This document shows positions 1-52,934 of a stretch of DNA of 52,934 nucleotides, in pieces. Made by a program: the position numbers and the translations under genes. The notes beneath the pieces are model-generated. The model ran no database searches. It had not been told where the DNA came from and saw only the letters and a program-made list of their open reading frames with translations. How positions within the stretch are numbered: the first letter of the stretch is position 1; each line of letters opens with the position of its first letter. The stretch is taken from the NCBI GenBank assembly GCA_016200205.1, contig JACQFF010000151.1, forward strand, positions 1-52,934, written 5' to 3'. The stretch comes from Planctomycetia bacterium (GTDB taxonomy: Bacteria > Planctomycetota > Planctomycetia > Pirellulales > PALSA-1355).

Positions 1-84
1 GCCCTTACCTTTCGGGCCACCGGGACGCTTCCCGGCAATGTGCAAGTTATCAGCGAGGCCGCGGTGGCGCTAAAGTTCGAGTAG
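1..84 (+). CDS. C-terminal end of an unidentified protein (partial)
   Basis: Frame 1 is open from the window edge to a TAG at 82-84. It reads as 27 ordinary-looking residues ending ...SEAAVALKFE. The composition (alternating beta-type residues, GTLPGN turn) fits the last strands of an exported or beta-rich protein, but this is too short to assign a family. The next gene starts 90 bases downstream on the same strand, so the two could share a transcript. It could also be chance: 28 open codons at this GC content is weak evidence. Confidence 0.4.
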   Translation, partial: ALTFRATGTLPGNVQVISEAAVALKFE

Positions 85-173
85 TCAAATCGGCCCTCGG
101 CAGCGTATGCTGATGTTCTCCAATAGGCCGCTCAGGGAGAGCGACGACTTCAAACTTATGACGGAGGATCGTG

Positions 174-620
174 ATGCGAGTTAATCGGGTTTTAGGTTGC
201 TTGTCGTTGGCCGTGGCGGTGCTGGCTTCGGTGGAATTAACTTGGGCCGCTGCCCCGGGACCGGTCGACAAAGATGCGCCCAAGGAATTCACGACGACCA
301 AGTCGGGTTTGAAATACCGCATCCGCCGCAAATCGGACGGCGAGAAGCCGAAACCAACCAACAGCGTGACGGTCAACTACAAGGGCTGGCTCGACGACGG
401 CAAGGAATTCGACAGTTCGTACAAGCGGGGTGAACCGATATCCTTCCCGCTCAATGGCGTGATCAAAGGCTGGACCGAAGGCATGCAGTTGGTGGGCAAG
501 GGGGGAATGATCGAACTGGAGATTCCGCCCGCGCTAGGTTACGGAGCGGCTGGCGCCGGCGGCGCGATTCCACCCAACGCCCGCCTGCACTTTCTGGTCG
601 AGCTGATTGAAATCAAATAG
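174..620 (+). CDS. FKBP-type peptidyl-prolyl cis-trans isomerase, exported
   Basis: This 148-residue protein has a signal peptide (MRVNRVLGCLSLAVAVLASVELTWA) followed by a single FKBP domain from about residue 35 to the end. Recognisable FKBP features are VTVNYKGWLDDGKEFDSSYKRGEPISF, VIKGWTEGMQLV, the ALGYG loop and the closing strand LHFLVELIEIK. The family catalyses proline isomerisation and assists folding, and the signal peptide puts this one in the periplasm. ATG at 174 is preferred to GTG at 171 because GGAGG at 163-167 is correctly spaced from it. The gene converges on the lnt gene, and the two overlap by a few bases at their 3' ends. Confidence 0.93.
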   Translation: MRVNRVLGCLSLAVAVLASVELTWAAAPGPVDKDAPKEFTTTKSGLKYRIRRKSDGEKPKPTNSVTVNYKGWLDDGKEFDSSYKRGEPISFPLNGVIKGWTEGMQLVGKGGMIELEIPPALGYGAAGAGGAIPPNARLHFLVELIEIK

Positions 621-2364
621 GAAGTGCCGTTGGCAGTGGCGCACCGATGTCGTGGGGGAACGAAATCGTTCGACGGGCTTTGCGCGCGCGTAAGACGGCG
701 GTTCCAGCGAGCCATCCGAGCACCAGAAACGACACAATTGGCAGCCAATCGCCCCAGACGACGTAGAGCGAGTAGCGGTTATCGATGGGAATCTGGCCAA
801 CAAGGACTCCCGATTTGGCAGTGGTGTGCTGGGCGCGAAGAACTTGACCATTGCCATCGACGAAGGCAGACAATCCGTTCGTGGCAATTCGTGCATACGC
901 GCGACGACATTCAATTGCGCGGAAGCGCTGCGCGTCGGCGCTCAATTGCGCGTATTGCGGGCCGCGAAATGCTGACTCGTTCGCGGCCCCGGTGAAAAAA
1001 TCGGGCGCCCTTCTATCGTGGCCAGCCGCCATCAATTTGCGGTGCAGGTTTGCATAGGCGACTTCGAAGCAAATACAAGTTGCAAACCGATACGTCCTGT
1101 CGTCGGTGGCAAGCGAAAAAGGGGTGCAGCGTCTCCCCGGGCAATAAGGTCCCGCGTACTCCGGGTTTGTTGGAGCGGCGGGCAATAGCCCAAGAGTCAA
1201 TGCCACGATGGGTCGAAATTCCCGCCACGGGACCAGGTAAATCTTATCGTAACAACCCTGAAAGCCTTCGTTTGGCGTTGCGAAGGCAAGTGAGTTATAC
1301 TGACGTGCAAGCGGGTCGCCCGGTACGATTTCATCTCGCTCGCACCCAACGAGAATGGCCGCCCCGAGTTGTTGGCAGAGGGCCGCCAGCCGATGCATGC
1401 TTTCGTCGTCTTTCCACCACCGTTTGTCCCCATTGACAATCGCCTCATTACTTTGGTTCGGCGGGAGCGCCCACTCCGTGACAATTGGCCCTGAACAAGT
1501 ACCTTCCGACCAAACAAATAACGCTGGGGCCCCATAATCCGCGGTCTTTCGAACTTCTGCCGTCAACTTCTCGATGCCGCTTGGCTCGGACACGACGCTT
1601 AAGTTCCCGGGCACCAGGGCAACGAGCGGCCCGGTCTCTGATGCCACTTGAGACAATCGCCAAGCCCCATAAAGCCACGCGCCCGCCAGGAGGGCGCAGG
1701 TTGCAACGGCGCCAACATACGCGCGGCGTCGTGTTTTGCTGTCATTTCGTCGACCAAACAACACCGTGATCACGTCAAACACCGCACCATTCACGCTCGC
1801 CACCAGCCAGGTTACTAGCCAAACGCCCGCTAAGTCGGCAACTTGAATCAAGTGCTCGGATTCGACGACGAGCGTGCCAAGTTGCATGTAGGGAAATGGA
1901 ACTTCAGTAAACAGAGCGATGAAGTGAAAGCGCGCGAATTCCATCGTGACCCACACTAAAGGAAGTTCGACGCTCATCGGCAGCCACGGATCACGAAAAA
2001 GCTTCCGTGCCACGATCACACTCGCGACCCATGGGCACGAGGCCAGCACGGACAGAACCACCCACGCGGACGAAACAGTTCCAGAGTATGCTTGGCGGAT
2101 GAAATCGAGCGCCAGCAAGTGACAAGTCAGGGCTCCGAAGAAGACGGCGAGATACACCACGGGCCGCGTGGGGCCGGCGAGTACCCAGGCCACGGGGACC
2201 AGCGCGAACCAGATGAGCCAGCGTGCCTCGGGCTCGTAATAGCACCAGCCCAAGCAACTTCCCGAGAGGAGTGGGGCGAGACAATAAGCGAGGGCTTTGA
2301 ATCGTGCCGGCAAACAATTCGCTTCGATGCCGCGGGCGGTAATGACTGAGGGCGTGGAGCTCAC
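613..2364 (-). CDS. lnt: Apolipoprotein N-acyltransferase
   Basis: This integral inner-membrane enzyme transfers the third acyl chain to the N-terminal cysteine of lipoproteins. The 583 residues start with about six hydrophobic segments (roughly 20-240), then a nitrilase-like catalytic domain (about 245-530), then one last transmembrane segment (about 530-560). The Glu-Lys-Cys triad is visible: Glu287 in WSEGT, Lys374 in YDKIYLVPW, Cys432 in CICFE. The family usually has about 510 residues; the excess is spread over loops. The start is GTG with a weak ribosome-binding site, so the first 15-20 residues are uncertain. Decayed gene fragments lie immediately upstream. The window encodes several probable lipoproteins that would be substrates. 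Confidence 0.9.
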   Translation of the reverse strand: MSSTPSVITARGIEANCLPARFKALAYCLAPLLSGSCLGWCYYEPEARWLIWFALVPVAWVLAGPTRPVVYLAVFFGALTCHLLALDFIRQAYSGTVSSAWVVLSVLASCPWVASVIVARKLFRDPWLPMSVELPLVWVTMEFARFHFIALFTEVPFPYMQLGTLVVESEHLIQVADLAGVWLVTWLVASVNGAVFDVITVLFGRRNDSKTRRRAYVGAVATCALLAGAWLYGAWRLSQVASETGPLVALVPGNLSVVSEPSGIEKLTAEVRKTADYGAPALFVWSEGTCSGPIVTEWALPPNQSNEAIVNGDKRWWKDDESMHRLAALCQQLGAAILVGCERDEIVPGDPLARQYNSLAFATPNEGFQGCYDKIYLVPWREFRPIVALTLGLLPAAPTNPEYAGPYCPGRRCTPFSLATDDRTYRFATCICFEVAYANLHRKLMAAGHDRRAPDFFTGAANESAFRGPQYAQLSADAQRFRAIECRRAYARIATNGLSAFVDGNGQVLRAQHTTAKSGVLVGQIPIDNRYSLYVVWGDWLPIVSFLVLGWLAGTAVLRARKARRTISFPHDIGAPLPTALPI

Positions 2365-2391
2365 CGGTGGGCCAGATTCGCCGACATTCGG

Positions 2392-2530
2392 CTATTTTGT
2401 TTGGACAAGCGGCTGGGGGTGTTCGGCGCTCGCTGCCGGGATCGTGTGGCCGCGAACGGTCAACGGAATCATACCCTGGTTCGGTGCGTCGGTGGAGAAC
2501 GTGAACGTGTATGAAAACGGTCCAGGGTCG
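2392..2530 (-). pseudogene. Remnant of the C-terminal end of a DUF1573 protein
   Basis: One minus-strand frame from about 2530 to the TAG at 2392-2394 reads DPGPFSYTFTFSTDAPNQG..., then ...LTVRGHTIPAAS and 12 more residues. It resembles the end of the intact DUF1573 protein at 4409-4957 (FSYILTLYTDASGAQ...ATISGRVLPASS) in spacing and residues. No start codon or upstream DUF1573 sequence, such as the SSC-x-C motif, precedes it. Instead it joins, in another frame, the remnant of a different gene. I read it as the surviving tail of a duplicated DUF1573 gene after a deletion. Confidence 0.6.
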
Positions 2531-2887
2531 CCACGGTTTGCTTGCCATCCGGGCGAGCGTCCGACTTCGTACGCAGATTGAGAAGCGTGGTGGCTTGCAG
2601 GACGTGCTCCTCGGATACTTTAGCAGACATTTTCAACTGTTGTTCACCACTTGCGCGGATCACTTGTTGGGTAAATTCAAAATCCATTTGCTCTGCTGTC
2701 GCCACGAATCGCGACCAGCTTTTCGGAGCCTCCGATTCGAACCGGGCGCGCAACTGCGCACCGTCGGCAACCGATTTTCCAGCAAACGCCGGTACCAAAA
2801 TCGCCGAAACTGACGCAGCCGTCAAAAAACATGCGCGGTACCATTCCGCAATAAGTCTTGATCCAGATTGGCTGTTGAGGACGACAT
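2531..2887 (-). pseudogene. Remnant of the N-terminal third of a paralogue of the 2948-3916 membrane protein
   Basis: The frame contains a signal-peptide-like stretch (YRACFLTAASVSAILVPAFA) followed by QLRARFESEAPKSWSRF. This matches SLRNRLQAEAPAGWAKL of the downstream intact protein at the same distance from its signal peptide. No ATG precedes the signal peptide in frame. The nearest ATG, at 2887, is in a different frame and would need a frameshift around 2850. Similarity fades after about 100 residues, where the DUF1573 remnant starts. The intact homologue has 322 residues, so about two thirds is missing. A short TTG-started ORF (2825 to 2469) could still be translated, but its last 25-30 residues are out of frame. 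Confidence 0.6.
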
Positions 2888-2947
2888 GCCGGTTTCACGT
2901 TAGCCCTGCTCGCGTTCCATTGCCATCAGTGTAGTTTTAGAAAGGGG

Positions 2948-3916
2948 TTACCGCTGCTGCAGAGAGCGGCGCCGCAAAATGACGGCGACAATGAAACAGA
3001 TTATCCCAAGGACGATGAATAATGCCCACAGCCTTCCTCGGGATAATCCGGGCGGTTCGCCAAGCTCAGGCAAACCATAAGCTGACAATCGAAAGTCAGC
3101 ATCGGGAATCGCACGATGCTGGTACGTCTCGTACTCGTGCAGCCAATGAAATTCGCGGGCCGGCTCGGACGGCACCCGCTCTTGAACCCGCTTGAGGACG
3201 AGCTCGCCGCCGGCATCCGAGTCGTATTCGACGTCGACGTGCATTTGACCCGGCTCGTTCCTACTTCCAGAGACAGTCTGCAGCGTATATTCACGGATTG
3301 CCCAATTGTTGGCCGTGTCAAGAACAATGGATCCACCGCGAATAAAGGAACTACTTTCCGGCGACGGTGAATAGCGAAAATCCAGGTTCACAAACCGCGA
3401 GCCGCCGCGATCCACCGCCACTACGTCCTTGATTTCGAAGCCGCGGGCCTTCATTAATTCCGGCAACCACATGTCGCCGACTTGCAGACAAATTCGAGCT
3501 AAAGCATCTGCATCGCCTTCGAACTTAGCTTTGACTCGCGAAGGGTCCCTGCCTACGTAGGCTACAATCCACGGACGATCCGCTCTAACTCGCTCGATAC
3601 GAAAACTGTAATCCGAATTAATGCCTACGATGAACTCGTCATGCGATCCATTTCCAAATGATGTCTGGTGATACAAAGCATTGTGATCAGCGAACTTTAT
3701 GACGTGTTCGGTCACCTGCGGAGCACGTGGCGGCTGAAAGCCGATCCAGGTGCGTGTGTCGACGACCTTGCACTCCAACCTCTTCGCCTGCTGGATTAAC
3801 TTGGCCCAACCTGCCGGGGCTTCGGCTTGCAGGCGGTTTCTGAGCGATGCCTCGCTACCGTGGCAGATGCGCAGAGCGGGTGCGATTAAAAGAGCCGCAA
3901 AGAGCGGGGCCCTCAT
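2948..3916 (-). CDS. Exported single-pass membrane protein, unknown family
   Basis: This 322-residue protein has a signal peptide (MRAPLFAALLIAPALRICHG) and a long extracytoplasmic region. It ends with one transmembrane helix (LWALFIVLGIICFIVAVIL) and a basic tail (RRRSLQQR), so it should be a type I membrane protein anchored at its C-terminus. The ATG at 3916 is chosen over 3961 because the signal peptide starts there. I do not recognise the domain. It is rich in beta-type segments and carries the SLRNRLQAEAPAGWAKL motif also found in the decayed copy just downstream. It is the last intact gene of a same-strand set with two DUF1573 proteins and a cysteine-rich secreted protein. A strong hairpin lies between it and the cysteine-rich gene, so it may have its own promoter. 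Confidence 0.7.
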   Translation of the reverse strand: MRAPLFAALLIAPALRICHGSEASLRNRLQAEAPAGWAKLIQQAKRLECKVVDTRTWIGFQPPRAPQVTEHVIKFADHNALYHQTSFGNGSHDEFIVGINSDYSFRIERVRADRPWIVAYVGRDPSRVKAKFEGDADALARICLQVGDMWLPELMKARGFEIKDVVAVDRGGSRFVNLDFRYSPSPESSSFIRGGSIVLDTANNWAIREYTLQTVSGSRNEPGQMHVDVEYDSDAGGELVLKRVQERVPSEPAREFHWLHEYETYQHRAIPDADFRLSAYGLPELGEPPGLSRGRLWALFIVLGIICFIVAVILRRRSLQQR

Positions 3917-3999
3917 CTTGCAGTAGTGACGCCAGTCGAGCGCGAACCATGGACCAGGCACAGTAGCTTGCTCTCCGATAGAAAGGCTGAGAAACTACA

Positions 4000-4034
4000 A
4001 TTGGTCCAGCCCATATGAGATGGGCTGGACCAAT
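4000..4034 (-). terminator. Perfect 15-bp hairpin, possible terminator or attenuator
   Basis: attggtccagcccat at 4000-4014 is the exact reverse complement of 4020-4034, with a five-base loop. Read on the minus strand the hairpin follows the stop of the cysteine-rich gene and is followed by TTGTAGTTTC, a moderately T-rich tail. It precedes the next gene by about 85 bases. It fits an intrinsic terminator or mRNA-stabilising stem at the end of the cysteine-rich gene. The U-tract is imperfect. Confidence 0.55.
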
Positions 4035-4071
4035 AGAATTCAGCGCGAGGCGCTTCATGACGTAGGACAAG

Positions 4072-4338
4072 TTAGCTGCACGGGCACTTCCTCAATGTGT
4101 TCACCGTGCACTTACACATAGAGCCGCAGTTGTTCCCGGTACAGCCCGACCCGTTCAACGGCTTGTCGCAGATGCCAGTGTTTGCATTATACACGCAACT
4201 TAAAATGCAGTCCTTACACTCGTCGTTTCCGGCGGCGTAGGCAGGTCTTGGCGCCCACAAGAACACTCCAAGACAGAGAAACGTTATTGCCAGTGCATTG
4301 AGTAGGCATCCCCCCCAGCGATACAACGAAACAGTCAT
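4072..4338 (-). CDS. Small secreted cysteine-rich protein
   Basis: This 88-residue precursor has a clear signal peptide ending ...APRPAYA, followed by a predicted mature chain of about 53 residues with ten cysteines (DEC, KDC, LSC, GIC, SGC, NNC, SMC-KC, RKC-PC). An even, dense cysteine set in an exported chain suggests a disulfide-knotted miniprotein. Metal binding is an alternative. The start at 4338 is supported by GGGAGG seven bases upstream; the longer reading to 4389 has no such site. It lies between the DUF1573 membrane protein and the single-pass membrane protein, so all four may act together at the cell surface. No recognised family. A toxin, adhesin or structural role are all open. 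Confidence 0.75.
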   Translation of the reverse strand: MTVSLYRWGGCLLNALAITFLCLGVFLWAPRPAYAAGNDECKDCILSCVYNANTGICDKPLNGSGCTGNNCGSMCKCTVNTLRKCPCS

Positions 4339-4408
4339 AGAAACCTCCCTTTCCAATTGAAGGACATAAAGTGACTTTTCTCCACTCATTGCTGGCAGGT
4401 GAAATCCT

Positions 4409-4957
4409 CTATTCGCGCTCGCCCGCGTCCGGCTTGCTGATACGTGGGTCCGGCGAGGAGGCAGGCAACACTCGTCCTGAAATCGTTGCGCTCAGAGACT
4501 GCGCTCCGCTCGCATCTGTATAAAGTGTCAGAATATAAGAAAACACAGGCGACTTGCCGACAAATCCAACCGTCGCATTGAGCGAGCGCACGTCACCGGC
4601 GGGGACCACTAATGGAAGTCCCTCAATTGCCGAACACGCACATGAGGACGTTCCGCCAACTACGGTCAAGGAAGACGCACTCCAATTTGAGACACTCAGT
4701 TTTACGTTGCGCCTCTCACCCAGCCGGCCGCCACCAATATCGGCTTTGGCTGGGGTAAGAAAAACTCGCTGCCCACCAAGAAACTCGATACCCGCGGCTG
4801 GGTCGCCGAACTGCGCGTAACCCCAAAGCAGGAGACCAACGAACGCTCCGGCAGCAAGCAAGAGCGAAGTCAGCAACCATATCGCAGTTTGTTTCCTGGC
4901 GATCCGATTCCGCGAAACAAGAATCGCGTCACCCTGCGCAGCTTCATTCATCCGCAT
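4409..4957 (-). CDS. DUF1573 domain protein with N-terminal membrane anchor
   Basis: This 182-residue protein has a cytoplasmic N-terminus with basic residues (SRNRIARKQ), one transmembrane helix (AIWLLTSLLLAAGAFVGLLLW), then a DUF1573 immunoglobulin-like beta-sandwich. The DUF1573 marks are the VKLSVSNWSASSLTV strand pair, SSCACSAIEGLPLVVPAG and the final FSYILTLYTDA...ATISGRVLPASS. The family is common in planctomycetes and Bacteroidetes envelopes, and its molecular role is not settled. ATG at 4957 follows GGGGGC and leaves a 61-base gap after the upstream DUF1573 gene. Longer starts would overlap that gene. Confidence 0.75.
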   Translation of the reverse strand: MRMNEAAQGDAILVSRNRIARKQTAIWLLTSLLLAAGAFVGLLLWGYAQFGDPAAGIEFLGGQRVFLTPAKADIGGGRLGERRNVKLSVSNWSASSLTVVGGTSSCACSAIEGLPLVVPAGDVRSLNATVGFVGKSPVFSYILTLYTDASGAQSLSATISGRVLPASSPDPRISKPDAGERE

Positions 4958-5018
4958 TGGCAGCCCCCGTTGCGCCTCAACAACTCCCGTCTGAAATCGC
5001 TCGCCACGAATCACGCCG

Positions 5019-5528
5019 TCAGCTACCACGCCCGCTGTCCGCAGATCCACTTGCGACCTCGACAATGAACCGAACCCTAAGTGGAATCGATTTGCCTTCG
5101 TCCGCAACGAGCGTTACGACGACTTCCAACCTGCCGGTGAAACTCGGCTCTTTTTGCAAATTGATCTTAACGCGCGCGGGCACCGGCGCGCCCTTGGTGA
5201 GATCAACTGGCAACCCTGTGATCGTCAAACATTCGCAACTTGACGAATAGCTTGTCAGGCGTACGGCCGTGTCGTTAGGGTTATGGAATTGCAGTGCGCG
5301 CACGCAGTGTCCTCCCTGAGTCACGGTCCCAAGATCCACAAGACCGCCAATGACGCCCTCTGGGTCGGCACCAGTTTCGTCCCTGTAGACTTCCAACGGC
5401 CGCTGCTGGGCCGCGGATGCATTCGCGACATGCCCGGAGCAGCCGGCAGAGGACATCAGCGCCGCGACACCGCCGAAGAGGACGAGCGAAGCTCTCAGGT
5501 AATCGCGAGAGGAGATTTCAAGAGCCAT
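5019..5528 (-). CDS. DUF1573 domain protein, probable lipoprotein
   Basis: This 169-residue protein has an N-terminal hydrophobic stretch ending SSAGC at residue 30, a weak lipobox. It is probably lipidated, otherwise simply secreted. The DUF1573 core is recognisable from FHNPNDTAVRLTSYSSSCEC and LTITGLPVDLTKGAPVPA. AGAGG lies about eight bases before the ATG. It is the first gene of the minus-strand set that continues with the anchored DUF1573 protein. The two copies are only distantly similar, so the duplication is old. The upstream region is shared with a divergent DUF1559 gene and contains a 12-base C run. Confidence 0.78.
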   Translation of the reverse strand: MALEISSRDYLRASLVLFGGVAALMSSAGCSGHVANASAAQQRPLEVYRDETGADPEGVIGGLVDLGTVTQGGHCVRALQFHNPNDTAVRLTSYSSSCECLTITGLPVDLTKGAPVPARVKINLQKEPSFTGRLEVVVTLVADEGKSIPLRVRFIVEVASGSADSGRGS

Positions 5529-5633
5529 AAACGGAGCCTCTCGCGCTCAAAGCCAAGCGTTCAATCGATCCCGTCGTCGCGATTGCGCCGGCCGCCAGTA
5601 AAAGACGATACTCAGATTTGCGGCATTATACCG

Positions 5634-5645
5634 CCCCCCCCCCCC
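5634..5645. repeat. Homopolymer run of 12 C
   Basis: Twelve consecutive C residues lie in the 262-base region between the divergent DUF1573 (5528) and DUF1559 (5791) genes. A tract this long is unusual even at this GC content and is a candidate for slipped-strand length change in promoter DNA. It could also be a sequencing-length uncertainty. Confidence 0.7.
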
Positions 5646-5790
5646 GCCGTTGTCAACTGTTTTGTTTTGGATATGCTGAATTCGTCATAATCGCGCTCGG
5701 GCGGTCGCTTTCGGTTGTCGATGCCCGAGTTTGGTTCCTCCCGCGAGCCACGGCAAACGAGGTACAGCGAGAATTCGCTGGAGACGCTTG

Positions 5791-6954
5791 GTGACGATTC
5801 AGGATCCCATTCGCTGGTTTCAGAGCCGACAGTCACGCTGTCGTCGGCGCGACGGCGTAACGCTGATTGAGATCTTGATTGTAATTGCCATTCTCGGTCT
5901 GCTGGTAGCCATTCTGATTCCGGCGGTACAATGGTCGCGCGAGGCGGCCCGCCGCACGCAATGCTTGAGCAACTTGCGGCAAATTGGAGTCGCGCTGCAC
6001 TCGTTTCATGCGCAAAAGGGCACGCTACCGCCCTCCGTGATCTGGCACCCCGCAGGCGAACCGCTCGGGCAAAATATCGCGCCCATCGGAGCCATCGATC
6101 GGATCTGGCAGGGCATCTCCCCTCAGGAAGAGCCCGACCGAATCTTTGCGAATTGGACCATCCTGATTTTGCCTTACATGGAATCGCAGGTCGAACAAGA
6201 CCAGTTCAATTTGACGCTTTCGGTCGGGGATTCCGCCAACGAGCGGGCAAGATCGCAGGAACTCACCGTATTCAAGTGCCCAGACGATCCTTACAACGGG
6301 TCGGACAACCATTTCCAGCGAGCAACTCCGCTAAAGCAGTTTGATTCGGGTTATGCCCGCGGAAACTATGCTCTCAACGGCGGCACGAGCCAACGCTGTC
6401 TAATGGGAATGCTCAAGGGTCGTCCGATCGATTCCAAGTGTACCGACGGCATCCGGGTTGAAGGACCCGATTTGGTGACAAACGATTCAACCGCCTGGGG
6501 CAATGGCATCGCTGGCGTCAATAAATCATTTCGTCTCAGCCAGTTCCAACGCGGCCTTTCGAAGACGATCGCGGTGGAGGAGATTCGCGCTGGCGTGAAT
6601 TCGGCCGACCGTCGTGGCGTATGGGCATTGGGACTGGTTGGCTCAAGTGCGACATACGACCACGGAATCTACGGCAGTAACGGCCCCAACACGGGCGAGG
6701 ATCTGGTTCAGGGTTGCTTCTTCATTGTCGCACAGGCAGGCGCTGGGCAACTTGAAGCGCTGGCGATGCCCTGCGTGCTCAACACAAACATCGATCTCAG
6801 CGAACGCGCCACATCCCGAAGCTTGCACTCGGGTGGCGTTAATCTGTTAAAGCTCGATGGTTCCGCCGCATACGTCTCTGATGGGGTCGACTCAACCATT
6901 TGGCATTACATGCACAGTCGAACCGATGCGGTCCACTTCGATCAGTTCTTCTGA
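5791..6954 (+). CDS. DUF1559 pilin-like protein with prepilin cleavage site
   Basis: This 387-residue protein has a type IV prepilin N-terminus: basic leader (SRCRRRDG), cleavage expected after Gly22, then [20 protein letters not shown] with the conserved Glu at +5. [25 protein letters not shown] and the C-terminal [23 protein letters not shown] are hallmarks of DUF1559, a family greatly expanded in planctomycetes. Such proteins are thought to be pseudopilins or surface proteins processed by PilD. GTG at 5791 is preferred because GGAG lies upstream; the frame is open to 5731. No secretion or pilus assembly genes accompany it here, as is usual for this family. Confidence 0.88.
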
Positions 6955-6980
6955 CGCCGCGCGGCGACACCCACGACCTG

Positions 6981-8420
6981 TCAGCCGAACAGGGCCGTGA
7001 TCGGCGTGCCTTCGCAGACGCGGATCGGGCGGCCGAAACGGTCTTCAACGGTCGTTTGTGGCGCGACGCCCAGCGCGTGCAAGAGCGTGGCGGCGTAGTC
7101 TTGCGGCGAGACGGGGAGCTCGGCGGGATGAGCCGCCAGTTTGTCGCTCTTGCCGTAAACGGTTCCGCCCCGGATGCCGCCGCCGGCCAACAGGCCGCTG
7201 TAGCAGAAGGGCCAGTGCGCGCGCCCGGCGTGGGCCGCATTGCCGCCGTCGATCTGCGGCCGCCGTCCGAATTCACCGACCCAGGCGATAATCGTTTCGT
7301 CGAGCAAGCCGCGCTGGTCCAGGTCTTCCAACAGTGCCGAAAGGGCCCGGTCGGCTGGCGGAATCAAATCGTTCTTCAGCCGCGTGAAATTGTTGCCGTG
7401 CGTATCCCAAAAATTCCGCCCATCGTTGTGCCAGTTGACCGAAACCAGCGGGACACCGTGTTCCACCAAGCGCCGAGCCAAGAGCACGCATTGGCCGTGG
7501 ATGTTCCGACCATATCGTTGGCGGACGCTGTCGGGCTCTTGCGACAAGTCGAATGCTTTCCGGGCGTTCTCGGAGGCCAGCAATCCGAACGCCTTTTGTT
7601 TCAGTCCCGTCAGATCGGCCGCTTCCAACTCGGCCCGTTGTTGGTCGATGGCGTGCAACAACTCGCGGCGGGAATTTACGCGGTCGAAGCCGACGCCGTC
7701 GAGCAGGCTCAACTCCTGCACTTTCCAATCGGGAGCGTTCGGATCGCCGGTGGCCACGAGCGGATCGAATTTGCGGCCCAACCAGCCGGCGTTTTGTCCC
7801 GGAGCGCGTCCGCCTGGCGCGGCCGGATGCAACGCTTGCCAGGGCAGGGTCACGAACGGCGGCAACGTGCCGGAACTGCCGCGCAGTCGGGCCAACATCG
7901 AGCCCAAGTGGGGCGTATCGCGGTCGCTTGGCGGAGCCGCATCGCTCTTTATCGTCGGCGCAAGGTGTCCGGTCAGCGTCAAATGCCCGCTGGACAGGTG
8001 TGCCGGATCGTCGTGATTGAGCGAGCGGAGAATGGCCACCTTATCGGTCAAGTTCGCTAGCGAGCGAAAATGTTCGCTGAGCTGGATGCCCGGCACGCGC
8101 GTGGAGATCGGCTGGAACGGGCCGCGGACTTCCGACGGCGCATCGGGCTTTGGGTCAAACGTGTCGAGCTGGCTCGGTCCGCCCCACATGAACAGAAAGA
8201 TGCACGATTTCGCCCGACCGAAGCCGGCCGACTTCATGGTGCTGGAAACCGGACCAGCACTGGCCTGCGCGGCCCAAAGCTCTGGAAGGCTGAACCCCAG
8301 CGCGCCCAGTCCACCGGCCTGCAACACGCGGCGGCGACTTATCGCCTGCACCCGGCGCAAATCGGCGCACCCTCGCTCGGTAAAATCTCGCGAACCCGAT
8401 TGCCTGGGCGGCTTCGTCAT
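6981..8420 (-). CDS. DUF1501 protein, Tat-exported
   Basis: This protein of about 479 residues has a twin-arginine signal (AISRRRVLQAGGLGALGFSLPELWAAQAS) followed by a DUF1501 domain related to the alkaline phosphatase/sulfatase fold. Family marks are CIFLFMWGGPSQLDTFDPKP, HFRSLANLTDKVAILRSLNHDD, VSVNWHNDGRNFWDTHGNN and VGEFGRRPQIDGGNAAHAGRAHWPFCYSGLLAGGGIRGG. Members are extremely abundant in planctomycetes, usually next to DUF1549/DUF1553 cytochrome-like genes. Their substrates are unknown. This copy stands alone, divergent from the DNA glycosylase gene. The start could also be ATG at 8492, adding 24 residues before the Tat motif. Confidence 0.88.
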   Translation of the reverse strand: MTKPPRQSGSRDFTERGCADLRRVQAISRRRVLQAGGLGALGFSLPELWAAQASAGPVSSTMKSAGFGRAKSCIFLFMWGGPSQLDTFDPKPDAPSEVRGPFQPISTRVPGIQLSEHFRSLANLTDKVAILRSLNHDDPAHLSSGHLTLTGHLAPTIKSDAAPPSDRDTPHLGSMLARLRGSSGTLPPFVTLPWQALHPAAPGGRAPGQNAGWLGRKFDPLVATGDPNAPDWKVQELSLLDGVGFDRVNSRRELLHAIDQQRAELEAADLTGLKQKAFGLLASENARKAFDLSQEPDSVRQRYGRNIHGQCVLLARRLVEHGVPLVSVNWHNDGRNFWDTHGNNFTRLKNDLIPPADRALSALLEDLDQRGLLDETIIAWVGEFGRRPQIDGGNAAHAGRAHWPFCYSGLLAGGGIRGGTVYGKSDKLAAHPAELPVSPQDYAATLLHALGVAPQTTVEDRFGRPIRVCEGTPITALFG

Positions 8421-8649
8421 GGTTTCAGCAGGTCGTTGAGGCGGGCGGACGGTTACAAAAACCGGCGGGAGAACACATCGGCGTGGATTCATGTATTGTA
8501 AGCCCCAACTGCGGTGAACCGCCAGATGAAAATAGACGAGATGAGAACCCGCATTCGAACATGGCCCTGTTTCGAAACTGGTTGGAACGATAGATTTTAT
8601 GGATTATCCATTTTGATTTGGCGCGTTTCGGACTTGGCAGGCGAGAAAT

Positions 8650-9294
8650 ATGACCCAATTGGCATACGATCCCGATGAAGCAGTCGCCGCGCTGCGCCAT
8701 GCCGACCGAGCGCTGGCTCGCGTGATCAAAAAGGCCGGGCCGTTTACCCACCGGCCCGAAAAAGTGCAGAGCCCATTTCAGGCCCTGTTGCGGGCCATCG
8801 TCTATCAACAGCTTTCGGGGAAGGCAGCCGCCACGATTCTGGGGCGCGTGAAGGACCTGTATCCCGCGCGCACGGGGTTCAAAGCCGAGACTATCCTGAC
8901 AACGCCTGACGAAAGGTTGCGATCCGCCGGCCTTTCGCGCGGTAAGGTTTTGTCGCTAAAGGATCTGGCGGCCAAGACGCTCGACGGCACGGTGCCCACG
9001 CTGGGGCGGCTCAAGAAAATGGAGGACCACGAGATTATTTCTCGGCTCGTTCAGGTGCGCGGCATTGGCCCATGGACTGTGGAAATGCTGTTGATATTTC
9101 GCCTGGGCCGGCCGGATGTCCTGCCGACCAGCGATTTCGGGGTCCGAAAGGGCTTCATGCTGACCTACGGCACCCAAGATCTCCCCACGCCAAAAGAGTT
9201 GCTCGCGCACGGCGAGCGCTGGCGGCCGTATCGCTCGGTGGCGAGTTGGTATCTGTGGCGAGCGGTCGACCTGTCGCGTTCGACGGCGAGTTAG
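8650..9294 (+). CDS. DNA-3-methyladenine glycosylase (AlkA-like, HhH-GPD)
   Basis: This 214-residue base-excision repair enzyme removes alkylated purines from DNA. It is the short form, lacking the extra N-terminal domain of E. coli AlkA. The helix-hairpin-helix is VRGIGPWTVEMLLIFRLGRPDVLP, followed by the catalytic Asp in TSDFGVRKGF. QSPFQALLRAIVYQQLSGKAA is the characteristic first-helix motif. The gene stands alone between two DUF1501 genes on the other strand, preceded by a comparatively AT-rich 150-base region that probably holds its promoter. Confidence 0.92.
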   Translation: MTQLAYDPDEAVAALRHADRALARVIKKAGPFTHRPEKVQSPFQALLRAIVYQQLSGKAAATILGRVKDLYPARTGFKAETILTTPDERLRSAGLSRGKVLSLKDLAAKTLDGTVPTLGRLKKMEDHEIISRLVQVRGIGPWTVEMLLIFRLGRPDVLPTSDFGVRKGFMLTYGTQDLPTPKELLAHGERWRPYRSVASWYLWRAVDLSRSTAS

Positions 9295-9320
9295 CCAGAC
9301 ACGCCGAATCGGTCGCGGCA

Positions 9321-10772
9321 TCACGCCAGCATTTTCGCCACGACGTTCCCGCCCACGTCGGTCAAGCGGAAATCGCGGCCTTGGAAGCGGTAGGTCAATT
9401 TCAAATGATCGAACCCCAGCACGTGCAGGATCGTCGCCTGCAAATCGTGGACGTGGGTGCGATCTTCGACGGCGTAGTAGCCCAATTCGTCGGTGGCCCC
9501 CATGGTCTGGCCGCCGCGGATGCCGCCGCCGGCAAGCCACATGGCGTAGCCATCCACATGGTGGTCGCGGCCGATCAGGTCGCGCGGTTCACCCATTGGC
9601 GTGCGGCCGAATTCGCCGCCCCAAATGACGAGCGTGTCGTCAAGCATCCCGCGCTGTTTGAGATCTTTCACCAGCGCGGCCGCCGGCCGATCGACTTCCT
9701 GGCACCGATCGTCGAGCGGTTGGCCGAGGTGCGTGTCGGGGTTGCCGTGATGATCCCAATCGGTGTGATAAAGCTGAACGAATCGCACGCCCCGTTCGAC
9801 CAGTCGCCGGGCCAGCAGGCAATTATTGGCGAAGGAGACCTTGCCCGGAGTGGCGCCGTATGCGTCCAGCGTTTGCTTCGTCTCGCCCGATAGATCGATC
9901 AGTTCCGGGGCGCTGGTTTGCATGCGATAGGCCATCTCGTAGGCCGCAATGCGGGTGGCGATTTCCGGATCGCCAACGGCGTCCAGCCGTTGGGAGTTGA
10001 GCTTTTGAACGGTCGAGAAGAACTCGATTTGCCGCGCGCGATCGATCCCCGGCGGGCTGGCCAGATTCAAAATTGGCTCGGGGCCTGGCAACAAGGGCAC
10101 GCCCTGGTACGCGCTCGGCAGAAATCCGTTGCCCCACAGTGGGTTGCCGCCGCGAGGGCCGCGCGGACCGGACTGCAACACCACAAAGCCGGGCAGATTG
10201 CGCGACTCGCTGCCGATTCCATACGTGAGCCACGCGCCCATGCTGGGCAATCCAAAACGGCTGGAGCCCGTATTGACGAACAGCTTGGCCGGCCCGTGGT
10301 TGAAAACGTCGGTGACCATGCTCTTCACGATGCACACGTCGTCGACAACCGTGGCCAGATGTGGCAGCAGTTCGCTCAATTCCGCTCCGCATTGACCGTG
10401 GCGAGCGAATTTGCGGCGAGTGCCCAGCAATTTCGCGTCGCCCTTGATGAAGGCGAAGCGTTTGTTCTTGGTATAGGAAGGAGGCACGACCTGGCCATCG
10501 AGCTCTTGCAGCTTCGGCTTGTAGTCGAAGAGCTCCAACTGGCTCGGCCCGCCGGCCATGAACAGGAAAATCACGCGTTTTGCGCGCGGCGCAAAATGAG
10601 GCGGCCGGGGCGCAAGGGGGTCCTGCAAGTCTGGAGCCTGAGTCGCCGCAGCGCCTTCTTCGGCCATCAGCGAGGCCAAAGCCATGGACCCCAGACCGAC
10701 CCCGCACTGGCCAAAAAAATGGCGGCGAGTGGCGTTTAGCAATTGTGCAGCGTGATTTCGCAGGCCGTGCAT
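9321..10772 (-). CDS. DUF1501 protein, Tat-exported, paired with cytochrome-like DUF1549/1553 protein
   Basis: This 483-residue protein has a Tat-like signal (ATRRHFFGQCGVGLGSMALASLM) and a full DUF1501 domain: VIFLFMAGGPSQLELFDYKP, VKSMVTDVFNHGPAKLFVNTG, QLYHTDWDHHGNPD, GGEFGRTPMGEPRDLIGRDHHVDGYAMWLAGGGIRGG. ATG at 10772 begins four bases after the stop of the upstream DUF1549/1553 gene, so the pair is almost certainly one operon. In planctomycetes this pairing is very common and is thought to serve extracytoplasmic oxidation or polysaccharide use, without biochemical proof. It is more canonical than the copy at 6981-8420, with the full DHH...DGYAMW segment. Confidence 0.9.
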   Translation of the reverse strand: MHGLRNHAAQLLNATRRHFFGQCGVGLGSMALASLMAEEGAAATQAPDLQDPLAPRPPHFAPRAKRVIFLFMAGGPSQLELFDYKPKLQELDGQVVPPSYTKNKRFAFIKGDAKLLGTRRKFARHGQCGAELSELLPHLATVVDDVCIVKSMVTDVFNHGPAKLFVNTGSSRFGLPSMGAWLTYGIGSESRNLPGFVVLQSGPRGPRGGNPLWGNGFLPSAYQGVPLLPGPEPILNLASPPGIDRARQIEFFSTVQKLNSQRLDAVGDPEIATRIAAYEMAYRMQTSAPELIDLSGETKQTLDAYGATPGKVSFANNCLLARRLVERGVRFVQLYHTDWDHHGNPDTHLGQPLDDRCQEVDRPAAALVKDLKQRGMLDDTLVIWGGEFGRTPMGEPRDLIGRDHHVDGYAMWLAGGGIRGGQTMGATDELGYYAVEDRTHVHDLQATILHVLGFDHLKLTYRFQGRDFRLTDVGGNVVAKMLA

Positions 10773-10776
10773 GTTC

Positions 10777-13700
10777 TTATTCCCGAGTAATGAACTCATC
10801 GAGGTTCAAAAGCACCCGTGCCAGCGTTGTCCAGGTTGCCGCCTGGACCGGATCGACCTGGCTGGGACGATTGGCTGGTGCCACGCTTGCCGCGTCCTGA
10901 GGCGAGGTTTCGAATCGCTTGCGCTGGGAAGCTAAAAATTCGGTCAGCCCGGCTAACTCGTTCGGCGAGGGATCACGCGCGAGGCAGCGGCGGAATGCAC
11001 TCTGGATCCGCTCGCTGTCGGTTACCCACGATCCGGCGAGCAACTGCGAGGCGAAACCCTGGGCGATTTCGAAGAACGCGCGATCGTTGGCCAACGTCAG
11101 CGCTTGCAGCGGCGTATTGGAGCGGGCGCGACGCGTGCAGGCGACGTTGGCATCGGGAGCATCGAACGTCTTGAGAAACGGATAAGGACTGGAGCGCCAA
11201 AAGTAAGTGTACATGCCACGGCGGTAGCGGTCGGCGTTCTTGTTTTCGCCCCAGAATTTCACTTGCTGCGTGAACCGATAGATTCCCTCCGGCTGGGGTG
11301 GATAAACGCCCGGCCCGCCGATTTCCCGGCTGAGAAGCCCGCTGGCCGCGAGCGCTGCGTCACGGATGGTTTCGGCTTCCAGCCGCAATCGCTGCTGGCG
11401 GCCCAGCAGCTTGTTGTATGGATCAGCCGCGGCCAGGTCACTGCGCATTCGCGAAGACTGGCGGTACGTTGCGCTGGTCACGATCAGGCGGTGCATCGCC
11501 TTTACGCTCCAGCCGCTTTCGATGAACTGGCCGGCCAGCCCGTCGAGCAATTCCGGATGCAAGGGTCGATCGCCTTGCAGGCCAAAATCATTTTCCGTCG
11601 CCACCAGACCCTGACCGAAATAGGTTTGCCAGAGGCGATTGACCGTAACCCGCGGCGTCAGCGGATTGCTCGAATCGACCAGCCAGCGGGCGAAGTCGAG
11701 CCGGTCAGCGCGCGCGGTCCTGGCCGAGATGGACGGCAGCACTTGGGGTACGTCGGGCCGAACCGGCGCGCCGGGATGCAGAAAATCGCCACGGATATGA
11801 ATATGTGTTTCTCGCGGCTCGCTTCGCTCGCGCACGACCATGGTGGTCGTGGTGGCAGCGGCGATTTGCTTTTGTCGCTGTCTTAGTTCAGCTATTTGCC
11901 TCGCCAGCGGCAGCCGCTCCGGATCGATTTTTTGATACTCGAGCTTGAGCGCCTGTTTTTGTTCTGCCGTGCGACTGTCCGGCGCTATGGCCAAGGCATC
12001 GCGAATCGCGGCCGGCAATTTCAGCACGTCACGATCCGCCTTGGTCACGGAAACGCGAAACCGGCCAATTTGGTATCGCGGCTTGTCGTATTTCTGCTCC
12101 AGCACGAAGGTAAGCTTACCACCCGCGGGAGCATTCAAATCGTCGCGCAAGAAGAAGATCGCGGTGCGTGGGGTATTGAGATCTTTGGCGGCGGCAATGT
12201 TCCAGCCGGTTGCCGGTTTGCCATCGATCGCATTTTCAACCGCCCCGTTGTCGCCGGAATAGTCGGCCCAAGCTCCAGTCAGCGCGAGAGGATCGCTGTT
12301 GGGCGACGACGGCGAGTCGGCCGCCGAAATCGAAAACTCGCTGAGCACGAAGTTGCCGTTGTCGGCCAAACCTGGGCCTTTTTTTGGCAGAGAATCGTGC
12401 GTTAAAACTTCCAAGCGGATGGCGGTAATAGGATGATTCGCGGCCGCGGCAGTGACGGTATAGACGTCATTTGCGGGAGTGTTTCCGCCGGCCAATAACG
12501 ATCGATCATCCAACTTCGAAAAGCTGACACCGGCGGCGGATTGGGCGTCGATATCAAGAACGGTCCAGTCCACCGCCAGTCGGCCGGAAAATTTGCCTTC
12601 CCATTCCGCTTGCCGTCCGCCGGAATTGGCGTCGACCTCCGCCAATCGTTTCTCCGATTGCTCGATTTCCGCCAGCAACGGCGGTAATTCTTTGGATTGC
12701 TGATCGGTCGGCACGGGGAAGGCGGGCTCATCCGCGTTATTGAACAGCGCGAAGAGCTGATAAAACTCGCGCTGCGAAATCGGGTCGTACTTGTGATCGT
12801 GACAGCGGGCGCAGCCCAGCGTCAGCCCAAGAAACGCGGCGCCGGTCGTGCTGACGCGATCCACCACGGCTTCCACGCGGAACTGCTCGGGATCGGTTCC
12901 GCCCTCTTCGTTGGTCAACGTGTTGCGGTGGAAGCCTGTGGCGATGATTTGGTCCATCCGGGCCTCCGGAAGCATATCGCCGGCGAGTTGCTCGATCGTA
13001 AACTGATCGAATGGCAAGTCGCGATTGAGCGCGCCAATGACCCAATCGCGATATTTCCAAATCGAGCGGCCGCCATCGATCGTGTAGCCGTTGGAATCGG
13101 CGTAGCGGGCCACGTCGAGCCAGTGCCGGCCCCAGCGTTCCCCGTAATGTGGCGAGCCGAGCAGCCGATCGACCATGCGCTCGTAAGCGTCGCCGCTGTT
13201 GTCCGACAGGAATTCCTCGATTTGCTGGATCGTCGGCGGCAGCCCCAGCAAGTCGAGACTTACGCGGCGCAGGAGCGTGGCCCGTTCGGCTTCGCCCGAC
13301 GGTTCAAGGCTGGCAGATTCTAACCGCGCCAAAATAAACGCGTCGATCGGATTGCGAACCCAAGCGAGATTATTGACGGGCGGCGGCTTGGGATGCGCGA
13401 GCGGCTGGAATGACCAGTGATTGCTTTTTCGGCGTGGGCCCTGTGCGGCCGATCCATCCGGCAATTTTGCGCCCCGATCAATCCATTCTTTCAAGAGTTC
13501 GATTTGGGCCGGCTGCAAAGGGGGCCCTTTGGGCGGCATTTTGGATACATCGGCGACGCCGCTGACGGCTTGAATCAACAGGCTGTCGGAGGCCTTTCCC
13601 GCGACAATGGCTGGGCCGCTATTGCCGCCTTGCAGGAGCGTGGAGCCGATGTCCAGCCGTAAGCCCGTTTCCTGCTTGTCAGGGCCATGACATTGATAGC

Positions 13701-13854
13701 AGTTGGTGGCCAGAATTGGCTGGATGTCCCGGGCAAAATCGACCGGTTCGCCGGCCGCCAAGGGCAGTGAAACAGCCCATGCGCAGGCTCCCATCAGGCA
13801 CCGAAAAGAAAGCTGCCGCGTTTGGCCTTTCGCGAATTGCCGGGTAGGAGTCAT
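10777..13854 (-). CDS. PSCyt1 / DUF1549 / DUF1553 (PSD1) cytochrome-c-like protein
   Basis: This 1025-residue exported protein has a signal peptide followed directly by the planctomycete-type cytochrome c domain PSCyt1. Its single heme motif is CYQCH (Cys52, Cys55, His56), and QPAQIELLKEWIDRGAKLPDG is typical of PSCyt1. DUF1549 follows (about 160-370: WVRNPIDAFILARLE, HYGERWGRHWLDVARYADSNGYT, GCARCHDHKYDP). A variable middle has a beta-sandwich look. DUF1553 forms the last 300 residues (NPLTPRVTVNRLWQTYFGQGLV, LGRQQRLRLEAETIRDAAL, RRARSNTPLQALTLANDRAFFE). GCARCHDHKYDP may hold a second c-type heme. It is operonic with the DUF1501 gene four bases downstream. ATG at 13854 fits the signal peptide; 13908 is possible. 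Confidence 0.92.
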   Translation of the reverse strand: MTPTRQFAKGQTRQLSFRCLMGACAWAVSLPLAAGEPVDFARDIQPILATNCYQCHGPDKQETGLRLDIGSTLLQGGNSGPAIVAGKASDSLLIQAVSGVADVSKMPPKGPPLQPAQIELLKEWIDRGAKLPDGSAAQGPRRKSNHWSFQPLAHPKPPPVNNLAWVRNPIDAFILARLESASLEPSGEAERATLLRRVSLDLLGLPPTIQQIEEFLSDNSGDAYERMVDRLLGSPHYGERWGRHWLDVARYADSNGYTIDGGRSIWKYRDWVIGALNRDLPFDQFTIEQLAGDMLPEARMDQIIATGFHRNTLTNEEGGTDPEQFRVEAVVDRVSTTGAAFLGLTLGCARCHDHKYDPISQREFYQLFALFNNADEPAFPVPTDQQSKELPPLLAEIEQSEKRLAEVDANSGGRQAEWEGKFSGRLAVDWTVLDIDAQSAAGVSFSKLDDRSLLAGGNTPANDVYTVTAAAANHPITAIRLEVLTHDSLPKKGPGLADNGNFVLSEFSISAADSPSSPNSDPLALTGAWADYSGDNGAVENAIDGKPATGWNIAAAKDLNTPRTAIFFLRDDLNAPAGGKLTFVLEQKYDKPRYQIGRFRVSVTKADRDVLKLPAAIRDALAIAPDSRTAEQKQALKLEYQKIDPERLPLARQIAELRQRQKQIAAATTTTMVVRERSEPRETHIHIRGDFLHPGAPVRPDVPQVLPSISARTARADRLDFARWLVDSSNPLTPRVTVNRLWQTYFGQGLVATENDFGLQGDRPLHPELLDGLAGQFIESGWSVKAMHRLIVTSATYRQSSRMRSDLAAADPYNKLLGRQQRLRLEAETIRDAALAASGLLSREIGGPGVYPPQPEGIYRFTQQVKFWGENKNADRYRRGMYTYFWRSSPYPFLKTFDAPDANVACTRRARSNTPLQALTLANDRAFFEIAQGFASQLLAGSWVTDSERIQSAFRRCLARDPSPNELAGLTEFLASQRKRFETSPQDAASVAPANRPSQVDPVQAATWTTLARVLLNLDEFITRE

Positions 13855-14017
13855 GCGGTTGCGCGATGGCGGGCTGTCGGTTGGCAATGCAACGCATTGT
13901 CTACCCATCTTAGACGAACGGCACCGCGATGGAAACTATTTCCTGGGTCAAACTTAAAGGCTGTAATAAAATCGGCGGTTATCCCCTGCTCTGGACTGGA
14001 TTTGTTCGATTTCCTTA

Positions 14018-14144
14018 GAACGTGTCTTCAAATTACGCGACCGGGAGCGAGGCTCCCGCCGAGCCTCAGCGTCCGGTGTAAAACTGGCTCAGCGGGAGCT
14101 TCGCTCCCAAATCCCATCGTTTGGAGCATGTTGAAGACACGTTC
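14018..14144. mobile_element. MITE-like palindromic element 1, inserted in a stop codon
   Basis: This 127-base element has perfect 14-base terminal inverted repeats (gaacgtgtcttcaa at 14018-14031, its complement at 14131-14144) and TTA directly repeated at both sides (14015-14017, 14145-14147). Inside is a second, nearly perfect inverted repeat starting gggagcgaggctcccgcc and returning as ggctcagcgggagcttcgct. There is no coding capacity. The structure fits a non-autonomous element moved by a transposase elsewhere. The right TTA is the TAA stop of the minus-strand DgoK gene, so removing one copy leaves that gene intact. Confidence 0.7.
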
Positions 14145-15161
14145 TTAGTGCCCATTGCCCGGGGAAGCCGAAAAACCAAGGTGCGCTAACAGCACTTGTT
14201 GCCCCAGGGCCGACAATCGCTCAACATCCGACGGGGGAATCGACGTGAGACGCTCGCGTAATCCCAAGGTTTCGAAAGCCAAACAGTATGGCGATTGAAG
14301 CGCTCCGGCGGCCCCCAACAGAATCGGCCGGTCGCTCCATTCGGCTTGCAATAAATAGGCCAGTTCCGATCCAATCAGCACGCCGCTGAGAAAGGCTCGA
14401 TTGGTGTCAGCCGGCAGCCCCCAGAGCACCTGGCGCGTACGCACCCGAAACAGTGCGGCTGAGAGCGGAAGATCGCGGGCCTGGCCGACCCTCGCTCGAA
14501 ACGCCTCCCGCGACTTGCCTTCGAGGACTTCTGATGTGGGTTCATTTGGATCAATCGAGTGCCGCAGAATACTGTGCTGCGAAAGCACTTCGAAAAGTTC
14601 GCCGGTCATGAAGGTTTGAAATCCGACGACGCGGCCGGCTGCTACTTGCAAATGTTTCGCATGCGTGCCGGGCAGAACCAGGATGGATCGATCGGTAAAA
14701 GGCTTTGCGACGGGTAACCGAAAGACTCCGAGGGCCTGAGTTTCCTCGCCGCGCATTACATCGGACTCGGTGCGGGCCCCGGAAATGAGCACGACTCGCT
14801 GCCGATCCATGCCGGCGGGTTTTAGTTCCTGCCAGACCAGGTCCGCGCCGTGCAGGCTGAATGGAACGGGCGCGTAGGGCAATTCCCGCCAGCCGATGGA
14901 AGAGCTGGCCATTCCGGAAATAAGCACCGGCGCTGCCGCAAGGGGCTCCCCGATCGCGGCCTGCAATTGTTTGAGCCCCCTTGATAGCACCCCCTGAAAC
15001 AGGTCGCTCCGAGCGTACGAGCCTCGCAAAGCCGCCAGGCGGGCAACGCCGTCTTCGGTTCGGAATTCGGCGACGATTTCCATCCCGCCGAGGCGGACCG
15101 CGCGGGCCCGAAAATTGCTGGTGCCCCAATCGCAATTGATAAAAAACTCATTCATGCGCAT
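14145..15161 (-). CDS. dgoK: 2-dehydro-3-deoxygalactonokinase (DgoK family)
   Basis: This 338-residue sugar-acid kinase converts 2-keto-3-deoxygalactonate to its 6-phosphate in the De Ley-Doudoroff pathway of galactonate breakdown. Family marks are the N-terminal NCDWGTSNFRARAV phosphate loop, LISGMASSSIGWRELPY, SGARTESDVMRGEETQALG, LVLPGTHAKHLQV and FMTGELFEVLSQHSIL. The length is normal for the family. The first in-frame ATG is at 15161, with another two codons later. No aldolase, dehydratase or transporter gene is adjacent; an MFS carrier and a broken enolase-superfamily gene lie 24 kb away. Its stop codon coincides with the edge of a MITE-like element. Confidence 0.85.
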   Translation of the reverse strand: MRMNEFFINCDWGTSNFRARAVRLGGMEIVAEFRTEDGVARLAALRGSYARSDLFQGVLSRGLKQLQAAIGEPLAAAPVLISGMASSSIGWRELPYAPVPFSLHGADLVWQELKPAGMDRQRVVLISGARTESDVMRGEETQALGVFRLPVAKPFTDRSILVLPGTHAKHLQVAAGRVVGFQTFMTGELFEVLSQHSILRHSIDPNEPTSEVLEGKSREAFRARVGQARDLPLSAALFRVRTRQVLWGLPADTNRAFLSGVLIGSELAYLLQAEWSDRPILLGAAGALQSPYCLAFETLGLRERLTSIPPSDVERLSALGQQVLLAHLGFSASPGNGH

Positions 15162-15352
15162 GGAGTTGCGCCTCGATTGGGAATCGGGATTCGGTTTTGC
15201 CTCGCCTAATTTCCCTGGTTCTCCCCGTTCGATCTCGGTAAGGACCGTTTTACGGGAAATCGGGTCGGATGAGCGAAACTTTATGCGACGCTCGGGGTAT
15301 CAATAAACAGGCCAGAGGAGTGCGATCGGATTCTACACCAGCATCGACAACT

Positions 15353-15970
15353 ATGTCCAAGTCGAGGGCGATGGCTATGGGCACGATAAATCGACCGGGT
15401 CGCGGCGGAGTTACGCTGGTCGAATTGCTTGTCGTTATCGCGATCATTGGCGTATTGGCCGGTTTGCTCCTGCCGGCCGTTCAATATGTTCGCAATTCAG
15501 CGCGGCGGACGCAGTGCTTGTCCCAAATGCGCCAGATCGCCATTGCCATGGACAGCTATATGGATAGCCGCGGGTCGCGCGCGACCTATCCGTTCGCTGC
15601 CCAATTACCCAGTTTCACACCGAAACGTCCGACCATCGCAAAAGTGTTGGAGACGTTCATGGAGACCAATAATTTGGTCTACAATTGCCCGAGCGACGTC
15701 TTTTACTCGTCCTTGGATGCCGATGGCAACAAGGTTCTGGACTATTCGACTTCGTTTTGGCAAAAAGAGGGACTCAGCTATGAGTATGCCAGTGGAACGT
15801 TGGCAATCAAAACACGGCCTCAAGTGTATGGCACCAAGGACAGAATGACGAACATCAAGAAGAGCGCCACGATTGTACTGGCGAACGATTTTGAGTCGTT
15901 TCACGGTCCGGCCGGGGACCCCGGGTCGCGTAATTTCGTGTTTTTGGACGGACATGCCGATTCCCCCTAA
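15353..15970 (+). CDS. Short prepilin-like protein (type II pseudopilin / DUF1559 relative)
   Basis: This 205-residue protein has a prepilin signal: leader with RPGRGG, cleavage after Gly19, then [24 protein letters not shown] with Glu at +5. [21 protein letters not shown] matches the start of DUF1559 and GspG-like proteins, and [10 protein letters not shown] near the end is the usual closing motif. It lacks most of the DUF1559 middle, so it belongs to the short group. The following gene begins 27 bases downstream on the same strand. ATGs at 15371 and 15377 are alternative starts and do not change the mature protein. Confidence 0.82.
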
Positions 15971-15997
15971 TTCAAACCAAATGCGAGTGCCAAGGCC

Positions 15998-16576
15998 ATG
16001 AACGAAAAGCGATGGGTATTGTTGGCGTTGACTCTGCTGTTAACAACGACGGCGGCTTGGGCCTGGTTGCGCACCGATCCACAGTTGGCGAAGGTCCAAG
16101 CGTTGCGCGCTCAAATTGACGCCGAAGATCTTCCCAGGGAAAAACGGCGGGAACTTTTTGGACAGATGCGCGAGGAGATGGAAAAGCTCTCTCCCGAGGT
16201 GCGAAAATCGCTGTTCGCCGATCGACGAAAGGAATGGCAAAAGCGGCAGCAACAACAAATGCGTGAATTCTTTGCCCTGCCGAAGGATCAGCAGATTGCA
16301 ATGCTCGATAAACAAATCGATCGCCGCGGACGCGGATGGGGCCGTGGCGGGCCAAATGGCGGTCCGCCAGGGGGCGGCGGACCAAGCGCTAATGCGCAAG
16401 GTCAGGGCGGCCCAGGAGGATTTGGCGGACCAGGCGGCGGCCCGCGCGGTGGTAGCGGCCTCGATTCCATGCAACGCCGCAAAGACTACCTCGACAACAC
16501 GACGCCGGAATTTCGCGCCCAAATGACCGAATATCGCCGAATGATGCAGCAGCGTAGAACGCAACGCGGCGTCTGA
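15998..16576 (+). CDS. Exported charged coiled-coil protein with glycine-rich segment
   Basis: This 192-residue protein has an N-terminal hydrophobic helix that acts as a signal peptide or anchor (WVLLALTLLLTTTAAWAWL). A strongly charged helical region (about 30-108) is rich in Arg, Glu, Lys and Gln, including RRKEWQKRQQQQMREFF. A Gly/Pro-rich disordered segment (about 110-155) follows, then a short charged helix rich in Arg and Gln at the end. I do not recognise a family; similar proteins with a helix, glycine spacer and basic tail occur in planctomycete envelopes. It is probably co-transcribed with the pilin-like gene 27 bases upstream. A structural role is an inference from composition. 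Confidence 0.7.
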   Translation: MNEKRWVLLALTLLLTTTAAWAWLRTDPQLAKVQALRAQIDAEDLPREKRRELFGQMREEMEKLSPEVRKSLFADRRKEWQKRQQQQMREFFALPKDQQIAMLDKQIDRRGRGWGRGGPNGGPPGGGGPSANAQGQGGPGGFGGPGGGPRGGSGLDSMQRRKDYLDNTTPEFRAQMTEYRRMMQQRRTQRGV

Positions 16577-16841
16577 TCGCTAGCTGACGGGTCAGAATTT
16601 GTTTTCGCGAATCTGTTCTTCGCGCCAGTGTTAGCGCCGTGCCGGCTTTCTTGGATGCGCAAGTGCTTTGGCCAAACCGCCCCGTCCGATGCCCGCTGCG
16701 GTGATTCTCGCGAGGCCTTGTGGTGCGATTGACTCCTGGGGCGATGAAAACTACACTCCGCCCCGCTTGAACCTTGGGCGACATTCTCGCCGTGCCGGTT
16801 CGGGTCGCCTTACTGAAACGCAGGTCACCGGAGAACCCATC

Positions 16842-17060
16842 ATGAAAGCTTTGGTTTTTCTCGCAGCGCTGGCGATCGTTGGCCTGGTCGTAACCGGTGC
16901 GATTCACTTGCAGAAGAGCGACGACCATACCCTTTCGATTCAGGTCGATAAGGACCGCGTCGAGCAAGACGCCGAAGAGGTTGTCAGCGAAGGTAAGGCC
17001 TTGTTCCACAAGGCCGAGGCTGAGTTCGAGTCTGGCACACAAAGTCCCAGCCGCAACTGA
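16842..17060 (+). CDS. Small single-helix membrane protein
   Basis: This 72-residue protein has one N-terminal transmembrane or signal helix (ALVFLAALAIVGLVVTGAIHL) and a short acidic, helical tail (KDRVEQDAEEVVSEGKALFHKAEAEFESG). A GGAG lies about eight bases before the ATG, which supports translation. No family recognised. Small anchored proteins of this kind are common in planctomycetes. It stands alone, 265 bases after the glycine-rich gene. Confidence 0.65.
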   Translation: MKALVFLAALAIVGLVVTGAIHLQKSDDHTLSIQVDKDRVEQDAEEVVSEGKALFHKAEAEFESGTQSPSRN

Positions 17061-17369
17061 GTTGCACGGCCAATTGCGCATTCTATTGCGCCAGGTTTGG
17101 CGGGCGCTGGCCTTTCTTGCTGAGGACACTCGCACCCGTTGGGCTCATTCTGCGCCCCTCGTTCGATCCGCGGCGAATGTGTTCGGAAAGCGCGTTTGGG
17201 GCCACGGAACGCCGGGCAGGGGGAAGAGCTAGTCTTCATCCAGGCCAGGCAGTATTCTACTGCCTAGGGGGTGCCGCTGCGTCGGCATCCGGAAGGATCG
17301 CGCGCGAAGTCAAGAGCACGGGTGATTCGCCAATCGTCTCAGGCTTCCGTTGAGCACGGGGGTGGCCCG
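17061..17369. other. Intergenic region with a small hairpin
   Basis: There is no convincing gene in these 309 bases. An 8-bp inverted repeat, aggcagta at 17247-17254 and tactgcct at 17258-17265 with a three-base loop, lies about 100 bases before the dockerin/PqaA gene. It may be a terminator for upstream transcription or a leader structure. No T-run follows it, so a terminator role is doubtful. Confidence 0.35.
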
Positions 17370-19739
17370 ATGAAGCTTTCCGGTTCAATGAAGGCAAAAA
17401 CGTGCGGCGGAAAGGGCCCACGTCGACTCTACCTGGAGCCGTTGGAAGACCGACCGCTGCTGGATGCCGGCCATGCTCCCTCGGTCGCGAGTGCGGCAGC
17501 GATCGAAGTGAGGGCTGCGCCGTGGCAAAACCCCGTGTACCGGCTCGACGTGGACAACTCGGGCACCGTCGATGCACAGGATGTCCACCTCTTAATCAAT
17601 CGACTACTTGCCACCGGCAGCGGTCCATTGTCGCCTCCGCAAGGCATACCTATACACTACTACGATACCAACGGAGATAACTACGTATCGCCTTCCGACT
17701 TGTTGAAGATTATCAATCGGCTCAATGCTTCTCCTCCGCAGGTCACTATCTCCACGTTGGCGCCTTTTAGCGTCGACGTCACTCCTCAAGTCTCCGTTTC
17801 CGCGACCAGCCCGGCGGGTGTGGCTGACAACGCCCCGGTGAAGGTCGATGTCGATCTGAACGACGATGGCATTTTCGGTCCGAGCGAGCGAAACCTCTCG
17901 CTGGGCTCATTGTTCCATGGGGCCGGCACATTTGATTTGAATTCTCCGCTGCCGGCGAATAATCCGCAAACCGGCCCCTATGCGATCAAGCTCCGGGCCC
18001 ATGTGCAGGATACCGACGGCATCGAGGGCATTAGCGCCCCGCTGCCGCTGGTGATCGACACGATGACGTCAGATGCGCTGAAAAACTACGTCGACGCCGC
18101 CGACCCCACCTATAAATTCACGGTGGATAGCGTATTCTTCGATCCCCAAGGCCAGTACTCGACATACTTTTTGAATATGACGAGCCAGACGTGGCGCACT
18201 TCGGCCGACGTAACGCAGCCAGTCTGGCAGCATTGGCTGCAAATCATCGTGCCGGCGGGCACGATCCCCACCACCGCCCTGCTGCTGATCGATGGCGGTA
18301 GCGCTCATAGCTCGCCGCCTTGGACGCCCAACCCGTTCCTGGTGGCCGCGGCGCTGCAATCGCATTCCGTGGTCATCGACTTGCCTACGGTGCCGAATGA
18401 GCCGCTGACATTTACGGGCAACCCTTTGGCCCAAAACCTGACGGAAGACCGGATCATCGCTTATTCATTTGATCAGTTTTTGAGCCACCTTGGGGATTCG
18501 GGCAACGAAACCTGGCCCGCGTTGGTGGCCATGACCAAGAGTGCGGTCGCCGCCATGAATACGGTGCAGGCCTTCGTGCCAACCGTCACCAGCGGCCAAA
18601 AGATCAATGATTTCGTTGTGACTGGGTACTCCAAGCGTGGCTGGACAACCTGGCTCACCGCGGCGGTCGACGATCGGGTGACGGCCATCATTCCCGGCGT
18701 GTTCGATAATCTGAATCAGGGGCCGCAAATGGTCCACCATTACGGCGTGTACGGTTTCTTTGCGCCGGCGGTTGCACCTTATCAGTATTTCCATATTTTC
18801 GACCGCATCTTGACGCCCGGAGGCGAGGAACTCTCGAAGATTGTCGATCCGTATCGCTATCTCAAGAACGGCCGTTTCGACAACATGCCCAAACTTATGA
18901 TCAATTCGGCCGGCGATCAGTTTTTTGTGTCCGATTCGGCGCAATTCTATCTCGACGATTTGCCCGGCACCGAGAACTATTTTCGCTACATTCCCAATGT
19001 CAATCATGGCTTGGGACTCGACCAGGGAGACACGCGGGTGCTGACCACCAGCGGGTCGTTCTACGACGCCATTCTGAACAACCGTCCGCTGCCGACATTC
19101 TCGTGGCACGTGCAGGCCGACGGCTCGATTCAAGTGCAAACGGTGACCGCGCCGACTCAGGTCCTGCTCTGGCAAATCACCAATCCGAACGCGCGAGATT
19201 TCCGCAAGGATTTCCTTCCCTCTTCGATGGTTTGGACGAGCACTCCTCTCTCGGACCAAGGGGGTGGAACATACGTCGGGAACGTTCCCGTGCCGACCGA
19301 CGGAGCGACGGCTTATTTCGTGGAGCTGACCTTTCCCAGTGTCGATCCCACGAATCCGTTCGTCTTCACGACCGATATCCACGTCCAGACCAAGCTGGCG
19401 CTTTATCCTTGGCCATTTGCAGCAAGCCTTGAAGCTAACGCGAGCCCCACGGTTACTGCTGACACGAGTCCCGTGACGTTTGGTTTGGCGGTACAAGCGA
19501 GCAGCAACGTCGCTTCGGGTACGCAATCAGTGCCCGCGGCCGGCTCACTGTCGGTGCTAAATGGCGACATCGGCGGTTCAACGGCTTCGGCCGGTCAGGC
19601 TGCCGCGGTTTTGCCGATGGTCAGCGATGCCAGTTCGGCGGGCGACAAGAAATCCAGCGACGGCGAGCCCGACGCGGATCTGGTAGACGACGTGCTTGGC
19701 TCAGTGGGCAGCGATGAACTGGCCAATGCCCTGGCTTAG
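17370..19739 (+). CDS. Surface protein: LEPLEDR-LL signal motif, two dockerin repeats, PqaA-type hydrolase domain
   Basis: This 789-residue protein has three parts. Residues 19-33 carry RLYLEPLEDRPLLDA, the N-terminal motif found in many large planctomycete surface proteins. Two dockerin-like EF-hand repeats follow (DVDNSGTVDAQD about 60-71; DTNGDNYVSPSD about 99-110), each with a trailing helix INRL; they should bind calcium. The main domain (about 230-640) is of the PhoPQ-activated pathogenicity-related (PqaA) alpha/beta-hydrolase type: VTGYSKRGWTTWLTAAVDDRVTAIIP with the presumed nucleophile Ser421, INSAGDQFF and NVNHGLG for the acid and histidine. The last 80 residues are Ser/Ala-rich. 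GGTGG precedes the ATG. The substrate is unknown; attachment through dockerins is an inference. Confidence 0.82.
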   Translation: MKLSGSMKAKTCGGKGPRRLYLEPLEDRPLLDAGHAPSVASAAAIEVRAAPWQNPVYRLDVDNSGTVDAQDVHLLINRLLATGSGPLSPPQGIPIHYYDTNGDNYVSPSDLLKIINRLNASPPQVTISTLAPFSVDVTPQVSVSATSPAGVADNAPVKVDVDLNDDGIFGPSERNLSLGSLFHGAGTFDLNSPLPANNPQTGPYAIKLRAHVQDTDGIEGISAPLPLVIDTMTSDALKNYVDAADPTYKFTVDSVFFDPQGQYSTYFLNMTSQTWRTSADVTQPVWQHWLQIIVPAGTIPTTALLLIDGGSAHSSPPWTPNPFLVAAALQSHSVVIDLPTVPNEPLTFTGNPLAQNLTEDRIIAYSFDQFLSHLGDSGNETWPALVAMTKSAVAAMNTVQAFVPTVTSGQKINDFVVTGYSKRGWTTWLTAAVDDRVTAIIPGVFDNLNQGPQMVHHYGVYGFFAPAVAPYQYFHIFDRILTPGGEELSKIVDPYRYLKNGRFDNMPKLMINSAGDQFFVSDSAQFYLDDLPGTENYFRYIPNVNHGLGLDQGDTRVLTTSGSFYDAILNNRPLPTFSWHVQADGSIQVQTVTAPTQVLLWQITNPNARDFRKDFLPSSMVWTSTPLSDQGGGTYVGNVPVPTDGATAYFVELTFPSVDPTNPFVFTTDIHVQTKLALYPWPFAASLEANASPTVTADTSPVTFGLAVQASSNVASGTQSVPAAGSLSVLNGDIGGSTASAGQAAAVLPMVSDASSAGDKKSSDGEPDADLVDDVLGSVGSDELANALA

Positions 19740-19855
19740 AGCCTATCCGAGAACTGTCGGGGACTGTCCCGATTTTGCGGCGGGCACCATCCGCAGGATG
19801 GTCGGGGAGCAAAATGGGACTGTCCCCTTCTCCGAGACGGTTCTCGGATAGGCTC
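19739..19855. mobile_element. MITE-like palindromic element 2, inserted in a stop codon
   Basis: This 117-base element has perfect 16-base terminal inverted repeats (gagcctatccgagaac at 19739-19754, its complement at 19840-19855) flanked by TTA on both sides (19736-19738, 19856-19858). The interior is also palindromic: ggggactgtccc near the left end pairs imperfectly with gggactgtcccc near the right, around a central accatcc-gca-ggatggt. There is no coding capacity. The left TTA supplies the first bases of the TAG stop of the PqaA gene. Collapsing the repeat restores GCT TAA, so the original gene also ended here. Confidence 0.72.
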
Positions 19856-19903
19856 TTAAAGTGGCCGCCGCGCCGCGATGGAGCCCGCGACACAATCGGG
19901 CGA

Positions 19904-20947
19904 TTACTTTTCGATTCCGATCGCGAAGCTACCGGCCAGGTTGTACCAGACGCTATGAATGTGGTTGGCCAGGTTGCCGGCCGAATCGGGCTGGGTGTTG
20001 TTGAATTCGATCAGGAACGTCGCGCCCTGCACTCGGTAATCGTGGCCGATGCCCGGCTTCTCGGCCCCTGCCCAGGCGAACTTGATTCCGCTGTAACCCT
20101 CTTTTTCAATCGCCGCGAGCCGATCCGCGGCCACGTCGTCCGGCAGGTTGTGGGCATACTCTTCGATCAACGTCCGCAGGATCGTGACCTGATCTTTCGA
20201 CATTTCCCCGGCCGCCAGACCCACGGCGGGCGAAAGCGGTGGCCGGGCCGACCCAGCGCCGCGAACATCGCTGGGAGCCTTTTGGGCAATCACCGCCGTC
20301 TTGCGTTGCTCGGGCGTCAACGATTGCAAAAGTTGGAACGCTAGCTCTTCTTCTTTCGCCAGGACACGCAATCCCTTCTTGAACTCGGGGCCATAATCGG
20401 CCAACAGCACGCCGGGATTGGCGCCAAAGAAAGTGGGCGTTGAGGAGATCACCTTGTCGTGGTCGACCACGAAATTCAGCGACAAGTGGTGCCCCTCGAT
20501 GCTGAGGCCCCAACGTCCATTGACGTCCGGCTGGCCAAAGACGGTGAAGAAATATCGCTGGGGATCCCGCAGCGGGCCGCCCGTTCGCTGTTTCTCCAAT
20601 TCGTGCAGAATCGTTTCGAGCCGCATAATCTTCGTGGCCTTTCCATATCCCAGGGCGCTTAGCGTGCTGTGGAGCAAATCGAGCGCGGCGGTGCGCTGCT
20701 CATCGTTCATTTCCTTGACTTGCAATCCCTTGCGAGTCGGCTTGGGAATATAGTGCCAATCGGTCCGCTGTGGAGTATCGTAGGCCAGAATGGCTTTGGC
20801 TCGCTGTTCGGCGGAGAGCGATTTGACGAACTTTTCGGCCGCAAGCGTCATCTCGACGCCGCTTGCCGAAAGCTTCAGATAACCAAAGCCCGCCGCTAGA
20901 CAAACGGCTGCCACACCCAACGCGATCGTCAACCTGCGGTGTTTCAT
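19904..20947 (-). CDS. DUF3500 family exported protein
   Basis: This 347-residue protein has an N-terminal hydrophobic helix (LTIALGVAAVCLAAGFGYLKL), either an uncleaved anchor or a signal peptide. The rest fits DUF3500: FVKSLSAEQRAKAILAYD, DWHYIPKPTRKGLQVKEMNDEQRTAALDLL, LRDPQRYFFTVFGQP, WGLSIEGHHLSLNFVV, STPTFFGANPGV and the closing FNNTQPDSAGNLANHIHSVWYNLAG. The family's function is unknown. Its conserved His/Asp/Asn residues suggest an enzyme or metal site, and it is often found with exported oxidoreductases. ATG at 20947 follows AGGAA; the frame is open to 21292 but that extension is not protein-like. It is followed on the other side by MITE-like element 2. Confidence 0.88.
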   Translation of the reverse strand: MKHRRLTIALGVAAVCLAAGFGYLKLSASGVEMTLAAEKFVKSLSAEQRAKAILAYDTPQRTDWHYIPKPTRKGLQVKEMNDEQRTAALDLLHSTLSALGYGKATKIMRLETILHELEKQRTGGPLRDPQRYFFTVFGQPDVNGRWGLSIEGHHLSLNFVVDHDKVISSTPTFFGANPGVLLADYGPEFKKGLRVLAKEEELAFQLLQSLTPEQRKTAVIAQKAPSDVRGAGSARPPLSPAVGLAAGEMSKDQVTILRTLIEEYAHNLPDDVAADRLAAIEKEGYSGIKFAWAGAEKPGIGHDYRVQGATFLIEFNNTQPDSAGNLANHIHSVWYNLAGSFAIGIEK

Positions 20948-21057
20948 AGCGTTACCGTTCCTGGTTCCGAAGCCATGAATTTGGGGCACCAAAACGCGCG
21001 AGCGACAGTATAGCACCGCGCCTTGTCCATCACCAGCAGTTGGGGGGCGGCTTTGAC

Positions 21058-21660
21058 TCAGTGCGTATGCTCCGCCCCATGCGGATCGAGCCGATGGTGG
21101 TGATCGTCGACGTGCAAATGGACTTGCGGCAGCGCCGCTATCAACCGCTGGATCCCATCGTCGGTGATCCGCGTGCCGTCCAGATACAGCGACTCCAGGC
21201 TCTTCAGGGAGTGCAAATGTTCGAGCCCCGAGTCGGTAATGGGTATGTCGATCAGGTGGAGAAAACGCAAGTGCGGCAGTTCGCGCAAGCAAGCCAGGCC
21301 GGCGTCGGTAATTCGCGGACTGGCCAACCGCAATTGTTCGATCTCTTTCATCTGGCTCAGCCGTGCAAGTCCGGCGTCCGTGATTTCGGTATGCGAAAAA
21401 TTGATGCGCAGCAACTCGGATTCGAGGCCAGAGAGCGACTTCAGGTCGCGATCGACAACAAGCGTGCGATCGAGGCGTATTTGGTTGGACCGCCGCTCGC
21501 GGACAGCGTGCGCTTGTTCGGCGATGCTCGGCTCGGGCGGGTTCCGCTGCGGTTTGTCAGGGTCGCGGGTCCGGGAACATCCAACGGGCGGCACGACGAG
21601 CAACATCAACAAACTCAGAATGGCCGGGTAGATCGTTGACGGTAAGGACGTAGCATTCAT
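21058..21660 (-). CDS. Leucine-rich-repeat lipoprotein with histidine-rich tail
   Basis: This 200-residue protein has a lipoprotein-type signal ending VPPVGC (Cys28), then a charged linker. Four to five leucine-rich repeats of the ITDAGLxxLxxLxxLxxLxL type follow (about 78-180), ending near GIQRLIAALPQV. The closing 22 residues, HLHVDDHHHRLDPHGAEHTH, contain eight histidines. LRR proteins of this class bind proteins, and a histidine-rich tail often binds Ni, Zn or Cu. Both roles are inferences. It precedes the DUF3500 gene on the same strand by 110 bases. Confidence 0.8.
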   Translation of the reverse strand: MNATSLPSTIYPAILSLLMLLVVPPVGCSRTRDPDKPQRNPPEPSIAEQAHAVRERRSNQIRLDRTLVVDRDLKSLSGLESELLRINFSHTEITDAGLARLSQMKEIEQLRLASPRITDAGLACLRELPHLRFLHLIDIPITDSGLEHLHSLKSLESLYLDGTRITDDGIQRLIAALPQVHLHVDDHHHRLDPHGAEHTH

Positions 21661-21866
21661 CTCGACACTTTAGCCGCGGAATTTCGATCAGGCTAGCGTA
21701 TCCGGTCCACCGGCGAAGCCCAGCGATAGCCGTCCCTGGGCTTCGGATTCTCGATCAATCCTCGGGGGAGGCTAGTGGCAACAGTCCCAGCAGCAAATTA
21801 TACTTTGGACAACCCGTCAGCCGCACGGTGAACCGTTCACAAAAACCTCTCGTCGGAGTTCGACAA

Positions 21867-22712
21867 ATGCCTATCGCGCGACGCACATTTCTGGAATCGG
21901 CGCTGGTATTGGCGGGCGGTGCAGCCCTTTCGACCGAGGGAGCGCAGGCCGCCTCGGATGAGAACGCGACCTTGGGCCACACGCCGCACACGCGATTTGC
22001 CGTCAACGTGGAAATGTGGTGGCGCAAATTGCCCTTTCTCGCTCGCATCCAAAACGCGGCCGCGCTGGGATTTCCGGCCGTCGAGTTTTGGCCTTACGAA
22101 GGCAAGGATATCGACGCCACGGTCAAACTGTGCAACGAATTGAAGATCGAGGTTTCGCAGTTCACGGCCTGGGGATTCCGTCCTGGCCTGAACGATCCGA
22201 AGAACCACGACCAGTTCGTAAAAAAAATCGACGAGGCCTGCAAAATTGCCAAACGGCTCAACTGCCCCAAGATGTGCGTAGTGGGCGGAGACGATCAGCC
22301 GGGGATGACGCAGGCCCAAATGCACGACAATATTATCACCGGACTGAAAAAAGCAGTCCCCATCGCCGAGCAGCATCAAGTCATGTTGATCCTCGAGCCC
22401 ATGAATATCCGCGTCGATCACAAGGGGCATTGCCTGTATGGGAGTGCTCCGGCGATTCGAATTTGCCGGGAAGTGAATTCGAAGTTCGTCAAAATCAATT
22501 GGGATCTGTACCACATGCACATCAGCGAAGGCGATCTGTGTGGGCACCTCAAGGAGGGTTTTGATCAGATCGGTTACTTGCAAGTGGCCGACCACCCGGG
22601 CCGCCACGAACCGGGAACCGGTGAGATCTACTATCCGCGCGTGCTGCGGCAGGCGTACGAGCTGGGTTATCGCGGTTATGTGGGATTGGAGTGCAATCCA
22701 CTGGGCGCGTAG
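21867..22712 (+). CDS. Hydroxypyruvate-isomerase-like TIM-barrel protein, Tat-exported, C-terminus cut by an amber codon
   Basis: This 281-residue protein has a Tat signal (ARRTFLESALVLAGGAAL) followed by an AP-endonuclease-2/xylose-isomerase-like barrel. Motifs fit the hydroxypyruvate isomerase group: FPAVEFWPYEGKD, LILEPMN, VKINWDLYHMHISEGDL, VADHPGRHEPGTGEI. These give the metal-binding Glu, Asp, His and Glu residues. The stop at 22710-22712 (TAG) is followed in frame by LAAAQAVAKADVW and TGA at 22752-22754. That stretch reads like the family's normal last helix, so the protein seems shortened by about 13 residues. Active-site residues lie before the stop. ATG at 21867 follows GGAG; GTG at 21828 is an alternative. 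Confidence 0.85.
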   Translation: MPIARRTFLESALVLAGGAALSTEGAQAASDENATLGHTPHTRFAVNVEMWWRKLPFLARIQNAAALGFPAVEFWPYEGKDIDATVKLCNELKIEVSQFTAWGFRPGLNDPKNHDQFVKKIDEACKIAKRLNCPKMCVVGGDDQPGMTQAQMHDNIITGLKKAVPIAEQHQVMLILEPMNIRVDHKGHCLYGSAPAIRICREVNSKFVKINWDLYHMHISEGDLCGHLKEGFDQIGYLQVADHPGRHEPGTGEIYYPRVLRQAYELGYRGYVGLECNPLGA

Positions 22713-22780
22713 TTGGCCGCCGCGCAAGCCGTGGCGAAGGCCGACGTCTGGTGAATAAGAAATCCCGTCCGCCAGTGCCG

Positions 22781-24016
22781 TCAAGCCCCAACGCCCTGGG
22801 CGATCCTATCCCAATCAATGTTCGAGGGGTTCGCCACTCGCGGTAGATCGACTCGCATCGCCTCGGGATATTTTTGAGCGGCACCGGTGTTGAAGATCAC
22901 GACGCGGTGATCGGGAGCGATCCATTTTTCGGCCGATAGCTGTTCGAGCGCTCCGATGCAGGCGGCCGTTTCGGGACAGATCGCAAGGCCTTCGCTTTGC
23001 ATGCCCTGTCCCATCCACTCGCGAATCCGCGATTCGCTGACGGCAATCGCTCGACCGCCGCTGGCACGGACCGCGTCGAGAATCATAAAGTCGCCCACTG
23101 CCGCTGGAACGCGGATACCGCTGGCAATCGTGGCGGCCCCGGCGAACATCTCGGCGAACCGTTCGCCGCGCTCAAACGCGCGCACGATGGGCGCACAGCC
23201 GTCCGATTGCACGGCCACCATCCGCGGGCGATTGGAATCGGCCAGCCAACCCAAGTGGGCCAATTCTTCAAACGCTTTCCACATTCCAATCAGCCCCGTG
23301 CCGCCTCCGGTCGGATACAGGATCACATCCGGCAGACGCCAATCCATTTGTTCGGCCAGCTCCAACCCCATCGTTTTCTTGCCCTCGATCCGATAGGGCT
23401 CTTTCAGCGTCGAAACATCAAACCAGCCGAGATGCTCTCGACCTTCGCGGATGATTTTTCCGCAATCGGTAATCAGCCCCGGGACGAGAAATGTTTTTGC
23501 TCCAGCCAAATGACACTCGTATTGATTGATGGCCGGAGTGTCGTCGGGCATGAAGACAAAGGCATCCATGCCGGCTCGCGCGGCATAGGCCGCCATGGCG
23601 CCCCCCGCGTTGCCCGCCGTGGGGATAGCCAGGCGGCGAATGCCGAATTGTTTGGCCATCGTGACCGCCAACGCCAAGCCACGGCTCTTGAAACTTCCCG
23701 TCGGCAGTCGCGATTCGTCTTTGATCCATAACTCGCTTAGCCCAAATCGGTCGCCCAGGCGTGGACAGTGAATCAAGGGAGTCATTCCCTCGCCGAGCGA
23801 GACGACGTCGTTTGCGTTCGAGTAGGGAAGCAATTCTCGATAACGCCACAAGCCTGGAGGCCGGCTGGCAACGAGTTGTTTGGAGATGGCGCGCTTAACC
23901 AACTCCAAGTCGTAGCGCACCCACAATGGACGGTCTCTGTGGAGCGTTTGGGGCCGATCGGCCGGAAGCCGGGTGGCGTCCAAAGCACTTTCGAGATGTG
24001 TGACAAAGCAAGCCAT
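22781..24016 (-). CDS. thrC: Threonine synthase
   Basis: This 411-residue PLP enzyme of fold type II forms threonine from O-phosphohomoserine in the cytoplasm. The PLP lysine is in LPTGSFKSRGLALAV. Other marks are VVSLGEGMTPLIHCPRLG near the start, AIPTAGNAGGAMAAYAARAG, YPTGGGTGLIGMWKAFEEL (phosphate loop) and GLAICPETAACIGALEQL. It is the shorter type with an N-terminal extension that often holds a zinc site; only one of those cysteines (Cys3) remains. ATG at 24016 is chosen because MACFVTHLES... resembles the family N-terminus; the frame is open to an ATG at 24061. It is divergent from the tetR gene. Confidence 0.9.
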   Translation of the reverse strand: MACFVTHLESALDATRLPADRPQTLHRDRPLWVRYDLELVKRAISKQLVASRPPGLWRYRELLPYSNANDVVSLGEGMTPLIHCPRLGDRFGLSELWIKDESRLPTGSFKSRGLALAVTMAKQFGIRRLAIPTAGNAGGAMAAYAARAGMDAFVFMPDDTPAINQYECHLAGAKTFLVPGLITDCGKIIREGREHLGWFDVSTLKEPYRIEGKKTMGLELAEQMDWRLPDVILYPTGGGTGLIGMWKAFEELAHLGWLADSNRPRMVAVQSDGCAPIVRAFERGERFAEMFAGAATIASGIRVPAAVGDFMILDAVRASGGRAIAVSESRIREWMGQGMQSEGLAICPETAACIGALEQLSAEKWIAPDHRVVIFNTGAAQKYPEAMRVDLPRVANPSNIDWDRIAQGVGA

Positions 24017-24211
24017 AAGGCAGCACGCCGAATATGTTAAAGGTCTGAACAGTGGGAACATACGGTGGATGAGCCCGTCAACGACTCGGACCCCGTCGTA
24101 CGCGCCTGAAATTCATTTCTGAGTATCCTGCTTTGGTGTCGCCGCGGCCAGCGGCGTTCCGCGTCGTTCGAACGTGCCAGAATCCCACAATCCCTGCCGG
24201 TCTGATTGCCC

Positions 24212-24240
24212 TTGACCCATTTGGCTAGGTCGGGTAAGCT
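24212..24240 (+). promoter_or_regulatory. Possible promoter of the TetR-efflux operon
   Basis: TTGACC at 24212-24217 and TAAGCT at 24235-24240 are separated by 17 bases and could act as -35 and -10 boxes. The -10 box lies inside the palindromic operator candidate. Planctomycete promoters are poorly defined, so this is tentative. Confidence 0.3.
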
Positions 24241-24256
24241 ACTTACCGACAAGTAA
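24233..24256. promoter_or_regulatory. Candidate TetR operator
   Basis: GGTAAG-CTA-CTTACC (24233-24247) is a perfect inverted repeat. It overlaps a second, wider repeat, TACTT-ACCGAC-AAGTA, ending at about 24255. The ACTTACCG half-site resembles operators of TetR-family efflux repressors. It ends about 20 bases before the tetR ATG, the expected place for autorepression of the whole operon. Confidence 0.5.
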
Positions 24257-24277
24257 ACATCTGAACCAAATTGCCCG

Positions 24278-24865
24278 ATGACCTCTCTCGTTGAAAGTGC
24301 GATTGCAAGCAAGCTGCTCAATGCGGCGGTACGGCTCTTCGCGCACAAGGGTTACCCGGCCACCTCGACCCGAGAAATTGTCGAGGCGGCGGGCGTTACT
24401 AAACCCATGCTTTACTACTACTTCCAAAGTAAAGAAGGGCTATTGGCCGCCGCTATCGGGCATTTTTTGGACGAGTTCTACGAGCGACTACGGCAGGTCG
24501 TCGCGGAGCCGCTGCCGGCGTACCGGCAGTTGGTGGAAGTCGTGTGGACTCATTTGGATTTCTGCCAACAACATAAGCCCTTTGCCCGGTTGTTTTACGC
24601 CCTGTATTTCGGGCCCGATGACCAAAAGGGACTGGTCGACCTGCAGAAGTACACGCAGGGAGGACACGAACTATTAATGCAAGTCGTCGCGCAAGCGACC
24701 GCGGCAGGATCCGTTCTGCCGGGTTGCGAGGATGACATGGTTATGACGTTGCATGGCATGATCAACATCTGGGTGATGGCCGCGTTGAACGACGAAGCGG
24801 AATTGAATTACGAACTGGCCGAGCGCATCGTGGAAAACATGCTCCGGGGATTTCATAAACCATGA
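24278..24865 (+). CDS. TetR/AcrR-family transcriptional repressor
   Basis: This 195-residue protein has an N-terminal DNA-binding domain typical of the family: LLNAAVRLFAHKGYPATSTREIVEAAGVTKPMLYYYFQSKEGLLAAAI, with the helix-turn-helix at about residues 30-50. The remaining helices form the ligand-binding and dimer domain. It is the first gene of an operon with a membrane-fusion lipoprotein and an RND pump. Its stop overlaps the next start (ATGA), so it is translationally coupled. It probably represses its own operon through the palindrome just upstream and is released by a pump substrate. The ligand cannot be read from sequence. Confidence 0.92.
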   Translation: MTSLVESAIASKLLNAAVRLFAHKGYPATSTREIVEAAGVTKPMLYYYFQSKEGLLAAAIGHFLDEFYERLRQVVAEPLPAYRQLVEVVWTHLDFCQQHKPFARLFYALYFGPDDQKGLVDLQKYTQGGHELLMQVVAQATAAGSVLPGCEDDMVMTLHGMINIWVMAALNDEAELNYELAERIVENMLRGFHKP

Positions 24866-26262
24866 AGACTAACGTCGGCCAGTGGGGCCGTATAGGTATG
24901 AGTTGTATTCTGGCTGTCTTCGCTTCAAAACACGTCTTCTTCTGTCTGGTGGGGGCTGTCGTGCTGGCGGCTGGTTGCAATCGCCAGCGTGAGAAGTTGC
25001 CTGCTGAAGAGGCGGTCTCACCCGGTGATCCCAAGGCCGTCAAGGTGACGGTTCAGCCCGTCACGTTTCGCCCCGTGCAACGCACGGTAGGGGTGGTTGG
25101 CACATTGCACGGATATGAGGAGATCTCGTTGGGAGCCAAAGTTGCCGGCCGGGTCCGCAAGATTGCGCACGACGTTTCCGACCGGGTCCGGCCGGGTGAG
25201 TTGTTGCTGGAAATCGAACCGACCGATTTTCAACTCAATGTGCGGCAGGCTCAAAAGGCGTTGCAGGTGGAGCTGGCAAAGCTCGGATTAACCGAGTTGC
25301 CGAGCTTGCGTACCGACGTGACCCGCGTTCCGACCGTGGTACAAGCGCAACTCCGCCGCGACAACGCCGAAAGACGGCTCGAACGCGCGAAAGCCTTGAG
25401 AGCCAGCAAGGCTGGCACAGAAGAAGACCTTACGGAAAAAATGTCTGAATTCCGCGTCGCGCAGGCGGAGTACGACAATCAAGTTTTGGTGGCCAAAGCC
25501 GGTATCGCCGCGATCCAAGTCAAGCAAGAAGCCTTGGCCATCGCACAGCAGCAACTGCAAGACACGTTGATCCGAGTCCCCGCGCCGAGTCAGCCGGTTC
25601 CCGGCGTGGACAAAGGCGCCACGTATGCGATCACCAGCCGGCCGGTGGCCGAGGGAAGTTACGTGATGGTCGGAGCTGAATTGTTCAAGCTGGTTATCGA
25701 CCAGCCATTGAAATTTCGCGCTCCGGTGCCGGAGCGCAAGAGCGGCGCCGTCCGCCTGGGGCAAAAGGCCGACATCTACACGGCGGCTTTTCAACATCCT
25801 TTTCCAGGCGAGGTCACGCGGATCAATCCGGCGATCGATCCGCAAACGAGAACTTTCGAAGTTGAAATCCTGGTCCCGAACACTCAGGCCGAATTGAAGC
25901 CCGGCGGATTCGCCAAAACGGCCATCGTCACCGACCTCGATGAACACGCGGCCACCGTACCGCTCGAATCGCTGGTCAACTTCGCGGGCGTCAGCAAAAT
26001 CTTTCTTGTGGTCGACGGCCACGCCAAAGAAGTGCCCGTGACGCTCGGGGTCCAGGATACCGAGTGGGTAGAAATCGCCTCGCCCACCCTTCCCGAGAAT
26101 TCCCAGGTCGTCACCAGCGGACAGACCGTCATCGCGGATGGGACGGCAGTGGCCGTACGCATGCCCCCCCTTCGAAATTCGACCGTGTTGACCGCCGAAT
26201 CCGAAGTCAAATCGCGCGAGGTGCCGGTAACCCCAATGGCCCGCAAAGGGGCGACTCCGTGA
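24862..26262 (+). CDS. RND efflux membrane-fusion lipoprotein
   Basis: This 466-residue periplasmic adaptor links the RND pump to an outer-membrane channel. A long N-terminal leader ends in the lipobox VVLAAGC (Cys39), so it is a lipoprotein. The lipoyl half-domains (GYEEISLGAKVAGRVRKI...VRPGELLLEIEPTDF and the later VAEGSYVMVGAELFKLV) flank a long alpha-hairpin (about 120-240). The beta-barrel and membrane-proximal domains follow (FPGEVTRINPAIDPQTRTFEVEILVPN; VPLESLVNFAGVSKIFLV). Start ATGA overlaps the tetR stop, and its TGA overlaps the GTG start of the pump gene. No outer-membrane factor is encoded in this operon; it may share one, such as those at 49.6-52.9 kb. Confidence 0.92.
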   Translation: MKTNVGQWGRIGMSCILAVFASKHVFFCLVGAVVLAAGCNRQREKLPAEEAVSPGDPKAVKVTVQPVTFRPVQRTVGVVGTLHGYEEISLGAKVAGRVRKIAHDVSDRVRPGELLLEIEPTDFQLNVRQAQKALQVELAKLGLTELPSLRTDVTRVPTVVQAQLRRDNAERRLERAKALRASKAGTEEDLTEKMSEFRVAQAEYDNQVLVAKAGIAAIQVKQEALAIAQQQLQDTLIRVPAPSQPVPGVDKGATYAITSRPVAEGSYVMVGAELFKLVIDQPLKFRAPVPERKSGAVRLGQKADIYTAAFQHPFPGEVTRINPAIDPQTRTFEVEILVPNTQAELKPGGFAKTAIVTDLDEHAATVPLESLVNFAGVSKIFLVVDGHAKEVPVTLGVQDTEWVEIASPTLPENSQVVTSGQTVIADGTAVAVRMPPLRNSTVLTAESEVKSREVPVTPMARKGATP

Positions 26263-29200
26263 CGATTTCCGAAATCTGCATTCGCCGCCCGGTATTCACG
26301 TGGGTGCTGGTAGCCATTCCTGTCGTTCTGGGAGCGGTTTCTTATTTCGAACTCGGCGTCGACCTTTTTCCCAAGGTCGATTTCCCGGTCGTCTCAGTGA
26401 CCGCCAACCTGCCGGGCACGAGTCCCCAGGAGATGGAGACCAGCGTTACCCGGCTGATCGAAGAGGCGATCAACACCGTCTCTGGTGTCGATGAGTTGCG
26501 CTCCACCGTGCGCGAGGGAATGACCGCGGTCATCGTTCAATTCGTATTGGAGAAGGACGGCGACGTGGCCGCACAAGAGATTCGCGATAAGATTTCCGCG
26601 ATCATGAAACAACTTCCCGAGGGCATCGATCCCCCGCTGGTCGACAAATTCGATCTCGATTCGGCGCCGATCATGACCATCGGCATCTCCGGCCGCCGCG
26701 ATGTGCGTGAAGTGACTGAAATCGCCAAGCATGAAATTCAAGAAGTCCTGCCCCAAGTGCCAGGCATCGGTCGCGTGTTTCTCTCCGGCGGTCGCACGCG
26801 GGCGATCAACATCGTTCTCGACACGCACCAGTTGATCGCCTATGGACTTTCGGTGGAGGATGTGCGCCAAGCGCTCGTGACGCAGCATTTGGAAGTGCCC
26901 GGCGGAATCGTTCAACAGGGCCCGCGCGAGTTGGTGTTGCGCACGCTGGGGCGGATCAAGACGGCGGCTCAGTTCGACGAATTGATCGTCACCACGCGCA
27001 GGGGATACCCCATCCGGGTCAAGGACGTGGGACGCACCGAGGATTCGATCGAAGAGCCTCGCGGGCTGACCCGGATGGATGGCGAGAACGCCGTGAGCTT
27101 GTTTATTCAGAAGCAATCAGGAACCAACACGATCAAGGTGGTCGACGGCGTCAATAAGCTCCTGGCAAACATCCGCAAACGATTGCCCGCGGATATAGAT
27201 ATTGAAGTCGTGAACGACCAATCCCGATTCGTGCGGCGCTCGATGGAGGAAGTGAAGTTCCACTTGCTGCTGGCGGGCGTTCTGGTGTCGTTGACCATTC
27301 TGCTTTTCATCCGCGATTGGCGGACCACCGTCATTGCCACGCTGGCCATTCCTACGTCGATCATTCCCACCTTTTTGTTCATGAGCCGGATGGGCTACAC
27401 GCTCAACAACATCACGATGCTGGCGTTGATTCTGGCGATCGGGATCGTCATCGACGACGCGGTGGTGGTGCACGAGAATATCTTTCGCCACATGGAAGAA
27501 GGCGGCCTGGACGCGATGGCGGCCGCGCGCAAAGGGACGAAGGAGATCGCCTTGGCCGTGTTGGCTACCAGCTTGTCGTTGGTGGTGATTTTCGTGCCCG
27601 TGGCGTTCATGGGCGGGATGGTGGGTCGATTCTTCAGCAGCTTCGGCATGACCGTGGCCTTTGCCATTCTGATGAGCCTGTTCGTCTCGTTCACGCTGAC
27701 GCCGATGCTCTGTTCGCGATTTCTAAAGCTCGATCCAGCGGAGTCCGGACATGCCGGTTCGAAGTCGGGCGTTGTCTATCGCCTGATCGACTGGATTTAT
27801 GGCAAGTCGCTTCGATTCGCGCTGCGGTTTCGGATTCTGGTCGTGGCGGTGTGTGTGCTCGTCGTGCTCGCTACCGGCCCCATTGCAGGCCGGATGGGTT
27901 TCAACCTGGTTCCTCGCGACGATCAGAGCGAATTTCAGATCACGATCATCACGCCCGAAGAATACACGCTGGAGCGGGCGGATCGGGTGTTCGGCGAGAT
28001 TGAAGAGCGTATTGCAAAACTTCCCGGCGTGACGCACCGTTTTACGGTGATTGGCGAAAACAATAATTCCGTCGGCAAGGGCCAGGGGGACGTGACCCGC
28101 GGTTCGATTTATGTTCGCATGAAGGAGCTTGAGGAGCGAGAGTACACGCAATTCGAGGTCATGCAAAGAGCTCGGCGTATCCTCGCGGAGTATCCCGACC
28201 TGCGTACCGCCGTGATCGACGTTTCGTCCATCCAGCGATCGGGTCAGGACAGCCGCGTGTTTCATTTGCTGCTGTCGGGTCCGGAGTTGGAAAAGCTGGC
28301 GAGCTATTCGGACGCTTTGATCAAGAAATTGCGGCAAATCCCGGGTCTGGCGGACGTGGATTCCACCATGTCGCTCCGCAAGCCGGAGGTTCAGGTCTCG
28401 ATCGACCGCGAACGAGCCAGCGACTTGGGCATTCCGGTCCAAACGATCGCCACCACGCTCAACGTTCTTGTCGGAGGCTCGCCCATCTCGAGATTCACCG
28501 ACGGCGCCGAACAGTACGACATTTGGTTGCGGGCCGACAGGCAGTTTCGCGCGAATCCCCAGCAGCTCGATTTGCTCTCGATTCCCTCGCCCAAGGTGGG
28601 TCTGGTTGAGTTGAGCAGCCTGGCCAAAGTGACCGAATCGCGCGGGCCCAGCCAAATCGACCGTTTCAATCGACAGCGGACCGTGACGATTTTGGCTAAC
28701 CCCGAAAAAATATCGCTCAGCGAGGCCAAGGAAAAATCGCAACAGGCCTTGGCTTCCTTGAATCTGCCTCCTCAATACCAAGCGGAGTTTTCCGGCCAAT
28801 CAAAAACATTGGAGGAAACAGCTTACTATTTTTTCATCGCGCTGGGGCTGAGCATTTCATTCATGTATCTGATTCTGGCCGCCCAATTCGAAAGCTGGAT
28901 GAACCCGCTGGCCATCTTGTCGGCTTTGCCGGTCACCATTCCCTTCGGTCTGCTGTCGCTCGTGCTGTTCCGGCAGCCGATGGATCTGTACGCGATGTTC
29001 GGCCTGTTCATGTTGGTTGGGATTGTCAAAAAAAATGGCATTTTGCAGGTCGACAAGACCAACGAACTGCGCCGCGCGGGCTTGCCGCGGGAGCGGGCCA
29101 TTCTCGAAGCCAACCATACCAGGCTGCGGCCCATTTTGATGACCACGATGATGCTCATCGCGGCCATGATCCCCATCGCCTTGGGCCAAGGCCCGGGTGC

Positions 29201-29375
29201 CGGGGCCCGGGCCAGCATGGCCAAAGTGATCATCGGCGGACAAATGCTCAGTTTGCTGCTGGCCCTGCTCGTCACGCCGGTGACGTATTCGTTGTTGGAT
29301 AGCCTGACGGGGCTCTTTGGCTGGAAGAGGGCACCAAACCCGGCTCCTCAATTGGCATCTGCCGCCACCGAATAG
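26259..29375 (+). CDS. RND efflux pump permease (hydrophobe/amphiphile type)
   Basis: This 1038-residue inner-membrane antiporter has the family's usual length and twelve transmembrane segments. The N-terminus TISEICIRRPVFTWVLVAIPVVLGAVSY and GVDLFPKVDFPVVSVTANLPGTSPQEMETSV are diagnostic. The proton-relay pair is intact in transmembrane segment 4 (IGIVIDDAVVVHENIFRHMEEGG). FVPVAFMGGMVGRFFSSFGMTVAFAILMSLFVSFTLTPML is the segment 5-6 motif; the second half repeats the fold and ends with LVGIVKKNGILQVD and RLRPILMTTMMLIAAMIPIALGQGPGAGARASMA. GTG at 26259 overlaps the adaptor stop by four bases. It is the last gene of the TetR-regulated operon and is only distantly related to the second pump at 44.0-47.3 kb. 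Confidence 0.95.
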   Translation: MTISEICIRRPVFTWVLVAIPVVLGAVSYFELGVDLFPKVDFPVVSVTANLPGTSPQEMETSVTRLIEEAINTVSGVDELRSTVREGMTAVIVQFVLEKDGDVAAQEIRDKISAIMKQLPEGIDPPLVDKFDLDSAPIMTIGISGRRDVREVTEIAKHEIQEVLPQVPGIGRVFLSGGRTRAINIVLDTHQLIAYGLSVEDVRQALVTQHLEVPGGIVQQGPRELVLRTLGRIKTAAQFDELIVTTRRGYPIRVKDVGRTEDSIEEPRGLTRMDGENAVSLFIQKQSGTNTIKVVDGVNKLLANIRKRLPADIDIEVVNDQSRFVRRSMEEVKFHLLLAGVLVSLTILLFIRDWRTTVIATLAIPTSIIPTFLFMSRMGYTLNNITMLALILAIGIVIDDAVVVHENIFRHMEEGGLDAMAAARKGTKEIALAVLATSLSLVVIFVPVAFMGGMVGRFFSSFGMTVAFAILMSLFVSFTLTPMLCSRFLKLDPAESGHAGSKSGVVYRLIDWIYGKSLRFALRFRILVVAVCVLVVLATGPIAGRMGFNLVPRDDQSEFQITIITPEEYTLERADRVFGEIEERIAKLPGVTHRFTVIGENNNSVGKGQGDVTRGSIYVRMKELEEREYTQFEVMQRARRILAEYPDLRTAVIDVSSIQRSGQDSRVFHLLLSGPELEKLASYSDALIKKLRQIPGLADVDSTMSLRKPEVQVSIDRERASDLGIPVQTIATTLNVLVGGSPISRFTDGAEQYDIWLRADRQFRANPQQLDLLSIPSPKVGLVELSSLAKVTESRGPSQIDRFNRQRTVTILANPEKISLSEAKEKSQQALASLNLPPQYQAEFSGQSKTLEETAYYFFIALGLSISFMYLILAAQFESWMNPLAILSALPVTIPFGLLSLVLFRQPMDLYAMFGLFMLVGIVKKNGILQVDKTNELRRAGLPRERAILEANHTRLRPILMTTMMLIAAMIPIALGQGPGAGARASMAKVIIGGQMLSLLLALLVTPVTYSLLDSLTGLFGWKRAPNPAPQLASAATE

Positions 29376-29466
29376 TGGCACGGCGGTTCCGCTGGCGGTA
29401 CACTGCTTCCCATAGCAAGCCGAATCCTGCCCCTGGCTCGTCGCTGTTCGGCTCGGGAGCTTTCGC

Positions 29467-30618
29467 ATGTGCGAACATCAGTTATCGCAACGCCGTTTTC
29501 TGGCATTGGGCCCGCTGGCCATCGCGCTTGCAGCGACAACCTTATGCTTCTGCGAAATCACGGTTGCCCAGAGCGACTCGTCGGCGCGGCACATGCTCTA
29601 CGTCGCCGTGCCGGGCGTGCGTGACTTTCTCGAATATGGTGGTCATGGGTTGCTGGTGTTCGATATCGACCAGGGTCATAAATTCGTCAAACGCATCGCC
29701 ACCGCAGGACTCGACGAGCAAGGCCAACCGTTAAACGTCAAAGGCATCTGTGCCAGCGCCGTCACCGGGCGGGTGTACATCAGCACGACCCGGCAACTGA
29801 TGTGTCTGGACCTGGGAACCGAGAAACTGCTCTGGGAGAAAACTTACGAGGCCGGCTGCGATCGCATGTCCATGACTCCCGACGGCAAAACGATCTATTT
29901 ACCCTCGCTCGAAGGGCCCCACTGGTACGTGGTCGAGGCCAACAGCGGCGAAATCTTGCAAACGATCGTGACCAACTCAGGGGCACATAACACCGTTTGC
30001 GGTCCCTCCGGTGGATTCGCGTATTTAGCCGGACTGAAATCGCCGCTGTTGCGGGTCGTTGACACACAGAATTACAGCGTCAAGTCCGTCGGTCCCTTCG
30101 ACGCCAGCGTGCGTCCCTTCACGATCGACGGTTGTGAAAAACGGTGCTACGTCAATGTGAACGAGCTGCTAGGTTTCGAAATCGGCGATCTTGCGACAGG
30201 TCAAAAGCTTGCAAGGGTCGAAGTTCAAGGCTTTCAAAAAGGTCCGACCAAACGGCACGGCTGCCCTAGCCACGGGATTGGTCTGACGCCCGACGAGAAA
30301 GAACTTTGGCTCACCGATGCCGCCAATAGCCGCGTCCATATATTCGATATGACGTCCATGCCGCCCCGGCAGCTCACGAGCATTCAACTGCGCGACCAGC
30401 CCGGCTGGATCACCTTTGGCATGGACGGGAATTATGCGTATCCATCAACGGGCGACATCATCGAGACCAAAAGCAGAAAAATCGTGGCCCGGCTATCGGA
30501 CGAGAAAAACCGGCAGGTTCAGAGCGAAAAAATGATCGAAATCGAGCTGCGGGGAACCCGGGCGGTGCGCGTTGGCGATCAATTCGGCCTCGGACGGGTT
30601 GCCGCCGGCGCCAAGTAG
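29467..30618 (+). CDS. Exported beta-propeller (YncE/SMP-30-like) protein
   Basis: This 383-residue protein has an N-terminal Tat-like or Sec signal (LSQRRFLALGPLAIALAATTL). Beta-propeller blades follow, with the repeated pattern of a regulatory phrase and strand: GRVYISTTRQLMCLDLGTEKLLWEK, DRMSMTPDGKTIYLPSLEGPHWYVVEANSGEILQTI, GIGLTPDEKELWLTDAANSRVHIFDM, GWITFGMDGNYAYPSTGDIIETKSRKIV. The family includes YncE-like and quinoprotein-related periplasmic proteins; no catalytic residues can be named. It follows the RND pump by about 90 bases and precedes the oxidoreductase by 188, so co-transcription is uncertain. Confidence 0.8.
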   Translation: MCEHQLSQRRFLALGPLAIALAATTLCFCEITVAQSDSSARHMLYVAVPGVRDFLEYGGHGLLVFDIDQGHKFVKRIATAGLDEQGQPLNVKGICASAVTGRVYISTTRQLMCLDLGTEKLLWEKTYEAGCDRMSMTPDGKTIYLPSLEGPHWYVVEANSGEILQTIVTNSGAHNTVCGPSGGFAYLAGLKSPLLRVVDTQNYSVKSVGPFDASVRPFTIDGCEKRCYVNVNELLGFEIGDLATGQKLARVEVQGFQKGPTKRHGCPSHGIGLTPDEKELWLTDAANSRVHIFDMTSMPPRQLTSIQLRDQPGWITFGMDGNYAYPSTGDIIETKSRKIVARLSDEKNRQVQSEKMIEIELRGTRAVRVGDQFGLGRVAAGAK

Positions 30619-30805
30619 CGTCGAGAAACTTATCCGGTAGGTCGCCGAGGGGAGTAGCACGACGCGAAAAAGGTGTGCATACTGTACGGAGCCAAGTATT
30701 CCTACCCAGCCCGGATGACCTTTGCCGCCGCGGGCACGACATCCCCATGGGCTTCGCTGACGCGAAGCCGATCCTTCCAGTTCATAACCCAGGAGAGAGC
30801 TCCTC

Positions 30806-32179
30806 ATGAGCGAAAAGAGCAAACCAGCCCCCTCGCGTCGCGAGTTTTTGCAAAACACAGGCCGAATTGCCGCAGCGACTGCTCTGGCCTCGATGGTCGT
30901 CCCTCACGTCCATGCGGCCGAAGACAACACGATACGGGTGGCCCTGGTCGGCTGTGGTGGCCGTGGCACGGGCGCCGCCGCGAATGCTCTATCGGTTCAG
31001 CAAGGCCCCGTGAAGCTCGTCGCGATGGCCGACGTCTTTCCAAACCGTCTGTCGGCTAGTTTTGATGCACTGAAGCAGCAAGCCAGCGATCGGATGGACG
31101 TTCCCGAGGATCGCAAGTTCATCGGCTTCGATGCCTACCAGAAGGCGCTGGATTGTCTGCGGAACGGTGATGTGGCTATTTTCGCAACACCTCCGGCGTT
31201 CCGCTGGGTGCATTTCAAGTACGCGATCGAGAAGGGGCTGAACGTGTTCATGGAGAAGCCCGTCACGGTCGATGGTCCGACCTCGCGCAAAATGCTCGCT
31301 CTGGCCGAGGAATCCCAAAAGAAAAACCTCAAAGTCGGCGTGGGCCTGATGTGCCGACACTGCAAAGCTCGAGCGGAACTTTTCAAGCGGATCAAGAACG
31401 ACGAAATCGGCGAAATCACCATGCTGCGCGCCTACCGGATGAGCGGCCCGATCGGCTCGGCATTTTCCGGACCCAAGCCGAAGGAGGCCAATGAGCTGAT
31501 GTGGCAGATTGCGCGGTTTCACAGTTTCCTCTGGGCCAGCGGCGGGTGCTACAGCGACTTCCTAATCCACAATATCGACGAGTGCTGCTGGATGAAGGAC
31601 GCCTGGCCGGCAAAGGCCCAGGCCCTGGGCGGCCGGCATTATCGGGGCGATAACGTGGATCAAAACTTCGACAGCTATTCGGTGGAATACACTTTCGACG
31701 ATGGCACCAAACTGCTTCTCGATGGTCGCAACATCGGCGGCTGCCACGACGAGTTCGCCAGTTTTGCCCACGGCACGAAAGGCTCAGCGGTCATTTCCAC
31801 GTCGTCCCACACGCCGGCTAAGTGTCGAATCTACAAGGGGCACAATGCCAAACGCGGCGAGCTGGCCTGGGCCTTCCCGCAGCCTGAGCCAAATCCCTAC
31901 CAACTCGAGTGGGATGATTTGATTGACGCGATCCGCGGCGACAAGCCGTATAACGAGGTCAAGCGCGGCACCGAAGCCAGCCTGGTCACCTCGATGGGCC
32001 GCATGGCCGCTCATACCGGCCAGGTTGTCACTTGGGACGACATCCTCAATTGCGAGCACGAATTCGCGCCTGACGTCGACAAATTGACGATCGGTGGGCC
32101 CGCTCCGATTCAGGCTAACTCCGACGGCAAATATCCGGTTCCGCAGCCTGGAATCACGACCAGGCGGGAATACGCCTGA
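30806..32179 (+). CDS. Gfo/Idh/MocA-family oxidoreductase, Tat-exported
   Basis: This 457-residue NAD(P)-dependent dehydrogenase-like protein has a Tat signal (SRREFLQNTGRIAAATALAS) that would carry it folded, with bound cofactor, across the membrane. The Rossmann motif is VALVGCGGRGTGAAANAL, and the conserved EKP (MEKPVTVDG) holds the lysine that contacts cofactor and substrate. The C-terminal alpha/beta domain includes GGCYSDFLIHNIDECCWMKDAWPAKAQALGGRHYRGDN. Planctomycetes carry many exported members, possibly acting on sugars or cyclitols. AGGAGAG lies upstream of the ATG. The substrate is unknown. Confidence 0.92.
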   Translation: MSEKSKPAPSRREFLQNTGRIAAATALASMVVPHVHAAEDNTIRVALVGCGGRGTGAAANALSVQQGPVKLVAMADVFPNRLSASFDALKQQASDRMDVPEDRKFIGFDAYQKALDCLRNGDVAIFATPPAFRWVHFKYAIEKGLNVFMEKPVTVDGPTSRKMLALAEESQKKNLKVGVGLMCRHCKARAELFKRIKNDEIGEITMLRAYRMSGPIGSAFSGPKPKEANELMWQIARFHSFLWASGGCYSDFLIHNIDECCWMKDAWPAKAQALGGRHYRGDNVDQNFDSYSVEYTFDDGTKLLLDGRNIGGCHDEFASFAHGTKGSAVISTSSHTPAKCRIYKGHNAKRGELAWAFPQPEPNPYQLEWDDLIDAIRGDKPYNEVKRGTEASLVTSMGRMAAHTGQVVTWDDILNCEHEFAPDVDKLTIGGPAPIQANSDGKYPVPQPGITTRREYA

Positions 32180-32194
32180 GCGAACGCTCTGCTC

Positions 32195-33283
32195 TCACAG
32201 AAGACTTCGCGCCGGGGATGTGTAAGCGGAAACAGGGGCGGGCTTGCCATAGTAGAAGCCCTGCGCCAGGACGAAGTCCATCTCACGGCAGACCGTCCCT
32301 TCTTCCTCGCACTCGATCCCCTCGGCTACCGGCAAAACCCCAAGCTCGGAGACAAGTCGTACGAGGTGAGCCAGCACCTGCTGCCGTTGGGAAGAGGCGC
32401 GGTGGATATCCTGGACCATTTGCCGATCGAACTTGAGGTAGTGAGGCCGGACCTCGGCTAGTTCGAACAGCCGCGCTTGTCCCGCTCCGAAATCGTCGAA
32501 GGCCAGGCACATGTTCAAGTCGTCCAACCCTGAACGCAGTTCTTTCATGGTCGAGACGTCGGTGACAGCAGCCTCGTGGATTTCCACCGTGATTGGCTGC
32601 GACGCGGCGAGCCGCCGCAGGGATTTCATGGAATCGAGCAGCCCTTCCTCGACCAGTTCCCTTGGGTGCGTGTTGACGAAGATGTGAGGCGGCTCGGAAA
32701 ACATGGCGCTGCTCCGCACGCCTTCTATTCGCATGGCCCTGCTCAGCTCGACTTCGGCATTCAGTTGGGCGGCGGCGCGGAACATCGTGGCGGGGGTCTC
32801 CAAACCGACCAACCGGCTGCGACTGAGAACCTCGTAGGCCACGGTGTGATTGTCGCGCAATTCAACGACCGCCTGAAAATATGCCACCACCGCGCGCTCG
32901 GTCACCAACTTTTCGAATTGCACCAGGCCCAACGCTCGATCGCATACGTCCTCGACCATCGTCCGCGAATCGAGGTCGCTCGACTGCTGACCGAGGCGAA
33001 ACGGCATGTCGGCGAACTGGATCATGTCGTCGTGATGGACCTCGATCTGGTCCCCGACTCGATCGCCGTTGACGTACGTACCGTTGGTGCTGTGCAGGTC
33101 TCGCAAAAACAGCGAGCTACCCTGGGTAACAAATTCCGCATGCAGGCTGGACATGGATGGTCGTGAGAGGCACAGCGAGAGATCGGTTCGCCGACCAACG
33201 CGGAACGGCATCGTATGCAACGGGATGCATCGCAGTCGTTCGTCCTGGCTCAATTGACCGGTTAGCATCCATGTGGTTTTCAT
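32195..33283 (-). CDS. FHA-EAL protein: phosphothreonine-binding domain fused to c-di-GMP phosphodiesterase domain
   Basis: This 362-residue cytoplasmic protein starts with an FHA domain (about 20-100: FRVGRRTDLSLCLSRPSMSSLHAEF, LRDLHSTNGTYVNGD). Its Arg, Ser, His and Asn-Gly phosphothreonine-recognition residues are in place. An EAL domain follows (about 125-355). EAL catalytic residues appear intact: Glu151 (EVL in place of EAL), Asn204 (FVNTHP), Glu234 (VEIHE), Asp263-Asp264 (AFDDFGAG), Lys284 (YLKFDRQ), Glu321/Glu324 (AEGIECEEE), Gln341 (AQGFYYGKP). ATG at 33283 is chosen; the frame is open to 33361. It is divergent from the AAA/kinase-tubulin cluster, so the FHA domain is a plausible reader of that kinase's products. 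This is an inference. Confidence 0.88.
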   Translation of the reverse strand: MKTTWMLTGQLSQDERLRCIPLHTMPFRVGRRTDLSLCLSRPSMSSLHAEFVTQGSSLFLRDLHSTNGTYVNGDRVGDQIEVHHDDMIQFADMPFRLGQQSSDLDSRTMVEDVCDRALGLVQFEKLVTERAVVAYFQAVVELRDNHTVAYEVLSRSRLVGLETPATMFRAAAQLNAEVELSRAMRIEGVRSSAMFSEPPHIFVNTHPRELVEEGLLDSMKSLRRLAASQPITVEIHEAAVTDVSTMKELRSGLDDLNMCLAFDDFGAGQARLFELAEVRPHYLKFDRQMVQDIHRASSQRQQVLAHLVRLVSELGVLPVAEGIECEEEGTVCREMDFVLAQGFYYGKPAPVSAYTSPARSLL

Positions 33284-33677
33284 GAACACTGCCCTTTTGT
33301 CCGCCCGCGCTATAAAAATGAAATAGCGCGGTCCGAATTGATTCTCGCGGCGCGGTGACAACCCTTTTTCCGGCAGCCTGGAACACTATGCACGTGAAAA
33401 TATAACTTACGGCTCGGGCGTGCAGCGTGATCAACCGCGAGAATCGATTTGACTGAATTCGATCCGGCAGGTCGTAGGCTTTTTACGGACTGTGCGGCTT
33501 GAATGGGCAGCAATCCTTGCCTTTGGAAACGACAACATCAGCGCACCGGAATCCCGAGACTCGTAAAAATTGCAGCCGACAATTGCCCGAGGTGGCCATA
33601 ACCTAGGATTATCCTGAAAGCACAGTGCAGGTTTTTCTTGTTTGCCGAGTGCCTTGAAAATCCGTTGGAACGTCACG
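33284..33677. other. Divergent intergenic region between FHA-EAL and AAA genes
   Basis: These 394 bases hold no convincing gene. The region should contain both divergent promoters. An imperfect palindrome, ataacctaggattat near 33599-33613, is the only structured site I noticed; its role is unknown. Confidence 0.4.
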
Positions 33678-35024
33678 ATGGCAACGCACGCGGACGCCCA
33701 CGAAATCGATGATGGCTTGAGGTCGATCCTGCTCTCGGACGACAATTTTTGGCCGGCGGAGCCAAAATCGATCCGCGAGACGGGGTTGAACAGCTCATTC
33801 ATCGAGCATCTTATTTGCAAGTACCTTGCCACGACCGGCTCCAGCAGCGGCCGGTCGATCGCGGAGTCGCTCTGCCTGTCGTTCAGCATTCTCGGAGAAT
33901 TGTTCGATTCGCTCCGAACGCGTCAGATTGTGGTGCACGCCGGCGCGGCGCCGTTCAACGACTACTATTATGCGCTCACCGACCACGGCAGGTCTCGGGC
34001 GACGGCTTACCTTGGGGAGTCCGGCTACGGCGGCCCGGCGCCGGTGCCGCTGATGGATTACGTACTCTCGGTCGAGGCCCAAGCGATTACCTTCGTGGCG
34101 CCCAAGTACGCGCAACTGGCCGAGGCGTTTCGCGATATTTCGGTCGAGCCGAAGCTGTTCGCGAGTCTGGGTCCGGCCATAAATTCCGGAGCAGGAATGT
34201 TCTTGTACGGGGCGCCGGGCAACGGCAAGTCGACGTTGGCCAGGCGCCTGACGGTCTGCTTCGGACAGAAAATCTGGATCCCCCAAGCGCTTTTGGAGGG
34301 CGGCCAGATCATCAAACTCTATGACGCGGCGTATCATCACATCGTCGAAGAAGACGACGGAACTCTGCTCCGCTGCCAAGATCACGATTGTCGCTGGCTG
34401 CAGATCTGGCGACCGACCGTCGTGGTCGGCGGCGAACTCACCATGGACGACCTGGAGATCCACCACAATCCGCAGAGCAATGTGAGCGAGGCGCCTTTGC
34501 AGATGAAGAGCAATTGCGGATGCCTGCTGCTGGATGACTTCGGCCGCCAGCGCATCGCTCCAAACGAACTGCTGAATCGGTGGATCGTTCCGCTGGAGTG
34601 CCGCCACGATTTTCTCACGCTGGCCAATGGAAAGAAGATCAAGGTGCCGTTCGAACAACTGATTATCTTTTCGACAAATCTAGAGCCTGAGGACCTGGTG
34701 GACGAGGCGTTCCTTCGCCGCATTCCCTACAAGATCGAGGTCGGCGACCCAGGCGTCGAGGAATTCCATTTCTTGTTCAAACTCTACTGCGCGACGTTCG
34801 ACTGCGAGTACCGCAAGGACGTCGTGAACTACCTGATTGACACGCACTACCGATCGCAGAATCGCGCGATGCGGCGTTGCCATCCGCGCGACTTACTTAT
34901 GCAAGTCCGAAACTACTGCCGGTACAACGATCTGGAAATGGAGATCCGCCCCGAGTATTTCGACTGCGTCGTCGAAAGCTATTTCGCGATGGTTTTGAAA
35001 GGAAAGGCAAAACGCGGGAATTGA
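33678..35024 (+). CDS. AAA+ ATPase with winged-helix-like N-terminal domain
   Basis: This 448-residue protein has an N-terminal region (about 30-115) with the pattern of a winged helix: SIRETGLNSSFIEHLICKYL, GRSIAESLCLSFSILGELFDSLRTRQIV, YYALTDHGRSRA. A linker with GPAPVPLMDYV and an ATPase domain follow. Walker A is GAPGNGKST (178-186), Walker B CLLLDDFGR (282-290), sensor 1 FSTNL (331-335), with arginines at 347-348 (FLRRIPYKIEV). The whole layout matches a widespread, uncharacterised family of ATPases noted as chaperone-like, which keeps VVGGELTMDDLE and NRWIVPLECRHDFLTL. The kinase-tubulin gene begins 71 bases downstream on the same strand. ATG at 33678 is the likely start; 33642 is possible. 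Confidence 0.85.
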   Translation: MATHADAHEIDDGLRSILLSDDNFWPAEPKSIRETGLNSSFIEHLICKYLATTGSSSGRSIAESLCLSFSILGELFDSLRTRQIVVHAGAAPFNDYYYALTDHGRSRATAYLGESGYGGPAPVPLMDYVLSVEAQAITFVAPKYAQLAEAFRDISVEPKLFASLGPAINSGAGMFLYGAPGNGKSTLARRLTVCFGQKIWIPQALLEGGQIIKLYDAAYHHIVEEDDGTLLRCQDHDCRWLQIWRPTVVVGGELTMDDLEIHHNPQSNVSEAPLQMKSNCGCLLLDDFGRQRIAPNELLNRWIVPLECRHDFLTLANGKKIKVPFEQLIIFSTNLEPEDLVDEAFLRRIPYKIEVGDPGVEEFHFLFKLYCATFDCEYRKDVVNYLIDTHYRSQNRAMRRCHPRDLLMQVRNYCRYNDLEMEIRPEYFDCVVESYFAMVLKGKAKRGN

Positions 35025-35095
35025 GCGGCGCCCCAGCGAGGGGAACCGCGTGTTACTCAGGCAACCGGCGGCCATCCCACAATTTCAAGCCGAAC

Positions 35096-38092
35096 ATGAA
35101 CATGAAGACGGAAGTTACGCAGGTTGTAGGCTTCAATAAACAGGAGCCGATCCCGGGCTACTTCACCAAAGAACTCATCGGCGTCGGCGGCTACGGCGAA
35201 GTGTGGAAAACGCACGCGCCCGGCGGGTTGCTCAAGGCGGTGAAGATCGTCTACGCCAACTTGAATTCCAAACGCGCCTCTCGAGAACTCCGCTCCTTGA
35301 ATCGCATCAAGGAGGTGCGCCACGCATTTCTGCTATCGATCGAACGCATCGAGATTGTCGACGGCAACTTGATCATCGTCACGGAGCTAGCCGATCAAAG
35401 TCTCAAGCAACATTATGAAAAGTGTCGCGCCACGGGGCTCCGCGGCCTTCCTCGGGACGAGCTGCTGGAATATCTCCGCGACGCCGCTGACGCGCTGGAT
35501 TACATTTACGAGAACTACTCGCTGCAACACCTGGATATCAAGCCGGAAAACCTGCTGCTCGTGGGAAACCGGGCGAAAGTCGCCGATTTCGGCCTGATCA
35601 AAAACCTTTACGAGCGCTCCGCCTCGTTGATCGAAGGGCTCACGCCGATTTACTCGCCACCGGAACTCTTTGAGGGCAAGCCCAACCGGCACAGCGACCA
35701 ATATAGCCTGGCGATCGTGTACCAAGAGATGCTAACGGGCGAGTTGCCGTTCGACGGCATGACGGCGGCTCATCTGGCCGCCCAACACCTGCAGACGCCT
35801 CCAGCGCTTCGGGGACTGCCCAAGTGCGATCAGCCCATCATTGCCCGGGCATTGTCAAAGAATCCCGACGGGCGGTTCCCGAGTTGTCGGGCACTGATCG
35901 GGGCCCTGATCGAAGCCGGCAAGGAAAACGCTGAAGTCGTCAAGGATAACGCCGCCGGCCGCGATCACCGCCAGGCGGGGTCGTCAGCAGCACCCCTTAA
36001 GACAGAAGCGCTGGCCGAGGGATCCTTTGAGTTGGTGCAGAGCCAGTCCATCACTTCCGCAAAAGCCGAAGATTGGGCCGAGTTGGCGTCCATCGAACTG
36101 GACGAAAACGCGGCCACGCAGTACGCGCCGGTTCTGTTTGTGGGCATCGGGGGCGTCGCGACGCGGACATTCCGCCGATTGCGTGCACGACTCCAAGACC
36201 GGTTGGGAACCATGGACGCGATGCCGGCGATTGATCTCTTGCTGCTGGACACCGATGTGAAGAACCTCAATTGGGCCACCGGCGACGAGTCCAGCGCGGC
36301 GCTCCACGTGAGCGAGACGCTTGCCATGCCGCTGCGCCGGGCGGAGCACTACCGCTCGGCGGCGGGCAAAATCCTAGGCTCGATCAGCCGTCGCTGGGTG
36401 TACAACATACCGTTCAGCCTACAGACAGAAGGCTTCCGGCCCCTGGGTCGTCTGGCGATGGTGGACCATTCCAAGCGGTTATTGGACCGACTGCGGCAGG
36501 CCTTGACAAAAATCACGCGAGAGGAGAACGTTGCCACGACCGCGCAGAACACCGGTTTGAACCTCGCCTCTCGGCAGCCGCAGGTGTACATCGTGGCGTC
36601 GACTTCCGGCGGCACCGGCGGGGGCATGGTGCTCGACGTGGCTTATGCGGTACGGTCGATACTGGCCGAACTCGGCCTCTCCGAGGAAAACGTATTCGGA
36701 ATTCTGATGCATGCCACACCGCGCGCCGCCGGCGACCGCGACAAGGCTATCGCCAATTCATATTCCACGCTCAGCGAACTTTGGCACTACTGCCGGCCCG
36801 GCCATAACTACCCCGGTGATCGGGCCTGTGGCTTGCCGCCGTTCCATGGCAACAACCGCACCTTTTCGAATTGCTACTTCGTGCATCTGGGAGACGACCT
36901 GAGTGAGACGCAGCTGGACACCGCAACCGACCCGGTGGCCGAATACCTGTACTCCAGCGCGGTGACGCCAGCGGCCGGTTTCTTCGAAAAGTGTCGAAAG
37001 ATCGAGTACGCCCCCGCGGGCGCCCAACCGCCTGAGCCGGTGCTGCGGACCTTCGGCCTGTGCCAGTTGGGCGGCTCGAACAGCGACATACCGACAATCG
37101 TGGCCGAGTTGCTGTGTCGAGATTTGGTGTGTATTTGGCGGAGCGGGCCGCCGAATACCGTCGAGCGGGCGAGCCCGAAGCTCACCGAAACCGTGGCTCT
37201 GATCGCGGCGCACGACAAGACGAAACAGACCCGCTTCTTCAAAATCGAAGAGCAGGCGGCGGCCAAAGCGGCCGACTTGGAACTTGGGCTGGAACCAATG
37301 CAGGCAGTTGCTCGCGAGATCCTCGGCCAGGAAGTCTCGGGCGACGTTGAGTCCTACTTCGGCAGGCTGATTCTTGAGGCCTTTGACGCACCCCGGGCCG
37401 AGGCCGACGGGAACGACCTGACGCGCGTGTTTGCCATCGTTGACGCGGTACTTGGCGACGTTGCCAGGGGCGATGAGGACGGTGGCGACGCCAACTTCGA
37501 TTCGCTCGACACGGTGCTGAACACTCGACTGGAGGGGCGGGCCGGGAAAGCGGCCGCCGAGATTCGTGATTGGATCTTCGATCTGGTCGACGCGTCGGAA
37601 GCCCGAGTGGAAGGAGCAAAGCAAGCCGCCGAGTGGTTCCAAAATCTTCTCCGGACAATGGAACGAACGACCGTCAACACCGCCGGCCATCTTCGGGAGC
37701 AAATCGGGACGCTCAAGGACGCCGTGCTTAGCGACGACGCTGGCAGGCGCGCCGCCGGCGCTTCGAACACGCCGGATGCGAAGTTGCTCCGCGAGGAGAA
37801 AATCTGTCTGTTCGAGTACGCGCGGCTTCGGCTGGACCATGTCATAGAGTCTTCCGTCGCACGTTGGTTGCGGCTGATCGAGGGGCAGGTCACTGCCACA
37901 CTCGATCGGCTCCAGGAATTCTGGACAGACCTGAACAATCTGGCCGCGAGCTTCGATGTCACGCCGCGACTGAGTGACGCCTTCGACCGCTCGGCCGCGC
38001 CCGAGATCGTCCATAACAACTGGCGGTCCTTGCTGAGCGACCTCATCAACCATCGTGAGGACCCACAACCCGGCCTCGGTGGATTCGTTTGA
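35096..38092 (+). CDS. Protein kinase-like domain fused to a tubulin-like (Tubulin_2/FtsZ-like) domain
   Basis: This 998-residue protein has no obvious transmembrane segment. Residues 20-275 form a Ser/Thr kinase domain: glycine loop GVGGYGEV (29-36), Lys50 (KAVKIV), Glu64, catalytic loop HLDIKPEN (Asp147, Lys149, Asn152; the usual HRD arginine is Leu), DFG (164-166), SPPE and helix-F SDQYS. A linker (275-343) precedes a GTPase-like domain. It opens with PVLFVGIGGVATRTFRRLRARL and has LLLLDTDVKNL, then the tubulin/FtsZ-type signature TSGGTGGGMVLDVAYAVR (503-520). The last 350 residues are mostly helical. PF13809 (Tubulin_2) is my family reading. Joining a kinase and a tubulin-like fold in one chain suggests phosphorylation-linked assembly, which is inference. 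ATG at 35096 or 35102. Confidence 0.85.
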   Translation: MNMKTEVTQVVGFNKQEPIPGYFTKELIGVGGYGEVWKTHAPGGLLKAVKIVYANLNSKRASRELRSLNRIKEVRHAFLLSIERIEIVDGNLIIVTELADQSLKQHYEKCRATGLRGLPRDELLEYLRDAADALDYIYENYSLQHLDIKPENLLLVGNRAKVADFGLIKNLYERSASLIEGLTPIYSPPELFEGKPNRHSDQYSLAIVYQEMLTGELPFDGMTAAHLAAQHLQTPPALRGLPKCDQPIIARALSKNPDGRFPSCRALIGALIEAGKENAEVVKDNAAGRDHRQAGSSAAPLKTEALAEGSFELVQSQSITSAKAEDWAELASIELDENAATQYAPVLFVGIGGVATRTFRRLRARLQDRLGTMDAMPAIDLLLLDTDVKNLNWATGDESSAALHVSETLAMPLRRAEHYRSAAGKILGSISRRWVYNIPFSLQTEGFRPLGRLAMVDHSKRLLDRLRQALTKITREENVATTAQNTGLNLASRQPQVYIVASTSGGTGGGMVLDVAYAVRSILAELGLSEENVFGILMHATPRAAGDRDKAIANSYSTLSELWHYCRPGHNYPGDRACGLPPFHGNNRTFSNCYFVHLGDDLSETQLDTATDPVAEYLYSSAVTPAAGFFEKCRKIEYAPAGAQPPEPVLRTFGLCQLGGSNSDIPTIVAELLCRDLVCIWRSGPPNTVERASPKLTETVALIAAHDKTKQTRFFKIEEQAAAKAADLELGLEPMQAVAREILGQEVSGDVESYFGRLILEAFDAPRAEADGNDLTRVFAIVDAVLGDVARGDEDGGDANFDSLDTVLNTRLEGRAGKAAAEIRDWIFDLVDASEARVEGAKQAAEWFQNLLRTMERTTVNTAGHLREQIGTLKDAVLSDDAGRRAAGASNTPDAKLLREEKICLFEYARLRLDHVIESSVARWLRLIEGQVTATLDRLQEFWTDLNNLAASFDVTPRLSDAFDRSAAPEIVHNNWRSLLSDLINHREDPQPGLGGFV

Positions 38093-38417
38093 GTTCCATC
38101 GCTGTGTCGAGGAAGCCACACCGCTGCTGCAAATTGGGTCGGCTGCCCGCCGACTGGTCGTCATGGTGCCGAAAGACATTGACGAGGCGTGTCTTCTCGC
38201 GACTTTGGGCCAGGAAGACAGCCCGAAAGCGACAGTCATTCGCATGACTCAAGGCGATCTCATCGCGTGCCAGGAAGTCGAACAACTTCACGTTCGTCGC
38301 GTGGCGGCCGCGCTCGTCGACAATCGTCGAGACTATATTGAAATCGCCAAGCGACTCCACGCGCGGATCGACGTCAACTGGGATGACATGTCGACCAACA
38401 GTCGGACATCGGGATGA
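38055..38417 (+). CDS. Small protein overlapping the kinase-tubulin gene, unknown family
   Basis: This frame is 120 residues from GTG at 38055, or about 112 from GTG at 38079. Either start overlaps the end of the kinase-tubulin gene, the pattern of translational coupling. It reads as a compact alpha/beta protein: RRLVVMVPKDIDEACLLATLG, ATVIRMTQGDLIACQEVEQLHVRRVAAALVDNR, EIAKRLHARIDVNWDDM. There is no signal peptide or transmembrane helix. No family recognised. Its position suggests it is an accessory or regulatory partner of the kinase-tubulin protein. Confidence 0.65.
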   Translation: MRTHNPASVDSFEFHRCVEEATPLLQIGSAARRLVVMVPKDIDEACLLATLGQEDSPKATVIRMTQGDLIACQEVEQLHVRRVAAALVDNRRDYIEIAKRLHARIDVNWDDMSTNSRTSG

Positions 38418-38462
38418 AATACCTGGCGACTAGGCGGTTTGGGACAACCGCGGTGGCTTGAC

Positions 38463-38756
38463 TTATCCGATCGAATCTATCCTCTTCGCGGGCTGTCGGT
38501 CTGCGGCTTGTTCCTCGGCGAGCGACGCCCTCTTCTCCTGAATCCGCGCGATTTGCCGGCTCAATTGAGCGGCCCTCATCGTGGCGAGGTTTGGCATCGT
38601 CTTCAGCACTTCCTCGCGCTTTTTATCGCTCGGAACGGAAAGGTTCTGCGCCATCCATGCGCGGGCTTCCTGGGCCTCCTTGGATTTCAGGATTTGAAAC
38701 TTGGCTTCCATGTCTTCGAGCATGAATTCCAGGTCGCTCGCGGACATCTTGGCCAC
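38463..38756 (-). CDS. Small charged helical protein, N-terminus uncertain
   Basis: This 97-residue reading from GTG at 38756 is rich in Ala, Glu, Lys and Met and looks helical throughout (SDLEFMLEDMEAKFQILKSKEAQEARAWM, KKREEVLKTMPNLATMRAAQLSRQIARIQEKRASLAEEQ). Protein-like sequence continues upstream in the same frame (KKKQVEQIKANQAAAVAK) to a TAG, with no start codon. A signal-like stretch beginning at ATG 38847 (MSAPLTAIILGTTVL) lies in another frame. I suspect a frameshift near 38812-38818 in an originally exported coiled-coil protein. Otherwise the GTG start gives a short cytoplasmic protein. Confidence 0.5.
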   Translation of the reverse strand: MAKMSASDLEFMLEDMEAKFQILKSKEAQEARAWMAQNLSVPSDKKREEVLKTMPNLATMRAAQLSRQIARIQEKRASLAEEQAADRQPAKRIDSIG

Positions 38757-38822
38757 TGCCGCGGCCTGGTTCGCCTTGATTTGCTCGACTTGCTTCTTCT
38801 TCTAAAACGGTTGTGCCAAGTA

Positions 38823-39203
38823 TGATCGCGGTTAAAGGGGCCGACACAGTCGTTCATCGTCCCATTAGATACGCCTTGCGGCGTCAGTATAGCGGGCTTG
38901 GGCCCCACACCACAATTGAATCTTTGTCGGCGCGCGAGTCCCCGTCTCGAAAGTATTGTGGCAGGGTAAGACCCTGCTAGGATTGAATTTCGACCGACTG
39001 GGCGTATAGGCTTACCGTTCGCATGGACACTGTTGATCGATACGCCCGACTCAATTGAGAGCGGCTCGACAAAACCTTTCGGCCTTTGCGACGCTAAGCC
39101 GCAAGCGGCCGTGAAACACCGCTTGCAAGGTTGGCAGTTGGGTTTTTGCACGGTTGCTTTAAAACATCCGCATTTGATGCGGGGCGAAACACGGCCAAGC
39201 CCG
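38823..39203. other. Intergenic region, no supported feature
   Basis: About 380 bases lie between the small charged protein and the MFS gene. The MFS frame is open back to 39033 but the extra residues are not protein-like. The first bases may include the damaged 5' end of the small protein gene. I see no clear promoter, repeat or RNA structure. Confidence 0.4.
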
Positions 39204-40532
39204 ATGCAACATCCAAATCCCCCTGCGAACAACCTGGCGGCCGTTGGCCCAACAGCCATGACATGGCCGCGCTGGCGATTGGTGCTGTTGCTGATGGCCA
39301 TCTGTTTTCTGGCGCACTTCAATCGCGTCAGCATGGCCGTCGCGGGCGACATGCGAATCATGAGCCAGTACGAGATTTCGCCGACGAGGATGGGAATCGT
39401 CTACTCGGCCTTCCTGGCTGCCTACACGATGTTCATGATTCCCGGCGGCTGGCTGATCGATCAGCGCGGACCGCGATTCTCGCTGCAACTCGTGTGTTTC
39501 GGGTCCGCGGGATTCGTCTTCCTTACCGGCTGCGTCGGTATCACGGTGGCGTCCACAATGCTCGCGTTTCCGGCGTTCCTGGCGATCCGATCCTTGATGG
39601 GACTCGTCAGCGCCCCATTGCATCCGGCCGCTGCGAATGCTGTCTCGCTGGACATCCCTATCATGCAGCGCTCGGCCGCGAACGGGCTGGTAACCGGCGC
39701 AGCGTTGTTGGGCGTTGCCTCGACCTATCCCCTTTTCGGTTATCTGGTCGATTGGTTCGATTGGCCCGGTGCGTTCGTCGTGGTCGGGTCGGTCACCGCC
39801 GCGTGCGGCTGGTTGTGGGCTCATTGTGAACCCGTAAAACCAATCGGCGCCAATGTCGCAATTTCTGCCGATGAGGCTCCATCGACGGCCAGCGCGATCC
39901 ACGCTCGACGGCAATCCCCGCACACGATCCGATCGTATTTCCGCCGCAACAAAAGCCTGCTGCTGCTTACGTTGAGTTATGCGGCGGTCGGCTATTTCCA
40001 ATATCTGTTCTTTTACTGGATGCATTATTATTTCGAGACCATTTTGGAACTCGGTTCGCGGGACAGCCGGCTGTATTCGGCGATTCCGCCACTGGCCATG
40101 GCTTTGGGCATGCCACTGGGCGGCTGGCTATCCGACCGAATTCAGTCGCTGTTTGGTTGGCGGGCGGCCCGCACGGGACTGGTGATGTCGGCCATGACCG
40201 CCAGTGCCGGATTGTTGCTGCTGGGGATTTCCGCCGCCGAGTCGTTTTGGATCGTCGTTTGGCTGTCGTTGGCACTGGGTGTGTTGGGCACGGCGGAAGG
40301 GCCATTTTGGGTGACCGCAGTCGAAGCGGGCGGGCGGCGCGGCGGGCTATCGGCGGCCATCCTCAACACCGGCGGCAACGCTGGCGGCATCCTGGCGCCG
40401 GTCGTCACCCCGTGGATTAGCGACACGCTGGAATTCGGATGGCAGACCGGAATCGCCGTGGGCAGCCTCGTCTGTGTGCTGGGCGCCGCGCTATGGTTCT
40501 GGATCGACATCGATTCAACGATTGAGTTGTGA
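39204..40532 (+). CDS. MFS transporter, sugar-acid (ACS-like) type
   Basis: This 442-residue inner-membrane carrier has about twelve transmembrane segments. The first reads WRLVLLLMAICFLAHFNRVSMAVAGDMRI, as in anion:cation symporters for galactonate, glucarate and hexuronates. The loop 2-3 motif is GGWLIDQRGPRF, with its second-half echo GGWLSDRIQSLFGWRAAR. TGGNAGGILAPVVTPWI in segment 11 is typical of this subfamily. ATG at 39204 gives a short hydrophilic leader; 39258 is an alternative. Immediately downstream is the remnant of an enolase-superfamily dehydratase, then an amidohydrolase and a TIM-barrel protein, which supports a sugar-acid role. Confidence 0.87.
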   Translation: MQHPNPPANNLAAVGPTAMTWPRWRLVLLLMAICFLAHFNRVSMAVAGDMRIMSQYEISPTRMGIVYSAFLAAYTMFMIPGGWLIDQRGPRFSLQLVCFGSAGFVFLTGCVGITVASTMLAFPAFLAIRSLMGLVSAPLHPAAANAVSLDIPIMQRSAANGLVTGAALLGVASTYPLFGYLVDWFDWPGAFVVVGSVTAACGWLWAHCEPVKPIGANVAISADEAPSTASAIHARRQSPHTIRSYFRRNKSLLLLTLSYAAVGYFQYLFFYWMHYYFETILELGSRDSRLYSAIPPLAMALGMPLGGWLSDRIQSLFGWRAARTGLVMSAMTASAGLLLLGISAAESFWIVVWLSLALGVLGTAEGPFWVTAVEAGGRRGGLSAAILNTGGNAGGILAPVVTPWISDTLEFGWQTGIAVGSLVCVLGAALWFWIDIDSTIEL

Positions 40533-40610
40533 TCGCCAAGCGAATCTGGCATCATTGGAAAGTTGTTGCCGGCGCGAGTGCGAATTCACAAAGGGCGTCG
40601 TGGGGGCATC

Positions 40611-41031
40611 ATGAAGATCGCGAAGATTGATTGTCACGTTCTGCTGATTCCGAATTACGATGCGCAGGCTTGCTCGTCGGCCCAGGACGACCTGATCGTC
40701 GAAATTCACACGGACGAGGGCTTGATGGGCATCGGCGAGACCGACACCAATCCCTGGGTTGCACGTGAATTTATTCGCGGCCGGGGCACGCATTGGATGG
40801 GACTCGGGCTGGAAGAGCGCGATCGGCGTCGCCGCCAGCGCGCACCTGGCGGCTGCGACGCCCGTTTGTCCTTTCATCGAATTTCTGCCGGCCGAATTGT
40901 CGGAGTCTCCCTTGCGAAGCGAGTTGGCGCTTGACGAATTCAAAGTTGTCGACGGCGCAATCCGCCTGCTGGACCGCGCCGGGTTGGGTATCGCACTGAA
41001 TCGCGATGCCCTTGAGCGGTTTTCCGCGTAG
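40611..41031 (+). pseudogene. Enolase-superfamily (mandelate racemase-like) sugar-acid dehydratase, internally deleted
   Basis: The first frame gives a normal N-terminus from ATG 40611: MKIAKIDCHVLLIPNYDAQA then ...DDLIVEIHTDEGLMGIGETDTNPWVAREFI. From about 40780 the protein-like sequence moves to another frame: GWKSAIGVAASAHLAAATPVCPFIEFLP...ELALDEFKVVDGAIRLLDRAGLGIALNRDALERF and a stop at 41031. That is the normal C-terminus of the same superfamily. About 250 residues, the whole catalytic barrel with its metal ligands, are missing, and the ends are out of frame. It follows the MFS gene by 78 bases and was probably its metabolic partner. Confidence 0.85.
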
Positions 41032-41148
41032 GCGATGCGGATCGATGCGACCAAATGGTCAACTTGAGCGGGCGCTGGTATTGTCTGCCGTCCAGCGCTG
41101 GTATATTAGCCGGCGGGCGAACGGCTCCGATCCGCACTGGGAACTCTG

Positions 41149-42099
41149 ATGTCAACTCACGAGACGCTCACGCGGCGCGCTTGGCTGGCTCGTGCGGCTG
41201 CCGCGGGAACTACCATTGCCGGGCAGCATGTTTGGGGAGCCGCGATCACGGCCGGCGGTGCGAAAGATATGCCGATTGTCGACTCCAACGTGCACGTTTG
41301 GAAGAGCGACCCGCGCTACCCTTGGGCGGCCGATCTGAAGGACCCGCCCAAACAGGATGCCTTGCCCAGTACTCTTTTGGAAATGATGCAAACGCACAGG
41401 GTCGATCAGACCGTGATCGTGCATGTGATGTATTACCGCTGGGACTGCCGCTACGCGGCGGCATGCGTTCGACAGCACCGCGACAAGTTCATGGGAGTCT
41501 GTCGCGTCGATCCGCAAAGCCCAATGGCGGCCGCGGACGTCGACCATTGGGTGGCCGAGGGACTGCGTGGCGTGCGGCTGAGCCCTGGGCCAGGGCCAGC
41601 GGGTGATTGGATTCGCGATCGGCGTCAGATGGACGTGATCTGCGGCCGCTCGGCTGAGCTGGGGGTTCCGTTGTGTGTTTTGTGTTCCACTTCCCGGCTT
41701 CCCGACCTCGAGGCGGTCATCGAGCGGCACCGTGATCGGCTCGACGTGTGCATTGACCACATGGCCGAATGCCCGATCGGCCAGCCGGAGGAGCTCAAGA
41801 AACTTTTGGCGCTGGCTCGCTACAAACGCGTGTTCGTCAAGCTCAGCCACTTGTGGTCGCTGTCGCGGCAGGAATACCCTTACCGCGATACGCACAACCA
41901 GGTGCGGCGGCTTTACGATGCCTTCGGCCCCGAGCGGTTGATGTGGGGAACTGACTGGCCGGTCGTCGAGCAGTATTGCGGCTATGGCAGTGCGTTGGCT
42001 CTGTTTCGCGATGAAATCAAGTTTTTCACGGACGAAGACCGGCGGTGGATTCTGGGAGGCACGGCGCTGCGGTTGTGGCCGTCTATTCAGAGCGGCTGA
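41149..42099 (+). CDS. Amidohydrolase-2 family protein, Tat-exported
   Basis: This 316-residue protein has a Tat signal (LTRRAWLARAAAAGTTIAG) followed by a TIM-barrel amidohydrolase of the lactonase-like family. The first metal motif reads DSNVHVW, with Asn in place of the usual first His of DxHxH. Later motifs are VCIDHMAECPIG and MWGTDWPVVEQ with the catalytic Asp. Members hydrolyse lactones or similar ring esters. Exported versions in planctomycetes have unknown substrates. It lies 118 bases after the broken dehydratase and 29 before a TIM-barrel isomerase gene, fitting a sugar or sugar-acid locus. Confidence 0.87.
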   Translation: MSTHETLTRRAWLARAAAAGTTIAGQHVWGAAITAGGAKDMPIVDSNVHVWKSDPRYPWAADLKDPPKQDALPSTLLEMMQTHRVDQTVIVHVMYYRWDCRYAAACVRQHRDKFMGVCRVDPQSPMAAADVDHWVAEGLRGVRLSPGPGPAGDWIRDRRQMDVICGRSAELGVPLCVLCSTSRLPDLEAVIERHRDRLDVCIDHMAECPIGQPEELKKLLALARYKRVFVKLSHLWSLSRQEYPYRDTHNQVRRLYDAFGPERLMWGTDWPVVEQYCGYGSALALFRDEIKFFTDEDRRWILGGTALRLWPSIQSG

Positions 42100-42127
42100 C
42101 GTCACTACGATCTAGGAGAACGCTTGC

Positions 42128-43138
42128 ATGACGCGAATCACCCGCAGAGCCTTCGTCAGTGCTGCCGCGGCAGCGGTTGCCGCTCCCGCAATTCAACTTG
42201 GCCCCCGCCTCAAGGCTGCCGAGCCCGAACGCCCGGCGCCTCGCGTGCGGCCGAATATCCTGTACGCTCTCTCGACCGGTTCGTGGGGGCGGGTTGCGCC
42301 CAGTGGCCGGCCGCTGCCTTTGCTGCAGATTCTGGATGAGACGGCGGCCGGGGGTTTTAATGGCGTGCGGCTGACTGGGTTTCCCGCGATTCTTGAGCAG
42401 AACGGGCTGACCGTCGAGCAATACGGCGACGAGCTCGCGCGACGCGGCCTGAAATTCTCAACCGTGTCGTTTGGCGGCGAATACTTCAATCGCGACAAGC
42501 AAGCTGAGATTCGCGAGCGGGCTCGCCAGGCGCTGGAGGCGCACAAGCGTTTCGGCGCCTCCGCTCTGGTTTTCTTTCCTCCGTCGCCCGTGCCTGCGAC
42601 ACAAGAACGAGAGGCTTTTCGCGAGTCGTTCGTTTTTTTGAACGAGTTGGGCAAACTAGCGATGGAGAGTTACGGCGTGCGAATGGGGTTGCACAATCAC
42701 ACCGATTCGATGATTGAGAATCAATCGCAGGTGGACCGGTTTTTGGATGGGACCGACCCGCGGTACGTGTTTTGTGCCTGGGACACGGCGCATCTGCACT
42801 TGGGTGGGTGCGACGTGCAGGCGACTTTCCGCAAATCAATCGATCGCATCGTATATACCGATTTCAAAGATGCCACGCGAAACCCCTCGCGCGAGGACTA
42901 TGTGGCGCCCAACGGCCAGCGTTTCGCCGGTGACTCGCACGAAGGGCGGTTCTTCAACGCGATGCTGGAACTTGGACGCGGCCAGATCGATTTCGTGGCC
43001 CTGATGCGGATGCTGGCCGCCCGAAAATATCGCGGCTGGATCAATCACGATCTGGACACCATTCGCGTTTCGACCGCCGAAAGCTGGCGCGTGTCGATGA
43101 ACTATATCACCACCGTGCTCGACCCGATCTACCAATAG
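42128..43138 (+). CDS. Sugar phosphate isomerase/epimerase-like TIM-barrel protein, Tat-exported
   Basis: This 336-residue protein has a Tat-type signal (MTRITRRAFVSAAAAAVAAPAIQL) followed by an AP-endonuclease-2/xylose-isomerase-like barrel. Probable metal ligands are in MGLHNHTDSMIE, VFCAWDTAHLHLGG, YTDFKDA and GWINHDLD. It differs clearly from the hydroxypyruvate-isomerase-like protein at 21.9 kb. GGAG lies just before the ATG, and the gene starts 28 bases after the amidohydrolase, so the two are probably one transcript. An isomerase or epimerase acting on a free sugar in the periplasm is the likeliest role. Confidence 0.88.
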   Translation: MTRITRRAFVSAAAAAVAAPAIQLGPRLKAAEPERPAPRVRPNILYALSTGSWGRVAPSGRPLPLLQILDETAAGGFNGVRLTGFPAILEQNGLTVEQYGDELARRGLKFSTVSFGGEYFNRDKQAEIRERARQALEAHKRFGASALVFFPPSPVPATQEREAFRESFVFLNELGKLAMESYGVRMGLHNHTDSMIENQSQVDRFLDGTDPRYVFCAWDTAHLHLGGCDVQATFRKSIDRIVYTDFKDATRNPSREDYVAPNGQRFAGDSHEGRFFNAMLELGRGQIDFVALMRMLAARKYRGWINHDLDTIRVSTAESWRVSMNYITTVLDPIYQ

Positions 43139-43361
43139 ACCTGTGTCTCCTTCCCGCGGTAATGCGCTCTCCCTAAACGCGATTATTCGCATTGGGCCGG
43201 ACGACCTTTTGCGGACCGGCGGCCTTTCGCGTCGGTTGTCAACCAATGCCAAACGAGAATGGCGCGAGCTATAATGCGCCTTTCCGTCAGGTGTCGAAAC
43301 AAGGCCGCGGGACTGAGCCCCTCGGGCATAAGCCCACGAAAACTTTTTTTGAGGTAACACA

Positions 43362-43943
43362 ATGGACCTTCGACGACTCGCGGCAATCACAAGCCTTTTG
43401 GCGATATGTGGTGGAATATTTTATCACGCAGGGTCCGCGGCGCCGCCCGTCAGCAATACCCAGCCGGAGTCTTTGGACGTGCGCTACGCTCGCGCGCAAT
43501 TACGGTTGGCGGAATTGACCTTGCAAAAGGCGCAGGAAATGAACCGCAAAGTTCCCGGGACGCTTACGGGCAGCTTGGTGGCGCAATTCGGTGACGGCGT
43601 GGAATTTGCCAAATTGCAGTTACAAGACGCCATTCGCCCCGGGGGTATCGATCCGCTCCAAGCGAGCTTGCTGAGAGCGGAATTGGCCCGACGTTCGGCC
43701 GAAAATAAGCTAAAAAAAGCCGCCGAAGCCAACCAACGTTCGCCGGGGGTGGTCTCGGCAACGGACCTCGAGCGCTTGCGGCTGGGGGTTGAAATCGCGA
43801 AATTGCGGTTAGAGCGAGGGCAGTCGTTGGTCGGCGCGTCGAGCGATGCCAAGTTGCAGTGGCAGGTGGACCTGCTCAACGACGAGTTGGCGCGTGTCAG
43901 GGAACAGACGGACCTCCTCGGTCAGAACCGCCTTCAGCTTTAG
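43362..43943 (+). CDS. Exported helical protein with internal duplication
   Basis: This 193-residue protein has a signal peptide (MDLRRLAAITSLLAICGGIFYHAGSA) and a helical, charged mature part made of two similar units. ARAQLRLAELTLQKAQEMNRKVPG...GVEFAKLQL is matched by LRAELARRSAENKLKKAAEANQRSPG...GVEIAKLRL about 66 residues later. A short helical tail (WQVDLLNDELARVREQTDLL) follows. Such helical repeats resemble the hairpins of efflux adaptor or outer-membrane-factor proteins, but the length and fold differ. No family recognised. A GAGG site lies about seven bases before the ATG. The gene converges on the second RND pump gene. Confidence 0.78.
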   Translation: MDLRRLAAITSLLAICGGIFYHAGSAAPPVSNTQPESLDVRYARAQLRLAELTLQKAQEMNRKVPGTLTGSLVAQFGDGVEFAKLQLQDAIRPGGIDPLQASLLRAELARRSAENKLKKAAEANQRSPGVVSATDLERLRLGVEIAKLRLERGQSLVGASSDAKLQWQVDLLNDELARVREQTDLLGQNRLQL

Positions 43944-44032
43944 GTCCGACCCGATCGGGTGGGCGAGGCGAAAGTTAGTTCCATATCCTCCTGCCAAGCG
44001 AGGCACCACGCATCGCGCGGTCAGGCCCGCAA

Positions 44033-47000
44033 TTATTGCAGGTCTGCTTCCACGTTGCCCGGTCCTTCCTTGCCGTCATGGACCAGAAGTGAATAGAGCG
44101 CCGGGACGACAAAAAGCGTCGTCACAAGGCCAGCCAAGAGTCCACCGATTACTGCCCTGCCTAGGGGAGTATTCGCTTCGCTTCCCCGCGCCAAACCCAG
44201 TGCCATGGGTAGCAAGGCGAAGAAAGCCGCAAGCGCCGTCATGACGACGGGACGAACTCGGACTGCAGCTGCTCGCTTGATCGCCTCGGTTGGCGCCAAG
44301 TGGTCTTCCACTCGTAATTTTTGCGCAAAGTCCGTTAGCAGGACGGTATTGGAGACTACGATGCCGACCATAAAGATCACGCCCAGCAGCGACTGCACAT
44401 TGATCGCTGTGTTTGTCAGGTACAGCATGGTCACCACGCCCGCGATTCCAACTGGGACGGCGGCCAGAATCACCAAGGGCGTAATGTAGGACTTGAAGAG
44501 GGCGACCAGCAAGAAATAGATGAGTAGCGAAGCCAAAATGAGTCCGATACCGAGGTTGTGGAAAGTATCTTGCATCCGCGTGTACTCACCGCTCAGATCG
44601 ATTTTGCTTCCCTCGAGAACCTTTTTGGTGGGAGCAGTAGGGTCGTAAGGGGTCCAAAGGGCTGGCCCCATCGGCTCGCCGAACGCGTTGACGGCGTTCG
44701 ACACGTCGTCCGCCACATGGCCCAAATCGCGTCCCGAGATTCCCATTGTCAGGTCGATAGTAGGTTGCAAATTCGTGTGCGTCACTTCGGCCGGATCGGA
44801 TGCCCGCCGTAGCGAGACGATGTTCCGCAGGGGAATGGGCCGATTTTGCACGGGACTTGTGATCGGCACGTCCAGAAGCGTCTCAACCGACTTGATCTCG
44901 CCTTCTGGGTACTGCACGCCGACAAAGTACTGGTTGTGGCTGATCGGATCGATCCAAAAGTTGTGCTTGTTGAACTGAATGCTCGAATTAATCGCCGCCA
45001 CGACGTTCTTCATCACATCGGATTGATCCAAGCCCAGATCAGCGGCCTTGGAACGGTCGACGTCGATGATATATTTCGGATAGTCGAGTCGCTGTAAGAT
45101 ACGGCAGTCGACGACTCCATCAATTCCTGAAACCGCGTGTCGAATGTTTTCCGCGATCTTGTGGGCCACCGCAGGATCCTTGCCGCGGATGCGTATGTTG
45201 ATGGGAGTCGATTTTCCTTCGTTCATGGCACCGCGGATCATCCCGCCCGCATCAAATGCAAACTCCAACGACGAGAACTCCGCGCTTTGAGCAAAGCCTT
45301 TCCGAAGCATCTCGACGTATTCTTGAGCCGATCGCTTACGCTCTGGTTCGAGTTGCACTTTCATGACCGCGTCCATCGGGCCGGAATTCGGCGTGTAGGC
45401 AGCCGACCAATCCGGTGTCACGCCCAACTCGCTGATAGTCACCTGCAGATCGTCCTTGATTGAATCGCGGATAAACTTCTCCACCTGGGCGATCTTTTGT
45501 TCCGTGACCTCGATCCGCGTTCCCGTCGCGTCTCGCACGTAGATCTCGAACGCGCCGGCATCGACTTCAGGAAAGGACTCCCGACGAAGACGAGACCCTA
45601 AGAGTGTCACCACCGCGACGAGAATCACGAGAGCGGAACAAACCGTCAGCACCCGTCGTCGCATTACGGTGTTCAGGAGTTTCACGTAGCCTTGAATGGC
45701 GCGATCGATCAGGTTCTCCCAACGCTCAAATGGCCCGACTAGACGTTTCAGAGGCGGGTGCTCGTGAACGCTGCGATGCTCGTGATCTTCGCCGGTTGGA
45801 GACGAACTCAGAATTGGATGGGCGATGTCGTGCGATTTGAGCCAAGCGGCACAGCGAGCTGGCACGAACGACCAGGAGAGTAACGATGCCGACGCCATCG
45901 AGAAAGCCACGGCCATCGCCATCGGCTGGAACAAGAACTGCCCCATTCCCGGCATGATCGCCAGTGGAGCCAGCACCAAGAGCGTACAAATGCTCGCCGC
46001 CAAGACCGGTAGCGCGACCTCGCTCGAGCCGAGATACGCGGCCCGAAACGGCGCCGCGCCCAACCCTAGGTGGCGATGCGTGTTTTCAAGGCACACAATC
46101 GATGTGTCGATCAAGGGACCAATAGCCAAAGAGAGGCCCGCCAGGGTCATCACGTTGATCGTGTTGTCCGTGTAGTACAAGCCAGCGACAGTTGCAAAAA
46201 CCGCGATCGGAAGGGTCAGCACGGCGATAATCGTCATTCGCCACTCGCCCAAGAATAACAGAATGACCAGCGAGCAAAGTATCGCGCCAAGCACGCCCTC
46301 CTCGATCAGGCTCTCGATGGAGTTGCGGACGTACACGGATTGGTCCATGACGACCTTCAAGTCAATGCCCGGACGGGTGAGACGTCCTTTCATGTCGGGA
46401 ACCGTCGTTTTCAGATTGTCCACGACGCTCAGCGTGCTGGTACCGAGTTGCCGATACACTGGGATGTAGACCTGGCGCCGGCCGTTGACCCTTACCACAT
46501 TCGTCTGGATGAAGCTGGCATCTTCGGGAGTGGCAACGTTTTTTAGATAAGTGGCATTGCCGTGCTCGGTTCGAAGGGGAATGTCGCCCATGCGATCGAC
46601 AAGCTCGTACATCGAGTTTGAGTCGATGGCATAGTCGGTGCTGCCGAACTTGGCGTCGCCGGCGGGCAGAAAGAGATTGTAGTTGTCGAGTGCCTTCATC
46701 ACGTCGACGGGCGACAGATTCCGGGCCTGTAGCTTCGCGCGATCTAGGTAAGCGAGCACGGCCCGAATCTTGCCGCCGTAAACCACCGGAGCAACGGCCC
46801 CGGGGACCGCCATGATCATATTGCGGACTTCATAGCGACCCGTATCGTACAAAATCGACTCGGACTGGCTTTTGCTGTCCAACGCGACGATGCATGCCGG
46901 CGTCGTGCTCGTCGGATCAAAGGGAAGAACCACCGGCGGCAAAGTGCCTGGCGGCAAATTGGGAATCGCCGCGGAAGCCAGCGAGTTGACCTGGGTCAGC

Positions 47001-47314
47001 GCTCCGTTCGGATCCGTGTCGCTGCGGTAGTAGTTGCGAACAATGCTGGCCCCCACGATGGATCGAGACTCTTGGCGACTCGTGCCGGTCGCCTGGCCGG
47101 TCCACCGCTCCATACGGTTAGTAATGTCCTTTTCGACGTTTTCGGCGGGCATTCCGCCATAGAATGTCAAAACCTGCACCGCCGGGCTCTTGAACACCGG
47201 CAAGATGTCGATCGGAATGACGCGAAGAGACAATGCTCCGAACACGACGAGGGTAAGCACCATCACGGTGACGGCATAGGGATTTCTTAACGACGCGCGG
47301 ATTAGTCCGTTCAT
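44033..47314 (-). CDS. RND efflux pump permease, second type
   Basis: This 1093-residue inner-membrane pump has twelve transmembrane segments in two repeated halves. The start MNGLIRASLRNPYAVTVMVLTLVVFG and PIDILPVFKSPAVQVLTFYGGMPAENVEKDITNRME fit the family. Transmembrane segment 4 reads LAIGPLIDTSIVCLENTHRHL. The first proton-relay Asp is kept but the second is Thr, closer to heavy-metal RND pumps (one Asp followed by Ala) than to drug pumps. The inserted loop around residue 500 is His/Glu-rich (EDHEHRSVHEHPP) and could bind metal. It is the last gene of a minus-strand operon with its adaptor 42 bases upstream. The substrate is unknown; a metal or cationic compound is plausible. Confidence 0.92.
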   Translation of the reverse strand: MNGLIRASLRNPYAVTVMVLTLVVFGALSLRVIPIDILPVFKSPAVQVLTFYGGMPAENVEKDITNRMERWTGQATGTSRQESRSIVGASIVRNYYRSDTDPNGALTQVNSLASAAIPNLPPGTLPPVVLPFDPTSTTPACIVALDSKSQSESILYDTGRYEVRNMIMAVPGAVAPVVYGGKIRAVLAYLDRAKLQARNLSPVDVMKALDNYNLFLPAGDAKFGSTDYAIDSNSMYELVDRMGDIPLRTEHGNATYLKNVATPEDASFIQTNVVRVNGRRQVYIPVYRQLGTSTLSVVDNLKTTVPDMKGRLTRPGIDLKVVMDQSVYVRNSIESLIEEGVLGAILCSLVILLFLGEWRMTIIAVLTLPIAVFATVAGLYYTDNTINVMTLAGLSLAIGPLIDTSIVCLENTHRHLGLGAAPFRAAYLGSSEVALPVLAASICTLLVLAPLAIMPGMGQFLFQPMAMAVAFSMASASLLSWSFVPARCAAWLKSHDIAHPILSSSPTGEDHEHRSVHEHPPLKRLVGPFERWENLIDRAIQGYVKLLNTVMRRRVLTVCSALVILVAVVTLLGSRLRRESFPEVDAGAFEIYVRDATGTRIEVTEQKIAQVEKFIRDSIKDDLQVTISELGVTPDWSAAYTPNSGPMDAVMKVQLEPERKRSAQEYVEMLRKGFAQSAEFSSLEFAFDAGGMIRGAMNEGKSTPINIRIRGKDPAVAHKIAENIRHAVSGIDGVVDCRILQRLDYPKYIIDVDRSKAADLGLDQSDVMKNVVAAINSSIQFNKHNFWIDPISHNQYFVGVQYPEGEIKSVETLLDVPITSPVQNRPIPLRNIVSLRRASDPAEVTHTNLQPTIDLTMGISGRDLGHVADDVSNAVNAFGEPMGPALWTPYDPTAPTKKVLEGSKIDLSGEYTRMQDTFHNLGIGLILASLLIYFLLVALFKSYITPLVILAAVPVGIAGVVTMLYLTNTAINVQSLLGVIFMVGIVVSNTVLLTDFAQKLRVEDHLAPTEAIKRAAAVRVRPVVMTALAAFFALLPMALGLARGSEANTPLGRAVIGGLLAGLVTTLFVVPALYSLLVHDGKEGPGNVEADLQ

Positions 47315-47356
47315 AAAGCAGTCTCTTGAAACAAGCGGTCGATCTCAGGATCGATG

Positions 47357-48760
47357 CTACTTGCGGCGAGTGTCTTCCCCAGCAGCCTTGGTTTTGCCCG
47401 CGGCACTAACAACGGTCACGCGGGCTCCATCCGAAAGCGTTCCACTCGGATGGCGGATCACATCGTCCTCGATCGAGAGCCCTTGGACGATCTCAATATC
47501 GAGGCCATCATCGCGCCCGACGCGTACCGATACGAGGTGAGCGGCGCCGTCTTTGCACGTATACACCGTCGCTCTGCCGCCGCTGATCTTGCCGACCAGC
47601 GACGAAGAAGGAACTCTCACTGCCCCGGGCAGCGTCCCCAGCTGAATTGTCACGTAACCATACATCCCCTGTCGGAGCAGATTCTTTTCGTTCGGAAGAT
47701 CGATTTCCGCCCGCATGGTGCGGGTCTTGGTATCCTCCGAGTCGGCGATGCGCGATACTTTTCCGGAAAAGCGGATGCCAGGCAGGTTGTCGATCTCGAC
47801 GACGGCCTCATCGTCTTTATTCGTGAAGGGAACGTCCGGGTCCGGGATCTGCACGACGACACGCATCTTATCCGTGCGGTCAATTGCCAAGACCGGGACG
47901 AGAGACTCTTGGTCGGCCGAGCGGATGAAGTCTCCGGGGAAGAAATTGCGCTTGGTCACGACTCCGTCATATGGCGAGACGATCGTCAGGTACTGAACGA
48001 AGACTTCTGCTTTTTCCAAGGTCGCCTGAGCGACTTCAACCTTGGCACGAGCCTCGGCGGCGTCAGCCTCGGCCTGCTCGATTCGCGCGGCCGCGGCGCT
48101 GGCCATCGCTTTTGCACTGGCGACACCAGCGATTGCGGCGCCTTCGGCGGCGCGAGCGGCTTCCATTTGACTCAGCTGTTCGTCGACAAGCCGGTCGTCA
48201 ATCGATTTCAACTTGGAGAGCTCCTTGAATCGAACGAATTGTTTCTCCCGGAAGTCTCGGCTGGCCTTGGCGCTGTCGACGTCGGCTTTGACTTTTTCAA
48301 TGGCAGCCAGGGCCGCTTCGCGGTCTGCCTTCGCCGTCGCGATGCGGGCGACCGCCTGGACTACCTGGGCCTTCGTTTGGTCCAAGTTGGCCCGCGCATG
48401 TTCAGCCTCTTTCAATAGCTCGGGCGCGTCGATTTCCGCGAGGACATCATCCCGCTCGACGTGATCTCCGATGTCCACGGCCTGCGACTTCAGATAACCA
48501 GAGACCTTTGCAAACAATTGTGCCGACTCGAACGCGATGACCGAACCGGGCTGATTGGTTGTCCGCTCAATCCCACCCTTCTGCGGCTTCACGGTTTCGA
48601 CTCGGATGGTCGTGGCCTGGGGCGCAGAGTTGTCCTTGGAACCGTTTGCGGCCACAGCGACAGACACAGGGCGGGTTGTCAGAGCAAGCCACGCGATCGG
48701 GCAGCCAACGCCAACCACCAAAAGACCAAACAGACGCCACCGTGAAAACAATGTTCGCAT
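47357..48760 (-). CDS. RND efflux membrane-fusion protein, second type
   Basis: This 467-residue adaptor has an N-terminal hydrophobic anchor (LFGLLVVGVGCPIAWLAL) with a cysteine at position 20 that is not in a clear lipobox. The first lipoyl half is GSVIAFESAQLFAKVSGYLKSQAVDIGDHVERDDVLAEID. A very long, Ala-rich alpha-hairpin (about 115-270) and the second half YLTIVSPYDGVVTKRNFFPGDF follow. Beta-barrel marks are VVVQIPDPDVPFTNKDDEAVVEI and GKVSRIADSEDTKTRTMRAEIDLPN. The long hairpin fits a partner for the outer-membrane factors encoded upstream. It precedes the RND permease by 42 bases in one operon. Confidence 0.92.
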   Translation of the reverse strand: MRTLFSRWRLFGLLVVGVGCPIAWLALTTRPVSVAVAANGSKDNSAPQATTIRVETVKPQKGGIERTTNQPGSVIAFESAQLFAKVSGYLKSQAVDIGDHVERDDVLAEIDAPELLKEAEHARANLDQTKAQVVQAVARIATAKADREAALAAIEKVKADVDSAKASRDFREKQFVRFKELSKLKSIDDRLVDEQLSQMEAARAAEGAAIAGVASAKAMASAAAARIEQAEADAAEARAKVEVAQATLEKAEVFVQYLTIVSPYDGVVTKRNFFPGDFIRSADQESLVPVLAIDRTDKMRVVVQIPDPDVPFTNKDDEAVVEIDNLPGIRFSGKVSRIADSEDTKTRTMRAEIDLPNEKNLLRQGMYGYVTIQLGTLPGAVRVPSSSLVGKISGGRATVYTCKDGAAHLVSVRVGRDDGLDIEIVQGLSIEDDVIRHPSGTLSDGARVTVVSAAGKTKAAGEDTRRK

Positions 48761-48925
48761 GGGAACGATTCCTAAAATGAAAAACCGTCTCGGCCAACAA
48801 GATACGCCCAGCCAGTTGCGTCAACGGCAAACACTTTTCGGTCGATACGCGCGGCCCGGGAAGGCAATTGATTTTTCGCAAACTGCAACGTTGCGCAGAG
48901 AGACAGTGCGCGAGGCGGGGCCGGT

Positions 48926-49297
48926 TTAGCACCGTAAATGACTGCCGCCAACACAGAATTGCTGACTTGGCGGGCAGCGGCCAATTGCAGCGTTGTGACC
49001 CAAAGATGTGGCAAAAAGCAGCAACGGCCAGACCACTCCCACCGCCGCGACATCCTGAGTCGAAATGGCGTCTTCCTCTTCCAGTAGAGTCAGGAAAACC
49101 AATGGTTCGTCAGTGGCCATGTCGCCGTGGGCTACAAGTGCTGTTTGCGGGGATTCGCAGCAAACAACGGTATTTGTCATTCGGCGGAACTTGAGCGGCT
49201 TCGCTGTGGCGATGCCATTTGGCGACACTCTGGCAAGCGTGAGCCACGGCATGACCATCAACGCCATCACCAACGCGATTGTTATTGAACCTTGCAT
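48926..49297 (-). CDS. Small hypothetical exported protein in the efflux operon
   Basis: This frame of about 123 residues starts with a plausible signal peptide (MQGSITIALVMALMVMPWLTLA), then a region with charged and hydrophobic stretches (DEPLVFLTLLEEEDAISTQDVAAVGVVWPLLLFATSLG) and a cysteine-bearing end (RCPPSQQFCVGGSHLRC). It lies between the outer-membrane-factor genes and the adaptor gene on the same strand, which is the main reason to list it. No family recognised. The second hydrophobic stretch could be a membrane helix. It could also be a chance ORF. Confidence 0.42.
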   Translation of the reverse strand: MQGSITIALVMALMVMPWLTLARVSPNGIATAKPLKFRRMTNTVVCCESPQTALVAHGDMATDEPLVFLTLLEEEDAISTQDVAAVGVVWPLLLFATSLGHNAAIGRCPPSQQFCVGGSHLRC

Positions 49298-49606
49298 GCG
49301 CTGATTCACCGGTCAGTCCTCGTGAGTCTCGCTAATGTATCCCGCTGGCAAGGTGGCGATAACAGCCGCCACCGCCGCCTGCTCGCGTTCACATCCCATT
49401 TCAGGTATTCGTCACGCGTGTACAAGGCACGAAAGCGAACATCTCAATCAAGATAATACCAGACATTTGAGGTCTCGGCCAGTCAGAATATACCCCGCCT
49501 GCGATTTACATCGCGCCTACTCTGTCGATGGCATGCTGTTCGGCGGCCTGCCCGGCGCCGGTGAAAGAACGTCGAACTTTGGTGACCAGAGGGACCTGTG
49601 GGCGGG
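49298..49606. other. Intergenic region, no supported feature
   Basis: These 309 bases separate the outer-membrane-factor genes from the small hypothetical protein. There is no protein-like frame, strong hairpin or repeat that I can see. A promoter for the small protein, adaptor and pump genes could lie here. Confidence 0.35.
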
Positions 49607-51277
49607 CTATTGGTGAACCGGAGACGCCAGGCTTTGAACTTCAGGCAAGGCCAATTTCGGAAGCTGGCCTAATGCCACGAACAGCCGAAATTGGGCCTGG
49701 TCATACGCGGCAATTGCGGCGACCAGTGCTTGCCGCGCTGCCACAGCGCGGCTGAGACTATCAAGCAATTCAATCGGCAATCCTTCGCCTCCGCGGATTC
49801 GATTGAATTCTTCGCGAAGGCCCGCTTCGGCGGACGCCAGCCTGTTTTCGAAAATATCCAATTGCCGTCGGGTCGCAACCGACGACACATATGCTTCCGC
49901 CACCTCGCGGCGAACAAGATTCACAGCGCGGATGCGGTTGGCAGCAGCCTGATCGGTTTGAGCTCGTCGTCCGTTCCGAATGGCGGCATTGCCGACGCCG
50001 AAGTTTTGGACGGTCCAGTATGCGAGCGCGTCGAAATCGGATCGTCCGGCGAAATGGCCAAATGTGGGGCTCGTAAAATTACTGCCACCGCCAAACTCCC
50101 CCGCGCTGAAACCAACAGAAATGGTCGGAAAAAACGGTCGCATTCGTTCCTGGCGGTAGCGAGATTGGTTCTCGGCGATCTCCGCGCTTCTCGCTGCGAC
50201 TTCGGGGCGCCGACGAAGAGCTACTTCGATCAGTCGCTCAAGCTTATCGCTTGTGTCCACTAACTGCAGGATTGGAATAGGGCCTCCCACCGTCTTTAGC
50301 CTGACGGACGGATCAAGATTCACGACTCGAGCCAGTTCGGCCGCGGCAACGGCCACTTGTTCAGTGGCGCGCTGTAGCTCCGAGTCGATGAGCGAGGCCT
50401 CGGTTCGTGCTCGATCGGCGTCGGCTTGGCGCCCCTGACCGACCTTTGCGAAGTTTGTGGTAACTCGGACGACTTCGCCGACGTCCAGCCGCGACTGCCG
50501 CAGGATTTCCAGTCGTGCCTCCGCAGCCATCAGATCCAAGTAGCGAGTGCTCACGTCGAGCAAGATCGAATTGGTTGTGGCTCCGGCGTCCAAGCTCCGA
50601 ACTACGGTGTGCTGTCTTGCCGCAAGCGGCTCGAAGAGGGCATCTCCTAAGTGGCTGAAGATACGTATGGCTGGAAATGACACGCTTTCAGCAGCTAGGG
50701 TCCGGGCGCCCCCGCCAAAGTAGACGGACTGTTCCGCAAGTCCGAAAATCGCTCCGCGGGCCCGCTGCAAGCCTCCGTTGTGCAAGTGATAGTTGGTGCC
50801 GGCATTCAGTGTCGGGAGAAGCAAGGCTCTGGCGCCCTGTTGCAGGGCCAAACTTTCGTTGATTCTCTCCCTCGCTAGGCCAATCTCAGGATTTGTACCA
50901 TCGGCGAGGCGCAGCGCGGCCGGCAAGTCGATCATGTGACTATCAATATCGGTCCCCGGGCCCTGGATTCCGGTCGCGTCTGGTGGCAACGGATGTGGCG
51001 CATCGATCACCTCAGGCTTGCCCTGCGTCTGGGGCAATCTTTGGACTGAAGACTTCGGACCGGACGCGGAGGCTGGCTGAACGAAATTATCCGGTAAGCG
51101 CCGTACGGTCGGGCCGCCGCTGCTTCCGACGGCCGGTGGCGTGTCCGGGCTGCTCCGTGCCAATTGCGGCGTTGCGGATGCGACCAGGACAAAACCAACG
51201 AGCCCGCTTTTGCGTAGACGCGACTGAACTGTCTCGCATATTCTCGGAAATCGCCGGCCGTAAGAAAAACGACGCAT
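49607..51277 (-). CDS. TolC-family outer-membrane efflux protein
   Basis: This 556-residue protein has an N-terminal signal (KSGLVGFVLVASATPQLA), then a long low-complexity linker of about 90 residues before the efflux domain (from about 120: IDLPAALRLADGTNPEIGLARERI). Two TolC-type repeats follow, with the conserved NLDPSVRL turn near 330, RRPEVAARSAEIAENQSRYRQERM in the second repeat, and LPIELLDSLSRAVAARQALVAAIAAYDQAQFRLFVALGQ at the end. FGGGSNFTSPTFGHFAGRSDFDA is shared nearly exactly with the neighbouring protein. The family forms trimeric outer-membrane channels. With the downstream adaptor and RND permease it completes a tripartite pump. Confidence 0.88.
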   Translation of the reverse strand: MRRFSYGRRFPRICETVQSRLRKSGLVGFVLVASATPQLARSSPDTPPAVGSSGGPTVRRLPDNFVQPASASGPKSSVQRLPQTQGKPEVIDAPHPLPPDATGIQGPGTDIDSHMIDLPAALRLADGTNPEIGLARERINESLALQQGARALLLPTLNAGTNYHLHNGGLQRARGAIFGLAEQSVYFGGGARTLAAESVSFPAIRIFSHLGDALFEPLAARQHTVVRSLDAGATTNSILLDVSTRYLDLMAAEARLEILRQSRLDVGEVVRVTTNFAKVGQGRQADADRARTEASLIDSELQRATEQVAVAAAELARVVNLDPSVRLKTVGGPIPILQLVDTSDKLERLIEVALRRRPEVAARSAEIAENQSRYRQERMRPFFPTISVGFSAGEFGGGSNFTSPTFGHFAGRSDFDALAYWTVQNFGVGNAAIRNGRRAQTDQAAANRIRAVNLVRREVAEAYVSSVATRRQLDIFENRLASAEAGLREEFNRIRGGEGLPIELLDSLSRAVAARQALVAAIAAYDQAQFRLFVALGQLPKLALPEVQSLASPVHQ

Positions 51278-51337
51278 AACGAGCCAATGGACTCGAGCAG
51301 AATCAGGATGGGGTTGTCGTCATGAAGGGACTTGGAA

Positions 51338-52934
51338 TCATTTATCTACCGGCCGTGGATCGGCGCGCGGCTCGGGCGGAGAGATCGGGCGAGTCATTAC
51401 GTCGGCCGGAGGCTGGCCCAAAGCAACATACAGTTCGAACTCTGCCCGATTGTAATCCATGACCGCGCGAAGATATTCGGTCCGCGCTCTCGCCAGCAGC
51501 CGCAGACTGTCGAGTACCTCAATTGGCAATCCTTCGCGGCCTTTGATGCGGATAAGATCTTCTTGAAAAGCCTCCTGTCCCGATTTCACGGCAGATTCGC
51601 CGATCGTAATCTGCGAAAACCGAGCCCTTGTGCGGGCATGAGCCTCCGCGACTTCTGCTTGCACCCGGTTCAGCGTGGCGACTAATTCGAAATTGCTGCC
51701 GCGCGCACGACTGGCGGCTGCGTTTATCAGCGCGCGGTTGCCAACCGCCAAATTGCGCAGCGACCAGTAGGCAACGGCATCAAAATCGGTCCGCCCGTCG
51801 AAATGTCCGAATGTCGGGGTCACCAGATTGCTCCCGCCGCCGAACGTTCCGGCGCTGAAACCAACAATCACGTTCGGCGAAAAGGGCAGCAGCCTCGCGC
51901 TGTCCAGCTCCAACAATGTTCGGCGTATCGCGGCCCGACGTTCCGCCAATTCCGGCCGCTGCATGAGAGCCGTGGCAATCAATTGGCGCAGGGAAGTCGA
52001 GTCCGGAACGATGGCAACCGGCATGGCCATTTCCGTTGGATGAAGCCGAACGGCGGGATCAAGGTTCAGCAATTGAGCAAGTCGCGCCGAAGACGTTAAT
52101 ACTTCGGCTTCCGCCATGAGCAGGTCCGTTTCGCGGCGATCAAGTTCAGTAGCAGCCCGATCGGCATCCGCTTTTCGCCCTTGGCCGGTCTTGGCATAGT
52201 TGCGGGTTAAGCGCGCAACCTCCCTGGCTTCGTCTCGTACTTTGACGGCCAGGGCACGAACTTGTTCGGCCCGCAACAATTCGAGGTAGCCCACCGCAAC
52301 CTGCAACAGAACCTCGTTTCGTGTCGCCACGCCGGCAAACTGCCGTTCTTGAACCAGTTGACGGCTTCGCAGGTAACCATAGAGTGATTCCGACAGATTA
52401 CCATTCCATACGAGGCCGGGAATATTGACGCTCCCCGCGGCGATCGCGTTGGCGCCAGCACCAGCAAACAGGGCGCTCCGATTGACCGCTAAAATATTGC
52501 CGTTTGATTGCTGGAGATTCCCCGTATGGTTGTCGTAGTTCGTGCCCAAGTTGATGTTCGGCAGGATTTGCGCGGCAGCCAGTTGCCGTTCCGCGAGCGC
52601 TTGGACCACTCGTTGGCTCGCAAGTTGAATTTGAGGGTTTTCGACACCTGCCAATCGCAATGCGGTGGCAAGATCGATAGGCGCAAACTCTTGAGCCAGA
52701 AGTGTTGAAGCGGCCTCAGGCCGATCATCCATCGGTTCGGCGGAAACCGGCTCAGGCTGATAAAAGCTGACGCGGCTCGAAACGGGCCCGGACGTCTTCA
52801 CTTCAGGCCTCGAAAGGCCCGCGCCAAGCAATGCCGCGGAGCCGCGGTTCGAGTCTGGCGGGGCTGCCATCGCGCTGGCACCGGCGATCAGCAGGATCGC
52901 TAGAACCGCCGATGCGCGAGAGTTGTTCGTCGAG
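51338..52934 (-). CDS. TolC-family outer-membrane efflux protein, 5' end beyond window
   Basis: About 531 residues are visible. The frame runs through the window edge, and a signal-peptide core (ASAVLAILLIAGASA) lies upstream of the first in-window ATG at 52870, so the true start is outside. The efflux domain starts at IDLATALRLAGVENPQIQLASQRV. It has the two helical repeats, the NLDPAVRL turn, QRPELAERRAAIRRT and LPIEVLDSLRLLARARTEYLRAVMDYNRAEFELYVALGQPP. It is a tandem paralogue of the 49607-51277 protein, 60 bases upstream in the same operon, with nearly identical FGGGSN...TPTFGHF-GR-DFDA segments. Confidence 0.88.
   Translation of the reverse strand, partial: STNNSRASAVLAILLIAGASAMAAPPDSNRGSAALLGAGLSRPEVKTSGPVSSRVSFYQPEPVSAEPMDDRPEAASTLLAQEFAPIDLATALRLAGVENPQIQLASQRVVQALAERQLAAAQILPNINLGTNYDNHTGNLQQSNGNILAVNRSALFAGAGANAIAAGSVNIPGLVWNGNLSESLYGYLRSRQLVQERQFAGVATRNEVLLQVAVGYLELLRAEQVRALAVKVRDEAREVARLTRNYAKTGQGRKADADRAATELDRRETDLLMAEAEVLTSSARLAQLLNLDPAVRLHPTEMAMPVAIVPDSTSLRQLIATALMQRPELAERRAAIRRTLLELDSARLLPFSPNVIVGFSAGTFGGGSNLVTPTFGHFDGRTDFDAVAYWSLRNLAVGNRALINAAASRARGSNFELVATLNRVQAEVAEAHARTRARFSQITIGESAVKSGQEAFQEDLIRIKGREGLPIEVLDSLRLLARARTEYLRAVMDYNRAEFELYVALGQPPADVMTRPISPPEPRADPRPVDK

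Follow-up and report, generated by a model that had tools for sequence, protein, structure and literature searches.

A planctomycete kinase–FtsZl1 fusion gene, its conserved ATPase and FHA–EAL neighbours, and a copy damaged at the 3′ end

We have studied a gene encoding a protein kinase fused to a tubulin-like domain, within a window of 52,934 nucleotides comprising the planctomycete contig JACQFF010000151.1. It belongs to the planctomycete kinase–FtsZl1 family, in which a Ser/Thr-type kinase is followed by a disordered Thr-rich linker, a nucleotide-binding domain of the tubulin superfamily, a helical bundle and a small C-terminal domain. The fusion has been known since 2010 without a specific functional lead. 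One is now supplied by a conserved set of partners, an AAA-like ATPase and an FHA-EAL protein. What is added here is this partner set, the co-occurrence of the ATPase with the fusion, the pattern of conserved FHA and EAL residues, and the damage in the window copy. The features of the window are as follows.

32195..33361, minus strand: FHA-EAL gene of type A, divergent from the ATPase gene (Pfam EAL 8.6e-37, FHA 1.9e-16)
33678..35024, plus strand: AAA-like ATPase gene, a conserved partner on the same strand as the fusion gene and 71 nt upstream of it
35096..38092, plus strand: kinase–FtsZl1 fusion gene, 998 aa as found, C-terminally damaged compared with its relatives, of which full-length examples are known
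35156..35920, plus strand: protein kinase domain, approximately residues 21-275, non-RD (HLD) with catalytic residues intact (Pfam, conservation, and the kinase fold of a homologue model)
35921..36127, plus strand: linker of about 70 aa, predicted to be disordered from the homologue model and Thr-enriched across the family
36128..37144, plus strand: Tubulin_2/FtsZl1 GTPase-like domain, approximately residues 345-683 (PF13809, and match of the model to FtsZ and TubZ using Foldseek)
37145..38047, plus strand: alpha-helical, coiled-coil-like bundle that replaces the C-terminal domain of FtsZ and tubulin (secondary structure of the model, and alignment)
38055..38417, plus strand: displaced frame encoding the C-terminal domain conserved in the family (RRDYIEIAKRLHARIDVNW), which relatives have in frame

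Architecture and predicted fold of the fusion protein

The gene is a single open frame of 998 aa, with no interruption. The original prediction placed a kinase and a tubulin/FtsZ-like domain in one chain, and this is borne out by a Pfam search of the protein, which matched Pkinase at residues 24-233 (5e-27) and Tubulin_2 (PF13809) at residues 347-678 (1.5e-35, 123.6 bits against a cut-off of 27). The kinase and tubulin motifs quoted with that prediction are all present. In the kinase K50, E64, HLD145-147, K149, N152 and DFG164-166 are each conserved in at least 95% of 71 complete relatives, from which we predict an active enzyme of the non-RD kind. The tubulin signature TSGGTGGG (G505, G506, G508, G510) is conserved in the same relatives. 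Conservation within the protein is highest in the kinase, with about 55-65% identity compared with about 25-47% for the tubulin-like part. In the linker the threonine content across the family is 8.0%, against 4.7% elsewhere. A chimeric assembly of two genes is ruled out, since the same fused architecture recurs in more than 100 other genomes; the sole assembly question concerns the 3′ end.

A model of residues 335-998 was calculated using AlphaFold2 with 60 relatives, giving a mean pLDDT of 85.7 and pTM = 0.67. When it was compared with the PDB using Foldseek, the only matches at E ≤ 0.001 were Aquifex FtsZ and phage TubZ, in agreement with the tubulin fold that had been expected for this region. 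Below these top matches there were many FtsZ and tubulin chains, the TM-scores by target for the FtsZ chains being approximately 0.4-0.5. A sequence-profile search of the PDB returned only coiled-coil noise. Helices span approximately residues 665 to 985 in the model, corresponding to the coiled-coil or alpha-helical C-terminal part of the FtsZl1 type, and they stand in place of an FtsZ-like C-terminal domain, of which there is none in the model. Nor was a T7 loop identifiable in the tubulin-like part, in agreement with the 2010 analysis (PMC2875224). The likeness to canonical FtsZ, tubulin and TubZ lies in the predicted fold of the nucleotide-binding domain together with the GGTGxG signature. 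In contrast to canonical FtsZ and tubulin, the fusion has no match to PF00091 over the cut-off and no recognizable FtsZ C-terminal domain or T7 loop, and continues into a helical bundle.

We also modeled the complete homologue from Lacipirellula limnantheis (1100 aa, pLDDT 84.5). Its model comprises, in order, a kinase, a disordered linker, the tubulin-like domain and a long helical bundle, and ends in a small alpha/beta domain. The best PDB matches of this model are kinases.

The architecture itself is not novel. The FtsZl1 family was described in 2010 by Makarova and Koonin (PMC2875224), who noted an extra N-terminal kinase domain in four planctomycete members. The fusion was repeated in a paper of 2023 (PMC9871819), and in a 2024 survey of planctomycete kinases the tubulin-like domain is the commonest associated domain among those exclusive to cytoplasmic kinases (PMC11032199). 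The present protein shares with the published fusions the N-terminal kinase, the FtsZl1/Tubulin_2 domain, the coiled-coil or helical C-terminal part and the bacterial group, but unlike them the window copy is C-terminally damaged. In the accessible parts of these three papers the fusion is mentioned briefly, with no description of the AAA and FHA partners, although the ATPase neighbor may already be tabulated in the neighbor lists of 2010.

The 3′ end of the window copy and its genus

Position 38092 does not mark the natural end of the protein, as relatives are approximately 1100-1200 aa in length compared with 998 aa here, running about 100-200 residues further, and the domain with which they end is out of frame in the window. 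In complete relatives this terminal domain carries a near-invariant pattern of R, R, D and W. The window copy lacks an in-frame C-terminal domain ending in R..D..W, which is instead encoded at 38055-38417 in another frame. In the alignment the distance from the last in-frame aligned residue to the domain is about 20 codons in the window, against about 80 in relatives. Judged from this comparison the window copy lacks about 60 aa and has shifted its frame. We take this as damage to a single copy and not as the mark of another family. The sequence of the displaced domain is still well conserved, so that either the event was recent or it is an assembly error; the window copy may therefore be a decaying allele or an artifact of assembly. 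The assembly of this genome consists of 328 contigs. A programmed frameshift is unsupported, because the 60 or so amino acids are gone as well, and because complete relatives read straight through.

In the only other genome of the genus we found neither an FtsZl1 gene nor an orthologue of the ATPase. That genome retains the FHA-EAL gene (69-70% identical), split across two contigs. The sister species thus seems to have lost the fusion gene, which fits a loss of the module in the genus, as seen in two genomes only.

Distribution and conserved neighbors

The fusion is present in at least 107 of 297 genomes of the order Pirellulales, the count being taken by hand and 107 a lower bound. PF13809 was found in 11 of 246 genomes of the wider phylum. 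In scanning genome contigs, a single sequence of the whole protein gave nothing, and the alignment-based scan was the one that succeeded. Named carriers include L. limnantheis, Botrimarina colliarenosi and B. hoheduenensis. The window's own genome has one PF13809 gene, and no match to the FtsZ/tubulin family PF00091 at E ≤ 0.001. To our knowledge the Planctomycetes lack FtsZ. The fusion has evidently not taken its place as a general division protein, for which presence in only about one-third of the order is too patchy. Additional copies of the fusion, shorter at about 790-920 aa, occur in three genomes (G281, G291 and G361), some with their own ATPase and FHA-EAL-like neighbors (L076, L077). 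A contig filed as 'Candidatus Nealsonbacteria' (JABMRB010000618.1, L085) bears a planctomycete-type kinase–FtsZl1 gene, probably through a binning error.

Two families recur beside the fusion. In a set of 40 regions spread over the order, 37 have an FHA-EAL gene close to the fusion and 35 the AAA-like ATPase gene, which is without exception on the strand of the fusion; no other family is as widespread in these regions. At 80 further loci the numbers are 70 and 54, respectively, many of the absences falling on short contigs. The two sets partly overlap because they were drawn from overlapping genome collections. A receiver-GGDEF-CBS family occurs in 16 of the 40 fused loci. The gene for this diguanylate cyclase (e.g., L043:12096-13505, plus strand) lies in many loci between the ATPase and FHA-EAL genes, mostly on the opposite strand.

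Co-occurrence of the ATPase with the fusion extends beyond adjacency. At a threshold of E ≤ 1e-155, 83 of the 297 genomes have an orthologue of the ATPase, and every one of these carries the fusion as well. In at least 18 of them the two genes lie on different contigs or more than 15 kb apart, some perhaps on broken contigs. The hypergeometric value of 4e-52 ignores phylogeny and is not readable as a probability. ATPase matches are missing in 24 of the at least 107 fusion genomes, in part due to the strict threshold and to broken contigs. Co-occurrence even when the genes are apart suggests a dedicated module. The ATPase has no Pfam assignment above the cut-off. Its profile matches AAA ATPases of the spastin, VCP and Msp1 kind, but mainly around the Walker A region, and we have set these matches aside as a guide to function. 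Two more paralogues (47-52% identity) are present in the window's own genome. At one locus (L069:10218-11551) the ATPase gene is in two frames, though the fusion that it adjoins is intact.

The FHA-EAL protein of the window possesses all the key residues for EAL catalysis and for phosphopeptide binding by the FHA domain. In the family as a whole we distinguish two types. In type A the EAL catalytic residues are kept in 65 of 65 proteins, with one exception at one site. In type B the EAL active site has decayed, its alignment being less secure than in the FHA region; such genes usually stand immediately upstream of the fusion and on its strand (e.g., L053, L056, L066 and L072). Yet both types retain the FHA residues that bind phosphopeptides, in 65 of 65 type A and in 38-39 of 39 type B proteins. 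That the FHA part is constant while the enzyme part varies speaks most strongly for a link with the kinase. The Thr-enriched linker gives a weak hint that it contains docking sites for the FHA domain. FHA-EAL proteins are, however, not confined to the fusion loci, which counts against the scaffold reading given below; for example, a second FHA-EAL gene (C185; L181:4615-5781, minus strand), 50% identical, is located away from the fusion in the same genome.

One reviewer of the 2010 paper drew attention to Psta_0487, a c-di-GMP phosphodiesterase encoded next to the gene of Pirellula staleyi, and the authors discounted it as seen in few genomes only (PMC2875224). The present locus counts show that such a neighbor is general for the fused type. 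In the open-access literature we found nothing on FHA-EAL proteins with planctomycetes or with c-di-GMP. In FHA-regulated Ser/Thr kinase systems of bacteria, a kinase is paired with a phosphothreonine-binding FHA protein. Here, by contrast, each of the two has a further domain fused to it, an EAL c-di-GMP phosphodiesterase in the case of the FHA domain and a tubulin-like domain in that of the kinase.

Possible function of the fusion and its partners

The partner set suggests a phosphorylation-controlled signaling scaffold rather than a cell-division ring. The reading that we favor, tentatively and at somewhat short of an even chance for the chain in outline, is of a phospho-signaling scaffold that feeds the turnover of c-di-GMP. 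The tubulin-like part would bind GTP, and a cytoplasmic scaffold or filament would form through this domain and the helical bundle. Assembly could gather the kinase domains, leading to phosphorylation of threonines in the linker or of neighboring proteins. The FHA domain of the FHA-EAL protein, to judge from its conservation, might then bind these phosphothreonines and bring the c-di-GMP phosphodiesterase, or its non-catalytic version, to the scaffold. In the weakest step, the AAA-like ATPase may remodel or dismantle the assembly. The observations on which this is built are the domains, the predicted fold, the conserved active sites, the partner set, the co-occurrence and the conserved phosphopeptide-binding residues. 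Stated in full, as a dedicated module in which a kinase-bearing tubulin scaffold controls the phosphodiesterase via phosphothreonine–FHA binding and is dismantled by the ATPase, the proposal is a doubtful one. The original prediction had envisaged a filament or ring with assembly tied to phosphorylation. This is possible, but weakened by the helical bundle that follows the tubulin-like domain and by the lack in FtsZl1 of recognizable T6-H7 and C-terminal FtsZ elements, as given in the 2010 analysis (PMC2875224). That neither a T7 catalytic loop nor an FtsZ C-terminal domain could be identified also counts against a scaffold, and the 2010 authors considered that the family might not form filaments (PMC2875224).

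Other explanations have to be weighed. FtsZl1 filaments might act on membranes as a cytoskeletal or remodeling machine, with assembly toggled by the fused kinase. The tubulin-superfamily fold is consistent with this, as is the lack of PF00091 FtsZ or tubulin in the window's own genome, and the idea was published in 2010 for FtsZl1 in general. However, that paper derives it from vWA and OmpA neighbors (PMC2875224). In planctomycetes it is the unfused FtsZl1 genes that adjoin secreted vWA proteins, some with PKD repeats; no vWA domain was found among the recurrent neighbors of the 40 fused loci, or by Pfam in the window genes scanned. A search with the vWA-PKD protein from one unfused locus as query, made without a positive control, also gave nothing in the window's own genome. 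The vWA/FtsZl1 operons share the PF13809 family with the fused type, which has the AAA and FHA-EAL partners instead. The gene is, moreover, confined to about a third of the order and so is not a general division protein. We consider a membrane machine unlikely. Of the original interpretation, the domain assignment and the kinase–FtsZ-like fusion stand, and the vWA setting behind the membrane-remodeling idea is that of the unfused planctomycete members.

It is also conceivable, if rather improbable, that the tubulin-like domain forms no polymer and acts as a nucleotide-sensing or oligomerizing regulator of the kinase, with the FHA-EAL and AAA proteins as ordinary signaling neighbors. The greater conservation of the kinase and the missing FtsZ C-terminal elements are consistent with this, whereas the co-occurrence of ATPase orthologue and fusion points to a dedicated module. 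We regard as very unlikely a conflict or immunity system, in which the tubulin-like part would assemble when an invader is sensed, with the kinase or ATPase as the effector. Predicted GTPase/tubulin/vWA conflict systems do include tubulin-domain proteins (Kaur and co-workers, 2020; PMC7159879), and the distribution of the fusion is patchy. The kinase also matches the PADLOC models Mad6 and PD-T4-6, as many bacterial kinases would; this is generic kinase similarity, and we have drawn no anti-phage assignment from it. Around the fusion in the 40 loci there is no recurrent nuclease, protease or toxin effector, and the partners are conserved with intact signaling residues, without the turnover of effectors typical of defense loci.

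The partner set separates the fused FtsZl1 proteins from the vWA type on which the membrane-remodeling idea rested, and makes a route from kinase to FHA domain to c-di-GMP directly testable in cultured species. If the signaling scaffold is correct, it would directly link a tubulin-like polymer, Ser/Thr phosphorylation and c-di-GMP signaling in bacteria that lack FtsZ.

Elsewhere in the window, two large frames (26064-29375, plus strand, and 44033-47314, minus strand) resemble RND-type efflux transporters by eye.
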